In this document: piece by piece, positions 1-64,000 of the stretch | Layout: every line of letters begins with the position of its first letter | Position numbering within the stretch: the first letter of the stretch is position 1 | From: an uncultured Bacteroidota bacterium | GTDB lineage: Bacteria > Bacteroidota > Bacteroidia > Flavobacteriales > Flavobacteriaceae | Assembly (NCBI GenBank): GCA_902554655.1 | Contig: CACDPE010000001.1 | Coordinates: forward strand, 124,001-188,000 | Reading direction: 5' to 3' | DNA length: 64,000 bases | Program-made: the position numbers and the translations under genes | Notes under the pieces: model-generated | What the model saw: only the letters and a program-made list of their open reading frames with translations | The model's database searches: none | What the model was told of the DNA's origin: nothing

Positions 1-1044
1 GATGACGAGAAATTTGGAATGATTGGAGTAATAATTCATGAGATTGGACATTTTTTCTTTCCAATGATTGTTAATAGCGATGAAAGACAATGGGCTTGGA
101 TGGATGAAGGAATTAATACATTTGTTCAGTATTTAGCTGAACAAGAATTTGGAAAAAAATATCCAGATATAATATATCCATATAAAAATTTCCCCTCTGA
201 CAGAGGACCAGCAGAGCTGATAGTAGATTACATGAGTGTCGATCAAAATTTTTTGGCTCCAATTATGTCAAACCCTGAAAATGTTTACAGTTTGGGGCCT
301 AACGCATATGGAAAACCTGCCACTGCACTGAATATATTGAGAGAAACAGTGATGGGTAAAGATTTATTTGATTATGCATTTAAAAAGTATTCTAATAGAT
401 GGAAATTTAAGCACCCAACACCTGAAGATTTTTTTAGGACGATGGAAGATGCATCAGCTGTTGATTTGGATTGGTTTTGGCGGGGTTGGTTCTATACTAC
501 TGATTATGTAGATATTGCAATAAAGGAGGTTAAAGAATATTTTGTTTCTCCAAACCCAAGTGAAGAATTCAAAAAACTTATGATTGAAGAAATGGGTATA
601 CCTCGGAATCGATGGAGGTCCCTAATTTTTTTAGATAAATTAGAGAATGATTTAGAAAATAATAAGGAAAATCAATCCACGGAAAATTCAAAGTTGTTAA
701 ATAATTATTTAAAAGAAAATTATTCAAAAGAACAAATTGAAAATTTGAATGTTCCAAATTTTTATTATGAAATCATTTTTGAAAAGCCAGGGGGACTGGT
801 AATGCCAATCATAATTGATATTGAATATGATGATGGAACAATTGAAAGAAAAAAATATCCAGCACAAGTTTGGAGAAAAAATGATTCAGAAGTTAGAAAA
901 GTTTTGACATCTAATAAAAAAATTTTAAGTGTTAGTCTTGATCCTGACAAGGAGACTGCGGATATTGATACATCAAATAATTCTTGGCCAGAAAAAGAAA
1001 TTGAGTCAGAATTTGATAAATTTAAATCAAAAATTAAAGGATAA
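1..1044 (+). CDS. M1 family metallopeptidase, C-terminal part (5' end outside window)
   Basis: Frame is open from base 1 (DDEKFGMIGVIIHEIGHFFFPMIVNSDERQWAWMDEGINTF): HExxH zinc motif plus downstream WxDEG glutamate typical of gluzincin M1 peptidases. The M at 19 is unlikely to be the true start. Confidence 0.88.
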   Translation, partial: DDEKFGMIGVIIHEIGHFFFPMIVNSDERQWAWMDEGINTFVQYLAEQEFGKKYPDIIYPYKNFPSDRGPAELIVDYMSVDQNFLAPIMSNPENVYSLGPNAYGKPATALNILRETVMGKDLFDYAFKKYSNRWKFKHPTPEDFFRTMEDASAVDLDWFWRGWFYTTDYVDIAIKEVKEYFVSPNPSEEFKKLMIEEMGIPRNRWRSLIFLDKLENDLENNKENQSTENSKLLNNYLKENYSKEQIENLNVPNFYYEIIFEKPGGLVMPIIIDIEYDDGTIERKKYPAQVWRKNDSEVRKVLTSNKKILSVSLDPDKETADIDTSNNSWPEKEIESEFDKFKSKIKG

Positions 1045-1311
1045 ATGTTTGTATTTTTCATTAGTGGAGCTGAAATTTTAGTAATTTTTTTAATTATTCT
1101 TTTATTATTTGGAGCTGATAGAATTCCAGAAATTGCTAAAGGATTAGGAAAAGGTATTAGACACGTTAAAGATGCCACACAAGAAATAAAAACTGAAATA
1201 CAAAAAAGCGCAAAAAATAAGGGGATTGACACTAAAGAGATATCGGAACAGATAGATAGTGTTAAAGACGAAATTGATGATTTAACTGGGTCAATTAAAA
1301 GAGATCTTTAA
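1045..1311 (+). CDS. tatA: Sec-independent protein translocase TatA/TatB-like subunit
   Basis: Short protein with an N-terminal TM helix followed by LFGADRIPEIAKGLGKGIRHVKDATQEIK, the TatA/B hinge and amphipathic helix pattern. Confidence 0.88.
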   Translation: MFVFFISGAEILVIFLIILLLFGADRIPEIAKGLGKGIRHVKDATQEIKTEIQKSAKNKGIDTKEISEQIDSVKDEIDDLTGSIKRDL

Positions 1312-1952
1312 ATTTTTCTTATCAAACTTAAACCATCTCTTATTGGTAAGATAATTTTTTCAACTCTTTCATCATTCTTGATTTTATTGTTAAAGTTTAT
1401 TATTGATTGCGTAGCATAATCATCTTTTTCAACTTTTTCAAAAATTTTTCCACTCCAAAGGATATTATCCGCAATGATGATTCCTCCTGACTTTAGTTTA
1501 TCAAAAACTAGATCATAATATAGAGGATAATTTTCTTTATCAGCATCAATAAAAATAAGATCAAATTTAACTTTTAAGTTTTTTATAATTTCTTTAGCAT
1601 CACCTGTATATTGTTTAATTCTTTTTGATACTTTAGCTCTTTTAAAAAATTTATTTTGGATATTCAATAGTTCTTCATTATGATCAATTGTATGTATAAA
1701 ACCTTTTTTTTCAAGACCCTCCAATAAACATAAAGTTGAATAGCCAGTGTATGTTCCAATCTCAAGTATTGATTTAGGTTTAATTAATTTTGAAATTAGT
1801 GATAATAATCTGCCTTGATAATGTCCGCTTAACATTCTTGGATTGAGAACTTTTAAGTGGGTTTCTCTAGACAGATCATTTAAAATTTTTGATTCATCTG
1901 ATGTTTTATTCTGGACATATTCTAGAATTTTTTTATCGACAAAATCTTTCAT
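1308..1952 (-). CDS. O-methyltransferase (class I SAM-dependent, COMT-like)
   Basis: ILEIGTYTGYSTLCLLEGL SAM motif, FDLIFIDADKENYPLYYD, GGIIIADNILWSGKI; characteristic of bacterial O-methyltransferase family 3. Confidence 0.88.
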   Translation of the reverse strand: MKDFVDKKILEYVQNKTSDESKILNDLSRETHLKVLNPRMLSGHYQGRLLSLISKLIKPKSILEIGTYTGYSTLCLLEGLEKKGFIHTIDHNEELLNIQNKFFKRAKVSKRIKQYTGDAKEIIKNLKVKFDLIFIDADKENYPLYYDLVFDKLKSGGIIIADNILWSGKIFEKVEKDDYATQSIINFNNKIKNDERVEKIILPIRDGLSLIRKI

Positions 1953-2566
1953 TTTTTTGGTCTAGCATATTTAAATCTATTAATTAGATCAGTTTTAGCA
2001 TATCCATCCAATCCATTTATGGTTACTGTTTCTGCCTTATCCAGTCTTATCCATCCATCAGTTTGTAATGAGTTTTTATCAACGTATAGACATTCAATCG
2101 ATGCTACAATTAAAATTGTATTATTTTCTTTAATATCATATTCATTTAAATATTTACACCCAAATTTAATTTTAGCGCTCTTCACAAATGGAGCTTTGAA
2201 ATTATCAAGAAACTCTGGTTCAAATTTGGTTTTATCAAATTCAGATATTTCTTTTGGATATTTAGCAGAGGTGTGGTGAGCATCTTCAATATCACCGATT
2301 TTTATATGATTTACTGTAAAGTACCTTGTTCTGAATAAATTATTATAAGTATTTCTAGGTACTGTTCTTGGCCTTAAAATAAATCCAATCATTGCGGGAT
2401 CACTTCCCATATGTGTAATTGAGCTAAAAATTGCAAGATTTGTATTTCCTTCGTTGTCAATTGAACCAAGAAGATTAGCTGATTTATATCCAGTACAGCT
2501 ATTAATGAGATTCAATCTATAAATTTTTTCTAAACTTTTAATTTTATTTTTATCAAATCGAATCAT
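1949..2566 (-). CDS. flavin reductase-like / FMN-binding split-barrel protein
   Basis: SSITHMGSDPAMIGFILRPRTVPRNTYNNLFRTRYFTVNHI pattern of flavin reductase-like domain proteins; overlaps the O-methyltransferase start by 4 nt. Confidence 0.75.
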   Translation of the reverse strand: MIRFDKNKIKSLEKIYRLNLINSCTGYKSANLLGSIDNEGNTNLAIFSSITHMGSDPAMIGFILRPRTVPRNTYNNLFRTRYFTVNHIKIGDIEDAHHTSAKYPKEISEFDKTKFEPEFLDNFKAPFVKSAKIKFGCKYLNEYDIKENNTILIVASIECLYVDKNSLQTDGWIRLDKAETVTINGLDGYAKTDLINRFKYARPKK

Positions 2567-2605
2567 GTATTTTTATTAATTTAAAATTATAAAAATTAAT
2601 ATCAA

Positions 2606-2803
2606 TTGGAAACTAAATTTAAAATAGCAACAAGTTTTTTAGTAATTGGTATTGTTTGTTTTTTAGCATTTTACTTAATCGACTCTAAAGTTGATGAAAA
2701 TACAATACTACAAGAACCATTTTTTTTATTACCTGTCGGTTTTGTCAGTTTACTAGTTTCTGTTTTTTTATTTATATTATTTGCAGTTTTGAAAAAAAAA
2801 TAG
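2606..2803 (+). CDS. small two-TM membrane protein of unknown function
   Basis: 65 aa ORF, two hydrophobic segments, TTG start, followed by a hairpin terminator. Confidence 0.5.
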   Translation: METKFKIATSFLVIGIVCFLAFYLIDSKVDENTILQEPFFLLPVGFVSLLVSVFLFILFAVLKKK

Positions 2804-2825
2804 GATTCAAACTGAATCCTATTTT
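2797..2825. terminator. bidirectional intrinsic terminator between convergent genes
   Basis: Perfect inverted repeat AAAATAGGATTCA-aac-TGAATCCTATTTT flanked by A-tract and T-tract. Confidence 0.8.
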
Positions 2826-2848
2826 AATTTTTAGTTTAATTATAATAT

Positions 2849-3484
2849 TTAATTTTTTCTTTCTTTAGTGTCCTTTTGTTCGCAGGTTTCTTTTAATTCT
2901 TGTAATTCTTTTTCATTATCCATTACTTTTTCAATAAGATTTTTATTGTCATCATAAAATGTCACAGTAACAGGAAATAATATTTTAATTTCTTTTCTTG
3001 AGGATTTACTTTTAGAGTGGTAAGTTTTTACAACTTCACAATGCTCTTTTCTATTTTCAACTTCAACAGTTTTACCGTCAGGCAGTTCAAGAGTTAATGG
3101 GTATTTAAGTTTAAAACAGGGCTTGGTTATTTTATTTTTATCTTTTTTATCAAAATCCTTACTTCTTTCTAATTTTCTACCATCAGTATCAAAAAAAACA
3201 TCACCAGATTTAACTCCCATTGTGAAAACCTCGATTGACCTCATCTCTATCTGATAACCTAGACTTGGTGCTAGTTTTGCATTATCGATAAAATCATCGG
3301 GCATGTAATCTGAAATAGAATTTTTTAATTTATTAGGTAAATCATTTTCTAAGACTGAAATTTTTTCATCTGAGTTAATAATTGCTTCAATTAATTCATC
3401 ATCTGTCAATGTGTTTTCAACTTCACATGAATGGACTAAGAACAAAAATATAGGCAGAAATAAAATTTTTGAGATATTTTTCAT
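2849..3484 (-). CDS. hypothetical lipoprotein
   Basis: N-terminus MKNISKILFLPIFLFLVHSCEVEN with a lipobox-like LVHSC; no recognised domain. Confidence 0.6.
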   Translation of the reverse strand: MKNISKILFLPIFLFLVHSCEVENTLTDDELIEAIINSDEKISVLENDLPNKLKNSISDYMPDDFIDNAKLAPSLGYQIEMRSIEVFTMGVKSGDVFFDTDGRKLERSKDFDKKDKNKITKPCFKLKYPLTLELPDGKTVEVENRKEHCEVVKTYHSKSKSSRKEIKILFPVTVTFYDDNKNLIEKVMDNEKELQELKETCEQKDTKERKN

Positions 3485-3523
3485 TTTTATTTTAAAAATA
3501 CTAAAATTTAGGTAATCAAAGTT

Positions 3524-3943
3524 CTATGGAGTGTAGTTTATAGTATTTTTAGCTTTTTCTTTCATAATTTTTCTTATGAAAGTGTGATCTTTTTCTGACT
3601 TGATCTTTACTTTTAAAAATTTACTATCAATATTAAATGTGTATTCTTTTTCAGTGACTTTAAAAACTACTAATTTATAATATGGTATAACTAAACCATA
3701 TGTTTCTAAAAGTGACCTAAAGTATATAATAATACCTTTTACTCTTAACTCAATATTACAATGATTTGTATTTTGATCAAGAATTAACAGATTCTCTATT
3801 TCTTTATTTGCTTTTGTAATTAGTAATTTTCCCGAACCAACACCTCCTTTTTTTATTTTTTCAAAAAAAGAATATGACTTTCCAATTAAATCTTCAATTT
3901 CATTTTTAATATTGTCATTTTGATACGAAACATTTCTTAACAT
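3524..3943 (-). CDS. hypothetical protein
   Basis: 139 aa uninterrupted ORF in a gene-dense context, no recognised motif. Confidence 0.55.
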   Translation of the reverse strand: MLRNVSYQNDNIKNEIEDLIGKSYSFFEKIKKGGVGSGKLLITKANKEIENLLILDQNTNHCNIELRVKGIIIYFRSLLETYGLVIPYYKLVVFKVTEKEYTFNIDSKFLKVKIKSEKDHTFIRKIMKEKAKNTINYTP

Positions 3944-3980
3944 TTAAAATAATTATCAATAATTATACTAAATTTAATTA

Positions 3981-4988
3981 TTGAAAAATTTAATTTCATT
4001 ATTTGTATTAATTCTATCAATTCTGTCTTGTAGCGACAACAATAATGACTCAGAGCTGGTTGAATCCCCTTGTGTTGAGGCTGATTATGTATCATTTAAA
4101 ACGTCAATCAGTTTACCCAACTCAAGAGCCTATGGTTCATCAACTTTTTTAAATAATAATATTTTTATATCCAGAGGAGCAAAAATAAATACCGATGGTG
4201 TTTCTAATTCACGTACTAGTGATATAATTAGGTATGATACCAATAATGAAACTTGGTCTGAAATTGCAAACGATCTCATTAGCCTTAGATACGGAGATAT
4301 TGAAATTTATAATTCAAAAATTTATTTACTTAATGGCGATATAAGTGGTGGAGGTCTTAATAATTCAGTCGAAGTTTTTGATTTAATAAATAATGAAATA
4401 AAAATATTAAATGGTATAAACCCTTATCCTGTTAGAGAAAATGGAAGTGATATTTGGAAATTTCATAATATTATTTTTTTTGGTGGAACAGATGAAAATG
4501 GAGACTGCTCAGATAAAATTGTAAAATATAATTTAAACGATAATTCATTTGAATTAATAGGTAATCTTCCATTTGCTATTTGTAATACTAAGGGTGAGAT
4601 AATAAACGATAAATTATATGTCATAGCAGGATATTTAGGTTCAGAAGTACTTAATAAAATTTTAGTATATGATTTAAATAATAATTCTTTGATAGATGAA
4701 ATTTCTATCCCAGTCTCAATCTCGGCTCATACAACTTCAAAATATAAAAATAAAATTTTTATAAAAGGCGATTATAATATCCAAAATTTATTTGCTGTTT
4801 TTGATACAGATGATAATTCATTTAGAGTTGTTGAAAGTGATGTTGCAAACTCTAGACATTTAATGTCTGAAATAGTTAATGGAAAATTTTATGTTTTTGG
4901 AGGTAATACAACATCTCAATTTTCTACTATGACTGATAAAGTTCAGTACTTAGATCTAGATAATGAGGGTTATTTTTGTTATGATTAG
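3981..4988 (+). CDS. Kelch-repeat lipoprotein
   Basis: Lipoprotein signal LSILSCSDNN; repeated beta-propeller-like blocks (KIYLLNGDISGGG, NIIFFGGTDENG, KLYVIAGYLG, KFYVFGGNTT). Confidence 0.75.
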   Translation: MKNLISLFVLILSILSCSDNNNDSELVESPCVEADYVSFKTSISLPNSRAYGSSTFLNNNIFISRGAKINTDGVSNSRTSDIIRYDTNNETWSEIANDLISLRYGDIEIYNSKIYLLNGDISGGGLNNSVEVFDLINNEIKILNGINPYPVRENGSDIWKFHNIIFFGGTDENGDCSDKIVKYNLNDNSFELIGNLPFAICNTKGEIINDKLYVIAGYLGSEVLNKILVYDLNNNSLIDEISIPVSISAHTTSKYKNKIFIKGDYNIQNLFAVFDTDDNSFRVVESDVANSRHLMSEIVNGKFYVFGGNTTSQFSTMTDKVQYLDLDNEGYFCYD

Positions 4989-5004
4989 TTTAGAATTTGT
5001 ATTG

Positions 5005-5079
5005 GGGTGATTAGCTCAGTTGGTTCAGAGCACTACCTTGACAGGGTAGGGGTCACTGGTTCGAATCCAGTATCACCCA
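5005..5079 (+). tRNA. tRNA-Val (anticodon GAC)
   Basis: Acceptor stem GGGTGAT/ATCACCC, D-arm AGCTCAGTTGGTTCAGAGC, anticodon arm CTACC-TTGACAG-GGTAG (GAC at 34-36), T-arm ACTGG-TTCGAAT-CCAGT. 3' CCA not encoded. Confidence 0.95.
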
Positions 5080-5189
5080 CAAAAAAATACACACTGATTA
5101 TCAACGCTTTACAAAACTAAAAAGTGTTCCCAAATTTTGACTCGAACTAGTGAAAATTTAATTTTTGTAATTAGAAACCTAACATTTTC

Positions 5190-6248
5190 TCAGAGTATTG
5201 TATCCCTTTGGTTTGTAAAGTATTTTAAATTATTAGATATTTTTTTATTTGCTTTTTCTCTTATAAAATCAATTAAAATTTTATCAATGATTTTCTTATT
5301 TTCATCAGGATAAGTCATCCTAATTAGATTAACTTTTTTAATCCATTTTCTAATCTTACTAATTGAGTTTTTATTAAGTGTTTTTAGAACTTTAACTCCC
5401 ATTTTGTCTAAGGCAACTGCGTTCATATGTTGTTCAAATTGATATTTCATTGGAATAACCAGTAATTTTTTTCCAAGAAATAGTGCTTCAGATGGAGTTT
5501 CAAAACCAGAATTACATATTACTCCTGAACACGACAATAAACTTTCTTCAAACTCCTCATATCCTGTAGGAAAAAATGAAATATTTCCTCTCCTATACTT
5601 CTGCTTTGTATGTTGGGAAAAAACATGCCAATTTTGCTTGTATATTTTTGAAAATATAGCATAAAGATACTCATCTGAATATGATGGTAAATATGTAGTT
5701 ATATGAGAACCATTTTTAATTTCTTTATTTCTTAGGTTGGATTTAATTATTGGGAAAAAAAAATTTCTATCATATTTTTTAAAATGAAATCCATAGCCTT
5801 TCTTAATAGGTGAATAATATTTTAAAATAAATGACTGAATCAGATTCACTTTTGACCCTTTTGGTACTTTATGTGATAATAAAGAGAATTGATGACTCAA
5901 TGCAATACAATTTTTTTTTCTTTTAAATAAACATGCCCAAGCAGATATAGGTTCAAAATCATTAATTATTAAATCGTATTTGTTAACTGGACAATTATAA
6001 ATCTCTCTAATAAATGTTATTGGATTGAATAATTTAAATGTCTTGAAAAAATCAATTCCTCCTTTTTTTCCAAATACAAAACTCAAGCCTTTATATTGAT
6101 ATTTTATATCATGTTTCAATTTTAATGATGATTGAGTTCCACTAATCAACACATCAACCTCAGCTCGATTTTTAAAAATTTTAATTAATTCATTTGCTCT
6201 AATTATATGTCCGTTTCCTGTTGACTGAACTGCGTATAAAATTTTCAT
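5190..6248 (-). CDS. glycosyltransferase family protein (MurG/MGDG-synthase-like fold)
   Basis: MKILYAVQSTGNGHIIRANEL N-terminus and GVICNSGFETPSEALFLGKKLLVIPMKYQFEQHMNA sugar-nucleotide binding signature. Confidence 0.8.
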   Translation of the reverse strand: MKILYAVQSTGNGHIIRANELIKIFKNRAEVDVLISGTQSSLKLKHDIKYQYKGLSFVFGKKGGIDFFKTFKLFNPITFIREIYNCPVNKYDLIINDFEPISAWACLFKRKKNCIALSHQFSLLSHKVPKGSKVNLIQSFILKYYSPIKKGYGFHFKKYDRNFFFPIIKSNLRNKEIKNGSHITTYLPSYSDEYLYAIFSKIYKQNWHVFSQHTKQKYRRGNISFFPTGYEEFEESLLSCSGVICNSGFETPSEALFLGKKLLVIPMKYQFEQHMNAVALDKMGVKVLKTLNKNSISKIRKWIKKVNLIRMTYPDENKKIIDKILIDFIREKANKKISNNLKYFTNQRDTIL

Positions 6249-7111
6249 GATTTAAAATTTTTAAGCATAGATTCAAAAAGTTCGTTTGTTGATTTATCAA
6301 TTGTTGATTTTCTTTCTTTTTTCAGATTTTTGAAATTATTACGATCATATTCGAACAAACTCCAACTATCATTGTTGTATTCCAGTGAAGTTAAATTTTC
6401 TATCCAATCTCCAGAGTTCAAATATGTTATTTTTTTTCCCTTAATAATTTGATCCCTAATAACTGGTTGATGTATGTGTCCACAGACAACAAAATCATAA
6501 TTATTTTCACGAGCTATCCCGAGAGCAATATCTTCAAATTGATTGACATATTTCACTGCTTCCTTGACCTTGTATTTTATGTATTTAGAAAATGATATTT
6601 TTCCTTTACCCCTCCATTCCCTAAAACGATTAACAGTAAAATTTAATCTAATCAAAAAATCATATCCTATTCCTCCTAATTTTGCGACCCATTTAGAATA
6701 CTTCATTGTTATATCAAATACATCACCATGAAAAAACCAAGCTTTTTTACCATTTAATTTTAAAACTGCTTTATTACTAATTTTAAAATTTTTCATTCCA
6801 TAACCATTAAATTTCCTAAGAACTTCATCATGATTTCCTGGTAAATAATAAATCTTGGTTCCTTTAGATAAAAAATCTAAGAGTATTCTTATTACTTTCA
6901 AATGAGATTTTGGAAAGTACTTTTTTTTGAACTGCCATATATCAATTATATCACCATTTAGAATGATTTTTTTAGGTTTGATAGTTCTCAAATAATTAAT
7001 TAATTCATCAGCTCTGCACCCTCGTGTACCTAGGTGAATATCTGAAAGAACAACTAAATCTATTAGTCTTTTTTTGAACACATCAGAAAGTATGACTGTA
7101 ATGTGAATCAA
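6245..7111 (-). CDS. UDP-2,3-diacylglucosamine diphosphatase-like metallophosphoesterase
   Basis: Calcineurin-like motifs: DLVVLSDIHLGTRG, LNGDIIDIWQ, LPGNHDE, GHIHQPVI. The true start may be a few codons downstream of 7111. Confidence 0.85.
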   Translation of the reverse strand: MIHITVILSDVFKKRLIDLVVLSDIHLGTRGCRADELINYLRTIKPKKIILNGDIIDIWQFKKKYFPKSHLKVIRILLDFLSKGTKIYYLPGNHDEVLRKFNGYGMKNFKISNKAVLKLNGKKAWFFHGDVFDITMKYSKWVAKLGGIGYDFLIRLNFTVNRFREWRGKGKISFSKYIKYKVKEAVKYVNQFEDIALGIARENNYDFVVCGHIHQPVIRDQIIKGKKITYLNSGDWIENLTSLEYNNDSWSLFEYDRNNFKNLKKERKSTIDKSTNELFESMLKNFKS

Positions 7112-7146
7112 ATGTTTTTAAAATAATAAGATAATGTTAAAATTTA

Positions 7147-7183
7147 AAAATTAATGTGGACAGAATCTGTCTACATTAATTTT
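7147..7183. other. 17-bp stem hairpin in non-coding DNA
   Basis: AAAATTAATGTGGACAG-aat-CTGTCTACATTAATTTT, one G:T pair only. Confidence 0.85.
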
Positions 7184-7227
7184 CATTAGTTTTGTTTAAG
7201 TGAAAGTGATACTACGGGAAACATAAA

Positions 7228-7246
7228 GTGTTCCCTTGGGGAACAC
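7228..7246. other. 8-bp perfect inverted repeat (GTGTTCCC-ttg-GGGAACAC)
   Basis: Direct reading; GTGTTCCC also occurs just downstream of tRNA-Val at 5124-5131. Confidence 0.85.
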
Positions 7247-7288
7247 CCTAAAAAATTAAGCTTTTGAAAATGAATAGCTTAAGATGTG

Positions 7289-7311
7289 AGTTCGAGTCCA
7301 GTATCACCCAC
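7289..7311 (+). repeat. degenerate copy of the tRNA-Val 3' end (possible att relic)
   Basis: AGTTCGAGTCCAGTATCACCCAC versus GGTTCGAATCCAGTATCACCCAC at 5058-5080: 21/23 identical, and no tRNA body upstream. Confidence 0.85.
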
Positions 7312-7367
7312 TTTTATTTTTTTATAATCAAATCAAAACTTGGCATTTGATTTGTAATTTATTTTTT

Positions 7368-8495
7368 GTGAAATTTCTTGGTAATATTCCAATTTCAGGC
7401 TGGACTTTTTCTAATTTTTCTAATGAAAAAATCTCTGTATTTGATAAACTTCTCGAAATATTTAAAGAACTATTAACTTATACGTCTGGAGATTTTGATG
7501 AAGCAATTAATTGGCTTAGGGAGTTAGATAAAGAATATTCATTAACTAATGATGACTATACGATTGACGACTTTATTAATGATTTATTAAATAAAGGATA
7601 TATATCTACAGAAATTGGTGCTGATTCATCTAGGGAATTCTTGAAAATCACATCGAAGATGGAAAAGGCCTTGAGAAAATTTGCACTTAAAAAGATTTTC
7701 GGTCAAATTAAGAAGTCCAAACAAGGTAATCACAAATCTAAGTTTTCTTCTCCAAACGATAATGATTTGTCTCATTTTAAAAGTTTTGAATATGGTGATT
7801 CATTTGATAAAATTATAATCAGTGAAAGTTTAAAAAACATGTATACACGTACTGGCAGCGATGAATTGAATTTAATTTCTGATGATATAGTTGTAACTAA
7901 CGGGGCTTTTAAATCTCAGATGAGTACTGTGTTGATGATTGATATTAGTCATAGTATGATTCTCTATGGTGAGGATAGGATAACTCCTGCAAAAAAAGTA
8001 GCTATGGCCTTAGCAGAGTTAATAACAACCAGATACCCAAAAGACACATTAGATATTATTGTTTTTGGAAATGAAGCTAAAGTTGTTGAGCTTAAGGATT
8101 TACCTTACTTAAAAGTAGGTCCATTCCATACTAATACGGTTGCAGGTATCCAATTAGCAATGGATATTTTAAAAAGAAAGAAGAATAATAATAAGCAAAT
8201 TTTAATGATAACGGACGGTAAACCAAGTTGTTTAAAGTTAAGCGATGGAAGTTTTTATAAGAATAGTGCTGGTTTAGACCCTAAGATTATCAATAAATGC
8301 TACAATATGGCCAAACAAGCAAGAAAGTTAAAAATTCCAATTACAACTTTTATGATTGCTAGAGACTCATATCTTCAGCATTTTGTTAGAGAGTTTTCTA
8401 AAGCAAACGGGGGAAAAGCGTTTTACACTGGGTTAGACAATCTTGGAGAAATGATTTTTGAAGATTATAATAATAATAAAAAAAGAAAAATTTAA
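7368..8495 (+). CDS. VWA domain-containing protein (Mg-chelatase D-like), partner of the downstream AAA+ ATPase
   Basis: MIDAS motif MIDISHSM (DxSxS) and ITDGKPSC. GTG at 7368 (MKFLGNIPISGW) preferred over the TTG at 7347 in the ORF track. Confidence 0.8.
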   Translation: MKFLGNIPISGWTFSNFSNEKISVFDKLLEIFKELLTYTSGDFDEAINWLRELDKEYSLTNDDYTIDDFINDLLNKGYISTEIGADSSREFLKITSKMEKALRKFALKKIFGQIKKSKQGNHKSKFSSPNDNDLSHFKSFEYGDSFDKIIISESLKNMYTRTGSDELNLISDDIVVTNGAFKSQMSTVLMIDISHSMILYGEDRITPAKKVAMALAELITTRYPKDTLDIIVFGNEAKVVELKDLPYLKVGPFHTNTVAGIQLAMDILKRKKNNNKQILMITDGKPSCLKLSDGSFYKNSAGLDPKIINKCYNMAKQARKLKIPITTFMIARDSYLQHFVREFSKANGGKAFYTGLDNLGEMIFEDYNNNKKRKI

Positions 8496-9959
8496 ATGAA
8501 AAAACCAGTTTACTCAACCATAAAAGAGTTAAGAAAAATAAATTATAAGTCAAAAAGTATTAAAGACGAACTAAGTGATAATTTATCTAATTTACTTAAA
8601 AATGGTAAGCCTTCATTTTTTGGAATACATGGCTATGAAAATACAGTCATACCTGATCTTGAGAGAGCTATATTATCAAAACATAACATTAATTTTCTAG
8701 GACTTAGAGGACAAGCAAAAACAAGATTAGCAAGAAAAATGGTTGATTTACTGGACGAGTGGATTCCTGTTGTTGATGGATCAGAAATTAATGATGATCC
8801 ATTAGATCCAATATCAAATTATGCAAAAAAAATGATCAATAATAAAGGTGATGATACGAAAATAAATTGGATTCATAGATCTGAAAGATTTTATGAAAAA
8901 TTAGCAACGCCCGATGTTACTGTATCTGACCTTATTGGTGATATTGATCCAATAAAAGCAGCTTCTCTAAAATTATCATATTCTGATGAAAGAGTTATTC
9001 ATTTTGGAATGATTCCGAGGGCCAATAGATCAATATTTGTTATTAACGAACTTCCAGATTTACAAGCTAGAATACAGGTTGCATTATTTTCAATTTTGGA
9101 GGAAAAAGAGATACAAATTAGAGGATTCAAATTAAGATTACCACTTGATCTCCAGTTTATTTTTACTGCAAATCCTGAAGATTATACAAATAGGGGAAGT
9201 ATTGTTACGCCTCTCAAAGATAGGATTGGATCTCAAATAATTACTCATTATCCTTTATCCATAGAGGTTTCAAAAAAAATTACAAATCAAGAGGCAAATT
9301 CATCTTATTCTAATGTATATGTTCCTGAAATAGCCAAAGACTTAGTAGAAGAAATAAATTTTGCTGCTAGAAAAAGTGATTATGTTGATTATAAAAGTGG
9401 AGTAAGTGCAAGGATGAGTATTACAGCATTTGAAAATTTAATTAGTACTACTAGAAGAAGGATGCTTATTAATGGTGAGGATAATTCAGTAATTAGATTA
9501 TCAGACTTCGCCGGGATTATTCCAGCAATCAATGGAAAAATTGAGTTAGTTTATGAGGGAGAGGAACAAGGTGCTGACCAGATATCGTATGACTTGATAA
9601 ATGAAGGAGTTAAATCAATATTCATAAAATATTTTCCAGAGATCAAAAAGTTGCAAAAACAAGATGAAGTCTCTCCCTATGATGAAGTCGTTGAGTGGTT
9701 TTTAGTTAATGAAAATGAAATTTTTATTGGTGATGAATTTACTAATGTTGAATATGAAAAAGTATTAAATTCAGTAAAACCTCTTGATCATTTGATTGAT
9801 AAATATTGTAACAACCAAAAAAAACAAGATTTATTATTTTTTAAAGAATTATTGCTTTGGGGTATGTCTGCTTTTAAGAAATTAGATAAAAACAGAATGC
9901 TTGACGGTTTAGAATTCAAAGATTCAATAGGTACATATTTTAATGATATTAATAAATAG
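8496..9959 (+). CDS. MoxR/magnesium chelatase ChlI-like AAA+ ATPase
   Basis: P-loop-like GLRGQAKTRLAR, SIFVINELPDLQARIQVALFSILEE, FIFTANPEDYTNRGSIVTPLKDRIGSQI; immediately follows the VWA gene. Confidence 0.85.
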   Translation: MKKPVYSTIKELRKINYKSKSIKDELSDNLSNLLKNGKPSFFGIHGYENTVIPDLERAILSKHNINFLGLRGQAKTRLARKMVDLLDEWIPVVDGSEINDDPLDPISNYAKKMINNKGDDTKINWIHRSERFYEKLATPDVTVSDLIGDIDPIKAASLKLSYSDERVIHFGMIPRANRSIFVINELPDLQARIQVALFSILEEKEIQIRGFKLRLPLDLQFIFTANPEDYTNRGSIVTPLKDRIGSQIITHYPLSIEVSKKITNQEANSSYSNVYVPEIAKDLVEEINFAARKSDYVDYKSGVSARMSITAFENLISTTRRRMLINGEDNSVIRLSDFAGIIPAINGKIELVYEGEEQGADQISYDLINEGVKSIFIKYFPEIKKLQKQDEVSPYDEVVEWFLVNENEIFIGDEFTNVEYEKVLNSVKPLDHLIDKYCNNQKKQDLLFFKELLLWGMSAFKKLDKNRMLDGLEFKDSIGTYFNDINK

Positions 9960-9978
9960 TTAATTTAAACAAATTGTA

Positions 9979-10482
9979 TTATGAGAACCATTTGTGCTTT
10001 CCAAAATGGTTTTTAGGAATAGTCTTTTTATTTTTTAAGTACCAATCCAGTCCACCTAAAACACTCTCTAAGTATTTTTTTAAGTTTGGTTTAACGAATA
10101 TAAAGTAGGGAAAAAAAGAAATTATTTTACTTCTATTTCTCATGTAGTGTGGATAAACTGTTATAGAAAGAAAATTGTTGTTATTTTTTTTAAAAATATC
10201 CCATTTAACTAATGATTTTTTACCATTTTCTCTACCTATTAAAAGTTCATAACCTTTATTTTCGTTCCAAAAAATAAAGTTTCTTATTAATTTAATATCA
10301 TTTAAGTATGTTAGTTCATCAATTGAGCCTTTACCAGGCCATTTAATTACTTTATTTGATTTACAAAATGGGTGAAATAATTCTAAATTATTTGGAGAGG
10401 AAATAAGATTCCAAATATCTTTCTCTCTTGAGTTAATTCTTTTTGTTAAATTAATGCTCCAAGATTTTTTGTAATCTTTCAT
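9979..10482 (-). CDS. SRPBCC-like (START/Bet v1 fold) hypothetical protein
   Basis: INSREKDIWNLISSPNNLELFHPFCKSNKVIKWPGKGSIDELTYLN resembles polyketide cyclase/SRPBCC N-termini. Confidence 0.55.
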   Translation of the reverse strand: MKDYKKSWSINLTKRINSREKDIWNLISSPNNLELFHPFCKSNKVIKWPGKGSIDELTYLNDIKLIRNFIFWNENKGYELLIGRENGKKSLVKWDIFKKNNNNFLSITVYPHYMRNRSKIISFFPYFIFVKPNLKKYLESVLGGLDWYLKNKKTIPKNHFGKHKWFS

Positions 10483-10505
10483 TTAATCTAACATAATTTT
10501 ATTTT

Positions 10506-10913
10506 ATGATATTTCAAAAAGAAATTACATTAAAACCATTTCCTAGAGGATTCCACTTAATTAGTAATGTAATATTTGATGAATTACCTAATATGAGCGG
10601 AATTGTAAATGTTTTTATTAAGCACACATCCGCAAGCTTAACAATTAATGAGAATGCAGATCCAGCTGTCAGAATAGATTTTGAAAATCATTTTAATAAG
10701 TTGGTCAGTGAAAATGATAACCATTATACTCATACACTTGAGGGCAAAGACGATATGACTTCACATATAAAAAGTTCTATTTTGGGTTCATCAGTTAATT
10801 TTCCTATAAAAAATGGGATACCCCAAATTGGTATTTGGCAAGGAGTTTACTTGTGTGAACATAGAAATCAAGCATCCTCAAGACAAATAATTATCACAAT
10901 AGTTGGAGAATAA
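10506..10913 (+). CDS. secondary thiamine-phosphate synthase/YjbQ (UPF0047) family protein
   Basis: GIVNVFIKHTSASLTINENADPAVRIDFENHFNKLV and GIWQGVYLCEHRN signature. Confidence 0.92.
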   Translation: MIFQKEITLKPFPRGFHLISNVIFDELPNMSGIVNVFIKHTSASLTINENADPAVRIDFENHFNKLVSENDNHYTHTLEGKDDMTSHIKSSILGSSVNFPIKNGIPQIGIWQGVYLCEHRNQASSRQIIITIVGE

Positions 10914-10926
10914 GACATAATGTCTT
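10912..10926. other. short perfect palindrome AAGACAT-a-ATGTCTT upstream of clpB
   Basis: 7-bp arms with 1-nt centre, overlapping the yjbQ stop region. Confidence 0.5.
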
Positions 10927-11004
10927 GATTTCTATATAATTATACGTCAATCTGACATAAATTTATTGAGGAATATATTTTGATGTACACTTTAAAAATA
11001 ATTA

Positions 11005-13587
11005 ATGAAAACAGACCAATTTACTTTTAAGATTCAAGAAATTCTGCAAGAATCTCAACAAAATGCTATTGATAAAAGTCATCAAACAGTTCAAGATAGT
11101 CACATTCTTAAGTCAATAATAGATAATGATAAAAATATATTCCCATATGTTACAACACAATTGGAAATTAACAATTCAATAGTCAAATCAACAGTTGAAA
11201 AAATGATTGATTCAATTCCGAAAGTAAAAGGTGAATTTATCGGATTTTCTCAAAATTCCTCCAAGACATTGATGAAGGCAGTTAGCCACTCAAAAAAAAT
11301 GGGTGATAATTATGTTTCAGTCGATCATCTTTTAATCTCTCTAGTTGATTCAAATAGTGAGCTTTCTAAAGTTCTAAATGGTTTTGGTTATACTGCTCAA
11401 AAAGTAAAGAATGTATTATCTAAAATGCGACAGGGTGAGAAGGTTAAATCATCCTCAGATGATAATAACTTTAATGCACTTGATAAGTATGCTATCAACT
11501 TAGTTTCTCAAGCAACTGATGGCAAATTAGACCCTGTAATTGGAAGAGATGATGAGATAAGAAGATTATTACAGATACTTTCAAGAAGATCAAAGAATAA
11601 CCCAATTCTTGTTGGAGAACCTGGAACTGGTAAAACTGCAATTGCTGAAGGATTAGCAAAAAGAATAGTTGAAGGTGATGTTCCTGAAAATTTAAAAGAG
11701 AAATTAATTTATGCTCTTGATATGGGAGCCTTAATAGCTGGTGCCAAGTATAAAGGTGAGTTCGAGGAAAGGTTAAAGACAGTAATTAAGGAAGTAATTA
11801 ATAGTGATGGCAGAATAATACTATTTGTTGATGAAATACATACCTTAGTTGGAGCAGGTGGTGGGCAAGGAGCTATGGATGCAGCAAATATATTAAAACC
11901 TGCACTCGCCAGAGGAGAATTGCGAGCAATCGGAGCTACAACACTCGATGAATTTCAAAAGTATTTCGAAAAAGATAAGGCTTTAGAGCGAAGATTTCAG
12001 AAAGTATTTGTTGATGAACCAAATATAGAAGATTCAATTTCTATACTTAGAGGAATTAAAGAAAAATATGAAGCTCATCATAAAGTAAAGATTTTAGATG
12101 AAGCATTAATTGGGGCAGTAAAATTATCTGGCAGATATATTTCTGACAGATTTCTGCCAGACAAAGCAATTGATTTAATGGATGAAGCTGCTTCAAAATT
12201 AAGATTAGAAATAAATTCTAAGCCTGAAGAACTAGATAATCTAGATAGAAAAATTAGACAAATTGAGATTGAGCTTGTTGCTATAAAAAGAGAGAATGAT
12301 AAAAAGAAAATTAAAGAATTAAATGATCAATTATCTGAATTAAAAAATGATAGAAATTTAATTTATACAAAGTGGGAAAATGAAAAAAATGTAATTGATA
12401 AGGTTCAACAAACAAAAATAAATATCGATGAATTAAAATCTGAGGCTGATAAGTGTGAAAGAGATGGAGATTATGCCAAAGTTGCGGAACTTAGATATGG
12501 CAAGATAAAAGAGCTTCAAGAAAAACTTAAAGATTACGAACATGAAATGTCAAAATATTTCAATGAAAATTCTATTCTTAACGAAGAAGTAACTTTTGAT
12601 AATATTGCTGAAGTCGTTTCTAAATGGACAGGAATTCCAGTTTCAAAAATGATAAAGTCTGAAAAATCAAAACTATTGAATTTAGAGAACGAAATTTCTA
12701 AAAGACTAGTAGGTCAGTCAGATGCTATTGGATCCATTAGTGATTCAATTCGCAGAAGCAGATCTGGATTACAAGATGATAACAAACCAATTGGTAGTTT
12801 TTTATTTCTTGGAACAACCGGAGTTGGTAAAACTGAATTAGCTAAAGCAATTGCTGAAATTCTGTTCGATAACGAACAAAATATAGTTAGAATAGATATG
12901 AGTGAATATCAAGAACAACATTCAGTTAGTAGGTTAATAGGAGCTCCACCAGGTTATGTCGGATATGATGAAGGAGGACAATTGACAGAAGCAGTTAGAA
13001 GACGTCCCTACTCAGTAATTCTGCTTGATGAAATAGAAAAAGCTCATCCAGATACATTTAACATCTTATTGCAATTGCTTGATGAGGGAAGATTAACAGA
13101 TAGTAAGGGTAGAACAGCAGATTTTAGAAATACAATTGTAATTATGACAAGTAATATGGGTAGTCATGAAATTCAAAAATCATTTCAGGAAATTGATAAT
13201 TTTAATATTGCTAAATATACAGCTAAAAAGAGATCAATGAAACTTTTAAAAAAGAATTTGAAACCTGAGTTTTTGAATCGGATAGATGATATTATTTTAT
13301 TTTCACCCTTGACGAAAAATGAAATTAAAAAAATTGTTGAATTACAGTTTAATAAACTATCAAATAAATTAAAAGACAAGGATATAAATCTTTCAATAAC
13401 TGATGAGGCACTTGAAAAACTTTCCGAATTAGGTTTTGATCCAGAATATGGAGCAAGACCTGTTAAAAGAGTTATTCAAAAAAATATATTAGATAATCTA
13501 AGTAAAATGATTCTTTCAGAAAAAGTAAGTATAAAAAATAAATTAATTGTAGATTTTTTTGGTGATGAAATTGTTATCAGAAATTAA
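11005..13587 (+). CDS. clpB: ATP-dependent chaperone ClpB
   Basis: Two AAA+ modules (GEPGTGKTAIAEGLAKRI; LGTTGVGKTELAKAIAE), Clp N-domain, middle coiled-coil, GAPPGYVGYDEGGQLTEAVRRRPYSVILLDEIEKAH. Confidence 0.97.
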   Translation: MKTDQFTFKIQEILQESQQNAIDKSHQTVQDSHILKSIIDNDKNIFPYVTTQLEINNSIVKSTVEKMIDSIPKVKGEFIGFSQNSSKTLMKAVSHSKKMGDNYVSVDHLLISLVDSNSELSKVLNGFGYTAQKVKNVLSKMRQGEKVKSSSDDNNFNALDKYAINLVSQATDGKLDPVIGRDDEIRRLLQILSRRSKNNPILVGEPGTGKTAIAEGLAKRIVEGDVPENLKEKLIYALDMGALIAGAKYKGEFEERLKTVIKEVINSDGRIILFVDEIHTLVGAGGGQGAMDAANILKPALARGELRAIGATTLDEFQKYFEKDKALERRFQKVFVDEPNIEDSISILRGIKEKYEAHHKVKILDEALIGAVKLSGRYISDRFLPDKAIDLMDEAASKLRLEINSKPEELDNLDRKIRQIEIELVAIKRENDKKKIKELNDQLSELKNDRNLIYTKWENEKNVIDKVQQTKINIDELKSEADKCERDGDYAKVAELRYGKIKELQEKLKDYEHEMSKYFNENSILNEEVTFDNIAEVVSKWTGIPVSKMIKSEKSKLLNLENEISKRLVGQSDAIGSISDSIRRSRSGLQDDNKPIGSFLFLGTTGVGKTELAKAIAEILFDNEQNIVRIDMSEYQEQHSVSRLIGAPPGYVGYDEGGQLTEAVRRRPYSVILLDEIEKAHPDTFNILLQLLDEGRLTDSKGRTADFRNTIVIMTSNMGSHEIQKSFQEIDNFNIAKYTAKKRSMKLLKKNLKPEFLNRIDDIILFSPLTKNEIKKIVELQFNKLSNKLKDKDINLSITDEALEKLSELGFDPEYGARPVKRVIQKNILDNLSKMILSEKVSIKNKLIVDFFGDEIVIRN

Positions 13588-13607
13588 TTTCATAATTTAA
13601 AAAAATA

Positions 13608-14894
13608 ATGAAATATATATTCTATCTATTGATTTTATTTAGTACTCTATCTAACTCACAAAAGTTTGATGAAAGGGTTGATAATTTAATTCAAGAAAAT
13701 ATTGAAGAAACAATTGAACTTAGACATTGGTTTCATCAGAACGCAGAATTAAGTAACAGAGAGTTCAAAACTGCTGAAAGAATTGCTAAAGAACTAAGAA
13801 AAATAGGTTATAATCCAAAAACTGGTGTCGCAAAAACAGGTGTAGTAGCTATTTTAAATGAAGGAAAAAAAGGTCCAGTAGTAGGACTAAGAGCTGATAT
13901 TGATGGTCTTCCTGTCAAAGAAAGAGCTAACATACCGTGGGCATCTAAAATGACTGGTATATACAATGGAGAGGAAGTCCCAGTCATGCATGCTTGTGGT
14001 CATGATATGCACACTGCAATATTATTGTCAACAGCTAAAATTTTATATGAAATTAAAGATGAAATTCCAGGCCAAGTAAAATTTATTTTTCAACCAGCTG
14101 AGGAAGGTGCTCCAGCAGGAGAGGATGGCGGTGCAGAATTAATGGTTAGAGAAGGAGTTTTAAAAAATCCGGATGTTGATGCAATTTTTGGACTCCATGT
14201 TTGGTCTGGGATGTATGCTGGTCAAGTGCACCTAAGACCGGAGGGAATTATGGCTGCAGTAAATGAATTTAGAATCGATTTAAAAGGTGTTCAGACTCAT
14301 GGATCAACCCCATGGACTGGTAGAGACCCTATTGTCACTGCATCACAAATTGTTAATTCTTTACAAACTATTGTAAGTAGAAGTTTACCGTTAACTGAAG
14401 CAGGAGCAGTTGTAACTATAGGAAGTATTCACGGAGGTGTAAGAAGTAATATTATTCCTGAAGATTTGTATATGCTAGGAACTATCAGAACATTAGACAA
14501 AAATATGAAAGAAATTGTTTTAAAAAGATTAGAAGAAATAGTCTATAATGTTGCTAAATCTAATAACGTTGATGCTAAAATAACCTACTTGGTATCCTAT
14601 CCAATAACATATAATGACCCTTTTTTGTATCAAGAGGTCCTACCAACTCTTAACAGAGTAAATGGAGAAAAAAATGTCAATTTAATGAAGGCTATAACAG
14701 GCGCTGAGGATTTTTCATATTTTCAAGAGAAAATTCCAGGTGTTTACTTTTTTATCGGTGGATCAAAAGTTGGGGAAGACCTTTCTAAAGTTGCCCCTCA
14801 CCATACTCCTGATTTTTATGTTGATGATTCTGCAATTGAAACTGGAGTCAGATCAATGACTTCTCTAGCAATTGATTATCTTTTAAACAATTAG
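13608..14894 (+). CDS. secreted M20 family amidohydrolase/peptidase
   Basis: Signal peptide then ELRHWFHQNAELSNREFKT, GLRADIDGLPVKE, MHACGHDMHTA, FQPAEEGAPAGEDGGAELM. Confidence 0.92.
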   Translation: MKYIFYLLILFSTLSNSQKFDERVDNLIQENIEETIELRHWFHQNAELSNREFKTAERIAKELRKIGYNPKTGVAKTGVVAILNEGKKGPVVGLRADIDGLPVKERANIPWASKMTGIYNGEEVPVMHACGHDMHTAILLSTAKILYEIKDEIPGQVKFIFQPAEEGAPAGEDGGAELMVREGVLKNPDVDAIFGLHVWSGMYAGQVHLRPEGIMAAVNEFRIDLKGVQTHGSTPWTGRDPIVTASQIVNSLQTIVSRSLPLTEAGAVVTIGSIHGGVRSNIIPEDLYMLGTIRTLDKNMKEIVLKRLEEIVYNVAKSNNVDAKITYLVSYPITYNDPFLYQEVLPTLNRVNGEKNVNLMKAITGAEDFSYFQEKIPGVYFFIGGSKVGEDLSKVAPHHTPDFYVDDSAIETGVRSMTSLAIDYLLNN

Positions 14895-16519
14895 TTATTA
14901 GGTTTTCTTCTTTTTTTCGAGACTTGTTCAAAAGCATAACCAATTTCATACAGTATTTGTTCATTTTTAGATGCTCCAATAAATGTTAAACCCGCTGGTG
15001 AATTATCATTTCTAAAACCCATAGGAACAGTTAAGCATGGATTGTGAGCTACAGCCGCATAACTTGCATGGTAATTATTAATTGAGATAACTGCATCTAG
15101 GTCATATTTATTATAATCTAAATCAAAAAATTTATTACCATTAAACAATAATTTTTCTTTCATTAATTTATAATCATATTCACTCATGGTATCTTTTATG
15201 ATGCTCTTAAAAATTTCTTGTCCGTATGGAGCTCTATTGATAGTGTCTAAAGAATTGTAATTTATTATTGATTTTATATCATTAACTACAAGATTTTCAT
15301 TGCCATAATCATTAAAATATTTTACCAGATCTCTTCTCATATCTTCATCCAAAAGTTTTCTAAAATTTGGAAGAGAAATATTTTTTGGATTGATTTCTAC
15401 GACTTTAGCACCATTTAACTCTAACAAATCAATATTTGTTCTGTATAATGAGTCATTTTGATAGTAGTTGGAATAATATCCTAGTCTATAATTACTTAGA
15501 TCAGAACTTTTTACTAAATCTAAATTGATTGGTTGTTTTTTATAAGAATATGGATCGTTCTTATCAAACCCAATAATTGAGTTCATTACAATTATATTAT
15601 CAATAACAAATTTTGTCATAGGACCAGCAGTATCTAAAGAAGAGGAAATAGGAATAATGCCAGATCTACTAACAGAACCAATGGTAGGTTTCATACCAAC
15701 TAGAGAATTTGATGATGAAGGAGACAATATTGATCCTGAAGTTTCAGATCCAATAGAAACAGAACTTAAATTTGATGTTGTTGCCACACCACTCCCTGAG
15801 CTTGAACCACCAGTATCAATCTTTTTTCTGCCATATGGATTTAATGTTTGACCTCCCATCGCACTATATCCGTTTGGACATCCTAAGCAAAAATAATTAG
15901 CCCATTCACTTAGGTTAGTTTTTCCTAAAATTATTGCGCCTGAGTTTTTTAATTTTTCTACTATGTATGCATCTTTTGTGAAATTATCTTTTAAACTGTA
16001 GGCTCCTGCGGTCGTTGCAAGCCCTTCAAACCCAACATTATCTTTCAGAAGAATAGGAATTCCATAAATTGAATTCACATTAGGAGTAATATTTTTATCT
16101 CTCAATTTTGCTTCAGAAAGAGCATTTTTATTAATTGAAATAATTGAATTTAAATACTCTTCCTTATCAAATTCTATTAAATAAATTCTGGATAAATAAA
16201 ACAGAGTTAATTCATAGTATGAAAATTTCCCTTTAGAAACACTTTTTTGAATTTGTGGTATTGATTTTTCAATTATCAAGTTTTTAATTTTATCATATCT
16301 AGTTTTAAGAAAAATCGAGATTTCATCTTCAAATCCATTTATAAGGTCATTTTTATTGTTTGACATGCTTTGAATTCTTTTGTATCGAAGTCTTTGATTT
16401 TTATTTTCTAAATTTTCAATTATTTCTGACGATTGATCATAGTTCACCCATCTCTTTAAATTATTTTGACTACAAGATATAATCGAGAGTAATAGAACTA
16501 ATAATATTATTTTTTTCAC
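14891..16519 (-). CDS. amidase signature family lipoprotein
   Basis: Lipobox LLSIISCSQ; GIPILLKDNVG, DTGGSSSGSGVATTSNLSSVSIGSETSGSILSPSSSNSLVGMKPT (amidase Ser-cisSer-Lys region). Confidence 0.9.
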   Translation of the reverse strand: MKKIILLVLLLSIISCSQNNLKRWVNYDQSSEIIENLENKNQRLRYKRIQSMSNNKNDLINGFEDEISIFLKTRYDKIKNLIIEKSIPQIQKSVSKGKFSYYELTLFYLSRIYLIEFDKEEYLNSIISINKNALSEAKLRDKNITPNVNSIYGIPILLKDNVGFEGLATTAGAYSLKDNFTKDAYIVEKLKNSGAIILGKTNLSEWANYFCLGCPNGYSAMGGQTLNPYGRKKIDTGGSSSGSGVATTSNLSSVSIGSETSGSILSPSSSNSLVGMKPTIGSVSRSGIIPISSSLDTAGPMTKFVIDNIIVMNSIIGFDKNDPYSYKKQPINLDLVKSSDLSNYRLGYYSNYYQNDSLYRTNIDLLELNGAKVVEINPKNISLPNFRKLLDEDMRRDLVKYFNDYGNENLVVNDIKSIINYNSLDTINRAPYGQEIFKSIIKDTMSEYDYKLMKEKLLFNGNKFFDLDYNKYDLDAVISINNYHASYAAVAHNPCLTVPMGFRNDNSPAGLTFIGASKNEQILYEIGYAFEQVSKKRRKPNN

Positions 16520-17793
16520 AATATTTTTTTAAAAATTTCTTCCATTTTCATTCCTCTTGAACCTTTAATTAGGATGTTGGTTTCATCAATTTGATTGTTA
16601 TTTTTAAAAAAATCAGTCTTGTTTTTATAAAAATAATTTGAAGATATGTTATTTTTTAATCTGTAAAATATCTCACCAATAAAAATGCATTTATCAATCT
16701 TCTTAGAATTACAAACTTCAATAATTTTTTCATGCTCTAGTTTTTGATATTTTCCAAGCTCATACATGTCTCCAAGAATTACTATTTTATTTCCTTCAAC
16801 TTTTTCAAATGATTCGATGGCAGATTTCATACTTGTAGGATTTGCGTTATATGCATCAAGAATAATTTTTTTATTCTTTTTTTCAATGTACTCAGATCTA
16901 TTTATACTAAGATTAAAGTTTTTTAATTTATAAGAGATTTCATTTATATCAATATTAAAATTTAAACCTATTGAAATTGCTGCACATAAATTGGAAAAGT
17001 TATAATCACCATAAAGATTTGTAATTACATTAATTCCATTGTATTTGGCACCAACATAATTTTTCGAAATGTTTTCAAAATGATAATTTGAATTTTCATT
17101 TTTACCAAATGAAATTGAGTTTTTGTTTATATATTTTTGTTGAACTTGATCATCTGAATTTATTATTAAAATTTTTCGACTTTTGATGATCCAATCATAC
17201 AATTCAGTTTTGCCTTTTATAACACCTTTAATATTTTTAAAACCTTCTAAATGAGCTTTTCCAAAGTTTGTAATATAGCCATAATCAGGATTTATTAATT
17301 TGGTTAGAAAATTTATCTCGCCCAAATTATTTGCACCCATCTCAATGATCGCAAATTGGGTTTCAGGTTTAATTCTTAATAATGTTAAAGGTACTCCAAT
17401 GTGATTATTTAGATTTCCATCTGTTGATATTGTATTATACTTTACCTCTAAAACTGATTTAATAAGTTCTTTTGTTGTTGTTTTTCCATTACTTCCAGTT
17501 AACGCAATAATTTTGGCATGTGATTGCAATCTGTTATATTTTGCTAAATTTTGAAGAGTTTCTAGACTGTTATCTACTTTAATATAAAGATTTTCATCAT
17601 ATTTTTTTTCAATTTTATCATCAATAACTACGTAACTAGCACCTTTTTTTATTGCATTATTTGCAAAATGATTTCCATTAAAATTCTTTCCCTTAAGAGC
17701 AAAAAAAATTGATTTACGAATTATTTTTCTTGTGTCAGTTGATATCTTATAATCGCATTCAATTAATAACTTATGTAGTTTGATAATCTCCAA
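16516..17793 (-). CDS. murF: UDP-N-acetylmuramoyl-tripeptide--D-alanyl-D-alanine ligase
   Basis: STDTRKIIRKSIFFALKG, ALTGSNGKTTTKELI, EMGANNLGEINFL, DAYNANPTSMKSAI. Confidence 0.94.
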   Translation of the reverse strand: MEIIKLHKLLIECDYKISTDTRKIIRKSIFFALKGKNFNGNHFANNAIKKGASYVVIDDKIEKKYDENLYIKVDNSLETLQNLAKYNRLQSHAKIIALTGSNGKTTTKELIKSVLEVKYNTISTDGNLNNHIGVPLTLLRIKPETQFAIIEMGANNLGEINFLTKLINPDYGYITNFGKAHLEGFKNIKGVIKGKTELYDWIIKSRKILIINSDDQVQQKYINKNSISFGKNENSNYHFENISKNYVGAKYNGINVITNLYGDYNFSNLCAAISIGLNFNIDINEISYKLKNFNLSINRSEYIEKKNKKIILDAYNANPTSMKSAIESFEKVEGNKIVILGDMYELGKYQKLEHEKIIEVCNSKKIDKCIFIGEIFYRLKNNISSNYFYKNKTDFFKNNNQIDETNILIKGSRGMKMEEIFKKIL

Positions 17794-17832
17794 TGATTAA
17801 ATTTAAAAAAAGTAAAATATAAATAGTAAGAT

Positions 17833-19422
17833 CTATCTTTTCTTTGGCTTTCCCAAATTTCTCGACTCACCCAAATAAGACATAGCGCATCTAAAACCGA
17901 TAAAATTTGTAGTCATATATTCAGGTAGAAACCTTCTTTGTGCAGGATCTAAATAGTAGGATCTGTCAAGCCAAGATCCACCTTTATAAACTCTTGTCTC
18001 ATCACTTATTAAAGAGGTGCTATTCATTGATGAGCTATTTTCATCAGATATATTAGGTGAATTATACATTTCTTTTTCTTGTCCGGCAGAAAAAAATCTC
18101 GATGATTCAACATCACCGTCTCTATAATTTCTATTGTCGGATGACGAATAATTAGTTCTATTTAAATCAAATTCGCTTAATTCAACCTCAACTAAATCAC
18201 CAGGCATATTTTTTATAAGCAACCTTCCATTAGGAAGAACTTCATATTGATCTGAAAAATTTTCCCTGGTTATAGTTGTTACTTTACCATTATCATCAAT
18301 TAAAGGTTTAGTATAAAGATTTCCACGATAGTAATTAAAATCATTAGCATCATCGTCTATTATTGGTCTGTAGACATCCGCTACCCATTCTGCTACATTT
18401 CCAGCCATTCCATACAGCCCAAAATTATTTGGCGGATATGATCTTACACTTGTGGTGATACCTGATCCTGTTTCAGACCATCCAGCAATACCACCATAAT
18501 CACCTTGTCCTAGTTTATAATTTGCAAGCTGATCACCTAAAGTTTTTTTCTTTTGAGAACGTGTGTATTCACCTTCCCAAGGAAATTTTTTCTTTCCTCT
18601 ATAATTATTTCCATTTCGTAATTCCTCTAGACCAAGAGCTGCGTACTCCCATTCAGTTTCAGTTGGAAGTCTGTATTCAGGAAGCAATAATCCTTCTTCT
18701 ATAGATGAAAATATTGTGTCATTTTCTGAAATAGATTTGTCACCAACAAGTGTTGATATTTTACCATCGTAAGTACTTGAAGGATCAATTAAATATGTTT
18801 TTGTGTTAAAAGAAAGTTTTGAATTCGGGTTTAGTATTGAATCTTTATTTAAATAACCTTTTTCAGCAAGAATTCTTTCATTTACACGATGAGTTCTCCA
18901 TTGAGCAAAATTAGATGCCTGATGCCAACTAACTCCAACAACAGGGTGATTCTGAAATGCTGGATGACGTAAGTAGTTGTTAACCATGTCTTCATTGAAA
19001 CCAAGCGGATTTCTCCATACTAATGTGTCAGGAAGCGCTGCCAAGTATATTTTTTTAAGCTCCAAATCATTACCATACATTCTTTTTAACCAATCAAGAT
19101 ATTCTAGGTACATTATGTTAGTGACCTCAGTTTCGTCCATGAAAAATGATCTAACATATTGTTGGGTGGGAGTATTATTCCAATCGTTCAAAACATTATC
19201 TTTAGAATTTCCTTTAACAAAGGTTCCACCTTGAACAAATATCATTCCTGGGGCATTCTGCTGTCCTTTAAATTTAGTATTAAATTTAAATCCGCCATCT
19301 GAAGAGTTGATTTTCCATCCGGTAGCTTGAGAAATATTTTTCCCTGATTTGTAATTGTTTCTACTACATCCAATAACTATTAAAATTGAAACAAACAGCA
19401 AAATAAGTTTGAAATTTTTCAT
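17833..19422 (-). CDS. gldJ: gliding motility lipoprotein GldJ (FGE-sulfatase-like domain)
   Basis: Lipobox ILIVIGCSRN; FVQGGTFVKGNS, DETEVTNIMYLEYLDWL, YRLPTETEWEYAALG, GLYGMAGNVAEWVADVYRP, YKGGSWLDRSYYLDPAQRRF; adjacent to porV. Confidence 0.9.
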   Translation of the reverse strand: MKNFKLILLFVSILIVIGCSRNNYKSGKNISQATGWKINSSDGGFKFNTKFKGQQNAPGMIFVQGGTFVKGNSKDNVLNDWNNTPTQQYVRSFFMDETEVTNIMYLEYLDWLKRMYGNDLELKKIYLAALPDTLVWRNPLGFNEDMVNNYLRHPAFQNHPVVGVSWHQASNFAQWRTHRVNERILAEKGYLNKDSILNPNSKLSFNTKTYLIDPSSTYDGKISTLVGDKSISENDTIFSSIEEGLLLPEYRLPTETEWEYAALGLEELRNGNNYRGKKKFPWEGEYTRSQKKKTLGDQLANYKLGQGDYGGIAGWSETGSGITTSVRSYPPNNFGLYGMAGNVAEWVADVYRPIIDDDANDFNYYRGNLYTKPLIDDNGKVTTITRENFSDQYEVLPNGRLLIKNMPGDLVEVELSEFDLNRTNYSSSDNRNYRDGDVESSRFFSAGQEKEMYNSPNISDENSSSMNSTSLISDETRVYKGGSWLDRSYYLDPAQRRFLPEYMTTNFIGFRCAMSYLGESRNLGKPKKR

Positions 19423-19556
19423 AAGAATAGTTGTAAATATATAAAGTTTGATAAAAATAAAATTATTTCTCTAGAAAAATTACAACAATTAAGCCAAATC
19501 ATTATCAAAAATAAATCGAGCCTAAAAGTATTTTTTTATTTATTTTTAAAAATTAA

Positions 19557-20690
19557 ATGAATAAGAAAACATTATCATTTATATTTTTACTTTCAGCTTT
19601 AAGTATATATTCTCAAAAAGAAAGAAGAGTAATTACAACTGCTGTACCATTTTTAATGATTTCCTCAGATGCAAGAGCATCAGGTATTGGGGAACAGGGT
19701 GTAGCCACATCTTTTGATAATTTTGCTCAACATTGGAATCCCTCAAAATATGTTTTTTCAGAAAGCTCATCTGGTTTTGGGTTCAGTTACACACCATATC
19801 TGAGTAAAATTATTAATGATGTTTTTTTAGGAAATTTAACATACTACAGTAAACCCTCCGAAAGATCAGTCTGGAGTTTTAGTTTAAAATATTTCAGTTT
19901 AGGTGATGTAGATATTCTTCAAAACCCTTTGGATGTTCCCTTCATAGAAAGTCCTAATGAATTTATATTTGATGCTGGTTATTCTTTAAAACTAAACGAA
20001 AATTTTGGTCTTGGAATTACAGGTAGATTTTTACTTTCAGACGTCAAGTTACAATCTTTTGATGCTGAGTCTCAAGCCTCAACCAGCGTTGCAGTTGATA
20101 TTTCTGGATTTTATAAATCTGATCGTATTTCAATAGGGAGAAACGATGGTATTTTGAGAGCAGGATTTAACATTTCAAACCTAGGTCCAAAAATGAAATA
20201 TTCTGATTTAGGGCAAGAAAGTTTTATTCCTTCAAACCTTAGAGTTGGTACTGGATTTGAATTTTTATCAAATAACAGCAACAGTTTTACAGTTTCTCTT
20301 GAAATAAATAAGCTTTTAGTACCAACGCCAAGTGTACCTATTTATGATTCTACAGGCTCTGAAATAATTTCTTACAAGCAAGAAGATATTAGTTTTTTGA
20401 GTGGAATATTTAAGTCTTTTGGTGATGCTCCAGCTGGATCATCGGAAGAATTAAAAGAGTTAACCTACAGTTTAGGTCTTGAATATGCTTTCAATCAATC
20501 ATTCTTTTTAAGAACAGGCTATTTTAGTGAACATGAATTAAAGGGGTCAAGAAAGTTTTTAACACTTGGAACTGGATTTAAAACAAATTCGAACATCACA
20601 TTTGATCTTTCATATTTAATTTCAACTTCTGAAATTATAAGTCCTTTAGAAAATACATTAAGGTTTTCTTTATCATTTAATCGTTTCTAG
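19557..20690 (+). CDS. porV: type IX secretion outer-membrane protein PorV (LptO)
   Basis: TTAVPFLMISSDARASGIGEQGVATSFDNFAQHWNPSKYVFS, the characteristic PorV N-terminus, with outer-membrane beta-barrel pattern. Confidence 0.93.
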   Translation: MNKKTLSFIFLLSALSIYSQKERRVITTAVPFLMISSDARASGIGEQGVATSFDNFAQHWNPSKYVFSESSSGFGFSYTPYLSKIINDVFLGNLTYYSKPSERSVWSFSLKYFSLGDVDILQNPLDVPFIESPNEFIFDAGYSLKLNENFGLGITGRFLLSDVKLQSFDAESQASTSVAVDISGFYKSDRISIGRNDGILRAGFNISNLGPKMKYSDLGQESFIPSNLRVGTGFEFLSNNSNSFTVSLEINKLLVPTPSVPIYDSTGSEIISYKQEDISFLSGIFKSFGDAPAGSSEELKELTYSLGLEYAFNQSFFLRTGYFSEHELKGSRKFLTLGTGFKTNSNITFDLSYLISTSEIISPLENTLRFSLSFNRF

Positions 20691-20741
20691 CTAGTTGTTA
20701 AAAACATTATTTTAATTGAGAAATAAGTAATTTTTTTAAAT

Positions 20742-20749
20742 TATCTTTG
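20742..20749 (+). promoter_or_regulatory. candidate -7 element (TATCTTTG) for pdhA
   Basis: Matches Bacteroidota TAnnTTTG, 11 nt upstream of the pdhA ATG; no well-spaced -33 TTTG. Confidence 0.4.
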
Positions 20750-20760
20750 TTCATAATTAT

Positions 20761-21759
20761 ATGAGACCTGTTACGAAAGAAACTTACCTTAATTGGTATG
20801 AAGAAATGCTTTTTTGGAGAAAGTTTGAAGACAAGTTAGCTGCAGTATACATTCAACAAAAAGTAAGAGGATTTTTACACCTTTACAATGGCCAGGAAGC
20901 TGTTCTGGCTGGAGCCCTTCATGCTATGGACACTACTAAAGACAGAATGATTACAGCATACAGAAATCACGTGATGCCAATTGGTCTTGGTGTAGATCCT
21001 AAAAGAGTTATGGCTGAATTGTATGGTAAAAATACAGGAACATCAAATGGTCTAGGTGGGTCAATGCATATTTTTTCAAAGGAACACAGATTCCACGGTG
21101 GGCATGGTATTGTTGGTGGTCAGATTCCTCTTGGTGCAGGAATGGCATTTGGAGATAAGTATCATGGTCGTGACGCTGTTACCCTATGCTTTATGGGTGA
21201 CGGAGCAGTTAGACAAGGTTCTTTTCATGAAACATTAAATTTATCGATGCTTTGGAATTTACCAGTCGTATTTATTGTTGAAAATAATGGTTATGCTATG
21301 GGTACATCTGTTAAAAGAACTTCCAATCATACCGATATTTGGAAACTTGGTTTAGGTTACGAAATGCCATGTGGGCCTGTAGATGGAATGAATCCTGTTA
21401 AAGTTGCTGAAGCTCTTAACGAAGCTATTTCTAGAGCAAGATCAGGTAGTGGACCAAGTTTATTGGAAATGAAAACTTACAGATACAGAGGTCATTCAAT
21501 GTCTGATGCTCAGAAATATAGAACAAAAGAAGAAGTTAATGAGTATAGAAAAATTGATCCTATAACACAAGTCAAAGATGCTATAATTCATAATAATTAT
21601 GCTAGTGAAGAAGATATTAAGGTTATAGATAATAGAGTGAAAGCTATGGTTGCCGAATGTCAAAAGTTTGCTGAAGAATCTCCATTCCCTGAAATTAATG
21701 TCATGTATGATGCTGTTTATGAACAAAAAGATTATCCATTTTTAAAACACAAACTGTAA
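20761..21759 (+). CDS. pdhA: pyruvate dehydrogenase E1 component alpha subunit
   Basis: AYRNHVMPIGLG, GLGGSMHIFSKEHRFHGGHGIVGGQIPLGAGMAF, FMGDGAVRQGSFHETLNLSMLWNLPVVFIVENNGYAMGTS (TPP site). Confidence 0.96.
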   Translation: MRPVTKETYLNWYEEMLFWRKFEDKLAAVYIQQKVRGFLHLYNGQEAVLAGALHAMDTTKDRMITAYRNHVMPIGLGVDPKRVMAELYGKNTGTSNGLGGSMHIFSKEHRFHGGHGIVGGQIPLGAGMAFGDKYHGRDAVTLCFMGDGAVRQGSFHETLNLSMLWNLPVVFIVENNGYAMGTSVKRTSNHTDIWKLGLGYEMPCGPVDGMNPVKVAEALNEAISRARSGSGPSLLEMKTYRYRGHSMSDAQKYRTKEEVNEYRKIDPITQVKDAIIHNNYASEEDIKVIDNRVKAMVAECQKFAEESPFPEINVMYDAVYEQKDYPFLKHKL

Positions 21760-23454
21760 ATGGCTGAAGTAATTAAAATGCCTAGGTTGAGTGATACCAT
21801 GGAAGAGGGTGTTGTTGCAACTTGGTTGAAAAAAGTTGGAGATAAAGTTAGTGAAGGTGAAATTCTTGCTGAAATCGAAACTGACAAAGCAACTATGGAA
21901 TTTGAATCCTTCCATGATGGTGTCTTATTGCATATAGAAATTGAAGAAGGGGTTCCAGCCTCAGTTGATTCATTGTTATGTATTATTGGTGAAGAAGGTG
22001 AAGATATTTCTCAATTTTTAATTCCAGAAAACGAATCAGTAAAAACAACAAGCAGTAATAATCAACTTGATTTAGTCGATCAGATTAATGAACAAGAAAA
22101 TATTAAAGATGATCATACAGTAACACCTTTAATTTTAGATGAAACTGACGATGCAATAAATGAAAGTACTCATATTGACTATATAACAATGCCTCGACTG
22201 AGTGATACAATGGAAGAAGGAACGATTTCTAGTTGGTTAAAAGATGTTGGAGATAAAGTTAGTGAAGGTGAGATTTTAGCTGAAATCGAAACTGACAAAG
22301 CTACAATGGAATTTGAGTCCTTTTATGATGGAATACTAAGTCATATTGCTGTGCAGGCCGGAGAAACTGTGAAGGTTGATGAATTAATTGCAATCATTTC
22401 TGATGCCGAAATAGACGTTAATAAAGCTCTTGAAAATTACTCAAAAGATTCAATTAAAACCTCAACTGAAACAAAATTAGAGGGTGAAAATATTGAACAA
22501 GAAAACAACTCAATTGAGGTTGATATGTCTCCAGAATTATCAATTTCTGATCAGAGAATTTTTGCGTCACCATTGGCAAAAAAGATAGCTAATGATAAAA
22601 ATATAGATCTTTCCAAAATAACAGGTTCTGGTGAAAATGGTCGAATAGTTAAAGAAGATCTTGAAAATTTAGATATTACTAATAAAGCTACTTTCGTAAA
22701 GAATAGCGAACCCGTGCCTATTAGCCAACCCACGCCAGATTTATCAGCAGCTAAACCTGTTTTTAATCATGGTGAAGAATTTACTGAAATTGAAAATTCT
22801 TCAATGAGAAAAGCAATTGCAAAAAATTTAAGTAAATCTAAATTTTCTGCACCGCATTATTACTTGTCAGTTGAATTTAATATGGATAATGCAATCGCAT
22901 TTCGAGAACAATATAATTCGATGCCAAACACTAAAATTTCATTTAATGATATAATTATTAAGGCGTGTGCTATTGCTTTAAAATCTCACCCACAAGTTAA
23001 TTCTCAGTGGTCTGATAATAAAATTAGACTAAATAATATTGTCAATATTGGTGTTGCTGTTGGAATTGAAGACGGTTTAGTAGTTCCTGTTATCAAGAAT
23101 GCTGATTTGGAATCGCTGCATAATATAAATACTACTGTCAGAGATTATGCTGTACGAGCGAAATCAAAAAAATTAAGGCCTGATGAAATAGAGGGAAGTA
23201 CTTTTACAATTTCTAATTTAGGTATGTTTGGTATTCAAGAATTTACTTCTATCATCAATCAACCAAATTCAGCTATTTTATCTGTTGGAGCTATAGTCAA
23301 AAAACCAATTGTTGTTAATGAAAAAGTTGTAGTAGGAAATACAATGAAATTAACATTAGCTTGTGATCATAGATCGGTAGACGGAGTTACTGGCTCATTA
23401 TTTTTACAAACTTTGAAAGGGTACATTGAAAACCCTGTCACAATTTTAGTTTAA
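21760..23454 (+). CDS. pdhC: pyruvate dehydrogenase E2 (dihydrolipoamide acetyltransferase), two lipoyl domains
   Basis: Two copies of MPRLSDTMEEG...GEILAEIETDKATMEFESF, E3-binding domain ASPLAKKIANDKNIDLSKITGSGENGRIVKEDL, catalytic LACDHRSVDGVTGSLFL. Confidence 0.96.
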   Translation: MAEVIKMPRLSDTMEEGVVATWLKKVGDKVSEGEILAEIETDKATMEFESFHDGVLLHIEIEEGVPASVDSLLCIIGEEGEDISQFLIPENESVKTTSSNNQLDLVDQINEQENIKDDHTVTPLILDETDDAINESTHIDYITMPRLSDTMEEGTISSWLKDVGDKVSEGEILAEIETDKATMEFESFYDGILSHIAVQAGETVKVDELIAIISDAEIDVNKALENYSKDSIKTSTETKLEGENIEQENNSIEVDMSPELSISDQRIFASPLAKKIANDKNIDLSKITGSGENGRIVKEDLENLDITNKATFVKNSEPVPISQPTPDLSAAKPVFNHGEEFTEIENSSMRKAIAKNLSKSKFSAPHYYLSVEFNMDNAIAFREQYNSMPNTKISFNDIIIKACAIALKSHPQVNSQWSDNKIRLNNIVNIGVAVGIEDGLVVPVIKNADLESLHNINTTVRDYAVRAKSKKLRPDEIEGSTFTISNLGMFGIQEFTSIINQPNSAILSVGAIVKKPIVVNEKVVVGNTMKLTLACDHRSVDGVTGSLFLQTLKGYIENPVTILV

Positions 23455-23458
23455 ATTA

Positions 23459-24136
23459 ATGAAAACGGTTATAATTACAGGGACTAGTTCAGGGATCGGA
23501 TTGGATCTGGTCAAGACGTTTGATTTAAACGGTTATTGCGTGATCTCTCTTTCAAGAAATAATCTACCTATCACTACTTCGTATTCTGAAAATGTTAATC
23601 ACATAAATTTTGATATTACTAATAATGAGGATATTAATTCATTAGTATTACTAATTAAATCAAAATACACAAATATTGATATACTTATAAATAACGCAGG
23701 TAAACTAATAAGCAAACCATTCAGTGATTTTTCTGATTCAGAATTTAGGTCGATTTATGATGTAAATTTATTTGGAGTGGTCAACTTGATAAAGTCGTTA
23801 CTACCATTTTTTCATGAAAATAGTCACATTGTAAATATTAGTAGTTTAGGTGGTGTCAATGGAAGTTCAAAATTTCCTGGTTTGAGCTCATATTCCTCAA
23901 GTAAAGGTGCATTAAATATACTAACTGAAGTACTGGCTGTTGAGTTTAAAAATGGACCATATATCAATTCTTTATGCTTGGGAGCAGTCCAAACCCCTAT
24001 GTTGGAACTTGCCTTTCCAGACTATAAAGCATTAACTAAACCTGGGGATATGGCTAATTTTATATATAGTTTTTCAACTTCTAATCCAATTATGTTTAAT
24101 GGAAAAATCATTCCCGTATCGATTTCGAATCCATGA
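23459..24136 (+). CDS. SDR family oxidoreductase
   Basis: VIITGTSSGIGLDLVKTF, NNAG, YSSSKGALNIL (YxxxK). Confidence 0.92.
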   Translation: MKTVIITGTSSGIGLDLVKTFDLNGYCVISLSRNNLPITTSYSENVNHINFDITNNEDINSLVLLIKSKYTNIDILINNAGKLISKPFSDFSDSEFRSIYDVNLFGVVNLIKSLLPFFHENSHIVNISSLGGVNGSSKFPGLSSYSSSKGALNILTEVLAVEFKNGPYINSLCLGAVQTPMLELAFPDYKALTKPGDMANFIYSFSTSNPIMFNGKIIPVSISNP

Positions 24137-24741
24137 TCTCAAATCTAGAAGAATTTATACCTGTTAAATCAATTAACTATGTAAGTTCATTAATTGAAAA
24201 AGAGAATATTCAGTTTAAAATAGTAAAAAAAAGGAGATCTAAGCATGGTGATTTTAAAAGAACAATAAATGGTGATTATATTATAACAATAAATAGATTT
24301 TGTAATCAGTATCGTTTTATACTCACACTGATTCACGAATTAGCACATTATTTTGTTACAATCAAATACTATAGGGCTAAACCACATGGTAAACTCTGGA
24401 AAAATAAATTTAAACAGCTTCTTAATCCTCTTTTAAACAAATCAGTTTTCCCAAATGATTTATTAAAATGTTTATCTAGACATATGGAAAACCCTAAATC
24501 AACTTTTTCTTATGATTTAGAATTATCTAAAGTTTTAGATAAATATGACAATTCAAGACAAAAGTATTTTTATTTAGATCAAGTCAAGGATGGGGAAATA
24601 TTTTTTTATGGTGATGGAAATAAATTTCTAAAAATCAAAAAAAGAAGAAAAAGGTATCTTTGTGAAAATTTACTTAACAAAAAAAAATATCTTTTTTTAG
24701 GAAATGCAAAAATTAAAATAGATGAAAACAGTAGCAATTAG
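24133..24741 (+). CDS. SprT-like zinc metalloprotease domain protein
   Basis: FILTLIHELAHYFVTIKYYRAKPHGKLWKNKFKQLL: HExxH followed by HGxxWK typical of SprT-like domains. Confidence 0.8.
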   Translation: MISNLEEFIPVKSINYVSSLIEKENIQFKIVKKRRSKHGDFKRTINGDYIITINRFCNQYRFILTLIHELAHYFVTIKYYRAKPHGKLWKNKFKQLLNPLLNKSVFPNDLLKCLSRHMENPKSTFSYDLELSKVLDKYDNSRQKYFYLDQVKDGEIFFYGDGNKFLKIKKRRKRYLCENLLNKKKYLFLGNAKIKIDENSSN

Positions 24742-25129
24742 TGGTTATTTTGATCCAATTCATGTTGGACATTTAGAATACATAACAGAAGCAAGAAAGC
24801 TAGGAGACAAGTTAATTGTTATTGTAAATAATAATCATCAATGTGTTCTAAAAAAAGGTAAACCATTTATGGATGAAAAAGATAGAGTTCTTATTGCCTC
24901 AAGCTTAAAAGATGTTGATGAAGTCTTTCTGTCTGTAGATCATGATAAAACAGTATGTAAATCACTTGAACTATTAAAGCCAGATATTTTCGCAAATGGT
25001 GGTGATAGAAAAAATTATGAAATTCCAGAATCTGCAATTTGTAAAAGGTATAATATTCAAATTATCGACGGATTAGGTGAAAAAATAAGAAGTTCCTCAG
25101 ATCTTACTGGACTTAAAGAAATAAAGTAG
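24722..25129 (+). CDS. adenylyltransferase/cytidyltransferase family protein
   Basis: GYFDPIHVGHLEYITEARKLGDKLIVIVNN (HxGH nucleotidyltransferase), FANGGDRKN. Confidence 0.9.
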   Translation: MKTVAISGYFDPIHVGHLEYITEARKLGDKLIVIVNNNHQCVLKKGKPFMDEKDRVLIASSLKDVDEVFLSVDHDKTVCKSLELLKPDIFANGGDRKNYEIPESAICKRYNIQIIDGLGEKIRSSSDLTGLKEIK

Positions 25130-26538
25130 TGGAAACAAAGTTTGATTTTAATGATAATTCAGATGAAATTAAAAAAAATGCATCGGGCTTGTTCAATGCA
25201 TTATTTCTTTTTACAAAAAAGGTATTCAATTTCAAAAATGATGTTGATAAAAACCTAGTTGTAAACTCAATAAAGAAAGATATTTCCATGATAGGAACAA
25301 CATCATGGATTCTTGTATGTTCAATTTTGATTGCATCAGTTGGATTGAATGCTGATTCAACAGCAGTTGTCATTGGAGCAATGCTAATTTCTCCTCTAAT
25401 GGGACCAATTTTAGGTTTAGGTTTTTCGATTGCAACAAATGATCTTGACACTTTGAAAAACTCCTCAATGAATTTTATAGCAATGGTGTCAATAAGTGTT
25501 TTAACTGCATTCATTTTCTTCCTAGTGTTTCCTATTAAAGATGAGTCATCAGAGCTTTTAACAAGAACTGAATTTGATATTAGAGATGTTTTGATTGCAT
25601 TCTTCGGTGGACTGGCATTAATTATAGCCAAAACAAAAAAAGAAAATATTAGTACAGCAATTTTTGGAGTTGCTATTGCAACAGCTCTAATGCCTCCTTT
25701 ATGTACAGCAGGATTTTATCTTGCTATATATGATTTTACAAGCGCCGGAAAAGCAATGTACCTTTTTACTATAAATTCCATGTACATTATTGTTGCAACT
25801 TATTTGGTTTTAAAGGTCTTAAAATTCCCATTATTAAATTATACTAATTCATCAAATAGAAAATTAGTAAGTAGAATATTGACTTTAATATCACTTATTG
25901 TTATGATTTTGCCATTATTAACTTTTTTGAACACTGTTAAAAAAGCTAGTTTTGAAAAACAAGCTGAATCATTTTTAATTGATGAATTAGTCGGCTTAGA
26001 GAATTATAAATATTTAATTGAAAGTGCACAGAGTAATTATGAAAATCAAGAAATAGTATTAAATAATTATGGTCAGAAACCAATTTCAGGGGAGGTAATT
26101 TCCATACTAAAAAGTAAACTTAAAAATTATAAATCATTAGAGAATTCTATATTAGTTTTTAATCAGCTAGAACTAGATAAAAATTCAAACTCTTTCATTA
26201 AAGAGCTTAGATTGAGAGATTCAATTGAATTAGTCGAAAAGAATTTACAATTAGTTGAACTTTCTAAAGAAATTGAAGAATTGAAAGAGTTGAGTCGTGA
26301 AAAATTGATTTTTAATGAAATTGCAAAAGAAGCTAGTTTAATTTATCCAGATTTAAAACAATTTGAAATATCTGAAAAAATTAGAACTGATTTTAATTCA
26401 ACAAAAAAAATTTTAGTTGTAAGTGTGATTTGGGATTCTATTTTATCAAAAAATGAAACTGAGAAACTTAATTTAAGTATCAGAAGATGGTTGGAGTTTC
26501 AAATTGATAGTAAAAACTTTATTATCGAGAATAATTGA
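25129..26538 (+). CDS. DUF389 domain-containing membrane protein
   Basis: SVGLNADSTAVVIGAMLISPLMGPILGLGFSIATND and VAIATALMPPLCTAGF, the DUF389 core; GTG start overlaps the preceding stop. Confidence 0.88.
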   Translation: METKFDFNDNSDEIKKNASGLFNALFLFTKKVFNFKNDVDKNLVVNSIKKDISMIGTTSWILVCSILIASVGLNADSTAVVIGAMLISPLMGPILGLGFSIATNDLDTLKNSSMNFIAMVSISVLTAFIFFLVFPIKDESSELLTRTEFDIRDVLIAFFGGLALIIAKTKKENISTAIFGVAIATALMPPLCTAGFYLAIYDFTSAGKAMYLFTINSMYIIVATYLVLKVLKFPLLNYTNSSNRKLVSRILTLISLIVMILPLLTFLNTVKKASFEKQAESFLIDELVGLENYKYLIESAQSNYENQEIVLNNYGQKPISGEVISILKSKLKNYKSLENSILVFNQLELDKNSNSFIKELRLRDSIELVEKNLQLVELSKEIEELKELSREKLIFNEIAKEASLIYPDLKQFEISEKIRTDFNSTKKILVVSVIWDSILSKNETEKLNLSIRRWLEFQIDSKNFIIENN

Positions 26539-26540
26539 AT

Positions 26541-27284
26541 TTATTTTAATTTTTTTACTAATTCAGAAGAATATACAAAGTCATCGACCTCTTTATTTCC
26601 TGAATTTAGAACCTCTTTATTTGTTCCTTGCCAGATTTTTATACCATCCTTTAGAAAAACTATATTTTCACCAATTTCAATGACAGAATTCATATCATGA
26701 GAGTTAATCACGGTGGTTATTTGGTATTCAGCAGTTATCTCATGAATTAATTTATCAATTACAATAGCTGTTTTTGGATCAAGTCCTGAATTTGGTTCAT
26801 CGCAAAAAAGATATTTTGGGTTCATAACTACAGCCCTAGCTATTGCAACTCTTTTTTGCATACCACCTGAAAGTTCAGATGGTAACTTATTTAATGCAGC
26901 TTCCAAGTTTACTCTTTTTATAAATTTTAATGCTCTTTCATTTTTTTCTTCACTATCAATATCAGTTAACATGTCAAGTGGAAATCTTACATTTTGTAAA
27001 ACGTTTAATGAGTCAAATAATGCACTTCCTTGAAATACCATACCCATGTCTCGTCTTAAATTCAACTTTTCAAAATCGTTCATTTTTAATGAAGATCTTC
27101 CATCATATTTGATTTCGCCTGAGTCAATATTATATAATCCCAATAGACATTTTAAAAAAACTGTTTTACCGGATCCACTTTGACCAATAATTAAATTTGT
27201 TTTTCCTCTTTCAAAATGAGAGTTTATATCAAACAAAACTTTATTGTTTTCAAATTTTTTTGATATTGATTTAACTTCTATCAT
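26541..27284 (-). CDS. ABC transporter ATP-binding protein (MlaF-like)
   Basis: Walker A GQSGSGKT, LSGGMQKRVAIARA, CDEPNSGLDPKT; paired with a MlaE-like permease. Confidence 0.92.
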   Translation of the reverse strand: MIEVKSISKKFENNKVLFDINSHFERGKTNLIIGQSGSGKTVFLKCLLGLYNIDSGEIKYDGRSSLKMNDFEKLNLRRDMGMVFQGSALFDSLNVLQNVRFPLDMLTDIDSEEKNERALKFIKRVNLEAALNKLPSELSGGMQKRVAIARAVVMNPKYLFCDEPNSGLDPKTAIVIDKLIHEITAEYQITTVINSHDMNSVIEIGENIVFLKDGIKIWQGTNKEVLNSGNKEVDDFVYSSELVKKLK

Positions 27285-28018
27285 TATGCAAGTAGTAGTT
27301 GTGTAATTATATAATTTAATAATATAATGATAATTGAGGTCCAGTAAAAAGACTGAGTGCTAGCTTTGCCGACATCCAAGGCACCACCTTTCATATAATA
27401 TCCATGAAATGCAGGAACTGTCGCTAGTACAAATGAGAAGACAAGTGTTTTTACATATGAGTAAGTGATGTGATATCCATCGAAATCGGTTTGAATTCCT
27501 TGTATATAAGCTTCACTCGGAACACCTGTTAAAGTCATTGCTAATAATCCACCAATTATACCTAAAAACATAGATATAGTAATAACAAAAGGGTATAATA
27601 ACATTGCTATTATTTTTGGAAAAACTAGATAATTTAATGAGTTAATACCCATCACTTCTAGAGCATCAATTTGCTCAGTTACTCTCATTGTTCCAATGCT
27701 TGAAGTTATGTATGACCCAACTTTACCAGCCATAATGATAGATATAAAAGTTGGTGCAAATTCTAAAATAACAGATTGTCTAGTAGCAAAACCTATCAGA
27801 GTTTTAGAAAGTAGAGGACTTTCAAGGTTTAATGCCATTTGAATAGCAACAACTCCACCAATAAAAAAAGAAAGAATTGAAACAATTGGAATAGAATCCA
27901 AAACTAAATCGTTTATTTCTTTAAATATTTGCTTGTAAAGTATAGATTTTTTACATGATTTAGAAAATGATATCCTTATCATAAGAAAATATTTTCCAAT
28001 GTCATAAAGATAATTCAT
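27284..28018 (-). CDS. MlaE family lipid ABC transporter permease
   Basis: GKVGSYITSSIGTMRVTEQIDALEVMGINSLNYLVFPKIIA signature. Confidence 0.92.
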   Translation of the reverse strand: MNYLYDIGKYFLMIRISFSKSCKKSILYKQIFKEINDLVLDSIPIVSILSFFIGGVVAIQMALNLESPLLSKTLIGFATRQSVILEFAPTFISIIMAGKVGSYITSSIGTMRVTEQIDALEVMGINSLNYLVFPKIIAMLLYPFVITISMFLGIIGGLLAMTLTGVPSEAYIQGIQTDFDGYHITYSYVKTLVFSFVLATVPAFHGYYMKGGALDVGKASTQSFYWTSIIIILLNYIITQLLLA

Positions 28019-28020
28019 GA

Positions 28021-29079
28021 TTAAACCTGATATGTAATTGCGTTAACATTCATTCCTGCTCCAACACTAGCAAATAAAATTATATCACCTTTTTCTAAAT
28101 GATGTCCTTTAAATTTTTCATTCAAAACAATATCATATAAAGTAGGCACAGTAGCAACTGAAGAATTTCCTAAAACATCAACACTTATTGGCATAATATT
28201 AGGGGGAATTTCCATGTCGAATAATTTATAAAAGTATTTTAAAACAGCTTCATCTAGTTTTTCATTTGCTTGGTGTAAAAATATTTTTTTTATCTCATAA
28301 ATTTTTTTCCCACTATCTTCTAAACATTCTTTTAATGCATTAGGTATTGTAGAAATAGCAAATTCATACACCTTTCTACCATTCATTTTAATATGTTTAA
28401 CATTAGATTTTGATTCAGGATTATAAGACCTGTCAGCAAAAAGATACAGGGCTTCTTTTCCTGCGTATGTAACAGTTTTGTGTGATAAAATACCACCATT
28501 TTCTGTACTTTTTTCTATTATTGATGCGCCAGCTCCATCAGCAAAAATCATTGAGTCTCTATCGTTTGAATCAACTGTTCTTGAAAGAGTGTCAGCACCA
28601 ATGACTAAGCATTTTTTTGCCATACCAGACTTAATATATGCAGATGATTGAATTACACCTTCAACCCATCCTGGGCAGCCAAAAATTAAATCATATGCTA
28701 CGCAATTTGGATTTTCAATACCCAACTTATGCTTAACAAGTGATGCTACAGATGGAAGAGCAATATAATTATTGGAATCAGCTTCAATTTCACCAAAATT
28801 GTGTGCAACAATAATATAATCTAAAGTTTCCTTATCAATATTTGCTGATTTAATAGAATTTTCCGCAGCGAATGTAGCTAAGTCAGAAGTGTTATGATTT
28901 TCATCTGCATATCTTCTTTCAATAATTCCCGTAATAGCTTGAAATTTATCAATTATTTCTTGATTCGAATTAGCATAAGAATTTCCGTCCTTATCAAAAA
29001 AATTCTTGTTTAAGAATTCATTATTCTTAATGATATTTTTTGGAATGTAGGAACCTGTCCCAGTGATTTTAATGGACAT
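28021..29079 (-). CDS. 3-oxoacyl-ACP synthase III family protein
   Basis: YDLIFGCPGWVEGV active-site Cys region, FLHQANEKLDEAV, VLGNSSVATVPTLYD. Confidence 0.88.
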   Translation of the reverse strand: MSIKITGTGSYIPKNIIKNNEFLNKNFFDKDGNSYANSNQEIIDKFQAITGIIERRYADENHNTSDLATFAAENSIKSANIDKETLDYIIVAHNFGEIEADSNNYIALPSVASLVKHKLGIENPNCVAYDLIFGCPGWVEGVIQSSAYIKSGMAKKCLVIGADTLSRTVDSNDRDSMIFADGAGASIIEKSTENGGILSHKTVTYAGKEALYLFADRSYNPESKSNVKHIKMNGRKVYEFAISTIPNALKECLEDSGKKIYEIKKIFLHQANEKLDEAVLKYFYKLFDMEIPPNIMPISVDVLGNSSVATVPTLYDIVLNEKFKGHHLEKGDIILFASVGAGMNVNAITYQV

Positions 29080-29108
29080 AAGTAAATTTTAGTAAAAGTA
29101 TGAATTAA

Positions 29109-31946
29109 TTAGCTTTCAATATAATTTTCTATTGGGGAACAAGTACAAATCAAATTTCTATCTCCAAAAGCTTCGTCAATTCTTGTTACTGAAGGCCAAA
29201 ATTTGTTTTCTCTTACATAATCCAAAGGGTAAGCAGCATATTCTCTAGTGTAGCTTTTTTTCCACTCATTTGATGTAATCATTTCCATGGTATGAGGTGA
29301 ATTTAATAAAACATTTTCGTCATCATCTTTTGACGAAGAAATAATTTCTGCTTTTATTGAAATCAAAGCATCACAAAATCTGTCAATTTCTGCAAGATTT
29401 TCACTTTCTGTAGGTTCAATCATCATAGTTCCGGGAACAGGAAATGAAACGGTAGGAGCATGAAATCCATAGTCAATTAATCTCTTTGCAATGTCCATTA
29501 CCCCAATATTGTGAGTATCCTTAAACTCTCTACAATCTATTATTAGTTCGTGAGCAGAAGTTCCATTTTCACCCTGATAGAGAATCTTATAATCTTTTTC
29601 AATTCTTTTTTTTATGTAATTAGCATTTAAAATCGAAATTTCTGTAGCTCTTTTTAATCCGTAAGGCCCCATCATACATATATATCCATATGAAATTAAA
29701 CAAGCCATCGCTGATCCCCAAGGAGCTGAGGAGATAGCTTTAATAGAGAAATCATTATTTTCAGATCTATCAACATTTGGTAAAAAATTTGATAAATGTT
29801 TTGCGACACAAACAGGCCCAACTCCAGGGCCTCCTCCTCCGTGAGGAATTGCAAAGGTTTTATGCAGATTAAGATGACAAACATCAGCACCAATTAAAAA
29901 TGGGTTTGTCAAACCAACTTGAGCATTCATATTAGCACCATCCATGTAAACCTGACCTCCGTTATCATGAATAATGTTAGTAATTCTTTTAATTGATGAT
30001 TCAAATACGCCATGAGTTGATGGATAAGTTATCATCAATGCAGCTAGATTTTCAGAGTTATCTTCAGCCTTTTGTTTTAATTCTTCTTCATTTATATTTC
30101 CATACTTATCAGTTCCAACAACTATGACTTTCATCCCAGCCATTATTGCTGAGGCAGGATTAGTTCCGTGAGCAGAGGAGGGAATCAAACAAATATTTCT
30201 ATTTTCTTGTTTTATACTTTTGAAATAAGCCCTAATTAACATGAGTCCTGTATACTCGCCTTGAGCTCCAGAGTTTGGCTGTAAAGTAGTAGCATAAAAA
30301 CCCGTTATTTCGTTTAATTGCTTTTCTAATTTTAAAAGTATCTCAGTATATCCGTTAACTTGATTATTAGGTGCAAATGGGTGAATATTATTCCATTTTT
30401 TCCAACTAAGCGGAAGCATTTCAGCGGCAGCATTTAACTTCATGGTACAAGAACCTAATGAAATCATTGAGTGATTCAGAGATAAATCTTTTCTTTCAAG
30501 ACTTTTTATATATCTCATCATTGATGTTTCTGAGTGATGAGTGTTGAAAATTTTTCCATTTAAAAAGGATGATTTTCTTTTAAACTTCAACAAAGAAGAA
30601 TTTTTATTTAAAGATGAATCAAATTCAATATTTTGATCGTGTACTTTAGAAAAAATTTCAAAGATTAACTTGATATCATCTAATTCAGTAGCTTCATTAA
30701 TAGATATTGAAATTTCACTATTACTTACGTAGTTGAAATTTAATTTATTTTCAGTAGCTAACTTTTTCACTTTTTTACTATCAGCATTTACATGTAATGT
30801 ATCAAAGAACTGATTGTTCAGAGTATTTAATCCAATATTTTTTAAGTTGTTATTTAAAATATTTGCCAAATCATTTATTTTTTTTGCGATAGACTTAATT
30901 CCTTTTGGTCCATGATAAACAGCATACATTCCAGCCATAACTGCTAATAAAACTTGTGCCGTACATATGTTTGAAGTTGCTCTTTCTCTCTTAATGTGTT
31001 GTTCTCTGGTTTGTAAAGCCATTCTCAAAGCTCTGTTACCTAATCTATCTTTTGAAACTCCAATAATCCTTCCTGGTATATGTCTCTTGTAAGATGTTTT
31101 TGTTGCAAAATAACCAGCATGAGGACCACCAAATCCTAAAGGAATTCCGAATCTCTGAGATGTGCCAACAACCACTTCACAGTTTGATGATGCAGGTTCT
31201 TCAAGAACTGCTAAAGATAGAAGATCAGCACCAACTATTAACTTTACATCATTATTATGAAGTTTATTGGAAATTTTTTTTAAATCATTGATTTTTCCAT
31301 GCTTTCCAGTTAGTTGAACGTAACATCCAAAAAAACTATCATCAATTTTAACTTTTTCAATATCATCAATAATCACTTTTATTCCCAGTGGTTCAGCTCT
31401 TGTTTCAATTACATCAATTGTTTGCTGAAAAGTATCTTTAGAAACAATAAAATTTCTACAATTATTTTTTATTTTTTCTCTTGTTCTATTAGCAAAAATC
31501 ATCGTTACAGCCTCAGCTGCTGCAGTCCCCTCATCTAGTAGTGAAGCATTTGCCATTTCCATACCTGTTAAATCACAAATTACAGTTTGGTAATTTAACA
31601 AAGCCTCTAATCTTCCCTGAGCTATTTCAGCTTGATATGGTGTATATGCGGTATACCAACCTGGATTTTCTAAAATATTTCTTTGGATTACGGGAGGAAG
31701 CACAGATTCATTATAGCCTAGTCCAATAAAATTTTTAAAATGTTTATTCTTTTGGGATTGTTTAAAAATATGCTCAAGAAACTGGGATTCACTCATTTCT
31801 TTTTCAAGATCAAGAGCCTTATTAGTTCTTATGTCCTCAGGAATGGTTTTATTGATAAGTTCGTTTATATTCTTAGCTCCCAGATATTCTAGCATGTATT
31901 TTTCATCATAACTAGATATTCCAATATGTCTTTGTGAAAATTTCAT
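29109..31946 (-). CDS. gcvP: aminomethyl-transferring glycine dehydrogenase
   Basis: 945 aa; FIGLGYNESVLPPVIQRNILENPGWYTAYTPYQAEIAQGRLEALLNYQT and NLHKTFAIPHGGGGPGVGP (PLP lysine). Confidence 0.97.
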   Translation of the reverse strand: MKFSQRHIGISSYDEKYMLEYLGAKNINELINKTIPEDIRTNKALDLEKEMSESQFLEHIFKQSQKNKHFKNFIGLGYNESVLPPVIQRNILENPGWYTAYTPYQAEIAQGRLEALLNYQTVICDLTGMEMANASLLDEGTAAAEAVTMIFANRTREKIKNNCRNFIVSKDTFQQTIDVIETRAEPLGIKVIIDDIEKVKIDDSFFGCYVQLTGKHGKINDLKKISNKLHNNDVKLIVGADLLSLAVLEEPASSNCEVVVGTSQRFGIPLGFGGPHAGYFATKTSYKRHIPGRIIGVSKDRLGNRALRMALQTREQHIKRERATSNICTAQVLLAVMAGMYAVYHGPKGIKSIAKKINDLANILNNNLKNIGLNTLNNQFFDTLHVNADSKKVKKLATENKLNFNYVSNSEISISINEATELDDIKLIFEIFSKVHDQNIEFDSSLNKNSSLLKFKRKSSFLNGKIFNTHHSETSMMRYIKSLERKDLSLNHSMISLGSCTMKLNAAAEMLPLSWKKWNNIHPFAPNNQVNGYTEILLKLEKQLNEITGFYATTLQPNSGAQGEYTGLMLIRAYFKSIKQENRNICLIPSSAHGTNPASAIMAGMKVIVVGTDKYGNINEEELKQKAEDNSENLAALMITYPSTHGVFESSIKRITNIIHDNGGQVYMDGANMNAQVGLTNPFLIGADVCHLNLHKTFAIPHGGGGPGVGPVCVAKHLSNFLPNVDRSENNDFSIKAISSAPWGSAMACLISYGYICMMGPYGLKRATEISILNANYIKKRIEKDYKILYQGENGTSAHELIIDCREFKDTHNIGVMDIAKRLIDYGFHAPTVSFPVPGTMMIEPTESENLAEIDRFCDALISIKAEIISSSKDDDENVLLNSPHTMEMITSNEWKKSYTREYAAYPLDYVRENKFWPSVTRIDEAFGDRNLICTCSPIENYIES

Positions 31947-32040
31947 ATAAAGGAGTTAAAATTATTGATAAACTTCTAGTTTGGCAACATAAAAAATGAC
32001 CGATTTAAAAAAGTTTTTAACTTGTTTATTGACAATTAAA

Positions 32041-32520
32041 TTATTCTTTTAAAGTTGAATTATTTACTTTAATTTCAAGTTGTTTTTTGTACTCAATAAT
32101 TTTATCTAAAATGTTTGAGTCTGATGATCCAATTATTTCAACAGCTAAAATTCCAGCATTCTTAGCTCCATCTAGTGCTACAGTAGCAACAGGAACACCA
32201 CCTGGCATTTGTAGAATAGATAATATCGAATCCCAACCATCAATAGAATTTCTTGATTTTACAGGCACTCCTATTACGGGAAGAGGTGAATTTGAAGCAA
32301 CCATCCCAGGTAGATGAGCTGCTCCTCCAGCGCCGGCAATAATTACATTGATGCCACGTTTATGCGCATTTTTACTATAATCCATCATCTTTTCAGGTGT
32401 CCTGTGAGCAGAAACAATTTTAATTTCATAGTCTATGTTGAATTCCTTTAAAATATCTTCAGCTTCCTTCATCACAGGGTAATCTGATTTACTTCCCATT
32501 ATGATTCCAACCTTTGCCAT
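32041..32520 (-). CDS. purE: 5-(carboxyamino)imidazole ribonucleotide mutase
   Basis: VGIIMGSKSDYPVMKEA, VSAHRTPEKM, IIAGAGGAAHLPGMVAS. Confidence 0.96.
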   Translation of the reverse strand: MAKVGIIMGSKSDYPVMKEAEDILKEFNIDYEIKIVSAHRTPEKMMDYSKNAHKRGINVIIAGAGGAAHLPGMVASNSPLPVIGVPVKSRNSIDGWDSILSILQMPGGVPVATVALDGAKNAGILAVEIIGSSDSNILDKIIEYKKQLEIKVNNSTLKE

Positions 32521-32521
32521 A

Positions 32522-33673
32522 CTAGAGTGTTTTTACTTTAATTTTATTCTTAAGATAAGTTGCTTTTCTATAAGCGTCCTCAAATTTATCACAAATAATT
32601 GTTATATGCCCCATTTTTCTATTGTGTCTTGTTTTTTCTTTTCCGTAAATATGAATATGAGTATCTGCTTCGCCATATGAACTTTCAAGATTTTCATAAT
32701 ATACATTTCCGTTGAAGCCATAATCTCCAACTAAATTTAACATCACAGCAAAGTTTTTATGAGATGTCTTGCCTAGAGGTAAATTAAGAATTGATCTAAG
32801 ATGTTGTTCAAATTGTGATGTTGGACAAGCTTCTATTGAAAAATGACCACTATTATGAGGTCTGGGAGCAACTTCGTTAATTAATATTTCATCATTTTTA
32901 GTTAAAAACATTTCAACTGCTAAAAGTCCAATATTGTCAATTTTTTTAGTTGTTTCTATTGCTATTTCTTTAGCCTTGCTCTTTAATTTGTTTGATATTC
33001 TAGCTGGACTTATTACAAATTCAACTTGATTTGAGTCAGAATTAAATTCCATTTCAACAGTTTCAAAAGTCTCTATATCTCCATTTAAATTTCTGGCAAC
33101 TATTACTGCAAGCTCTTTTTTAAAAGACACAAAATCTTCAATTATCATTTCACAGTCCGGTAAATCCAAGATGTCATTCTTCGAATTAAGAATTTTAACT
33201 CCAAAACCATCATATCCAAATTTTGTTTTTTTCCATACACACGGAAAATCAATTTTTCCTTCCTTTATGTATTTTTTTAGTTCATTAATATTACTTAGAA
33301 ATTTAAACTCACTTGTTGGTAGATTATTTTCATTATAAAACTTTTTTTGTTTTGACTTGTCTTGAATTATTGATAAAGTCTCAGGTTTTGGATAAACTTT
33401 TTTTCCTGATTTCTGAAGTTGTGTTAATGCATCTACATTTATATGTTCTATCTCAAAAGTTATAATATCACACTTTTTACCAAATTCAAGAACATCATTG
33501 TAATTATTTAAATCTCCAACAATAAAATTGTTTGTTAGATTTTTACATGGTGAATTTATATTAGAGTCGAGTACGGATGTATTTAGAGACATTCTGTTCG
33601 ATTCTGATAAAATCATTTTTCCAAGTTGTCCACCCCCAATAATTCCAATATTGAGTTTATGAATTTGATTCAT
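32522..33673 (-). CDS. purK: 5-(carboxyamino)imidazole ribonucleotide synthase
   Basis: IGIIGGGQLGKMI, ATP-grasp core, NEVAPRPHNSGHFSIEACPTSQFEQHLRSILNLPLG. Confidence 0.95.
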   Translation of the reverse strand: MNQIHKLNIGIIGGGQLGKMILSESNRMSLNTSVLDSNINSPCKNLTNNFIVGDLNNYNDVLEFGKKCDIITFEIEHINVDALTQLQKSGKKVYPKPETLSIIQDKSKQKKFYNENNLPTSEFKFLSNINELKKYIKEGKIDFPCVWKKTKFGYDGFGVKILNSKNDILDLPDCEMIIEDFVSFKKELAVIVARNLNGDIETFETVEMEFNSDSNQVEFVISPARISNKLKSKAKEIAIETTKKIDNIGLLAVEMFLTKNDEILINEVAPRPHNSGHFSIEACPTSQFEQHLRSILNLPLGKTSHKNFAVMLNLVGDYGFNGNVYYENLESSYGEADTHIHIYGKEKTRHNRKMGHITIICDKFEDAYRKATYLKNKIKVKTL

Positions 33674-33678
33674 CGATG

Positions 33679-33686
33679 CAAAAATA
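33679..33686 (-). promoter_or_regulatory. candidate -7 element (TATTTTTG on minus strand) for purK
   Basis: TAnnTTTG match 5 nt upstream of the purK start codon. Confidence 0.35.
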
Positions 33687-33736
33687 CACTAATTTATATT
33701 CAAATGTCATAATTTATAAATTGGAACTTAATTGGG

Positions 33737-33744
33737 TATATTTG
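33737..33744 (+). promoter_or_regulatory. candidate -7 element (TATATTTG) for adk-obgE
   Basis: TAnnTTTG match 15 nt upstream of the adk ATG; no well-spaced -33 element. Confidence 0.4.
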
Positions 33745-33759
33745 TTTTTTTAAAATCAT

Positions 33760-34341
33760 ATGTTAAATATTATATTATTTGGAAAACCTGGTTCAGGAAA
33801 GGGTACTCAAGCATCATTGATTAAAGACAAATATTCTTTAAAACATATTTCAACAGGCGATGTTTTTAGAAAAAATATGTCAAACAATACTGATTTAGGT
33901 CTTTTAGCAAAAGGATTTATGGAAAAAGGTGAATTAGTTCCAGATAAGGTAACAGTCGATATGTTGAAAGATGAAATAAATAATTTTATGCCTTGTAATG
34001 GATTTATTTTTGACGGTTTTCCTAGAACAACATTTCAAGCAAAGGAATTAGATAGTTTATTATTAGAAAAATCTTTAAAAATTGATCTAATAATTGCTTT
34101 GGATGTTGATAATAATTCACTTATTGATAGACTTCTTACAAGAGGAAAGAGTAGTGGAAGAGCTGATGATCAAAGCGTTGAAAAAATAAATATGAGACTT
34201 CAAGAATATGATAACAAGACTAAGCCTCTAATAGAGTATTATAATGATCAAAATAAGTTTTACTCCATTAACGGTATAGGCTCACTTGAGCAAATTAAAT
34301 CAAGAATAGTAGAGGTTATTGAAGATTACAACAATGACTGA
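33760..34341 (+). CDS. adk: adenylate kinase
   Basis: [42 protein letters not shown]. Confidence 0.96.
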
Positions 34342-35338
34342 TGATAATTTTGTCGATTACGTAAAAATTCATGTCAAATCTGGAAAGGGGGGAAGTGGCT
34401 CGTCTCATCTCAGAAGGGAAAAATATGTGGCAAAAGGTGGTCCTGACGGAGGAAATGGTGGACATGGAGGTAATATTAAATTTATTTCAGATAAAAACTT
34501 ATGGACACTTTATCATTTTAAATTTAAAAGACATTTCAAAGCTGAAAATGGTCATAACGGTACTAAATCTAGAAGTTCTGGAGCAAATGGTAAGGATCAA
34601 TTGATAAAGGTTCCAGTTGGTTCTATTGTAAAGGACCTAGATTCAGGTGAAATTTTATTTGAATCTATAAAAGATGGAGAAGAGAAAATTGTGGTAAAGG
34701 GAGGTAAAGGTGGTCTCGGTAATTGGAATTTTAAATCTGCAACAAACCAAACACCAAAGTATGCCCAGCCGGGCTTAGATGGTAGTGAAAAAAAATTATT
34801 AATTGAGTTAAAAGTTTTGGCTGATGTTGGTCTAGTAGGTTTTCCTAATGCTGGAAAATCCACTCTTTTGAGTGCAATAACTGATGCAAAACCTAAAATT
34901 GCAGATTATGAATTCACAACACTAAAACCTAACTTAGGAATTGTTAAGTATAGAGATTTTAATACTTTCGTTGTATCTGATATTCCAGGAATAATTGAAG
35001 GTGCTTCTGAAGGAAAAGGATTGGGTCATCATTTTCTAAGGCATATTGAAAGAAACTCTATTTTACTTTTTTTAATTTCTTGTGAATCTTCAAATGTTAT
35101 TAAAGATTATAAAACTCTTATTTCAGAATTAAAAAACTATAACGGTGAACTTTTAGATAAAGAAAAAGTTATTGTTATTTCTAAAAGTGATCTAATTTCT
35201 GAAAGTGTTTTAATTGCGATAAAGAATAAATTAACTTCAAATTTGAAAGGAATTACAACTCATTTCATATCAGCAGTAAGTAATTCAGGTATTAAAGAGC
35301 TTAAAGATTTAATTTGGAAAAAGTTAAATACCAATTAA
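34334..35338 (+). CDS. obgE: Obg family GTPase
   Basis: Gly-rich Obg fold, [46 protein letters not shown] at 34334 ([12 protein letters not shown]) preferred over TTG at 34319; overlaps adk by 8 nt. Confidence 0.95.
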
Positions 35339-35345
35339 AATAGTC

Positions 35346-36707
35346 ATGAAAGGTAAAGTACATTTTATAGCAGTAGGAGGTAGCGTTATGCATAATTTAG
35401 CTATTACCTTAAAACAATTAGGTTATGAAGTGTCAGGTAGTGATGATAAAATTTATGACCCTTCCAAATCTCGTCTAAAAAAACATAATCTTCTTCCTCA
35501 AAATTTAGGTTGGTTTCCAGAATTAATTGATAAAGAAATTGATTTTATTGTTCTTGGGATGCATGCTAAAAAGGACAATCCTGAACTATTAAAAGCACAA
35601 GAATTGGATTGTAAAATTTATTCTTATCCTGAACTAATTTTCGAGTTTTCAAAATCAAAAACCAGAATTATAATAGGTGGAAGCCATGGAAAAACAACAG
35701 TATCTTCGATGATTTTACATGTTCTTAATTTCTACGATATAGAAGTTGATTATTTATTAGGCGCTCAGATTGAAGGGTTTGAAAATATGGTTCATATTAC
35801 TGATGATAATGAGTTTATACTAATTGAAGGGGATGAGTATTTAAGCTCACCTATTGATAATTCCCCAAAATTTCATAAATACAATTCTAATATAGCTGTA
35901 ATTACTGGAATTGCATGGGATCATATTAATGTCTTTCCCTCTTTTGAAAATTATATTAGTCAATTTGAAAAATTTATTGAGACAATAACTGATGGTGGTG
36001 TTTTAGTATTTAATGAGCTTGATGAATTAGTATCAGATATAGTCAACAAAAGTGAGAAAACTATTAGAAAGATTGGATATGGAAAACCTGATTTTGAAAT
36101 AGTTGATGGAGTTACTTATTTAAAAACAAGTGAAGGTGATGTACCATTAAAAGTGTTCGGTGATCATAATTTATCAAATTTATCAGCTGCAAAACAGATA
36201 TGTGCATTAATGGGAGTTTTTGATGATGAATTTTTTGCAGCTATTGCGTCATTTAAAGGTGCTAGTAAAAGATTAGAGACCATTTATAGTGATAATAATA
36301 AAATTATAATTAAAGATTTTGCTCACTCTCCAAGTAAACTAAAGGCTACAATAGATGCTGTCAAAAATCAATTTTCAAATAAAAATATTATTGCCGTCTA
36401 TGAACTACACACCTACAGTAGTTTTAATCAAAAATTTATCAAAGAATATTTAAATTCAATGTCATCAGCAAATATGAAAATTGTTTATTATGATAATGAA
36501 GTATTAAAAAAAAGAGGTGAGTTTAAAATTAATGAAAAGACCATTAAAGATTCTTTTGGAAGTGATGACTTAATTGTAATCTCAAAAAAGTCTGTTTTAG
36601 AGGAGATTATGTTAAAAACTAATCTTTATAATTCAGTTTTATTAATGATGAGTTCAGGGAACTTTTCATTTATTGATATCATTTCTTTAACAAATAATAA
36701 TTATTGA
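35346..36707 (+). CDS. Mur ligase family protein, Mpl-like (UDP-N-acetylmuramate:murein peptide ligase)
   Basis: HFIAVGGSVMHNLAITLKQLGYEVSGSDD, IIGGSHGKTTVSSMI, VITGIAWDHINVFPS. Confidence 0.86.
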   Translation: MKGKVHFIAVGGSVMHNLAITLKQLGYEVSGSDDKIYDPSKSRLKKHNLLPQNLGWFPELIDKEIDFIVLGMHAKKDNPELLKAQELDCKIYSYPELIFEFSKSKTRIIIGGSHGKTTVSSMILHVLNFYDIEVDYLLGAQIEGFENMVHITDDNEFILIEGDEYLSSPIDNSPKFHKYNSNIAVITGIAWDHINVFPSFENYISQFEKFIETITDGGVLVFNELDELVSDIVNKSEKTIRKIGYGKPDFEIVDGVTYLKTSEGDVPLKVFGDHNLSNLSAAKQICALMGVFDDEFFAAIASFKGASKRLETIYSDNNKIIIKDFAHSPSKLKATIDAVKNQFSNKNIIAVYELHTYSSFNQKFIKEYLNSMSSANMKIVYYDNEVLKKRGEFKINEKTIKDSFGSDDLIVISKKSVLEEIMLKTNLYNSVLLMMSSGNFSFIDIISLTNNNY

Positions 36708-36710
36708 TAA

Positions 36711-37394
36711 ATGCATAGAATTAAAAATATTTTTTTTGATTTAGATCATACTATTTGGGATTTTGAAAAAAACTCTGCGCTCACATTTAAAAAAATCTTA
36801 AATGATTATCAATTAAAAATAAATATAGATGAGTTTTTAAAGGTTTATGTACCAATAAACTTTAAGTATTGGAAGCTTTACAGAGAAGAAAAAATAACTA
36901 AAGAGTTTTTAAGGTATCACAGATTAAAATCAGCATTTGATGAATTGTCAATTGAAATCACTGATGAAATTATCAATGGACTTGCTGAGGACTATATTAA
37001 ATATTTACCAGCAAATCATCATTTAATGCCTAATGCAATTAAAGTTTTAGATTATTTAGTTAATCGATATAATCTTTATATTATAACCAACGGATTTAAA
37101 AATGTTCAAAATCATAAAATTGAATCATCTAATATTAAAAAGTATTTTATAAAGATCTATGATTCAGAATCAATTGGTGTAAAAAAACCAAATCCAATAT
37201 TTTTTAATCATGCTCTTTCTGATTCAAATTCTGTAAAATCTGAATCTTTGATGATTGGTGATAGTTTTGAAGCTGATGTTGAAGGGGCTATGAATGTTGG
37301 TATGAATGCAATTCATTTTATTGCTCATGGAGAAGACCACCATTCAAAATGTAAAATAATACATGATCTAGATGAATTATTGAATTTTTTATAA
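36711..37394 (+). CDS. YjjG-type HAD hydrolase / noncanonical pyrimidine nucleotidase
   Basis: IFFDLDHTIWDFEKNS, ITNGFKNVQNHKIESSNIKKYF, GVKKPNPIFF, MIGDSFEADVEGA. Confidence 0.88.
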   Translation: MHRIKNIFFDLDHTIWDFEKNSALTFKKILNDYQLKINIDEFLKVYVPINFKYWKLYREEKITKEFLRYHRLKSAFDELSIEITDEIINGLAEDYIKYLPANHHLMPNAIKVLDYLVNRYNLYIITNGFKNVQNHKIESSNIKKYFIKIYDSESIGVKKPNPIFFNHALSDSNSVKSESLMIGDSFEADVEGAMNVGMNAIHFIAHGEDHHSKCKIIHDLDELLNFL

Positions 37395-37395
37395 T

Positions 37396-38103
37396 TTATC
37401 TAGATAATTCAGCTAAAATTATTCCACACGCAACAGAAACATTTAGTGAACCAATTTTTCCTTTCATTGGAATTTTCAATGTTTTATCACAAAGATTTAG
37501 AATAGATTTAGAAATTCCCTTGCCTTCAGAACCCATTATTACTGCTGTTCTATAATTAAATTTAAAATTAAAAACTGATTTTTCACTTTTCTCATCAGCA
37601 GCTATGATTTCAATTTCTTTTTCCTTTAACAAAAATATTCCATCCTTTAAATGATCTAACTTATAAATTGGTATACTAAATATAGCTCCAGATGAGGATT
37701 TGATTGTTTCACCATTGATTGGTGAACTTCCAGTTTTAGAAATAATTACACCATTTATACCAAGGCATTCTGCAGTCCTAACTATGGCACCAAAGTTTTT
37801 TGTATCAGTAACGTTATCTAGAATTAAAAATTTTGAATTCTTTTTGTCAATTGATTTTTCTAAATCATTGATCCCTAAAGTTTTTATTGGTGATATAGAT
37901 GCTACTATCCCTTGATGATTATTTTTTGAAAGTTTATTGAGCTTTTCAATTGGAACGAAAGATATTTTGATTTTTTTTTCAATAATTTTCCTTTTAATAT
38001 TATCCATATACTGATTATCTCTATCAATAAAAATTTTATCAATTTGAACTTCATTTTCAATAGCTTCAAAAACTGCTCTTTTACCAAAAATAATTTCACT
38101 CAT
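37396..38103 (-). CDS. rlmB: 23S rRNA (guanosine(2251)-2'-O)-methyltransferase RlmB-like (SpoU family)
   Basis: GKRAVFEAI, LILDNVTDTKNFGAIVRTAECLG, VIMGSEGKGIS, IPMKGKIGSLNVSVACGI. Confidence 0.92.
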   Translation of the reverse strand: MSEIIFGKRAVFEAIENEVQIDKIFIDRDNQYMDNIKRKIIEKKIKISFVPIEKLNKLSKNNHQGIVASISPIKTLGINDLEKSIDKKNSKFLILDNVTDTKNFGAIVRTAECLGINGVIISKTGSSPINGETIKSSSGAIFSIPIYKLDHLKDGIFLLKEKEIEIIAADEKSEKSVFNFKFNYRTAVIMGSEGKGISKSILNLCDKTLKIPMKGKIGSLNVSVACGIILAELSR

Positions 38104-38179
38104 AAAATATGTTTTAAGCTACAACATTAACATTTCTTTAACAATTTCTTATATTAGCCAAATTATTAAATATAAGGAA

Positions 38180-41100
38180 ATGAAAAAAATATGTATTTTT
38201 TTGTTCTTAATTGTTTTTGGTTTTGGTTACTCCCAGAACGTTGTTAGTGGTACTGTCACTGATGACACTGGTGTCCCACTTCCAGGTGCAACTGTTTTAG
38301 CAATTGAGACAGGTGCTAATACAATTACGGACTTTGATGGGAATTATTCCATAAGTGCCGAAGTTGGTACGACGCTTGAATTTAGATTTATTGGATATTC
38401 CGTAGCCTCAATTTCTGTTACGGGTTCCAGTTTAGATGTAAGTTTAATGCCAGATAATGCACTTGATGAAGTTATTGTTACTGCATTAGGTGTAAGTAGA
38501 GATAAAAAGTCATTAGGATACTCTGTTCAAGGTGTCGACGGTGATGATATTTCTGATGTAAAAAGTATGAATGCTTTGGAATCACTAAGCGGAGAGGTAA
38601 GTGGATTAGATATCTCTTCTTATAACACAATGGGTGGTTCTGCAAATGTTATTATAAGAGGCTATTCGTCGTTAACTGGATCAAACCAAGCATTATTTAT
38701 TGTTGATGGTACACCGATTAATAATGATATTGTAAATTCCAACACAACAGGTAGAGGTGGATTTGATTATGGTAATGCTGCAATGGATATTAATCCTGAT
38801 GATATTGAAGCAGTAAGCGTTTTAAAAGGTTCTGCAGCAACGGCTCTATATGGATCCCGTGCCTCAAATGGTGTTATACTTATAACAACAAAAAAAGGAA
38901 AAAAGTCTGAGGGATTAGGTGTTACAATTAATTCTTCATTGATGATTGGTTCGATTGATAATGAAACGATGCCAGTTTACCAAAATGAATATGGAGCTGG
39001 ATATGGACCCTTTTATTATGGACCGGGAGGTCGATATGATTTGTGGGGTGATAATTTAGCTGTCCTAGTTGGTGAAGATGCATCATATGGTCCTCTCATG
39101 GAAGGTCAAATGGTTCATCACTGGTTTAATATGATTCCCGAGTGGGGTGATTACAAAGGCATGGCTCCTTACAGCGCACCAAGTACAACAGCTCACGATT
39201 TCTTCAGGAATTCAATGACTACTACAAATTCAATATCTTTTAGCGGAGGAGACGATGATAGTTCATTCAGATTATCTTACACAAATGCAGCAATGGAAGG
39301 TATAATGGAGAATTCAAATATTGAAAGAAATACATTTAACTTATCAGGTTCTAAAAACTTTGGTGATTTAGATGTGAGTGCAGGAATAACCTACACTAAA
39401 ACTGAGGGAGTTGGAAGATATGGTACTGGTTATGATAATAGAAATGTTTTTCAAGCATTTAGACAATGGTGGATAGTTTCTACTGATATTCTTCAACAAA
39501 AACAAGTTTATGAAGAAACAGGTAAGAATTATTCATGGAACATGTATGGTGCGGGTGCAAGAAGTTTTGATGAAGTCCCCAATACTAAACCTCATTATTT
39601 CGATAATCCATATTGGATGAGACACAACACCTATAATACTGATGTCAGGAATAGATATTTCGGTAATTTAAACCTCAATTATAAATTAACAGATAAGATT
39701 AGTATTTTAGGAAGGGTAGGGTTTGATCAATATGACGAAATTAGAGAAGAAAGAATTAATGTTGGTTCAGTAGATGTTTCTGAATATAGTTTTTCTAATA
39801 GAATAATTTCGGAGTTCAATTATGATTTAATTGCATCTTATATGACAGATATCACTGAGGACTTAAATCTTGATGCAATTGTTGGATGGAATTTAAGAGT
39901 TAACCAATGGGATATCGTAGGTGCCTCAACAAATGGAGGATTAAACTTTCCTAACATTTATAGTCTTGATAATTCTGTCAACCCTCTTACATCTGATAAT
40001 ACATCAAACTATGATGCTACAAAAAAGGTTGATGGTATCTATGCAAGAGCTAGTTTTGGTTATAAAAACACTTATTATTTGGAAGGTACATTTAGAAGGG
40101 ACAGGTCTTCTGCGCTTCCGATTGCTAATAATACGTACACTTATCCTTCCGTTTCTGGATCTGTTATTTTTTCAAATTTAATTGATGCCTCATGGTTATC
40201 ATTTGCTAAGTTTAGAGCTAATTTTGCTCAAGTAGGTAATGATGTTGGGCCATATAGAACATTAACTAGCTATATTATTAATGCTGGGTTTGGAGGACAA
40301 GCTTCTTCAACCAATCCTTCAACTTTTAATAATGCAAATTTAAAAGCTGAAAAAACTGATGAAACTGAGTTTGGTCTTGAAGTTGATTTATTTAACTCCA
40401 GAATTGGATTTGATATTTCTGTTTACAATAAAACTACTGATGACTTAATTACTCCTGTAAATATATCAGGCTCGTCAGGTGCTACAGCTAATTTTATTAA
40501 TGGAGGTAGTATTGAAAACAAAGGTTTAGAATTAATTTTAAGTTTGAATCCAATTAAAACTGACGACTTCAATTGGAATCTAAATTTTAATTACGCCAAA
40601 AATGAGAGTAAAGTCCTTAGCTTGGCTTCAGGTTTAGAATTTTTACAACTTGCAAGTGTGCAAGGTGGTGTATCAATTGGAGGTAAGCCTGGTGAGCCTT
40701 ATGGCGTAATAAGGGGGAAAGATCATATTTATGTTAATGGCCAGCCAATGGTTTACACATCAGCTGATGCCCCATCAAGTTCTTATGTAGGTGTTTATGC
40801 CAGAACATCTAGTACAGATAATATACTGGGTGATATAAACCCAGATTGGACTGGAGGAATTAAAAATTCATTTAGATATAAAAACTTGAATGCAAGTTTT
40901 TTAATTGATATTCAACAAGGTGGAGATTTCTTTTCATTAGATACATACTATGGTTATGCCACAGGTATCTACGATAGATCAGTTGGTTTGAACGAATTGG
41001 GTAATCCAATCAGAAATTCAATTGCAAATGGAGGTGGTGTTATACTTCCAGGTGTAAATGCTGATGGTTCACCAAATCAAACTAGAGGAAGAACTGACTG

Positions 41101-41398
41101 GTATGCAAATCCTTATGGATATTCAAGAGGAAATAACAAAATGCATGTTTACGATGCGTCTTTTGTGAAGCTACGTGAGGCTAGTATTGGTTATGATTTT
41201 AAAAATGATTTTATAGCTAATACCCCATTTACTTCTGCAAGCATTTCACTTGTTGGTAGAAACTTATGGATAATTTCCAAGAATGCTCCTTATACAGACC
41301 CTGAAGCTGGTCTATCAGCTGGTAACGTTCAAGGTAATCAATCTGGTGCTTACCCTAGTATGAGAGAAGTGGGAATTAACGTTAAACTTCAATTTTAA
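38180..41398 (+). CDS. SusC/RagA family TonB-linked outer membrane protein
   Basis: Signal peptide, CarboxypepD_reg-like domain VSGTVTDDTGVPLPGATVLA, plug domain with LFIVDGTPI, DIEAVSVLKGSAATALYGSRASNGVILITTKKG, barrel ending in ...VKLQF. Confidence 0.95.
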   Translation: MKKICIFLFLIVFGFGYSQNVVSGTVTDDTGVPLPGATVLAIETGANTITDFDGNYSISAEVGTTLEFRFIGYSVASISVTGSSLDVSLMPDNALDEVIVTALGVSRDKKSLGYSVQGVDGDDISDVKSMNALESLSGEVSGLDISSYNTMGGSANVIIRGYSSLTGSNQALFIVDGTPINNDIVNSNTTGRGGFDYGNAAMDINPDDIEAVSVLKGSAATALYGSRASNGVILITTKKGKKSEGLGVTINSSLMIGSIDNETMPVYQNEYGAGYGPFYYGPGGRYDLWGDNLAVLVGEDASYGPLMEGQMVHHWFNMIPEWGDYKGMAPYSAPSTTAHDFFRNSMTTTNSISFSGGDDDSSFRLSYTNAAMEGIMENSNIERNTFNLSGSKNFGDLDVSAGITYTKTEGVGRYGTGYDNRNVFQAFRQWWIVSTDILQQKQVYEETGKNYSWNMYGAGARSFDEVPNTKPHYFDNPYWMRHNTYNTDVRNRYFGNLNLNYKLTDKISILGRVGFDQYDEIREERINVGSVDVSEYSFSNRIISEFNYDLIASYMTDITEDLNLDAIVGWNLRVNQWDIVGASTNGGLNFPNIYSLDNSVNPLTSDNTSNYDATKKVDGIYARASFGYKNTYYLEGTFRRDRSSALPIANNTYTYPSVSGSVIFSNLIDASWLSFAKFRANFAQVGNDVGPYRTLTSYIINAGFGGQASSTNPSTFNNANLKAEKTDETEFGLEVDLFNSRIGFDISVYNKTTDDLITPVNISGSSGATANFINGGSIENKGLELILSLNPIKTDDFNWNLNFNYAKNESKVLSLASGLEFLQLASVQGGVSIGGKPGEPYGVIRGKDHIYVNGQPMVYTSADAPSSSYVGVYARTSSTDNILGDINPDWTGGIKNSFRYKNLNASFLIDIQQGGDFFSLDTYYGYATGIYDRSVGLNELGNPIRNSIANGGGVILPGVNADGSPNQTRGRTDWYANPYGYSRGNNKMHVYDASFVKLREASIGYDFKNDFIANTPFTSASISLVGRNLWIISKNAPYTDPEAGLSAGNVQGNQSGAYPSMREVGINVKLQF

Positions 41399-41416
41399 TT
41401 AAAAAATTTAATAGTT

Positions 41417-43177
41417 ATGAAAAAAATATTTTCAATTTTATTTACTACATTTTTGATTATTGGATGTACCAATGATGAGTACGAAGCTTTAAATAGCGAT
41501 CCAAATAATCCAACTGATGTCGAGGCAGGTCAATTATTTGTTTCTGCAACAAAAACTTTGTTTGATCAAGTTGAAGAAACTAATGTTAACCTAAATAATA
41601 CAAGGTTGTTTTCACAGTATTGGACCGAAACAACATATACTGATGAGGCTAATTATGATATGCAAAATAGAAGTATTCCAAAAAATCATTGGAATACCAT
41701 ATATCAAAATGTTCTTTTTGATTTAAAAGATGCTAAATCTAGAGCAGCTGGCGATAGTAAAAAAACTGGTCAAGTAGAAGTTCTAGAAGTTTACGCTTGG
41801 TCTCTCTTGGTTGATGTTTTTGGCGATGTGCCATACAGCGAAGCCCTAAAAGTTGCTGATGCTGAATATTTACCCAAGTATGATGATGCTGCTACAATTT
41901 ATGATGATTTATTATCAAGACTTGATACAGCAATTTCTTCGTTGCAAGGTGGAGGTATGGGCTTTGGTACAGCCGATTTAATTTATTCTAATAATACAGG
42001 AAGTTGGGTTAAATTTGCAAATTCTTTAAAAGTGAAACTCGGAATGAGACTTTCAGATGTAAGTCCTGCTAAATCAAAGGCAGCTGTAGAATCTGCAGCG
42101 GCATCTGCTTTCACAAGTAATGCTGACAACGCGACTCTTTCCTATGAAGGTAGCACACCAAATACTAATCCGATTTGGGTTGCCTTAGTTCAATCTGGAA
42201 GAAATGATTTTGTTCCTGCTAACACAATAGTTGATATGCTTCAAGACACATTAGCAGATCCGAGACAAGACGTGTTTTTTGATCCTAAATCTAAAAAAGT
42301 TGTTGGAAAAAAAGCTACAACTGCAGGTGGTAATGTTGAATGGTTTATTATTTATGATTATGATTCAGCCAACAAGAGATATAGAATTGGAATTGATAAG
42401 CGTGAATTTCCAACAGGGTTTGATTATGCTAGTTTAAACAGCTTAAAGCTATTTGATCTGTGGGATGGAAGTATTAGTTACAAGTCGACTGATATTTATT
42501 GGGCCGAGTATTACATATATGCTAACGCTGAATTAGATTTTAGTGGCTCTACTTTTAGTGATAAAATCAGAGAGGCTGATGGGTTTTATGGAATTAAAGC
42601 AGAATTCTCATTTCAAGATAATATAAAGTACAAAGGAGGAAAATACGCCGCATCAAGTACTCATTCTGCTCACTCTCATATTGGAACTGCAATGTTTGAA
42701 CCATCTTTTAGAGGAGTTTTACTTGATTATGCTGAGATTAGTTTCAATTTAGCTGAGGCTTCAATGCTTGGCTATAACGTTCCTGGTGATGCAAAAACTC
42801 ATTACGAAAATGGTATAAAAGCTAACTTTGCAGATTGGGGTGTTACTGGTGTTGACGCTTACCTTGATAATCCAAAGGTATCATGGTCAACTGCATCAGG
42901 ATCGGATAAAGTTAAAATTGCACGACAGTATTGGATAGCAATGTATAACAGAGGAATGGAAGGATGGTATGTATACAGAAAATTTGATGCTCCTCAAATG
43001 AATCTAGCAGCTACATCACTTTTGAAAGTTCCAAAAAGATATACATATCCGCAGTCGGAACAAACCCTTAATGGTACTAATTACAAGGCTGCATCATCTG
43101 CAATAGGTGGTGATGAGCAGCAAACTAAAATTTTCTGGGATGTCAATAATCCTCCGAAACAAATAGGTGAAAATTAG
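41417..43177 (+). CDS. SusD/RagB family nutrient-binding outer membrane lipoprotein
   Basis: Lipobox FLIIGCTND, LNSDPNNPTDVEAGQLF, VYAWSLLVDVFGDVPYSEAL; follows SusC. Confidence 0.93.
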   Translation: MKKIFSILFTTFLIIGCTNDEYEALNSDPNNPTDVEAGQLFVSATKTLFDQVEETNVNLNNTRLFSQYWTETTYTDEANYDMQNRSIPKNHWNTIYQNVLFDLKDAKSRAAGDSKKTGQVEVLEVYAWSLLVDVFGDVPYSEALKVADAEYLPKYDDAATIYDDLLSRLDTAISSLQGGGMGFGTADLIYSNNTGSWVKFANSLKVKLGMRLSDVSPAKSKAAVESAAASAFTSNADNATLSYEGSTPNTNPIWVALVQSGRNDFVPANTIVDMLQDTLADPRQDVFFDPKSKKVVGKKATTAGGNVEWFIIYDYDSANKRYRIGIDKREFPTGFDYASLNSLKLFDLWDGSISYKSTDIYWAEYYIYANAELDFSGSTFSDKIREADGFYGIKAEFSFQDNIKYKGGKYAASSTHSAHSHIGTAMFEPSFRGVLLDYAEISFNLAEASMLGYNVPGDAKTHYENGIKANFADWGVTGVDAYLDNPKVSWSTASGSDKVKIARQYWIAMYNRGMEGWYVYRKFDAPQMNLAATSLLKVPKRYTYPQSEQTLNGTNYKAASSAIGGDEQQTKIFWDVNNPPKQIGEN

Positions 43178-43193
43178 TATTTATTATTTAAGT

Positions 43194-43224
43194 AAAAAAC
43201 CCCCAAATTTGGGGGTTTTTTTTT
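43194..43224 (+). terminator. intrinsic terminator after the SusCD pair
   Basis: AAAAAACCCCC-aaattt-GGGGGTTTTTTTTT hairpin with T-run. Confidence 0.92.
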
Positions 43225-43306
43225 GTTGATTACATCAATATTTTAGTTTATTGTGAATAATTGGAAGAATCAGTTTTTTTTTATCAAAAATATTTTTTTA
43301 TCAAAG

Positions 43307-43337
43307 TTTGATTAATAAATAAATTATTATACATTTG
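43307..43337 (+). promoter_or_regulatory. Bacteroidota-type promoter upstream of rpsL
   Basis: TTTG (43307-43310) - 19 nt - TACATTTG (43330-43337), matching the -33 TTTG / -7 TAnnTTTG consensus. Confidence 0.7.
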
Positions 43338-43359
43338 CAGCCCTTTAATAGAGGAAATT

Positions 43360-43740
43360 ATGCCAACAATATCGCAATTAGTAAGAAAAGGAAGAAAAAA
43401 GATTACAAAGAAGAGCAAATCAGCTTCTCTCACTTCTTGTCCTCAGAAAAGAGGAGTGTGCACAAGAGTGTATACTACAACTCCGAAAAAACCAAATTCA
43501 GCTATGAGAAAAGTTGCAAGGGTTAGACTAACTAATGGTATTGAAGTAAATGCATATATTCCAGGTGAGGGACACAACCTTCAAGAACATTCAATTGTTC
43601 TTGTCAGAGGTGGAAGAGTAAAAGATCTTCCTGGTGTACGTTATCACATTGTTAGAGGTGCTTTAGATACAGCTGGTGTCGAAGGAAGACTTCAAAGAAG
43701 ATCAAAATATGGAGCAAAAAAAGCTAAAGCGAAAAGTTAA
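43360..43740 (+). CDS. rpsL: 30S ribosomal protein S12
   Basis: [12 protein letters not shown]...[19 protein letters not shown]...[13 protein letters not shown]. Confidence 0.98.
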
Positions 43741-43780
43741 TGATGTTCAAAGAGTATATGAACCGCTCAATTAAATAAAA

Positions 43781-44254
43781 ATGAGAAAAAGAAAAGCAAA
43801 AAAACGTCCCTTACTTCCAGACCCAAAATTTAACGACCAGTTAGTAACAAGATTTGTTAACAACCTTATGTGGGATGGTAAAAAATCTACAGCATTTAAA
43901 ATATTTTATGATGCACTTGACATAGTTGAGCAAAAAAACTCATCCGAAAAATCTTCATTAGAAGTTTGGAAAGATGGATTGTCTAACGTTATGCCTCATG
44001 TCGAAGTGAGAAGTAGAAGAGTAGGTGGTGCAACATTTCAAATTCCCATGCAAATTAGACCTGATAGAAAAATTTCGCTTGCTATGAAATGGTTGATCAG
44101 TTATGCTAGAAAAAGAAATGAAAAGTCAATGGCTCAAAAATTGGCATCTGAAATTTTAGCAGCTGAAAAGGAAGAGGGTGCTGCTGTTAAGAAAAAAGTT
44201 GATACTCACAAAATGGCAGAAGCTAATAAAGCTTTTTCCCACTTTAGATTCTAA
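43781..44254 (+). CDS. rpsG: 30S ribosomal protein S7
   Basis: [17 protein letters not shown]...[17 protein letters not shown]. Confidence 0.98.
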
Positions 44255-44257
44255 CCA

Positions 44258-46384
44258 ATGGCAAGAGATTTAAAATATACAAGGAATATTGGGATTGCCG
44301 CGCACATCGATGCTGGTAAAACAACTACAACCGAAAGAATTCTTTATTACACTGGGGTTAGTCACAAGATTGGTGAAGTTCATGATGGTGCAGCAACCAT
44401 GGATTGGATGGAACAAGAGCAGGAAAGAGGTATAACTATAACATCTGCTGCTACAACCTGTACATGGAATTTTCCAACAGATCAAGGAAATAAAATAGAT
44501 TCGACCAAGCCCTACCACTTCAATATTATCGATACACCAGGTCACGTAGATTTTACTGTTGAAGTTAACAGATCATTGAGAGTTCTTGATGGTTTAGTTT
44601 TTCTATTTAGCGCTGTTGATGGTGTTGAACCTCAATCAGAAACTAATTGGAGATTAGCTGATAACTACAAAGTTCCTAGAATGGGATTTGTTAATAAAAT
44701 GGATCGTCAAGGTTCGGATTTCTTAAAAGTATGCCAACAAATTAAAGATATGCTAAAATCTAATGCCGTACCAATTGTATTACCAATTGGTGAAGAAGAA
44801 GATTTTAAAGGCGTTGTCGATCTTGTAAAGAATCAAGCAATTGTTTGGCATGAAGAAAATAAAGGATCAACATTTGATGTTGTTGATATTCCTGATGATA
44901 TGAAGGCTGATGTTGAAAAGTATAGAGCAAATTTAATTGAAGCTGTTGCTGAATATGATGATAATCTGCTAGAGAAATTTTTTGAAGATCCAGAGTCAAT
45001 TTCTGAGGATGAAATTCATGAAGCTTTAAGAAAAGCTGCTCAAGATATGAGTATAATTCCAATGGTTTGTGGTTCTGCGTTTAAAAACAAAGGAGTTCAG
45101 TTTTTACTTGATTGCGTTTGTAGATATTTACCATCACCTGAGGATAAAGAAGCAATTGTAGGAACTCACCCTGATAATGACTCTGAAATTTCTAGAAAGC
45201 CATCAGCAAGTGAACCTTTTTCTGCTCTAGCATTTAAAATTGCCACTGATCCATATGTTGGAAGATTGGCTTTCTTTAGAGTTTATTCTGGCAGACTTGA
45301 TGCAGGATCTTATATTTTTAATAACAGATCAGAAAATAAAGAAAGAATATCACGTATTTATCAAATGCATGCTGATAAACAAAATGCTATTGATTATATT
45401 GAAGCTGGTGATATTGGTGCAGCTGTTGGGTTTAAAGATATTAAGACTGGTGATACACTTTCATCTGAAAAGCATCCAATTGTTCTGGAAAGTATGGTTT
45501 TTCCAGATCCTGTAATTGGTATTGCTGTTGAGCCCAAAACTAAAGCTGATGTTGATAAACTTGGTATGTCTTTAGCAAAATTAGCTGAAGAGGATCCAAC
45601 TTTTCAAGTAAGAACTGATGAAGCTTCAGGTCAAACAATTATTTCTGGAATGGGGGAACTTCATTTAGATATTATTGTTGACAGACTAAAGAGAGAATTT
45701 AAAGTAGAAGTAAATCAAGGACAACCACAAGTTGAGTATAAGGAAGCAGTTACTGCTAGTGCTGATCACAGAGAGGTTTACAAGAAACAAACTGGTGGTA
45801 GAGGTAAGTTTGCAGACATTGTATTTAAGATGGAACCTGCTGAAGAAGGTAAATCAGGTTTGGAATTTGTAAATAATATTAAAGGTGGTAATATTCCCAA
45901 AGAGTACATACCTTCCGTTGAGAAAGGATTTAAAGAAGCTATGAAGAATGGTCCATTGGCAGGATTTGAGATTGATGCTTTAAAGGTATCTTTAAACGAT
46001 GGTTCATTTCATCCTGTTGATTCTGATTCTTTATCATTTGAATTAGCTGCTAAACTTGGATTCAAGGAGGCAGCAAGATTGGCAAAATCTGTTATAATGG
46101 AGCCGATGATGAAATTGGAAGTTTTGACACCTGAAGAAAATATGGGAGATATTGTTGGTGATTTAAATAGAAGAAGAGGTCAAGTTAACAACATGGATGA
46201 TAGGGCTGGTTCAAAAGTTGTCAAAGCTGTGGTACCACTTTCAGAAATGTTTGGTTATGTTACATCTTTAAGAACTCTAAGTTCAGGAAGAGCAACCTCA
46301 ACAATGGAATTTTCACATTATTCTCAAACACCAAGTAATGTTTCTGAAGAAGTAATTGCATCGATTAAAGGAAATCAAGAATAG
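44258..46384 (+). CDS. fusA: elongation factor G
   Basis: [38 protein letters not shown]; 708 aa. Confidence 0.98.
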
Positions 46385-46386
46385 TT

Positions 46387-46692
46387 ATGAGTCAAAAAAT
46401 TAGAATAAAGCTCAAATCATATGATTTTAATCTGGTTGATAAATCGGCTGAAAAAATAGTTAAAACTGTCAAAACAACAGGAGCTATTGTAACTGGACCA
46501 ATTCCTCTGCCGACCAAGAAAAAATTATTCACCGTCTTAAAATCTCCCCATGTTAATAAAAAGTCGAGAGAGCAGTTTCAGCTTTCCTCATACAACAGGC
46601 TTTTGGATATTTACAGTTCCTCATCAAAAACTATTGATGCATTGATGAAATTAGAACTACCCAGTGGAGTAGAAGTTGAAATAAAAGTTTAA
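46387..46692 (+). CDS. rpsJ: 30S ribosomal protein S10
   Basis: [25 protein letters not shown]; operon position. Confidence 0.98.
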
Positions 46693-46703
46693 TTATTATA
46701 ATC

Positions 46704-47321
46704 ATGTCTGGATTAATAGGAAAAAAAATTGGAATGACAAGTTTGTACGATGAAAGTGGTAATAACCTTGCATGTACAGTAATTCAAGCAGGTCCATGTG
46801 TGGTGACTCAAATTAAGAGTATGGATAAGGATGGGTATGATTCAGTACAATTAGGTTTTTTAAATAAAAAAGAAAATAAATTTAACAAGGCTGAATTAGG
46901 TCATTTCAAAAATTCCAAGACAACACCAAAACAAAATATTTTCGAATTTAAAAACTTTGAAAATGAACTAAATATTGGAGATGTTATCAATGTTGGTCAT
47001 TTTACAGAAGGAGAGTATGTGGATGTTTCTGGTAATTCTAAAGGAAAAGGTTTTCAAGGTGTTGTTAAAAGACACGGTTTTGCAGGTGTTGGCCAATCAA
47101 CTCACGGACAACATAACAGGTTAAGAGCGCCTGGATCTATTGGTGCTGCATCATATCCGGCCAGAGTGTTTAAGGGAATGAGAATGGCTGGTCAAACCGG
47201 AAATGAAAAAGTTACTGTTCAAAATTTAAAAGTTATAAAAGTAGTTCCTGAAAAAAACCTTTTAGTTTTAAAGGGTTGTGTTCCTGGTCATAAAAATTCA
47301 ATTATCACAATAAGAAAATAA
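46704..47321 (+). CDS. rplC: 50S ribosomal protein L3
   Basis: [32 protein letters not shown]. Confidence 0.98.
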
Positions 47322-47947
47322 TGAAAGTTTCAGTTTTAAATATTAAAGGAAAAGAAACAGGCAGAGTGATAGAACTTTCTAAAAAAGTTTTTGAGATAGA
47401 ATCAAGTGAAAATGCTGTTTATTTAGATGTAAAGCAATACCTAGCTAATCAAAGACAGGGTAATGCTAAGACAAAAGAAAGAGCTGAAATTAAAGGCAGT
47501 ACTCGTAAGATAAAAAAACAAAAAGGAACTGGAACTGCTAGAGCTGGAAGTATTAAAAACCCTCTCTTTAGAGGTGGAGGTACAATCTTTGGTCCAAGAC
47601 CTAGAGATTATGAATTAAAGGTTAATAAGAGTGTAAAGAAACTTGCAAGAAAGTCTGCATTAACTGATAAATGTAAAAGTAAATCAATTTCAGTCGTTGA
47701 AAATATTGATTTTAAGACACCCAAAACAAAGTCATTCAATAATCTTTTAAAAGCATTTGGTCTTGAGGGTAAAAAAACTTTATTTGTAATGGACGGTGTC
47801 AATAAAAATGTATATTTGTCCGCCAGAAATTTAAAGAAATCAGAAGTAGTAACTGACTCTGAAATTTCAACGTACAAAATTGTAAATGCTCAGCATTTAG
47901 TAATTGAAGAAAATGCAGTTGAAAAAATACAGTCTAATTTAATATAA
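47321..47947 (+). CDS. rplD: 50S ribosomal protein L4
   Basis: KKQKGTGTARAGSIKNPLFRGGGTIFGPRPRDY. Confidence 0.97.
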   Translation: MKVSVLNIKGKETGRVIELSKKVFEIESSENAVYLDVKQYLANQRQGNAKTKERAEIKGSTRKIKKQKGTGTARAGSIKNPLFRGGGTIFGPRPRDYELKVNKSVKKLARKSALTDKCKSKSISVVENIDFKTPKTKSFNNLLKAFGLEGKKTLFVMDGVNKNVYLSARNLKKSEVVTDSEISTYKIVNAQHLVIEENAVEKIQSNLI

Positions 47948-47950
47948 GAG

Positions 47951-48241
47951 ATGGAGATCATAATTAAACCTATTATAACTGAAAAAGCTACAAATGATAG
48001 TGAGCTTAGAAATAGGTATACATTTTTGGTTAGAAGAGCTGCTAATAAAGTAGAAATTAAGAACGCAGTTCAAAATAAATATAATGTGACTGTTGAAAAA
48101 GTTAGAACTCAGATCTATGGGCCTGAAAGAAAAACAAAGTATACTAAAAGTGGTATACAACGTACTAAGTCTAATATTAAGAAAAAAGCTATTGTTCAAA
48201 TTGCAGAAGGCGATTCAATAGATTTTTATAATAATTTGTAA
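47951..48241 (+). CDS. rplW: 50S ribosomal protein L23
   Basis: [12 protein letters not shown]; operon position. Confidence 0.97.
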
Positions 48242-48243
48242 TT

Positions 48244-49065
48244 ATGCCAATTAAGAGTTTAAAACCTATAACACCTGGACAAAGAGGAAGAACTGTAAAT
48301 GGTTTTGATGCTATTACAACCGATAAACCTGAAAAAAGTCTATTATTCCCTTTAAAAAAGTCTGGTGGTAGAAACGGCCAAGGCAAGATGACTATGAAGT
48401 TTAGAGGTGGTGGGCATAAGAAAAAATATAGAATCATTGATTTTAAGAGAGATAGACATGATGAGCCAGCTGAAGTGATTTCAATAGAATATGATCCTAA
48501 TAGATCTGCATTTATTGCTTTGACAAAATTTAATGACGGTGAAAAAAGATATATAATTGCTCAAAAAGGATTAAAAGTTGGTAAATCTGTTGTTTCTGGT
48601 CAAAAAGTAGATCCCTCAATTGGAAATGCAATGCCACTGTCATCAATTCCTCTTGGAACAACTATTTCATGTATTGAAATGACACCTGGTAAAGGCGCAG
48701 CACTAGCAAGAAGTGCAGGATCCTTTGCTCAATTAATGGCAAGAGACGGAAAGTTTGCAACTATAAAGATGCCGTCTGGTGAAACTAGAATGATATTAGT
48801 TGGTTGCTTTGCATCTATCGGGTCAGTTTCCAATTCAGACCATCAATTAGTTATTTCTGGAAAAGCAGGTAGATCAAGATGGTTGGGTAGAAGACCTAGA
48901 ACAAGAGCAGTAGTAATGAACCCAGTTGATCATCCCATGGGTGGTGGTGAGGGAAAAGCATCAGGAGGACATCCTAGATCAAAAAATGGTATTCCAGCTA
49001 AAGGATTTAGAACTAGGAATAAAAAAAAGTTCAGTAATAAATTTATAATTGAAAGAAGAAAATAA
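48244..49065 (+). CDS. rplB: 50S ribosomal protein L2
   Basis: [34 protein letters not shown]. Confidence 0.98.
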
Positions 49066-49068
49066 GTT

Positions 49069-49341
49069 ATGCCGAGATCACTAAAAAAAGGACCATATGT
49101 TCATAAAAGTTTGCTTAAAAAAGTTGAAGCTAATTTAGATTCTAATAAAAAGGCTGTTATAAAAACTTGGTCAAGATCCTCTATGATAATTCCTGATTTT
49201 GTTGGGCAGACAATTGCTGTTTATAACGGCAGACAGTTTGTACCAGTTTACATTACAGAAAATATGGTTGGTCATAAACTTGGAGAATTCTCCCCAACAA
49301 GATCTTTTAGAGGTCATGCTGGTGGTAAAAAAGGTAAATAA
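49069..49341 (+). CDS. rpsS: 30S ribosomal protein S19
   Basis: [33 protein letters not shown]. Confidence 0.98.
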
Positions 49342-49343
49342 AT

Positions 49344-49751
49344 ATGGGAGCTAGGAAAAGAAAATCATCTAATGCATCAAAAGAATTAAGTAAAAACTTA
49401 ATTTTAGCTAAGCTTAATAACTGTCCTACTTCTCCTAGGAAAATGAGACTTGTTGCTAATCAGGTAAGAGGAAAAAAAGTTGATGTTGCACTCTCAATAC
49501 TTAAATTTAGTCAAAAACAGCCATCATTGAAATTAGAAAAACTTTTATTATCGGCTATTAATAATTGGCAACAAAAAAACCCTGATTCAGATATAGAACA
49601 AGAGGAATTATATGTAAAAGAAATCAAAGTTGATAGTGGATCAATGTTAAAAAGACTCAGACCAGCTCCTCAAGGCAGAGCTCACAGAATTAGAAAAAGA
49701 TCAAATCATGTTACTATGATTTTAGATAAGTTAAATCAAAATATTAGTTAA
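49344..49751 (+). CDS. rplV: 50S ribosomal protein L22
   Basis: [42 protein letters not shown]. Confidence 0.97.
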
Positions 49752-50452
49752 TGGGACAAAAAACAAATCCAATTGGTAACAGATTAGGTATAATTAGAGG
49801 TTGGGAATCGAACTGGTACGGTGGAAAAAAGTTCGGCAATTTAATTGCTGAAGATGATAAGATAAGAAAATATGTATTTACTAGACTCGCTAAAGCCAGT
49901 GTTTCTCGTGTTATTATTGAAAGAACTCTCAAATTATTGACAATTACCATAACAACTGCTAGACCAGGTATAATTATTGGAAAGGCAGGTCAGGAGGTGG
50001 ATAAGTTAAAAGAAGAGCTTAAAAAGTTGTCTGGTAAAGATGTTCAATTAAATATTGTTGAGATTAAAAGACCTGAGCTTGAAGCTCAGCTTGTTGCATC
50101 TTCAATTGCTAGACAAATTGAAAATAGAATTTCTTACAGAAGAGCGATTAAGATGTCAATAGCAGCCACTATGAGAATGAATGCTGAAGGTATTAAGGTT
50201 CAAATTTCAGGTAGATTGAATGGAGCTGAAATGGCTAGATCTGAAACATACAAAGATGGTAGAATCCCATTATCAACTTTTAGAGCAGATATTGATTATG
50301 CTCTTGTTGAAGCACACACTACTTATGGTAGGTTAGGAATCAAAGTTTGGATAATGAAAGGTGAAGTTTACGGTAAAAGAGAATTATCTCCATTGGTAGG
50401 TTTAAGTCTTGCATCGTCTAAGAATAAAAATAATAAACAACTAAGAAGATAA
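49751..50452 (+). CDS. rpsC: 30S ribosomal protein S3
   Basis: [42 protein letters not shown]. Confidence 0.98.
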
Positions 50453-50462
50453 ATTTTAGATT

Positions 50463-50885
50463 ATGTTATCACCGAAGAGACAGAAGTTTAGAAAAATGCA
50501 AAAAGGGAGAATGAAAGGAAACTCCCAGAGAGGCCACAGACTTTCAAATGGTATGTTTGGAATTAAATCTCTTGAATCTAAATTTATTACATCTAGACAA
50601 ATTGAAGCTGCAAGGATTGCTGCAACAAGATATATGAAAAGAGAAGGACAATTGTGGATTAAGATTTTTCCAGACAAACCTATTACAAAAAAACCATTGG
50701 AGGTAAGAATGGGTAAAGGTAAAGGAGCTCCTGAATATTTTGTAGCTGTAGTTAAGCCTGGTAGAATTATGTTTGAAGTTGCAGGTGTTAGCATTGAAAT
50801 TGCTCAAGAAGCACTAAGGTTAGCAGCTCAAAAATTGCCTTGTAAAACAAAGTTTGTTGTTGCTAATGATTATGAACTAGTTTAA
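50463..50885 (+). CDS. rplP: 50S ribosomal protein L16
   Basis: [43 protein letters not shown]. Confidence 0.98.
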
Positions 50886-50886
50886 T

Positions 50887-51078
50887 ATGAATCAAAAAGA
50901 AATTAAAATATTAAGTGACGATGAACTAATGGACAAATTAGTTTCATTAACTAATAGTTTGTATGAAACTAAAGTGGCTCATGCTGTATCTCCTATTGAA
51001 AACCCTTTACAGGTTAGAAGTTTGAGAAGAACAATAGCTAGATTAAAGACTGAAATTTCAAAAAGATCTCAAAAATAA
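50887..51078 (+). CDS. rpmC: 50S ribosomal protein L29
   Basis: [36 protein letters not shown]. Confidence 0.96.
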
Positions 51079-51080
51079 TT

Positions 51081-51338
51081 ATGGAAAAAAGAAATTTAAG
51101 AAAAGAAAGGATTGGAGTTGTTACAAGTAACAAAATGGAGAAGTCTATAGTTGTTTCCGAAGTAGGTAAAGTTAAACACCCAAAGTATGGGAAGTTTGTA
51201 TTAAAAACAAAAAAATATCATGTTCACGATGAAAAAAATGAATGTGGAGAAGGTGATGTAGTTAAAATTATGGAAACTAAACCTATTAGCAAGAATAAAT
51301 GTTGGAGATTGGTTCAAATTATTGAAAAAGCAAAATAA
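51081..51338 (+). CDS. rpsQ: 30S ribosomal protein S17
   Basis: [35 protein letters not shown]. Confidence 0.97.
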
Positions 51339-51707
51339 ATGGTACAACAAGAAAGTAGATTATTAGTTGCAGATAATACGGGAGCGAAAGAAGTTCTAAC
51401 TATTCGTGTTTTGGGGGGTACCAAAAGAAGATATGCTTCTCTTGGTGATAAAATTGTAGTAAGTGTTAAGAATGCTACACCCAATGGTACTGTAAAAAAG
51501 GGACAGGTATCTACTGCAGTTGTTGTGAGAACACTAAAGGAAGTTAGACGAAAAGACGGGTCATACATTAGATTCGACGATAATGCTTGTGTTTTGCTAG
51601 ATGCTGCTGGAGAGATGAGAGGAACCAGAGTTTTTGGCCCTGTAGCACGAGAATTGAGAGATAAAAATTTTATGAAAATTGTTTCATTAGCACCAGAAGT
51701 ATTGTAA
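51339..51707 (+). CDS. rplN: 50S ribosomal protein L14
   Basis: [27 protein letters not shown]. Confidence 0.98.
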
Positions 51708-51708
51708 T

Positions 51709-52014
51709 ATGAGAATTAAAGTAGGAGATAGTGTAAAAGTATTAGCTGGGGATCATAAAGGATCTACTGGAAAAGTTGTTAAAGTATTTAGAGATAAAAA
51801 TTCAGCTTTAGTTGAAGGTGTTAATCTCGTGAAAAAACATAATAAACCAAATGCTAATAATCCGAAGGGTGGTATAATTGAAAAGGAGGCTCCAATTAAC
51901 TTATCTAATATTTCTCTTGTAACTAAAGATGGTGAAATTACCAAAGTAGGTTACAGAATTGAGAAGGATGGTAAAAAGGTGAGATTCTCCAAAAAATCAA
52001 ACGAAATTATTTAA
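51709..52014 (+). CDS. rplX: 50S ribosomal protein L24
   Basis: KVGDSVKVLAGDHKGSTGKVVKVF. Confidence 0.97.
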   Translation: MRIKVGDSVKVLAGDHKGSTGKVVKVFRDKNSALVEGVNLVKKHNKPNANNPKGGIIEKEAPINLSNISLVTKDGEITKVGYRIEKDGKKVRFSKKSNEII

Positions 52015-52017
52015 GTT

Positions 52018-52569
52018 ATGAGTTACGTGCCTAGATTAAAAAAAGAGTATAATGATGTAATTACTAAAAATTTGATGGACAATCATAATTTGGGTAATAT
52101 CATGCAGGTTCCAAAACTTAAAAAAATTGTTATTAGTAAAGGTGTAGGTGCAGCAGTTGCAGACAAAAAGCTAATTGATCATGCTTTAGATGAAATTTCA
52201 CTAATTTCTGGGCAGAAAGCAATTGCAACAAAATCAAAAAAAGATATTTCTAACTTCAAACTTAGAAAAGGTATGCCTGTTGGAGTAAAAGTTACTTTGA
52301 GAGGCGATAGAATGTATGAGTTTTTAGATAGACTCATAACCGCTGCTCTTCCTCGAGTTAGAGACTTTCAAGGAATAAAAGTTTCTGGATTTGATGGAAG
52401 AGGAAATTACAACTTAGGCGTAACTGAGCAAATAATTTTTCCTGAGATTAATATTGACAAAGTTAATAAGATTTCAGGAATGGATATAACCTTTGTTACA
52501 TCCACTGACAACGATACATTAGCACAAAGCTTATTAAAGGAGTTAGGACTTCCATTTAAAAAAAATTAA
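52018..52569 (+). CDS. rplE: 50S ribosomal protein L5
   Basis: [35 protein letters not shown]. Confidence 0.98.
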
Positions 52570-52572
52570 ACT

Positions 52573-52842
52573 ATGGCAAAAGAATCAATGAAAGCCCGTG
52601 AGGTGAAAAGAGCTAAAATGTGTGCTCGTTATGCGGCAAAAAGAAAAGCTTTAAAAGAAGCAGGTGATTATTTAGGTTTACAAAAACTCCCTAAGAATTC
52701 ATCTCCTGTTAGATCTCACAACAGATGTAAGATTACTGGTCGTCCAAAGGGTTATATGAGACAATTTGGATTATCAAGAGTCATGTTTAGAGAAATGGCT
52801 AATAAAGGTTTAATCCCAGGTGTAAGAAAAGCAAGTTGGTAA
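52573..52842 (+). CDS. rpsN: 30S ribosomal protein S14
   Basis: [42 protein letters not shown]. Confidence 0.97.
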
Positions 52843-52855
52843 ATTAAATAAAATT

Positions 52856-53254
52856 ATGAATACAGATCCAATCGCAGATTTTTTAACCAGACTAAGAAAT
52901 GCTAATCGTGCAGGTCATAAGACTGTTATAATTCCTATGTCAAAAATGAAAAAAGAAATTACTCAGATTCTTTTTGATCAAGGATTTATTCTTAATTACA
53001 AGTTTGATGATGAGGGAGTTCAAGGCTCAATTAAAATTGCTTTAAAGTATGATAAATTAAGTAAAGAGCCAGTTATAAAAAAATTAGAAAGAGTAAGTAA
53101 ACCAGGACTTAGAAAATATACAAATAGTTCCTCCATCCCTAGAGTTTTGAATGGTCTTGGAATTAACATTATTTCAACTTCTAAAGGCTTAATGACTGGT
53201 AAAAAAGCATCTAGAGAAAATTTAGGTGGTGAAATAATTTGTAACGTTTATTAA
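52856..53254 (+). CDS. rpsH: 30S ribosomal protein S8
   Basis: NTDPIADFLTRLRNANRAGHKTV. Confidence 0.97.
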   Translation: MNTDPIADFLTRLRNANRAGHKTVIIPMSKMKKEITQILFDQGFILNYKFDDEGVQGSIKIALKYDKLSKEPVIKKLERVSKPGLRKYTNSSSIPRVLNGLGINIISTSKGLMTGKKASRENLGGEIICNVY

Positions 53255-53256
53255 TT

Positions 53257-53799
53257 ATGTCAAGAATAGGTAATAGTCCAATTGTAGTTCCAGAAGGTGT
53301 TAATGTTGAAATTAACTCTAATAAGTTAGTTGTATCAGGTAAACTAGGTTCATTATCTCAAGTGTTTGATGGAGTTACTGTATCAAAAGAGGATAGTATA
53401 ATAACTGTTTCAAGAAACTCAGAATCAAAGGATCATAAATCTAAACATGGTTTGTATAGATCTCTAATTGCAAATATGGTTACTGGTGTTAATGAAGGAT
53501 TTACAAAGGAGCTTGAATTAGTTGGTGTTGGTTACAGAGCATCAAACAGTGGACAAAAACTAGATATTGCATTAGGTTTTTCTCATAACATAGTTCTTGA
53601 GTTACCCTCAGAAGTAAAAGTTGAAACTATTAATGAAAAGGGTAAAAACCCTATTATTAAATTGGCGTCTCATGACAAACAATTACTAGGAATGGTAGCT
53701 GCCAAAATCAGATCATTTAGAAAGCCAGAACCATATAAAGGAAAAGGAGTAAAATTTGTTGGTGAGCAAATAAGAAGAAAGGCTGGTAAATCTGCTTAA
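53257..53799 (+). CDS. rplF: 50S ribosomal protein L6
   Basis: [39 protein letters not shown]. Confidence 0.98.
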
Positions 53800-53809
53800 A
53801 AATATAAAG

Positions 53810-54166
53810 ATGAGTAATAAAATTACATTTAAGAGAAATAAGATTAAGAAAAGAATTAGAAAAGTTGTTTTTGGTTCTAATGAAAGACCTAGATTATCTA
53901 TTTACAGAAGTAATAAGGAAATTTATGCTCAAATTATAAATGATGTTGATAAAAAAACACTCGTTGCTGCATCTTCAAAAGATAAAGAATTAACAATTGA
54001 AACTACTAACAAGATTGAAATATCTAAAATTGTAGGTAACTCAATTGCACAAAAAGCAATTAAGGTTGGTATAAAATCAGTTTCTTTTGACAGAAACGGT
54101 TATTTATACCACGGTAGAGTTAAATCATTAGCTGAAGGGGCTCGTGAAGCAGGACTTAAATTTTAA
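53810..54166 (+). CDS. rplR: 50S ribosomal protein L18
   Basis: [44 protein letters not shown]. Confidence 0.97.
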
Positions 54167-54171
54167 AGTTT

Positions 54172-54690
54172 ATGAATAAAAAAAATACTGAATTTGTTAA
54201 ACCAGGTGGTCTTGATCTTAAAGACAGATTAGTTAGTATTCAGAGAGTTACTAAAGTTACTAAAGGCGGTAGAGCTTTCGGTTTCTCAGCTATTGTAGTC
54301 GTTGGTGATGAAAATGGTGTTGTAGGTCATGGTTTAGGCAAGGCTAAGGAAGTTTCTATTGCTATTTCTAAAGCAGTTGAAGATGCAAAAAAGAATTTAG
54401 TTAGAATTCCTTTATTTAATTCAACTATTCCACATGAGCAAAAAGGAAAACATGGTGGAGCAAGAGTTTATATTCAACCTGCATCTGAGGGTACTGGTGT
54501 TATTGCTGGGGGTGCAGTAAGAGCAGTCTTAGAGTCAGTAGGAATTCAAGACGTTCTATCAAAATCACAAGGATCATCTAATCCTCATAATGTAGTTAAG
54601 GCTACATTCAATGCTCTTTTTCAGTTGAGAGATGCAAATAAGGTTGCTTACGAAAGAGGAATAAGTTTAGAAAAAGTCTTTAACGGATAA
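54172..54690 (+). CDS. rpsE: 30S ribosomal protein S5
   Basis: [33 protein letters not shown]. Confidence 0.98.
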
Positions 54691-54692
54691 TT

Positions 54693-54869
54693 ATGAGTAC
54701 TATTAAGATTAAACAAGTTAGAAGTAAGATTAACAGGCCAGTTAATCAAAAAAGAACTTTAGAGGCTCTTGGATTAAGAAAAATCGGCCATACTGTTGAA
54801 CATAAATTAACTCCATCAATTGAAGGAATGATTAAAAAAGTAAGACATTTAATAACTGTAATTAAGTAA
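54693..54869 (+). CDS. rpmD: 50S ribosomal protein L30
   Basis: 58-aa ORF absent from the ORF track: MSTIKIKQVRSKINRPVNQKRTLEALGLRKIGHTVEHKLTPSIEGMIKKVRHLITVIK; sits between rpsE and rplO. Confidence 0.96.
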   Translation: MSTIKIKQVRSKINRPVNQKRTLEALGLRKIGHTVEHKLTPSIEGMIKKVRHLITVIK

Positions 54870-54870
54870 T

Positions 54871-55326
54871 ATGGAATTATCTAATCTATCACCATCTAAA
54901 GGCTCAGTAACTAACAAGAAAAAAAGACTCGGTAGAGGTCAGGGCTCTGGAAAAGGTGGCACAGCTACTAGAGGACATAAAGGTGCTAAATCAAGATCTG
55001 GTTATTCTAAAAAGCTTGGTTTTGAAGGTGGACAGATGCCTCTTCAAAGAAGAATTCCAAAATTTGGTTTTAAAAATATTAATAGAGTTGAATATCAGCC
55101 TGTAAATTTAAATGCTCTACAGTTACTAGTTGACAACAAAAAAATAAAAAAAGGAACCGTAAATATTAATGTTCTAATTGAAAATGGTTTAGTTGGTAAA
55201 AATGATCTTGTTAAAATTTTAGGATCCGGTGAATTAAAAACTGCTCTTAAAGTTGAAGCACATAAGTTCTCCAAATCAGCTCAAGCACTGATAGAAAAAT
55301 CAGGTGGTGAAGTTAAAATACTGTAA
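54871..55326 (+). CDS. rplO: 50S ribosomal protein L15
   Basis: LSPSKGSVTNKKKRLGRGQGSGKGGTATRGHKGAKSRSG. Confidence 0.97.
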   Translation: MELSNLSPSKGSVTNKKKRLGRGQGSGKGGTATRGHKGAKSRSGYSKKLGFEGGQMPLQRRIPKFGFKNINRVEYQPVNLNALQLLVDNKKIKKGTVNINVLIENGLVGKNDLVKILGSGELKTALKVEAHKFSKSAQALIEKSGGEVKIL

Positions 55327-56661
55327 ATGTTGAAATTCATTGAAATAATAAAAAATATTTGGTCTATAGATGAGCTTAAAAATAGGATTTTAATTACTCT
55401 GTTTTTTTTGGCTATATATAGGTTAGGTGCACAGGTAGTTCTCCCTGGAGTCGATTATAATATTATTGCAAATGCTAAAATTGCTGGGGATGGTGGTTTA
55501 TTAGGTTTATTAAATGCATTTACTGGCGGTGCCTTTGCAAATGCATCTGTTTTTGCTTTGGGAATAATGCCTTATATTTCTGCCTCTATTGTTGTTCAAT
55601 TAATGGGTGTAGCTGTTCCGTACTTACAAAAACTTCAAAAAGAGGGTGAAAGTGGTAGAAAAAAAATAACTCAAATAACTCGCTGGTTGACAATAGCAAT
55701 CTGTATTGTACAAGCACCTGCATATTTGTTTGGATTAGGTGCTCTTGGCGTCCCTGACGCTGCTTTTGTTTTAGGAAAAGGTGTTTCTTTTGTTATTCCC
55801 TCTGTAATAATATTAGTAACTGGTTGTGTTTTTGCAATGTGGCTAGGTGAAAAAATCACTGATCGTGGTATTGGTAATGGAATTTCTCTTCTAATAACTG
55901 TGGGAATTATAGCATCACTACCTTTATCATTTGCTCAAGAATTTGTTTCTCAAATTTCTGGAAGCGGCGGTTTATTAATGATTGCAATTGAGTTTGTTAT
56001 TTGGGTAATTGTTATTGGTTTATGTGTTTTACTTGTCAAAGCAGTAAGACAAATCCCAGTCCAATATGCAAGAAGATCAGCTGTTAGTGGCCAAAATAAT
56101 ATGTTCTCAAAAAGACAGTATATTCCACTAAGACTCAATGCCTCAGGTGTTATGCCTATTATTTTTGCACAAGCAATTATGTTTGCACCTGCTTATTTAG
56201 GTCAACTTATAGGTGGAGGTTTTGGTCAATGGATGCAGACAGAATTCTCAAATATGTTTGGATTGGCATACAATATTTTATTTGGGGTTTTAATCATTGT
56301 ATTTACATATTTTTACACTGCTATTACCGTTCCTACAAATAAAATGGCTGATGATTTAAAAAGAAGTGGTGGATTTGTACCTGGAATTAAGCCTGGTACT
56401 GAAACTGCTGATTTCTTGGACAAGATAATGTCTTTAATCACCTTCCCGGGTTCAATTTTCCTGGCTTTAATTTCTGTCCTACCTGCAGTTATTGTAGCTT
56501 TGATGCAGATTCAACAGGGATGGGCGTTATTCTATGGTGGAACCTCACTTTTAATAATGGTTGGAGTGGCTATAGATACAATTCAGCAGATTAATGCTTA
56601 CTTATTGAATAGGCATTACGATGGTTTAATGAAAACTGGTAAAACTAGAAGAGTAGCATAG
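55327..56661 (+). CDS. secY: preprotein translocase subunit SecY
   Basis: LFFLAIYRLGAQVVLPGVD; multi-TM; GIGNGISLLITVGI. Confidence 0.97.
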   Translation: MLKFIEIIKNIWSIDELKNRILITLFFLAIYRLGAQVVLPGVDYNIIANAKIAGDGGLLGLLNAFTGGAFANASVFALGIMPYISASIVVQLMGVAVPYLQKLQKEGESGRKKITQITRWLTIAICIVQAPAYLFGLGALGVPDAAFVLGKGVSFVIPSVIILVTGCVFAMWLGEKITDRGIGNGISLLITVGIIASLPLSFAQEFVSQISGSGGLLMIAIEFVIWVIVIGLCVLLVKAVRQIPVQYARRSAVSGQNNMFSKRQYIPLRLNASGVMPIIFAQAIMFAPAYLGQLIGGGFGQWMQTEFSNMFGLAYNILFGVLIIVFTYFYTAITVPTNKMADDLKRSGGFVPGIKPGTETADFLDKIMSLITFPGSIFLALISVLPAVIVALMQIQQGWALFYGGTSLLIMVGVAIDTIQQINAYLLNRHYDGLMKTGKTRRVA

Positions 56662-56877
56662 ATGGCAAAACAATCAGCAATAGAGCAAGACGGAGTTGTA
56701 ATTGAGGCATTATCAAATGCAATGTTTAGAGTTGAATTAGAAAATGGTCATGTAGTAACTGCTCATATTTCAGGAAAAATGAGAATGCACTACATTAAAT
56801 TACTTCCAGGTGATAAGGTCAAGCTTGAGATGAGTCCCTACGATTTAACCAAAGCAAGAATAACATTTAGACATTAG
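56662..56877 (+). CDS. infA: translation initiation factor IF-1
   Basis: [71 protein letters not shown]. Confidence 0.98.
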
Positions 56878-56880
56878 AAT

Positions 56881-56997
56881 ATGAAAATAAGAGCATCAAT
56901 CAAAAAAAGAAGCCCCGAATGTAAAATTGTTCGAAGAAAAGGGAAATTATATGTAATTAATAAAAAAAATCCAAGGTTTAAACAAAGACAAGGTTAA
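56881..56997 (+). CDS. rpmJ: 50S ribosomal protein L36
   Basis: 38-aa ORF absent from the ORF track: [38 protein letters not shown]. Confidence 0.97.
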
Positions 56998-57001
56998 TAC
57001 T

Positions 57002-57376
57002 ATGGCAAGAATTTCAGGAATTGATATACCAAAAGAAAAAAGAGGAGTTATTGCTCTAACTTATATATATGGTATTGGTAAAAGCAGAGCTCAAAAAATA
57101 TTAAAAAAAGCTGAGGTTAGTGAAGATAAAAAAGTTCATGAATGGTCAGACGATGATACTTCCAAAATTAGGTCTGCTGTTTCAGAACTAACTATTGAAG
57201 GAGAATTAAGGGCCGAAAATCAAATAAATATTAAAAGATTGATGGATATTGGCTCATATAGAGGTATTAGACATAGGTTAGGATTACCTCTCAGAGGACA
57301 AAAAACCAAGAATAATTCTAGAACTAGGAAAGGGAAGAGAAAGACAGTAGCAAACAAAAAGAAAGTAACTAAATAA
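57002..57376 (+). CDS. rpsM: 30S ribosomal protein S13
   Basis: [34 protein letters not shown]. Confidence 0.98.
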
Positions 57377-57383
57377 TCTAAGT

Positions 57384-57767
57384 ATGGCTAAAGTAGCAAG
57401 TAAAAAAAGAAAAGTAGTTGTTGAGTCATTTGGTGAAGTTCACATTAATGCAACATTCAATAATATTATAATTTCTTTTACAAATAGTAAAGGTGAGGTA
57501 ATATCTTGGTCATCAGCTGGAAAAATGGGTTTTAAAGGATCTAAGAAAAATACACCATATGCAGCTCAACTTGCTGCAGAAGATGCTGTAAAAGTAGCTC
57601 ACGAAGCAGGGTTAAGAAAAGTTAAAGTATATGTTAAAGGGCCCGGAAATGGGAGAGAGTCGGCAATCAGAAGTATTCACAATGCAGGAGTAGAAGTAAC
57701 AGAAATTTTTGATGTTACTCCAAACCCGCACAACGGTTGTAGGCCTCCAAAAAGGAGAAGGGTATAA
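57384..57767 (+). CDS. rpsK: 30S ribosomal protein S11
   Basis: [46 protein letters not shown]. Confidence 0.98.
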
Positions 57768-57778
57768 ATTAAAAAAAT

Positions 57779-58384
57779 ATGGCAAGATACATAGGACCAA
57801 AAACAAAAATATCAAGAAAGTTTGGAGAGTCAATATTCGGACCTGATAAGTCATTTGAAAAAAAGAATTATCCCCCCGGTCAGCATGGTTTAAACAAAAG
57901 AAGACAAAAAAAATCTGAATATGCTATTCAATTAATGGAAAAGCAAAAAGCAAAATTTTTATATGGTATTTTAGAGAAACAGTTTAGAAATCTTTTTGAA
58001 AAAGCAAATAGGAGTAAAGGAATTACTGGAGAAGTTTTGTTACAGTTATGTGAATCTAGGCTAGATAATATTGTCTTTAGAATGGGGTTGTCTAAATCCA
58101 GGAGTGGAGCGAGGCAACTCGTTTCACATGAACATATTGTAGTAAATGGTAAAGTTTGTAATATCCCCTCACGCTTAATTAAACCAGGTGAAATTGTTGG
58201 AGTCAGAGAAAAATCTAAATCCCTCTCAGTTATAGAAGAATCAATCGCATTGAATGATTCAGTTTATGAGTGGATTTCATGGGATAATGCTAAAATGGAA
58301 GGAGTTTTTAATTCTATTCCAAATAGAGAACAAATACCAGAAAACATAAAAGAACAATTAATAGTCGAATTATATTCGAAATAA
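57779..58384 (+). CDS. rpsD: 30S ribosomal protein S4
   Basis: [54 protein letters not shown]. Confidence 0.98.
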
Positions 58385-58397
58385 TACAATTATAAAT

Positions 58398-59390
58398 ATG
58401 GCAACATTTACATTTCAAAAACCAGATAAAGTAATAATGATTGACTCAACAGATTTTGAGGGTAAGTTTGAATTCAGACCCTTAGAGCCAGGGTACGGAT
58501 TAACTGTTGGTAACGCATTGAGAAGAGTTTTATTAGCTTCTCTAGAAGGATTTGCATTTACATCAGTTAAAATTGATTCCGTTGAGCATGAATTTACATC
58601 TCTTCCAGGGATTGTGGAGGATGTTACTGAAATTATTTTGAACTTGAAACAAGTTAGATTAAAGCGTCAAATTGATTCGGTTGATAATGAAACTGTTTCG
58701 GTGTCCATTAATATGCAGGATCAACTTAAAGCAGGTGATTTACAAAAATTTATCTCAGGTTTTCAAATATTAAATCCTGATCAAATTATTTGTAATATGG
58801 AAAAAAGTGTTAAGCTAAGCTTTGAGTTAAACATTGAAAAAGGTAGAGGTTATGTTTCTGCTGAAGAGAATAAGAAATTGGGAGCACCAGTTGGTACAAT
58901 TTTTATGGACTCAGTTTTTACCCCAATTAAGAATGTGAAATACTCAATTGAAGATTATAGAGTTGAACAAAAAACTGACTATGAAAAGCTTGTTTTTGAA
59001 ATTACAACTGATGGATCAATTGATCCAAAAGATGCTTTGACAGAAGGAGCTAAAGTTTTAATACATCATTTTATGCTTTTTTCTGATGAGAGAATAACAC
59101 TAGAAGCTGATGAAATTGCTGAGACAGAAACATATGATGAAGAATCACTACATATGAGACAATTATTAAAAACTAGACTTATTGATATGGATCTTTCTGT
59201 CAGAGCTTTAAATTGTTTAAAAGCAGCTGAAGTTGATACCCTTGGTGATTTAGTTTCATTTAATAAATCAGACCTCATGAAGTTCAGGAATTTTGGAAAA
59301 AAATCTCTTACTGAGCTAGAAGAATTAGTTCTTATTAAGGGTTTAAGTTTTGGAATGGATTTATCTAAATATAAACTAGATAAAGATTAA
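58398..59390 (+). CDS. rpoA: DNA-directed RNA polymerase subunit alpha
   Basis: [37 protein letters not shown]; alpha-[21 protein letters not shown]. Confidence 0.98.
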
Positions 59391-59402
59391 TTAATACAAA
59401 TA

Positions 59403-60089
59403 ATGAGACACGGTAAAAAATTCCCGCATCTTGGAAGAAAAAGAGGTCATCGTAAATATATGTTGGCTAACATGGCATGTTCATTAATTGAACATAAATC
59501 AATTAATACAACGCTTGCTAAAGCTAAGGCTCTTAAACTTTTTATTGAACCAATAATAACAAAATCTAAGAATGACTCTACTCACAATAGAAGGATAGCT
59601 TTCAGATACTTAAGAAATAAGTATGCTGTTACCGAGCTTTTTAGAGAAATTTCTGTAAAAGTAGGTGATAGGCCAGGTGGTTATACTAGAATAATAAAGT
59701 TAGGAAATAGATTGGGTGATAATGCCAATATGGCTATGATTGAACTTGTTGATTATAATGACACATACTCAACAACTAAACCAGATTCAAGAAAAAGAAG
59801 AAGAAGAAAGAAAAAATCATCTAATGAAAAGATACAAGACTCGATAACTGATGAAAAATTAGTTTCTAAAGAGGCTCCTGCTGCTAAAGAAGATCCTGCT
59901 GTTGAAGATGCTCCTGTTGTTGATGAGGCACCTGTTGTTGATGAGGCTCCAGTTGTTGAAGAGGCTCCAGTTGTTGAAGAGGCTCCTGCTGCTGAAGAGG
60001 CTCCTGCTGCTGAAGAGGCTCCTGCTGCTGAAGAGGCTCCTGCTCAAAATGATGAGGTTAAAAAAGAGGATTCAGAAAAAAAAGAGTAG
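59403..60089 (+). CDS. rplQ: 50S ribosomal protein L17 with long acidic repeat C-terminal extension
   Basis: [42 protein letters not shown] core; residues after about 150 are EAPA/EAPV repeats. Confidence 0.97.
59883..60044 (+). repeat. 18-bp tandem repeat (9 units), consensus g(c/t)tgaagaggctcctg(c/t)t, in frame in rplQ
   Basis: Units directly readable; the last three units (59991-60044, gctgaagaggctcctgct) are identical. Confidence 0.95.
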
Positions 60090-60113
60090 ATTCTAACTAT
60101 TCTTAATAACTTT

Positions 60114-60144
60114 AAAGATAAACTATATGTTTATCTTTTTTTTT
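60114..60144 (+). terminator. intrinsic terminator after rplQ
   Basis: AAAGATAAAC-tatat-GTTTATCTTT followed by a T-run. Confidence 0.88.
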
Positions 60145-60172
60145 GTTTTAATTTTGCCTTTAATTTTTAAAA

Positions 60173-61279
60173 TTGAATCAGTATAACTTTCGCAAAAAAG
60201 CTTTCATTCTTCTAAGTGACGGAACTATTTTCCATGGGAAATCCATAGGTATTGATGGAACTGCTTATGGTGAATTGTGTTTTAATACAGGAATGACTGG
60301 TTATCAAGAAATATTTACTGACCCATCATATAACGGTCAATTAATGGTAATGGCTAATGTTCATATTGGTAACTATGGTACTAACCTAGAAGAAGTTGAA
60401 TCTAATTCTGTCAAAATCGCTGGTTTGATTTGTAAAAACTTTAGTTTTACTCATTCTAGATATAGCTCCAGTACATCTTTATTTGATTTTTTAAATAAAA
60501 ATAAAATTGTTACCATTTCAGATGTTGATACTCGAGCTCTAGTCAGCTATATTAGAGATAATGGTGCAATGAATGCATTAATAACTACTGAAAGTATTGA
60601 TAAGCTCAATGAATTAAAAAAGAGTCTTGAAAAGGTACCGAACATGAGTGGTTTAGAGTTAGCTTCAAAAGTTTCAACCAAAGAACCATATTTTTTTGGA
60701 GATGAAAATTCCACATATAAGATTGCAGTTTTAGATTTAGGAATAAAAAATAATATACTTAGGAATCTTTCATCAAGAGATTGCTATATGAAAGTTTTTC
60801 CTCACAGCGCTTCGTATGACGAAATGTGTAAATGGTCTCCCGACGCTTTTTTTATCTCAAATGGACCAGGTGATCCTGAGCCGCTTGAAAATGCAATTAA
60901 GGTTGCAAAACAAATAATTGATTCAAATAAACCACTTTTTGGAATATGTTTAGGTCATCAAGTAATTGCCTTAGCTAGTGGTATAAAAACTTACAAAATG
61001 CATAATGGTCACCGAGGTATTAATCACCCTGTTATCAATTTAAAAACAGGTAAAGGTGAAATTACATCACAAAACCATGGTTTTGCTATAAATAGAAAAG
61101 AAACAGAAGAAAATAAAAATATTGAGGTAACGCACGTACATTTAAATGATGATACTATCGCTGGAATTCGACATAAAAATAAAGATTGTTTTTCAGTACA
61201 ATTTCATCCTGAAGCTAGTGCTGGTCCTCATGATTCATCATATCTCTTTGATGAATTTGTGCAAATGATTAAAAAATAA
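60173..61279 (+). CDS. carA: carbamoyl-phosphate synthase small subunit
   Basis: [55 protein letters not shown] glutamine amidotransferase motif. TTG start. Confidence 0.96.
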
Positions 61280-61281
61280 TA

Positions 61282-62568
61282 ATGAGTAAAATAAAAACAA
61301 TAACTGCTAGACAAATTTTTGATTCTAGAGGAAATCCCACAGTTGAAGTTGATGTTCACACAGAAAATGGTTCATTTGGTAGAGCTGCTGTTCCTTCAGG
61401 AGCTTCAACTGGTGAACATGAAGCAGTAGAATTGAGAGATGGAGGAAGTGATTATATGGGTAAGGGTGTTTCAATTGCAGTTGAAAATGTTAATTCAGTT
61501 ATTGCACAAGCCTTAATTGGAAAATCAGTTTTAAATCAAGAAGAAATTGATAATATCATGTTAGAGTTAGATGGTACAGAAAATAAATCAATTCTTGGTG
61601 CAAATGCTGTACTTGGAGTTTCATTAGCTGTATCAAAAGCAGCAGCTTCTTTTAATAAAATCCCTTTATATAAATATTTAGGAGGAAATGATGCGTCTAT
61701 TCTCCCTGTTCCTATGATGAATATTATAAATGGTGGTTCTCACTCAGATGCTCCTATTGCATTTCAAGAGTTTATGATCATGCCTGTCGAAGCTAAAAGC
61801 TTTAGTCATGCTGTTAAAATGGGTTCAGAAATATTTCATCACTTAAAAAAAATTCTTTCAGAAAGAAAATTAAGTACAGCAGTTGGCGATGAAGGTGGTT
61901 TTGCACCCAAATTAGATGGTACAGAAGACGTTTTAGAAACTATCATAAAATCTATTTCTAGTGCTGGTTACAGAGCTGGAGATGATGTTATGATTGCCTT
62001 AGACTGTGCATCATCTGAATTTTTTGAAAATGGAAAGTATGATTATAGAATTTTTGAAGGTGAAGATGCTAAGGTCCTAAATTCTGAGGAACAAGCTAAT
62101 TATCTTTCGGAATTGGTTGATAAATATCCTATTATTTCTATTGAAGATGGAATGGATGAAAATGATTGGGATGGTTGGAAATACTTAACAAAAATTTCAG
62201 GAGATAAAGTTCAGCTTGTTGGTGATGATCTTTTTGTAACTAATGAAAAAATATTACAAAAAGGTATTTCTGAAAATGCAGGAAATTCAATATTAATAAA
62301 AGTTAACCAAATAGGTACATTAACCGAAACTATTAATGCTGTAAGATTGGCTCAAAAAAATGGATATACAACAGTAATGTCTCACAGATCAGGAGAAACA
62401 GAGGATTACACTATATCGGACCTCTCAGTTGCTTTTGGAACAGGTCAAATTAAAACTGGCTCAATGTCAAGATCTGATAGAATTTCAAAATATAATCAGT
62501 TACTAAGAATTGAGGAAGAACTTAAGGAAAAAGCAATTTATCTTAAAAGAAAAGCCTTTAGTTTTTAG
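61282..62568 (+). CDS. eno: enolase
   Basis: [57 protein letters not shown]. Confidence 0.98.
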
Positions 62569-62586
62569 CTTATTTATTAAATTAGA

Positions 62587-63891
62587 GTGATGAGTGATAA
62601 AGCAAAATTAAATTTTGATAATAACGAATATGAATTTCAAGTAATTGTTGGCTCTGAAAAAGAAAAAGCTATTGATGTATCATCTCTAAGATCTGAGGCA
62701 AATTTAATAACTATTGACCCAGGATTTAAGAATACTGGCTCGTGTCGAAGTTCAATAACTTTTCTTGATGGTGAGAAAGGCATACTGAGGTATAGAGGTT
62801 ACTCAATTGAAGATTTAGCCGAGAATGCCAGTTTTTTAGAAGTTGCTTTTCTTTTGATTTATGGTCAGTTACCTAATGAATCTGAACTTAATAAATTTTT
62901 GGATGATATTAATGAAAATTCCATAGTTGATGAAGATTTAAAAAAGATACTTGAAAGTTTTCCTAAATCTGCTCATCCGATGGGGATTTTGTCTTCGCTA
63001 ACAAGTGCTTTGATTGCTTTTAACCCTGAGAAAAAAATTAGTCTTAATAATAGTTATAATAGTGATCATGACCTAATGTATAACTCTATCGTAAAGTTAC
63101 TTGCTAAAATTCCTATCCTTGTAGCATGGGTACACCGCAGAAGAAAAGGATTGCCTCTTGAATATGGTGATTATAATTTAGGATATGTTGATAATATTAC
63201 AAAGATGATGTTTCAACTACCTAATCAAGATTATGTAAAAAATAATGTAATTGTAAATGCAATGAACAAATTACTTATTTTACATGCTGATCATGAACAA
63301 AATTGCTCCACATCTACTGTAAGAATAGTCGGTTCATCTGAAGCCAGCTTATTTGCATCTGTATCTGCAGGTATCTCTGCATTGTGGGGAAGATTACATG
63401 GAGGAGCTAATCAAGCTGTTTTAGAAATGTTGGAAGCTATCAAAAATGATGGAGGAGATACCAAAAAATTTATGGTAAAAGCTAAAGATAAAAATGATCC
63501 GTTCAGATTGATGGGGTTTGGTCATAGAGTATATAAAAATTTTGATCCTCGAGCTAGAATTATAAAAAAAGCCGCCCATGATGTTTTAAAAGATTTAGGC
63601 ATTGATGACCCAATATTAAAAATTGCTAAATCGCTTGAAAAAGAAGCTTTAAATGATCCTTACTTCACATCAAGAAAGCTTTACCCAAATGTTGATTTTT
63701 ACTCTGGAATTATTTACAAGGCACTTAAAATTCCAAAAGAAATGTTTACTGTTATGTTTGCATTAGGTAGGGTTCCTGGTTGGATTGCTCATTGGAGAGA
63801 AATGCGGATGAATAATGATCCAATCGGTAGACCACGACAGGTTTATACTGGAGAAAATCGAAGATCTTTTGTTCCAATAAATAAAAGATAA
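62587..63891 (+). CDS. gltA: citrate synthase
   Basis: HADHEQNCSTSTVRIVGSSEASLFASVSAGISALWGRLHGGANQAVLEML; GFGHRVYKNFDPRA. Confidence 0.97.
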   Translation: MMSDKAKLNFDNNEYEFQVIVGSEKEKAIDVSSLRSEANLITIDPGFKNTGSCRSSITFLDGEKGILRYRGYSIEDLAENASFLEVAFLLIYGQLPNESELNKFLDDINENSIVDEDLKKILESFPKSAHPMGILSSLTSALIAFNPEKKISLNNSYNSDHDLMYNSIVKLLAKIPILVAWVHRRRKGLPLEYGDYNLGYVDNITKMMFQLPNQDYVKNNVIVNAMNKLLILHADHEQNCSTSTVRIVGSSEASLFASVSAGISALWGRLHGGANQAVLEMLEAIKNDGGDTKKFMVKAKDKNDPFRLMGFGHRVYKNFDPRARIIKKAAHDVLKDLGIDDPILKIAKSLEKEALNDPYFTSRKLYPNVDFYSGIIYKALKIPKEMFTVMFALGRVPGWIAHWREMRMNNDPIGRPRQVYTGENRRSFVPINKR

Positions 63892-63906
63892 ATTGAACTT
63901 TACTTT

Positions 63907-64000
63907 ATGAATATTGAAAATATTCTTAGAAAAAATATTGAAGAATATTTACTTGATCAGTATTATATTCCATCCTTAAATTTTGATATTTCACGTACAA
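63907..64000 (+). CDS. truncated 5' end of a CDS, possibly arginyl-tRNA synthetase
   Basis: MNIENILRKNIEEYLLDQYYIPSLNFDISRT... resembles the N-terminus of Flavobacteriia ArgS; too short for certainty. Confidence 0.45.
   Translation, partial: MNIENILRKNIEEYLLDQYYIPSLNFDISRT

Follow-up and report, generated by a model that had tools for sequence, protein, structure and literature searches.

A 2.2-kb integrase-free gene cassette at tRNA-Val(GAC) of an uncultured Flavobacteriaceae bacterium, probably moved by a recombinase acting in trans

The 64,000-nucleotide stretch of DNA analyzed here, referred to below as the window, contains a single tRNA gene recognized by ARAGORN, tRNA-Val(GAC) (5005–5080, plus strand), and the displaced copy of its 3' end that lies 2.2 kb downstream raises the question of how the two genes between them came to be there. 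An earlier note on this DNA proposed that the arrangement is possibly a relic integration site with attL and attR, a remnant or passenger island whose integrase had been lost, and that the enclosed genes are either cargo or native. The repeat itself is exactly where that note placed it: the last 23 nucleotides of the tRNA gene (GGTTCGAATCCAGTATCACCCAC, 5058–5080, plus strand) recur at 7289–7311 on the same strand (AGTTCGAGTCCAGTATCACCCAC) with 2 mismatches. Nowhere else in the 64 kb does the core match at ≤3 mismatches, and there were 0 matches in 100 dinucleotide-preserving shuffles. The tRNA gene is intact. The bases upstream of the copy read ...AAGATGTG, with no tRNA body, and since the 5' T-stem arm ACTGG is absent there, the T-stem of the copy cannot pair, as had also been noticed earlier.

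Comparison of filled and empty sites identifies the two repeats as attL and attR cores. The congeners are streamlined marine Bacteroidetes, uncultured and represented by SAGs and MAGs that are incomplete and fragmented, with one genome per species inside each lineage. Six of them (G009, G023, G025, G027, G029, and G030) have no cassette at tRNA-Val. In G009, AAAAATTATGAAAAAAATAATTTTAATTTTAG stands directly after the tRNA, and nearly the same sequence comes after the displaced repeat, beyond the cassette, in the filled sites of G012 and G008. G083, which belongs to another family, has a cassette of 2,870 bp with the junctions ...GTATGACCCAC/AAAAAAATATCC ... GGTG/AGTTCGAGTCCAGTATGACCCAC/ATATTCC; the site is empty (...GTATGACCCAC/ATATTCC) in G148, G139, and G293; most of the proteins that flank it there are 90–99% identical to those of G083. 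With a third pair, G831 (filled) and G827 (empty), exact filled and empty pairs are known from three lineages. Insertion is exact, placing the cassette directly behind the 3' end of the tRNA and ahead of the next gene, and the tRNA stays intact. The reading of the locus as an integration site is therefore borne out by relatives of several lineages in which tRNA-Val abuts the next gene, and the two enclosed genes, which are absent from these empty sites in congeners and other lineages, are not common to all relatives, as native genes had been expected to be. As a separate observation, in G025 the 5' part of tRNA-Val is duplicated exactly over 39 nucleotides (L082, 9361–9399) ∼730 bp upstream from the intact gene, and an ORF of 194 aa separates the two; this is perhaps another type of insertion.

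tRNA-Val(GAC) is the cassette site throughout both genera and the other family examined. Most right-end cores start AGTTCGAG, with the element-specific A1 and G8 that are also seen at 7289–7311, and the tRNA has GGTTCGAA, as expected if this part of the core belongs to the element. The acceptor-stem base is C in the genus of the window and G in the others; the copy in the tRNA always matches the host, and the attR of G001 carries a foreign G at this position. The G in the attR of G001 hints at a crossover near the last bases of the tRNA, the alternative being mutation.

The cassette is a discrete 2,231-bp unit (5081–7311) bounded by the 23-bp tRNA-Val 3' end, in which the cargo lies between a left end of ∼73 bp (5081–5153, plus strand) and a right end of ∼142 bp (7147–7288, plus strand), both of which are kept across unrelated cargo. 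The left end contains GATTATCAACGCTTTACAAAA and one GTGTTCCC (5124–5131), and the right end has GTGTTCCC/GGGAACAC repeats at 7228–7235 and 7239–7246 that resemble arm-type sites; the three copies starting at 5124, 7228, and 7239 are the only ones in the 64 kb. In alignments of 19 left ends, including some from another genus and another family, and 15 right ends, the terminal conservation extends beyond the tRNA core and ends where the cargo starts, and within the genus full matches to the right end are confined to tRNA-Val sites. Both cargo genes of the window are on the minus strand. The first (5190–6248) encodes an MJ1255-like glycosyltransferase of 352 aa (PF13528, 3.4e-27; TIGR00661, 6e-40 and 137.5 bits, under the cut-off of 195.9). 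The second (6245–7111, TTG start) encodes a calcineurin-like metallophosphoesterase of 288 aa, for which the phosphoesterase part of the earlier assignment holds (PF00149, 3.9e-13) but the likeness to LpxH is weak (TIGR01854, 40.6 bits versus a cut-off of 190); its structure-database match is PDB entry 8s7f (E = 6e-4).

Cassettes with the same ends and unrelated cargo are found at tRNA-Val also in a second genus and in a different family. The 15 that are bounded on both sides span 985–2,895 bp, and at least nine unrelated cargo types share the two ends. The glycosyltransferase and LpxH-like pair is found in the window, G001, G008, G012, G022, and G028; the other cargos are a caspase C14-TPR protein of 888 aa (G012, second in tandem), a 621-aa protein that is weakly DUF4344-like (G022, first in tandem), a GmrSD_N-HNH protein of 874 aa (G083), a 368-aa protein to which no family could be assigned (G420, with a 47% identical relative in G007), a CobW GTPase (G421 and G829, and split in G835), a 477-aa protein likewise of no named family (G423), a T5orf172/MUG113 protein (G835), and a DUF2927 protein (G831 and G825). 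PADLOC gave defense-type matches for the caspase and GmrSD cargos. Tandem arrays are present in G012 and G022, with two cassettes each, and also in G835. No integrase domain or family was found in any cassette ORF examined. The reading of the two enclosed genes as cargo is likewise supported. In G024 (L083), the glycosyltransferase is 96% but the LpxH-like cargo 85.6% identical to that of the window, and this mosaic cassette indicates that recombination between cassettes occurs.

The cassette of the window moved between species recently, as judged from sequence comparison. Its glycosyltransferase gene has 99.4–99.5% nucleotide identity to the copies in G001, G006, G012, G022, and G028, and the two cargo genes together are 98–99.5% identical to those of the same genomes, in which core genes are 70–79% identical, but the closest relative, G026 (core 97%), has an older copy with identities of 87% (glycosyltransferase) and 91% (LpxH-like gene). 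Comparison of trees for the enclosed genes and the core genes, which the earlier note had proposed, led to rejection of agreement in both directions: approximately unbiased (AU) tests reject this genome (G000) and G026 as one clade on the cassette data (p = 1.4e-5) and the cassette relatives as one clade on the core data (p = 4e-55). The ∼99% identity of the cassette in species at ∼70% core identity, together with the diverged copy in G026, indicates recent movement, and the description of the locus as a relic that lost its integrase is not supported.

We consider it likely that 5081–7311 represents a site-specific but non-autonomous integrative cassette and that a tyrosine recombinase acting in trans moves it. 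The two ends would carry the attP core and the arm sites of the recombinase, which would be supplied by a phage, an integrative and conjugative element (ICE), or a plasmid and would join a circle containing a right end–core–left end attP to the attB of tRNA-Val, keeping the tRNA intact. Such mobilization is inferred by analogy, and the GTGTTCCC repeats are suggestive of it. The cargo would be a selectable trait for the host, with surface glycan and lipid enzymes here and defense-like proteins elsewhere.

Since cassettes pass between species and families but do not code for an enzyme that could move them, something else must do so. XerC/D-size recombinases (PF00589) are present in 23 of 23 congeners. 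Additional integrases at tRNA-Asn or tRNA-Met in this genome (C13), G028 (C7), and G012 (C1) were rejected as candidates, since the spacers between tRNA and integrase are unlike the left end. Two of these loci have features of their own: in C13 (L134, 2963–11075), a tRNA island of this same genome that does carry an integrase, a 346-aa tyrosine integrase beside tRNA-Asn(GTT) adjoins a run of genes resembling a type I restriction-modification system, and in G012 (L136, 3012–6918), two near-identical pairs of small ORFs (64 and 70/76 aa), 3.5 kb apart, flank an ORF of 711 aa; all of this lies upstream of an integrase of 533 aa at tRNA-Met. Phage_int_SAM_5 integrases of f11 genomes, three at tRNA-Val(TAC) and others at tRNA-Pro, -Asn, or -Asp, are likewise without the left end or the GAC core. 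The three at tRNA-Val(TAC) (L178, L179, and L180) are 419-aa proteins encoded straight after the tRNA in three f11 genomes and are a possible model for the helper. In these autonomous elements, GGTGTCC direct and inverted repeats lie between the tRNA and the integrase; the layout resembles that of the GTGTTCCC repeats and suggests that the left and right ends of the cassette are arms for a tyrosine recombinase supplied in trans.

The ends were not found in 396 other sampled genomes of the order, apart from G083, and, among 400 sampled genomes of the family, were not found outside the known lineages. Scanning of 84,980 genomes with a 22-mer of the left end returned cassettes of the known lineages and two Bacteroidales matches (Segatella and UBA4230), which have no tRNA and no further similarity to the left end. 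Six pattern scans of IMG/VR yielded no contig with genuine core, right-end, or left-end arm patterns: the four core matches fall within coding sequence of phages, which in three cases spells VSPTN, and a single match to the left-end 22-mer lacks the rest of the left end and a tRNA. BLAST searches against phages and plasmids gave weak short matches only, none of them convincing. No recombinase of matching specificity, autonomous element, or circular form was found in these searches. The host genomes are SAGs and MAGs, within the genus 55–87% complete, and a helper may therefore have escaped detection.

The earlier proposal, that this is the remnant of a larger island with its integrase deleted, corresponds to a cis-mobilizable element (CIME), a decayed ICE or IME with attL and attR but without genes for integration and transfer (PMC5704250). 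The cassettes share with CIMEs the two att sites, the missing integrase, and the tandem accretion, and some copies have clearly decayed, at the ends in G026 and G011, by loss of the core in G006, and to a left end only in G002. CIMEs are decayed ICEs or IMEs, whereas here one common pair of intact, near-identical ends frames unrelated cargo in units of ∼1–3 kb, always integrase-free, in two genera and another family; independent decay would not yield a common pair of ends, and the variety of cargo argues against descent from an ICE or IME. Neither a parental ICE or IME nor any larger integrase-bearing island with the same ends, as the earlier note had envisaged, was found in the 398 genomes of the order, the 400 of the family, or the 84,980-genome scan. 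Decay of a larger island is therefore an unlikely origin.

The immediate history of the copy in the window provides an argument for a second alternative, spread by homologous recombination only, through transformation or transduction, with the conserved tRNA and ends as regions of homology. The DNA at 3700–5004, outside the cassette, which includes part of the preceding gene (3524–3943) and a Kelch gene (3981–4988), is 92–97% identical to G028 (core ∼79%), and the resemblance to G028 runs from about 3.5–3.75 kb to attR. This segment is absent or diverged in the sister G026 (core 97%), which has no Kelch gene; its identity to the window drops from 98% to 70% across ∼3.5–3.75 kb and is back at 93–96% downstream of attR. 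This DNA was probably imported with the cassette by homologous recombination, and the cassette now in place probably displaced an older one, arriving with the upstream Kelch gene in a block from a G028-like donor; this would be the last step in this genome. The mosaic cassette of G024 is also compatible with such exchange. Import of a G028-type block does not, however, explain the copies in G012, G022, and G001, which are without these flanks: cassettes are near-identical where the flanks show no detectable similarity, as in the window and G012, which are 99–100% identical from the tRNA through the attR core with no clear similarity just outside. Moreover, empty sites, base-exact insertion, and tandem arrays require site-specific joining. 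Homologous recombination as the sole means of spread thus appears quite improbable, although it probably acted in the last step here.

Integron-like movement, in which a palindromic right end folded as single-stranded DNA would be the recombination substrate, is suggested by the size of the cassettes (1–3 kb, one or two genes), the tandem arrays, and three palindromes adjoining the core. The first of the three is a 17-bp inverted repeat on the cargo side (7147–7183), which is stable as single-stranded DNA (−12.3 kcal/mol, z −7.9), and TTAAGCT...AGCTTAA (7256–7282) adjoins the core. However, changes in the paired positions of these palindromes are no more compensatory than in shuffles, so they may be either protein sites or hairpins. 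Integron cassettes, CALINs (PMC11389934), and XerCD pdif modules are similarly small, arranged in tandem arrays, and interchangeable in cargo; these modules lack an integrase and are mobilized in trans, but they use attC or dif sites, whereas the target here is the ordinary duplex att core of a tRNA 3' end flanked by ends of ∼73 and ∼142 bp, the cassettes contain no integrase, and no integron integrase was found (with no dedicated model used). We regard a hairpin-based mechanism as very improbable. That the two genes are native, with a repeat due to chance or to local duplication, can be dismissed, since, although the pair also exists as ordinary neighboring genes in G015, the site is empty in close relatives, identity reaches 99% between distant species, and shuffles gave no chance matches.

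The cassettes resemble tRNA-targeted elements in the direct repeat at both ends, the intact tRNA, and the precise empty site, but have no integrase of their own. Tycheposons are similar in that they are reportedly integrative elements that target tRNA genes, exchange their cargo, and live in ocean bacteria with small genomes. They are described as 4–200 kb in length, with a tyrosine recombinase in the element (PMC10872708), in contrast to the 2.2 kb of the cassette in the window, the 1–3 kb of the family, and the absence of a recombinase. PICMI-type minimal satellites (PMC10803314) are also minimal marine hitchers that rely on the machinery of others, but phage genes, packaging genes, and packaging signals were not identified in the cassettes. 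In layout, the cassettes agree with the additive cassettes of flexible genomic islands, where variable cargo, sometimes in tandem, lies beside a conserved tRNA and is closed by a repeat of its 3' end, as here. Such cassettes are known from marine and freshwater bacteria, several of them streamlined, namely Ca. Actinomarinales (PMC7771536), Methylophilaceae (fGI-2, PMC10872708), and Alteromonas (fGI1, PMC4119200), and exchange between genera has been reported; as described there, the tRNA repeat is their sole defining feature, whereas the present cassettes have two long common ends, sizes of 1–3 kb, and exact empty sites. By analogy, the family may work like integron, CALIN, or pdif modules while lying among the tRNA-repeat cassettes of flexible genomic islands. 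Related tRNA-repeat cassettes are thus known, and what is new is the common ends and the absence of any integrase; no published description of these ends was found in a literature search largely limited to papers outside subscription.

The hosts have genomes of ∼1–1.5 Mb and few mobile elements, but exchange defense and surface genes rapidly. It is conceivable, and we put it forward tentatively, that streamlined marine Flavobacteriales draw on a common pool of integrase-free cassettes of 1–3 kb with tRNA-Val as the platform, comparable with integron cassettes, in which one mobile helper, a phage or ICE, would supply the recombinase and through which genes for defense and the cell surface would circulate among genera and families. 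The recognizable left end, right end, and core provide a sequence handle with which copies can be found in ocean data, gains and losses counted, and the helper hunted. The pattern of a tRNA repeat beside a variable gene thereby becomes a defined element, and a search for its mover becomes feasible. Integrase-free cassettes are not necessarily dead relics.
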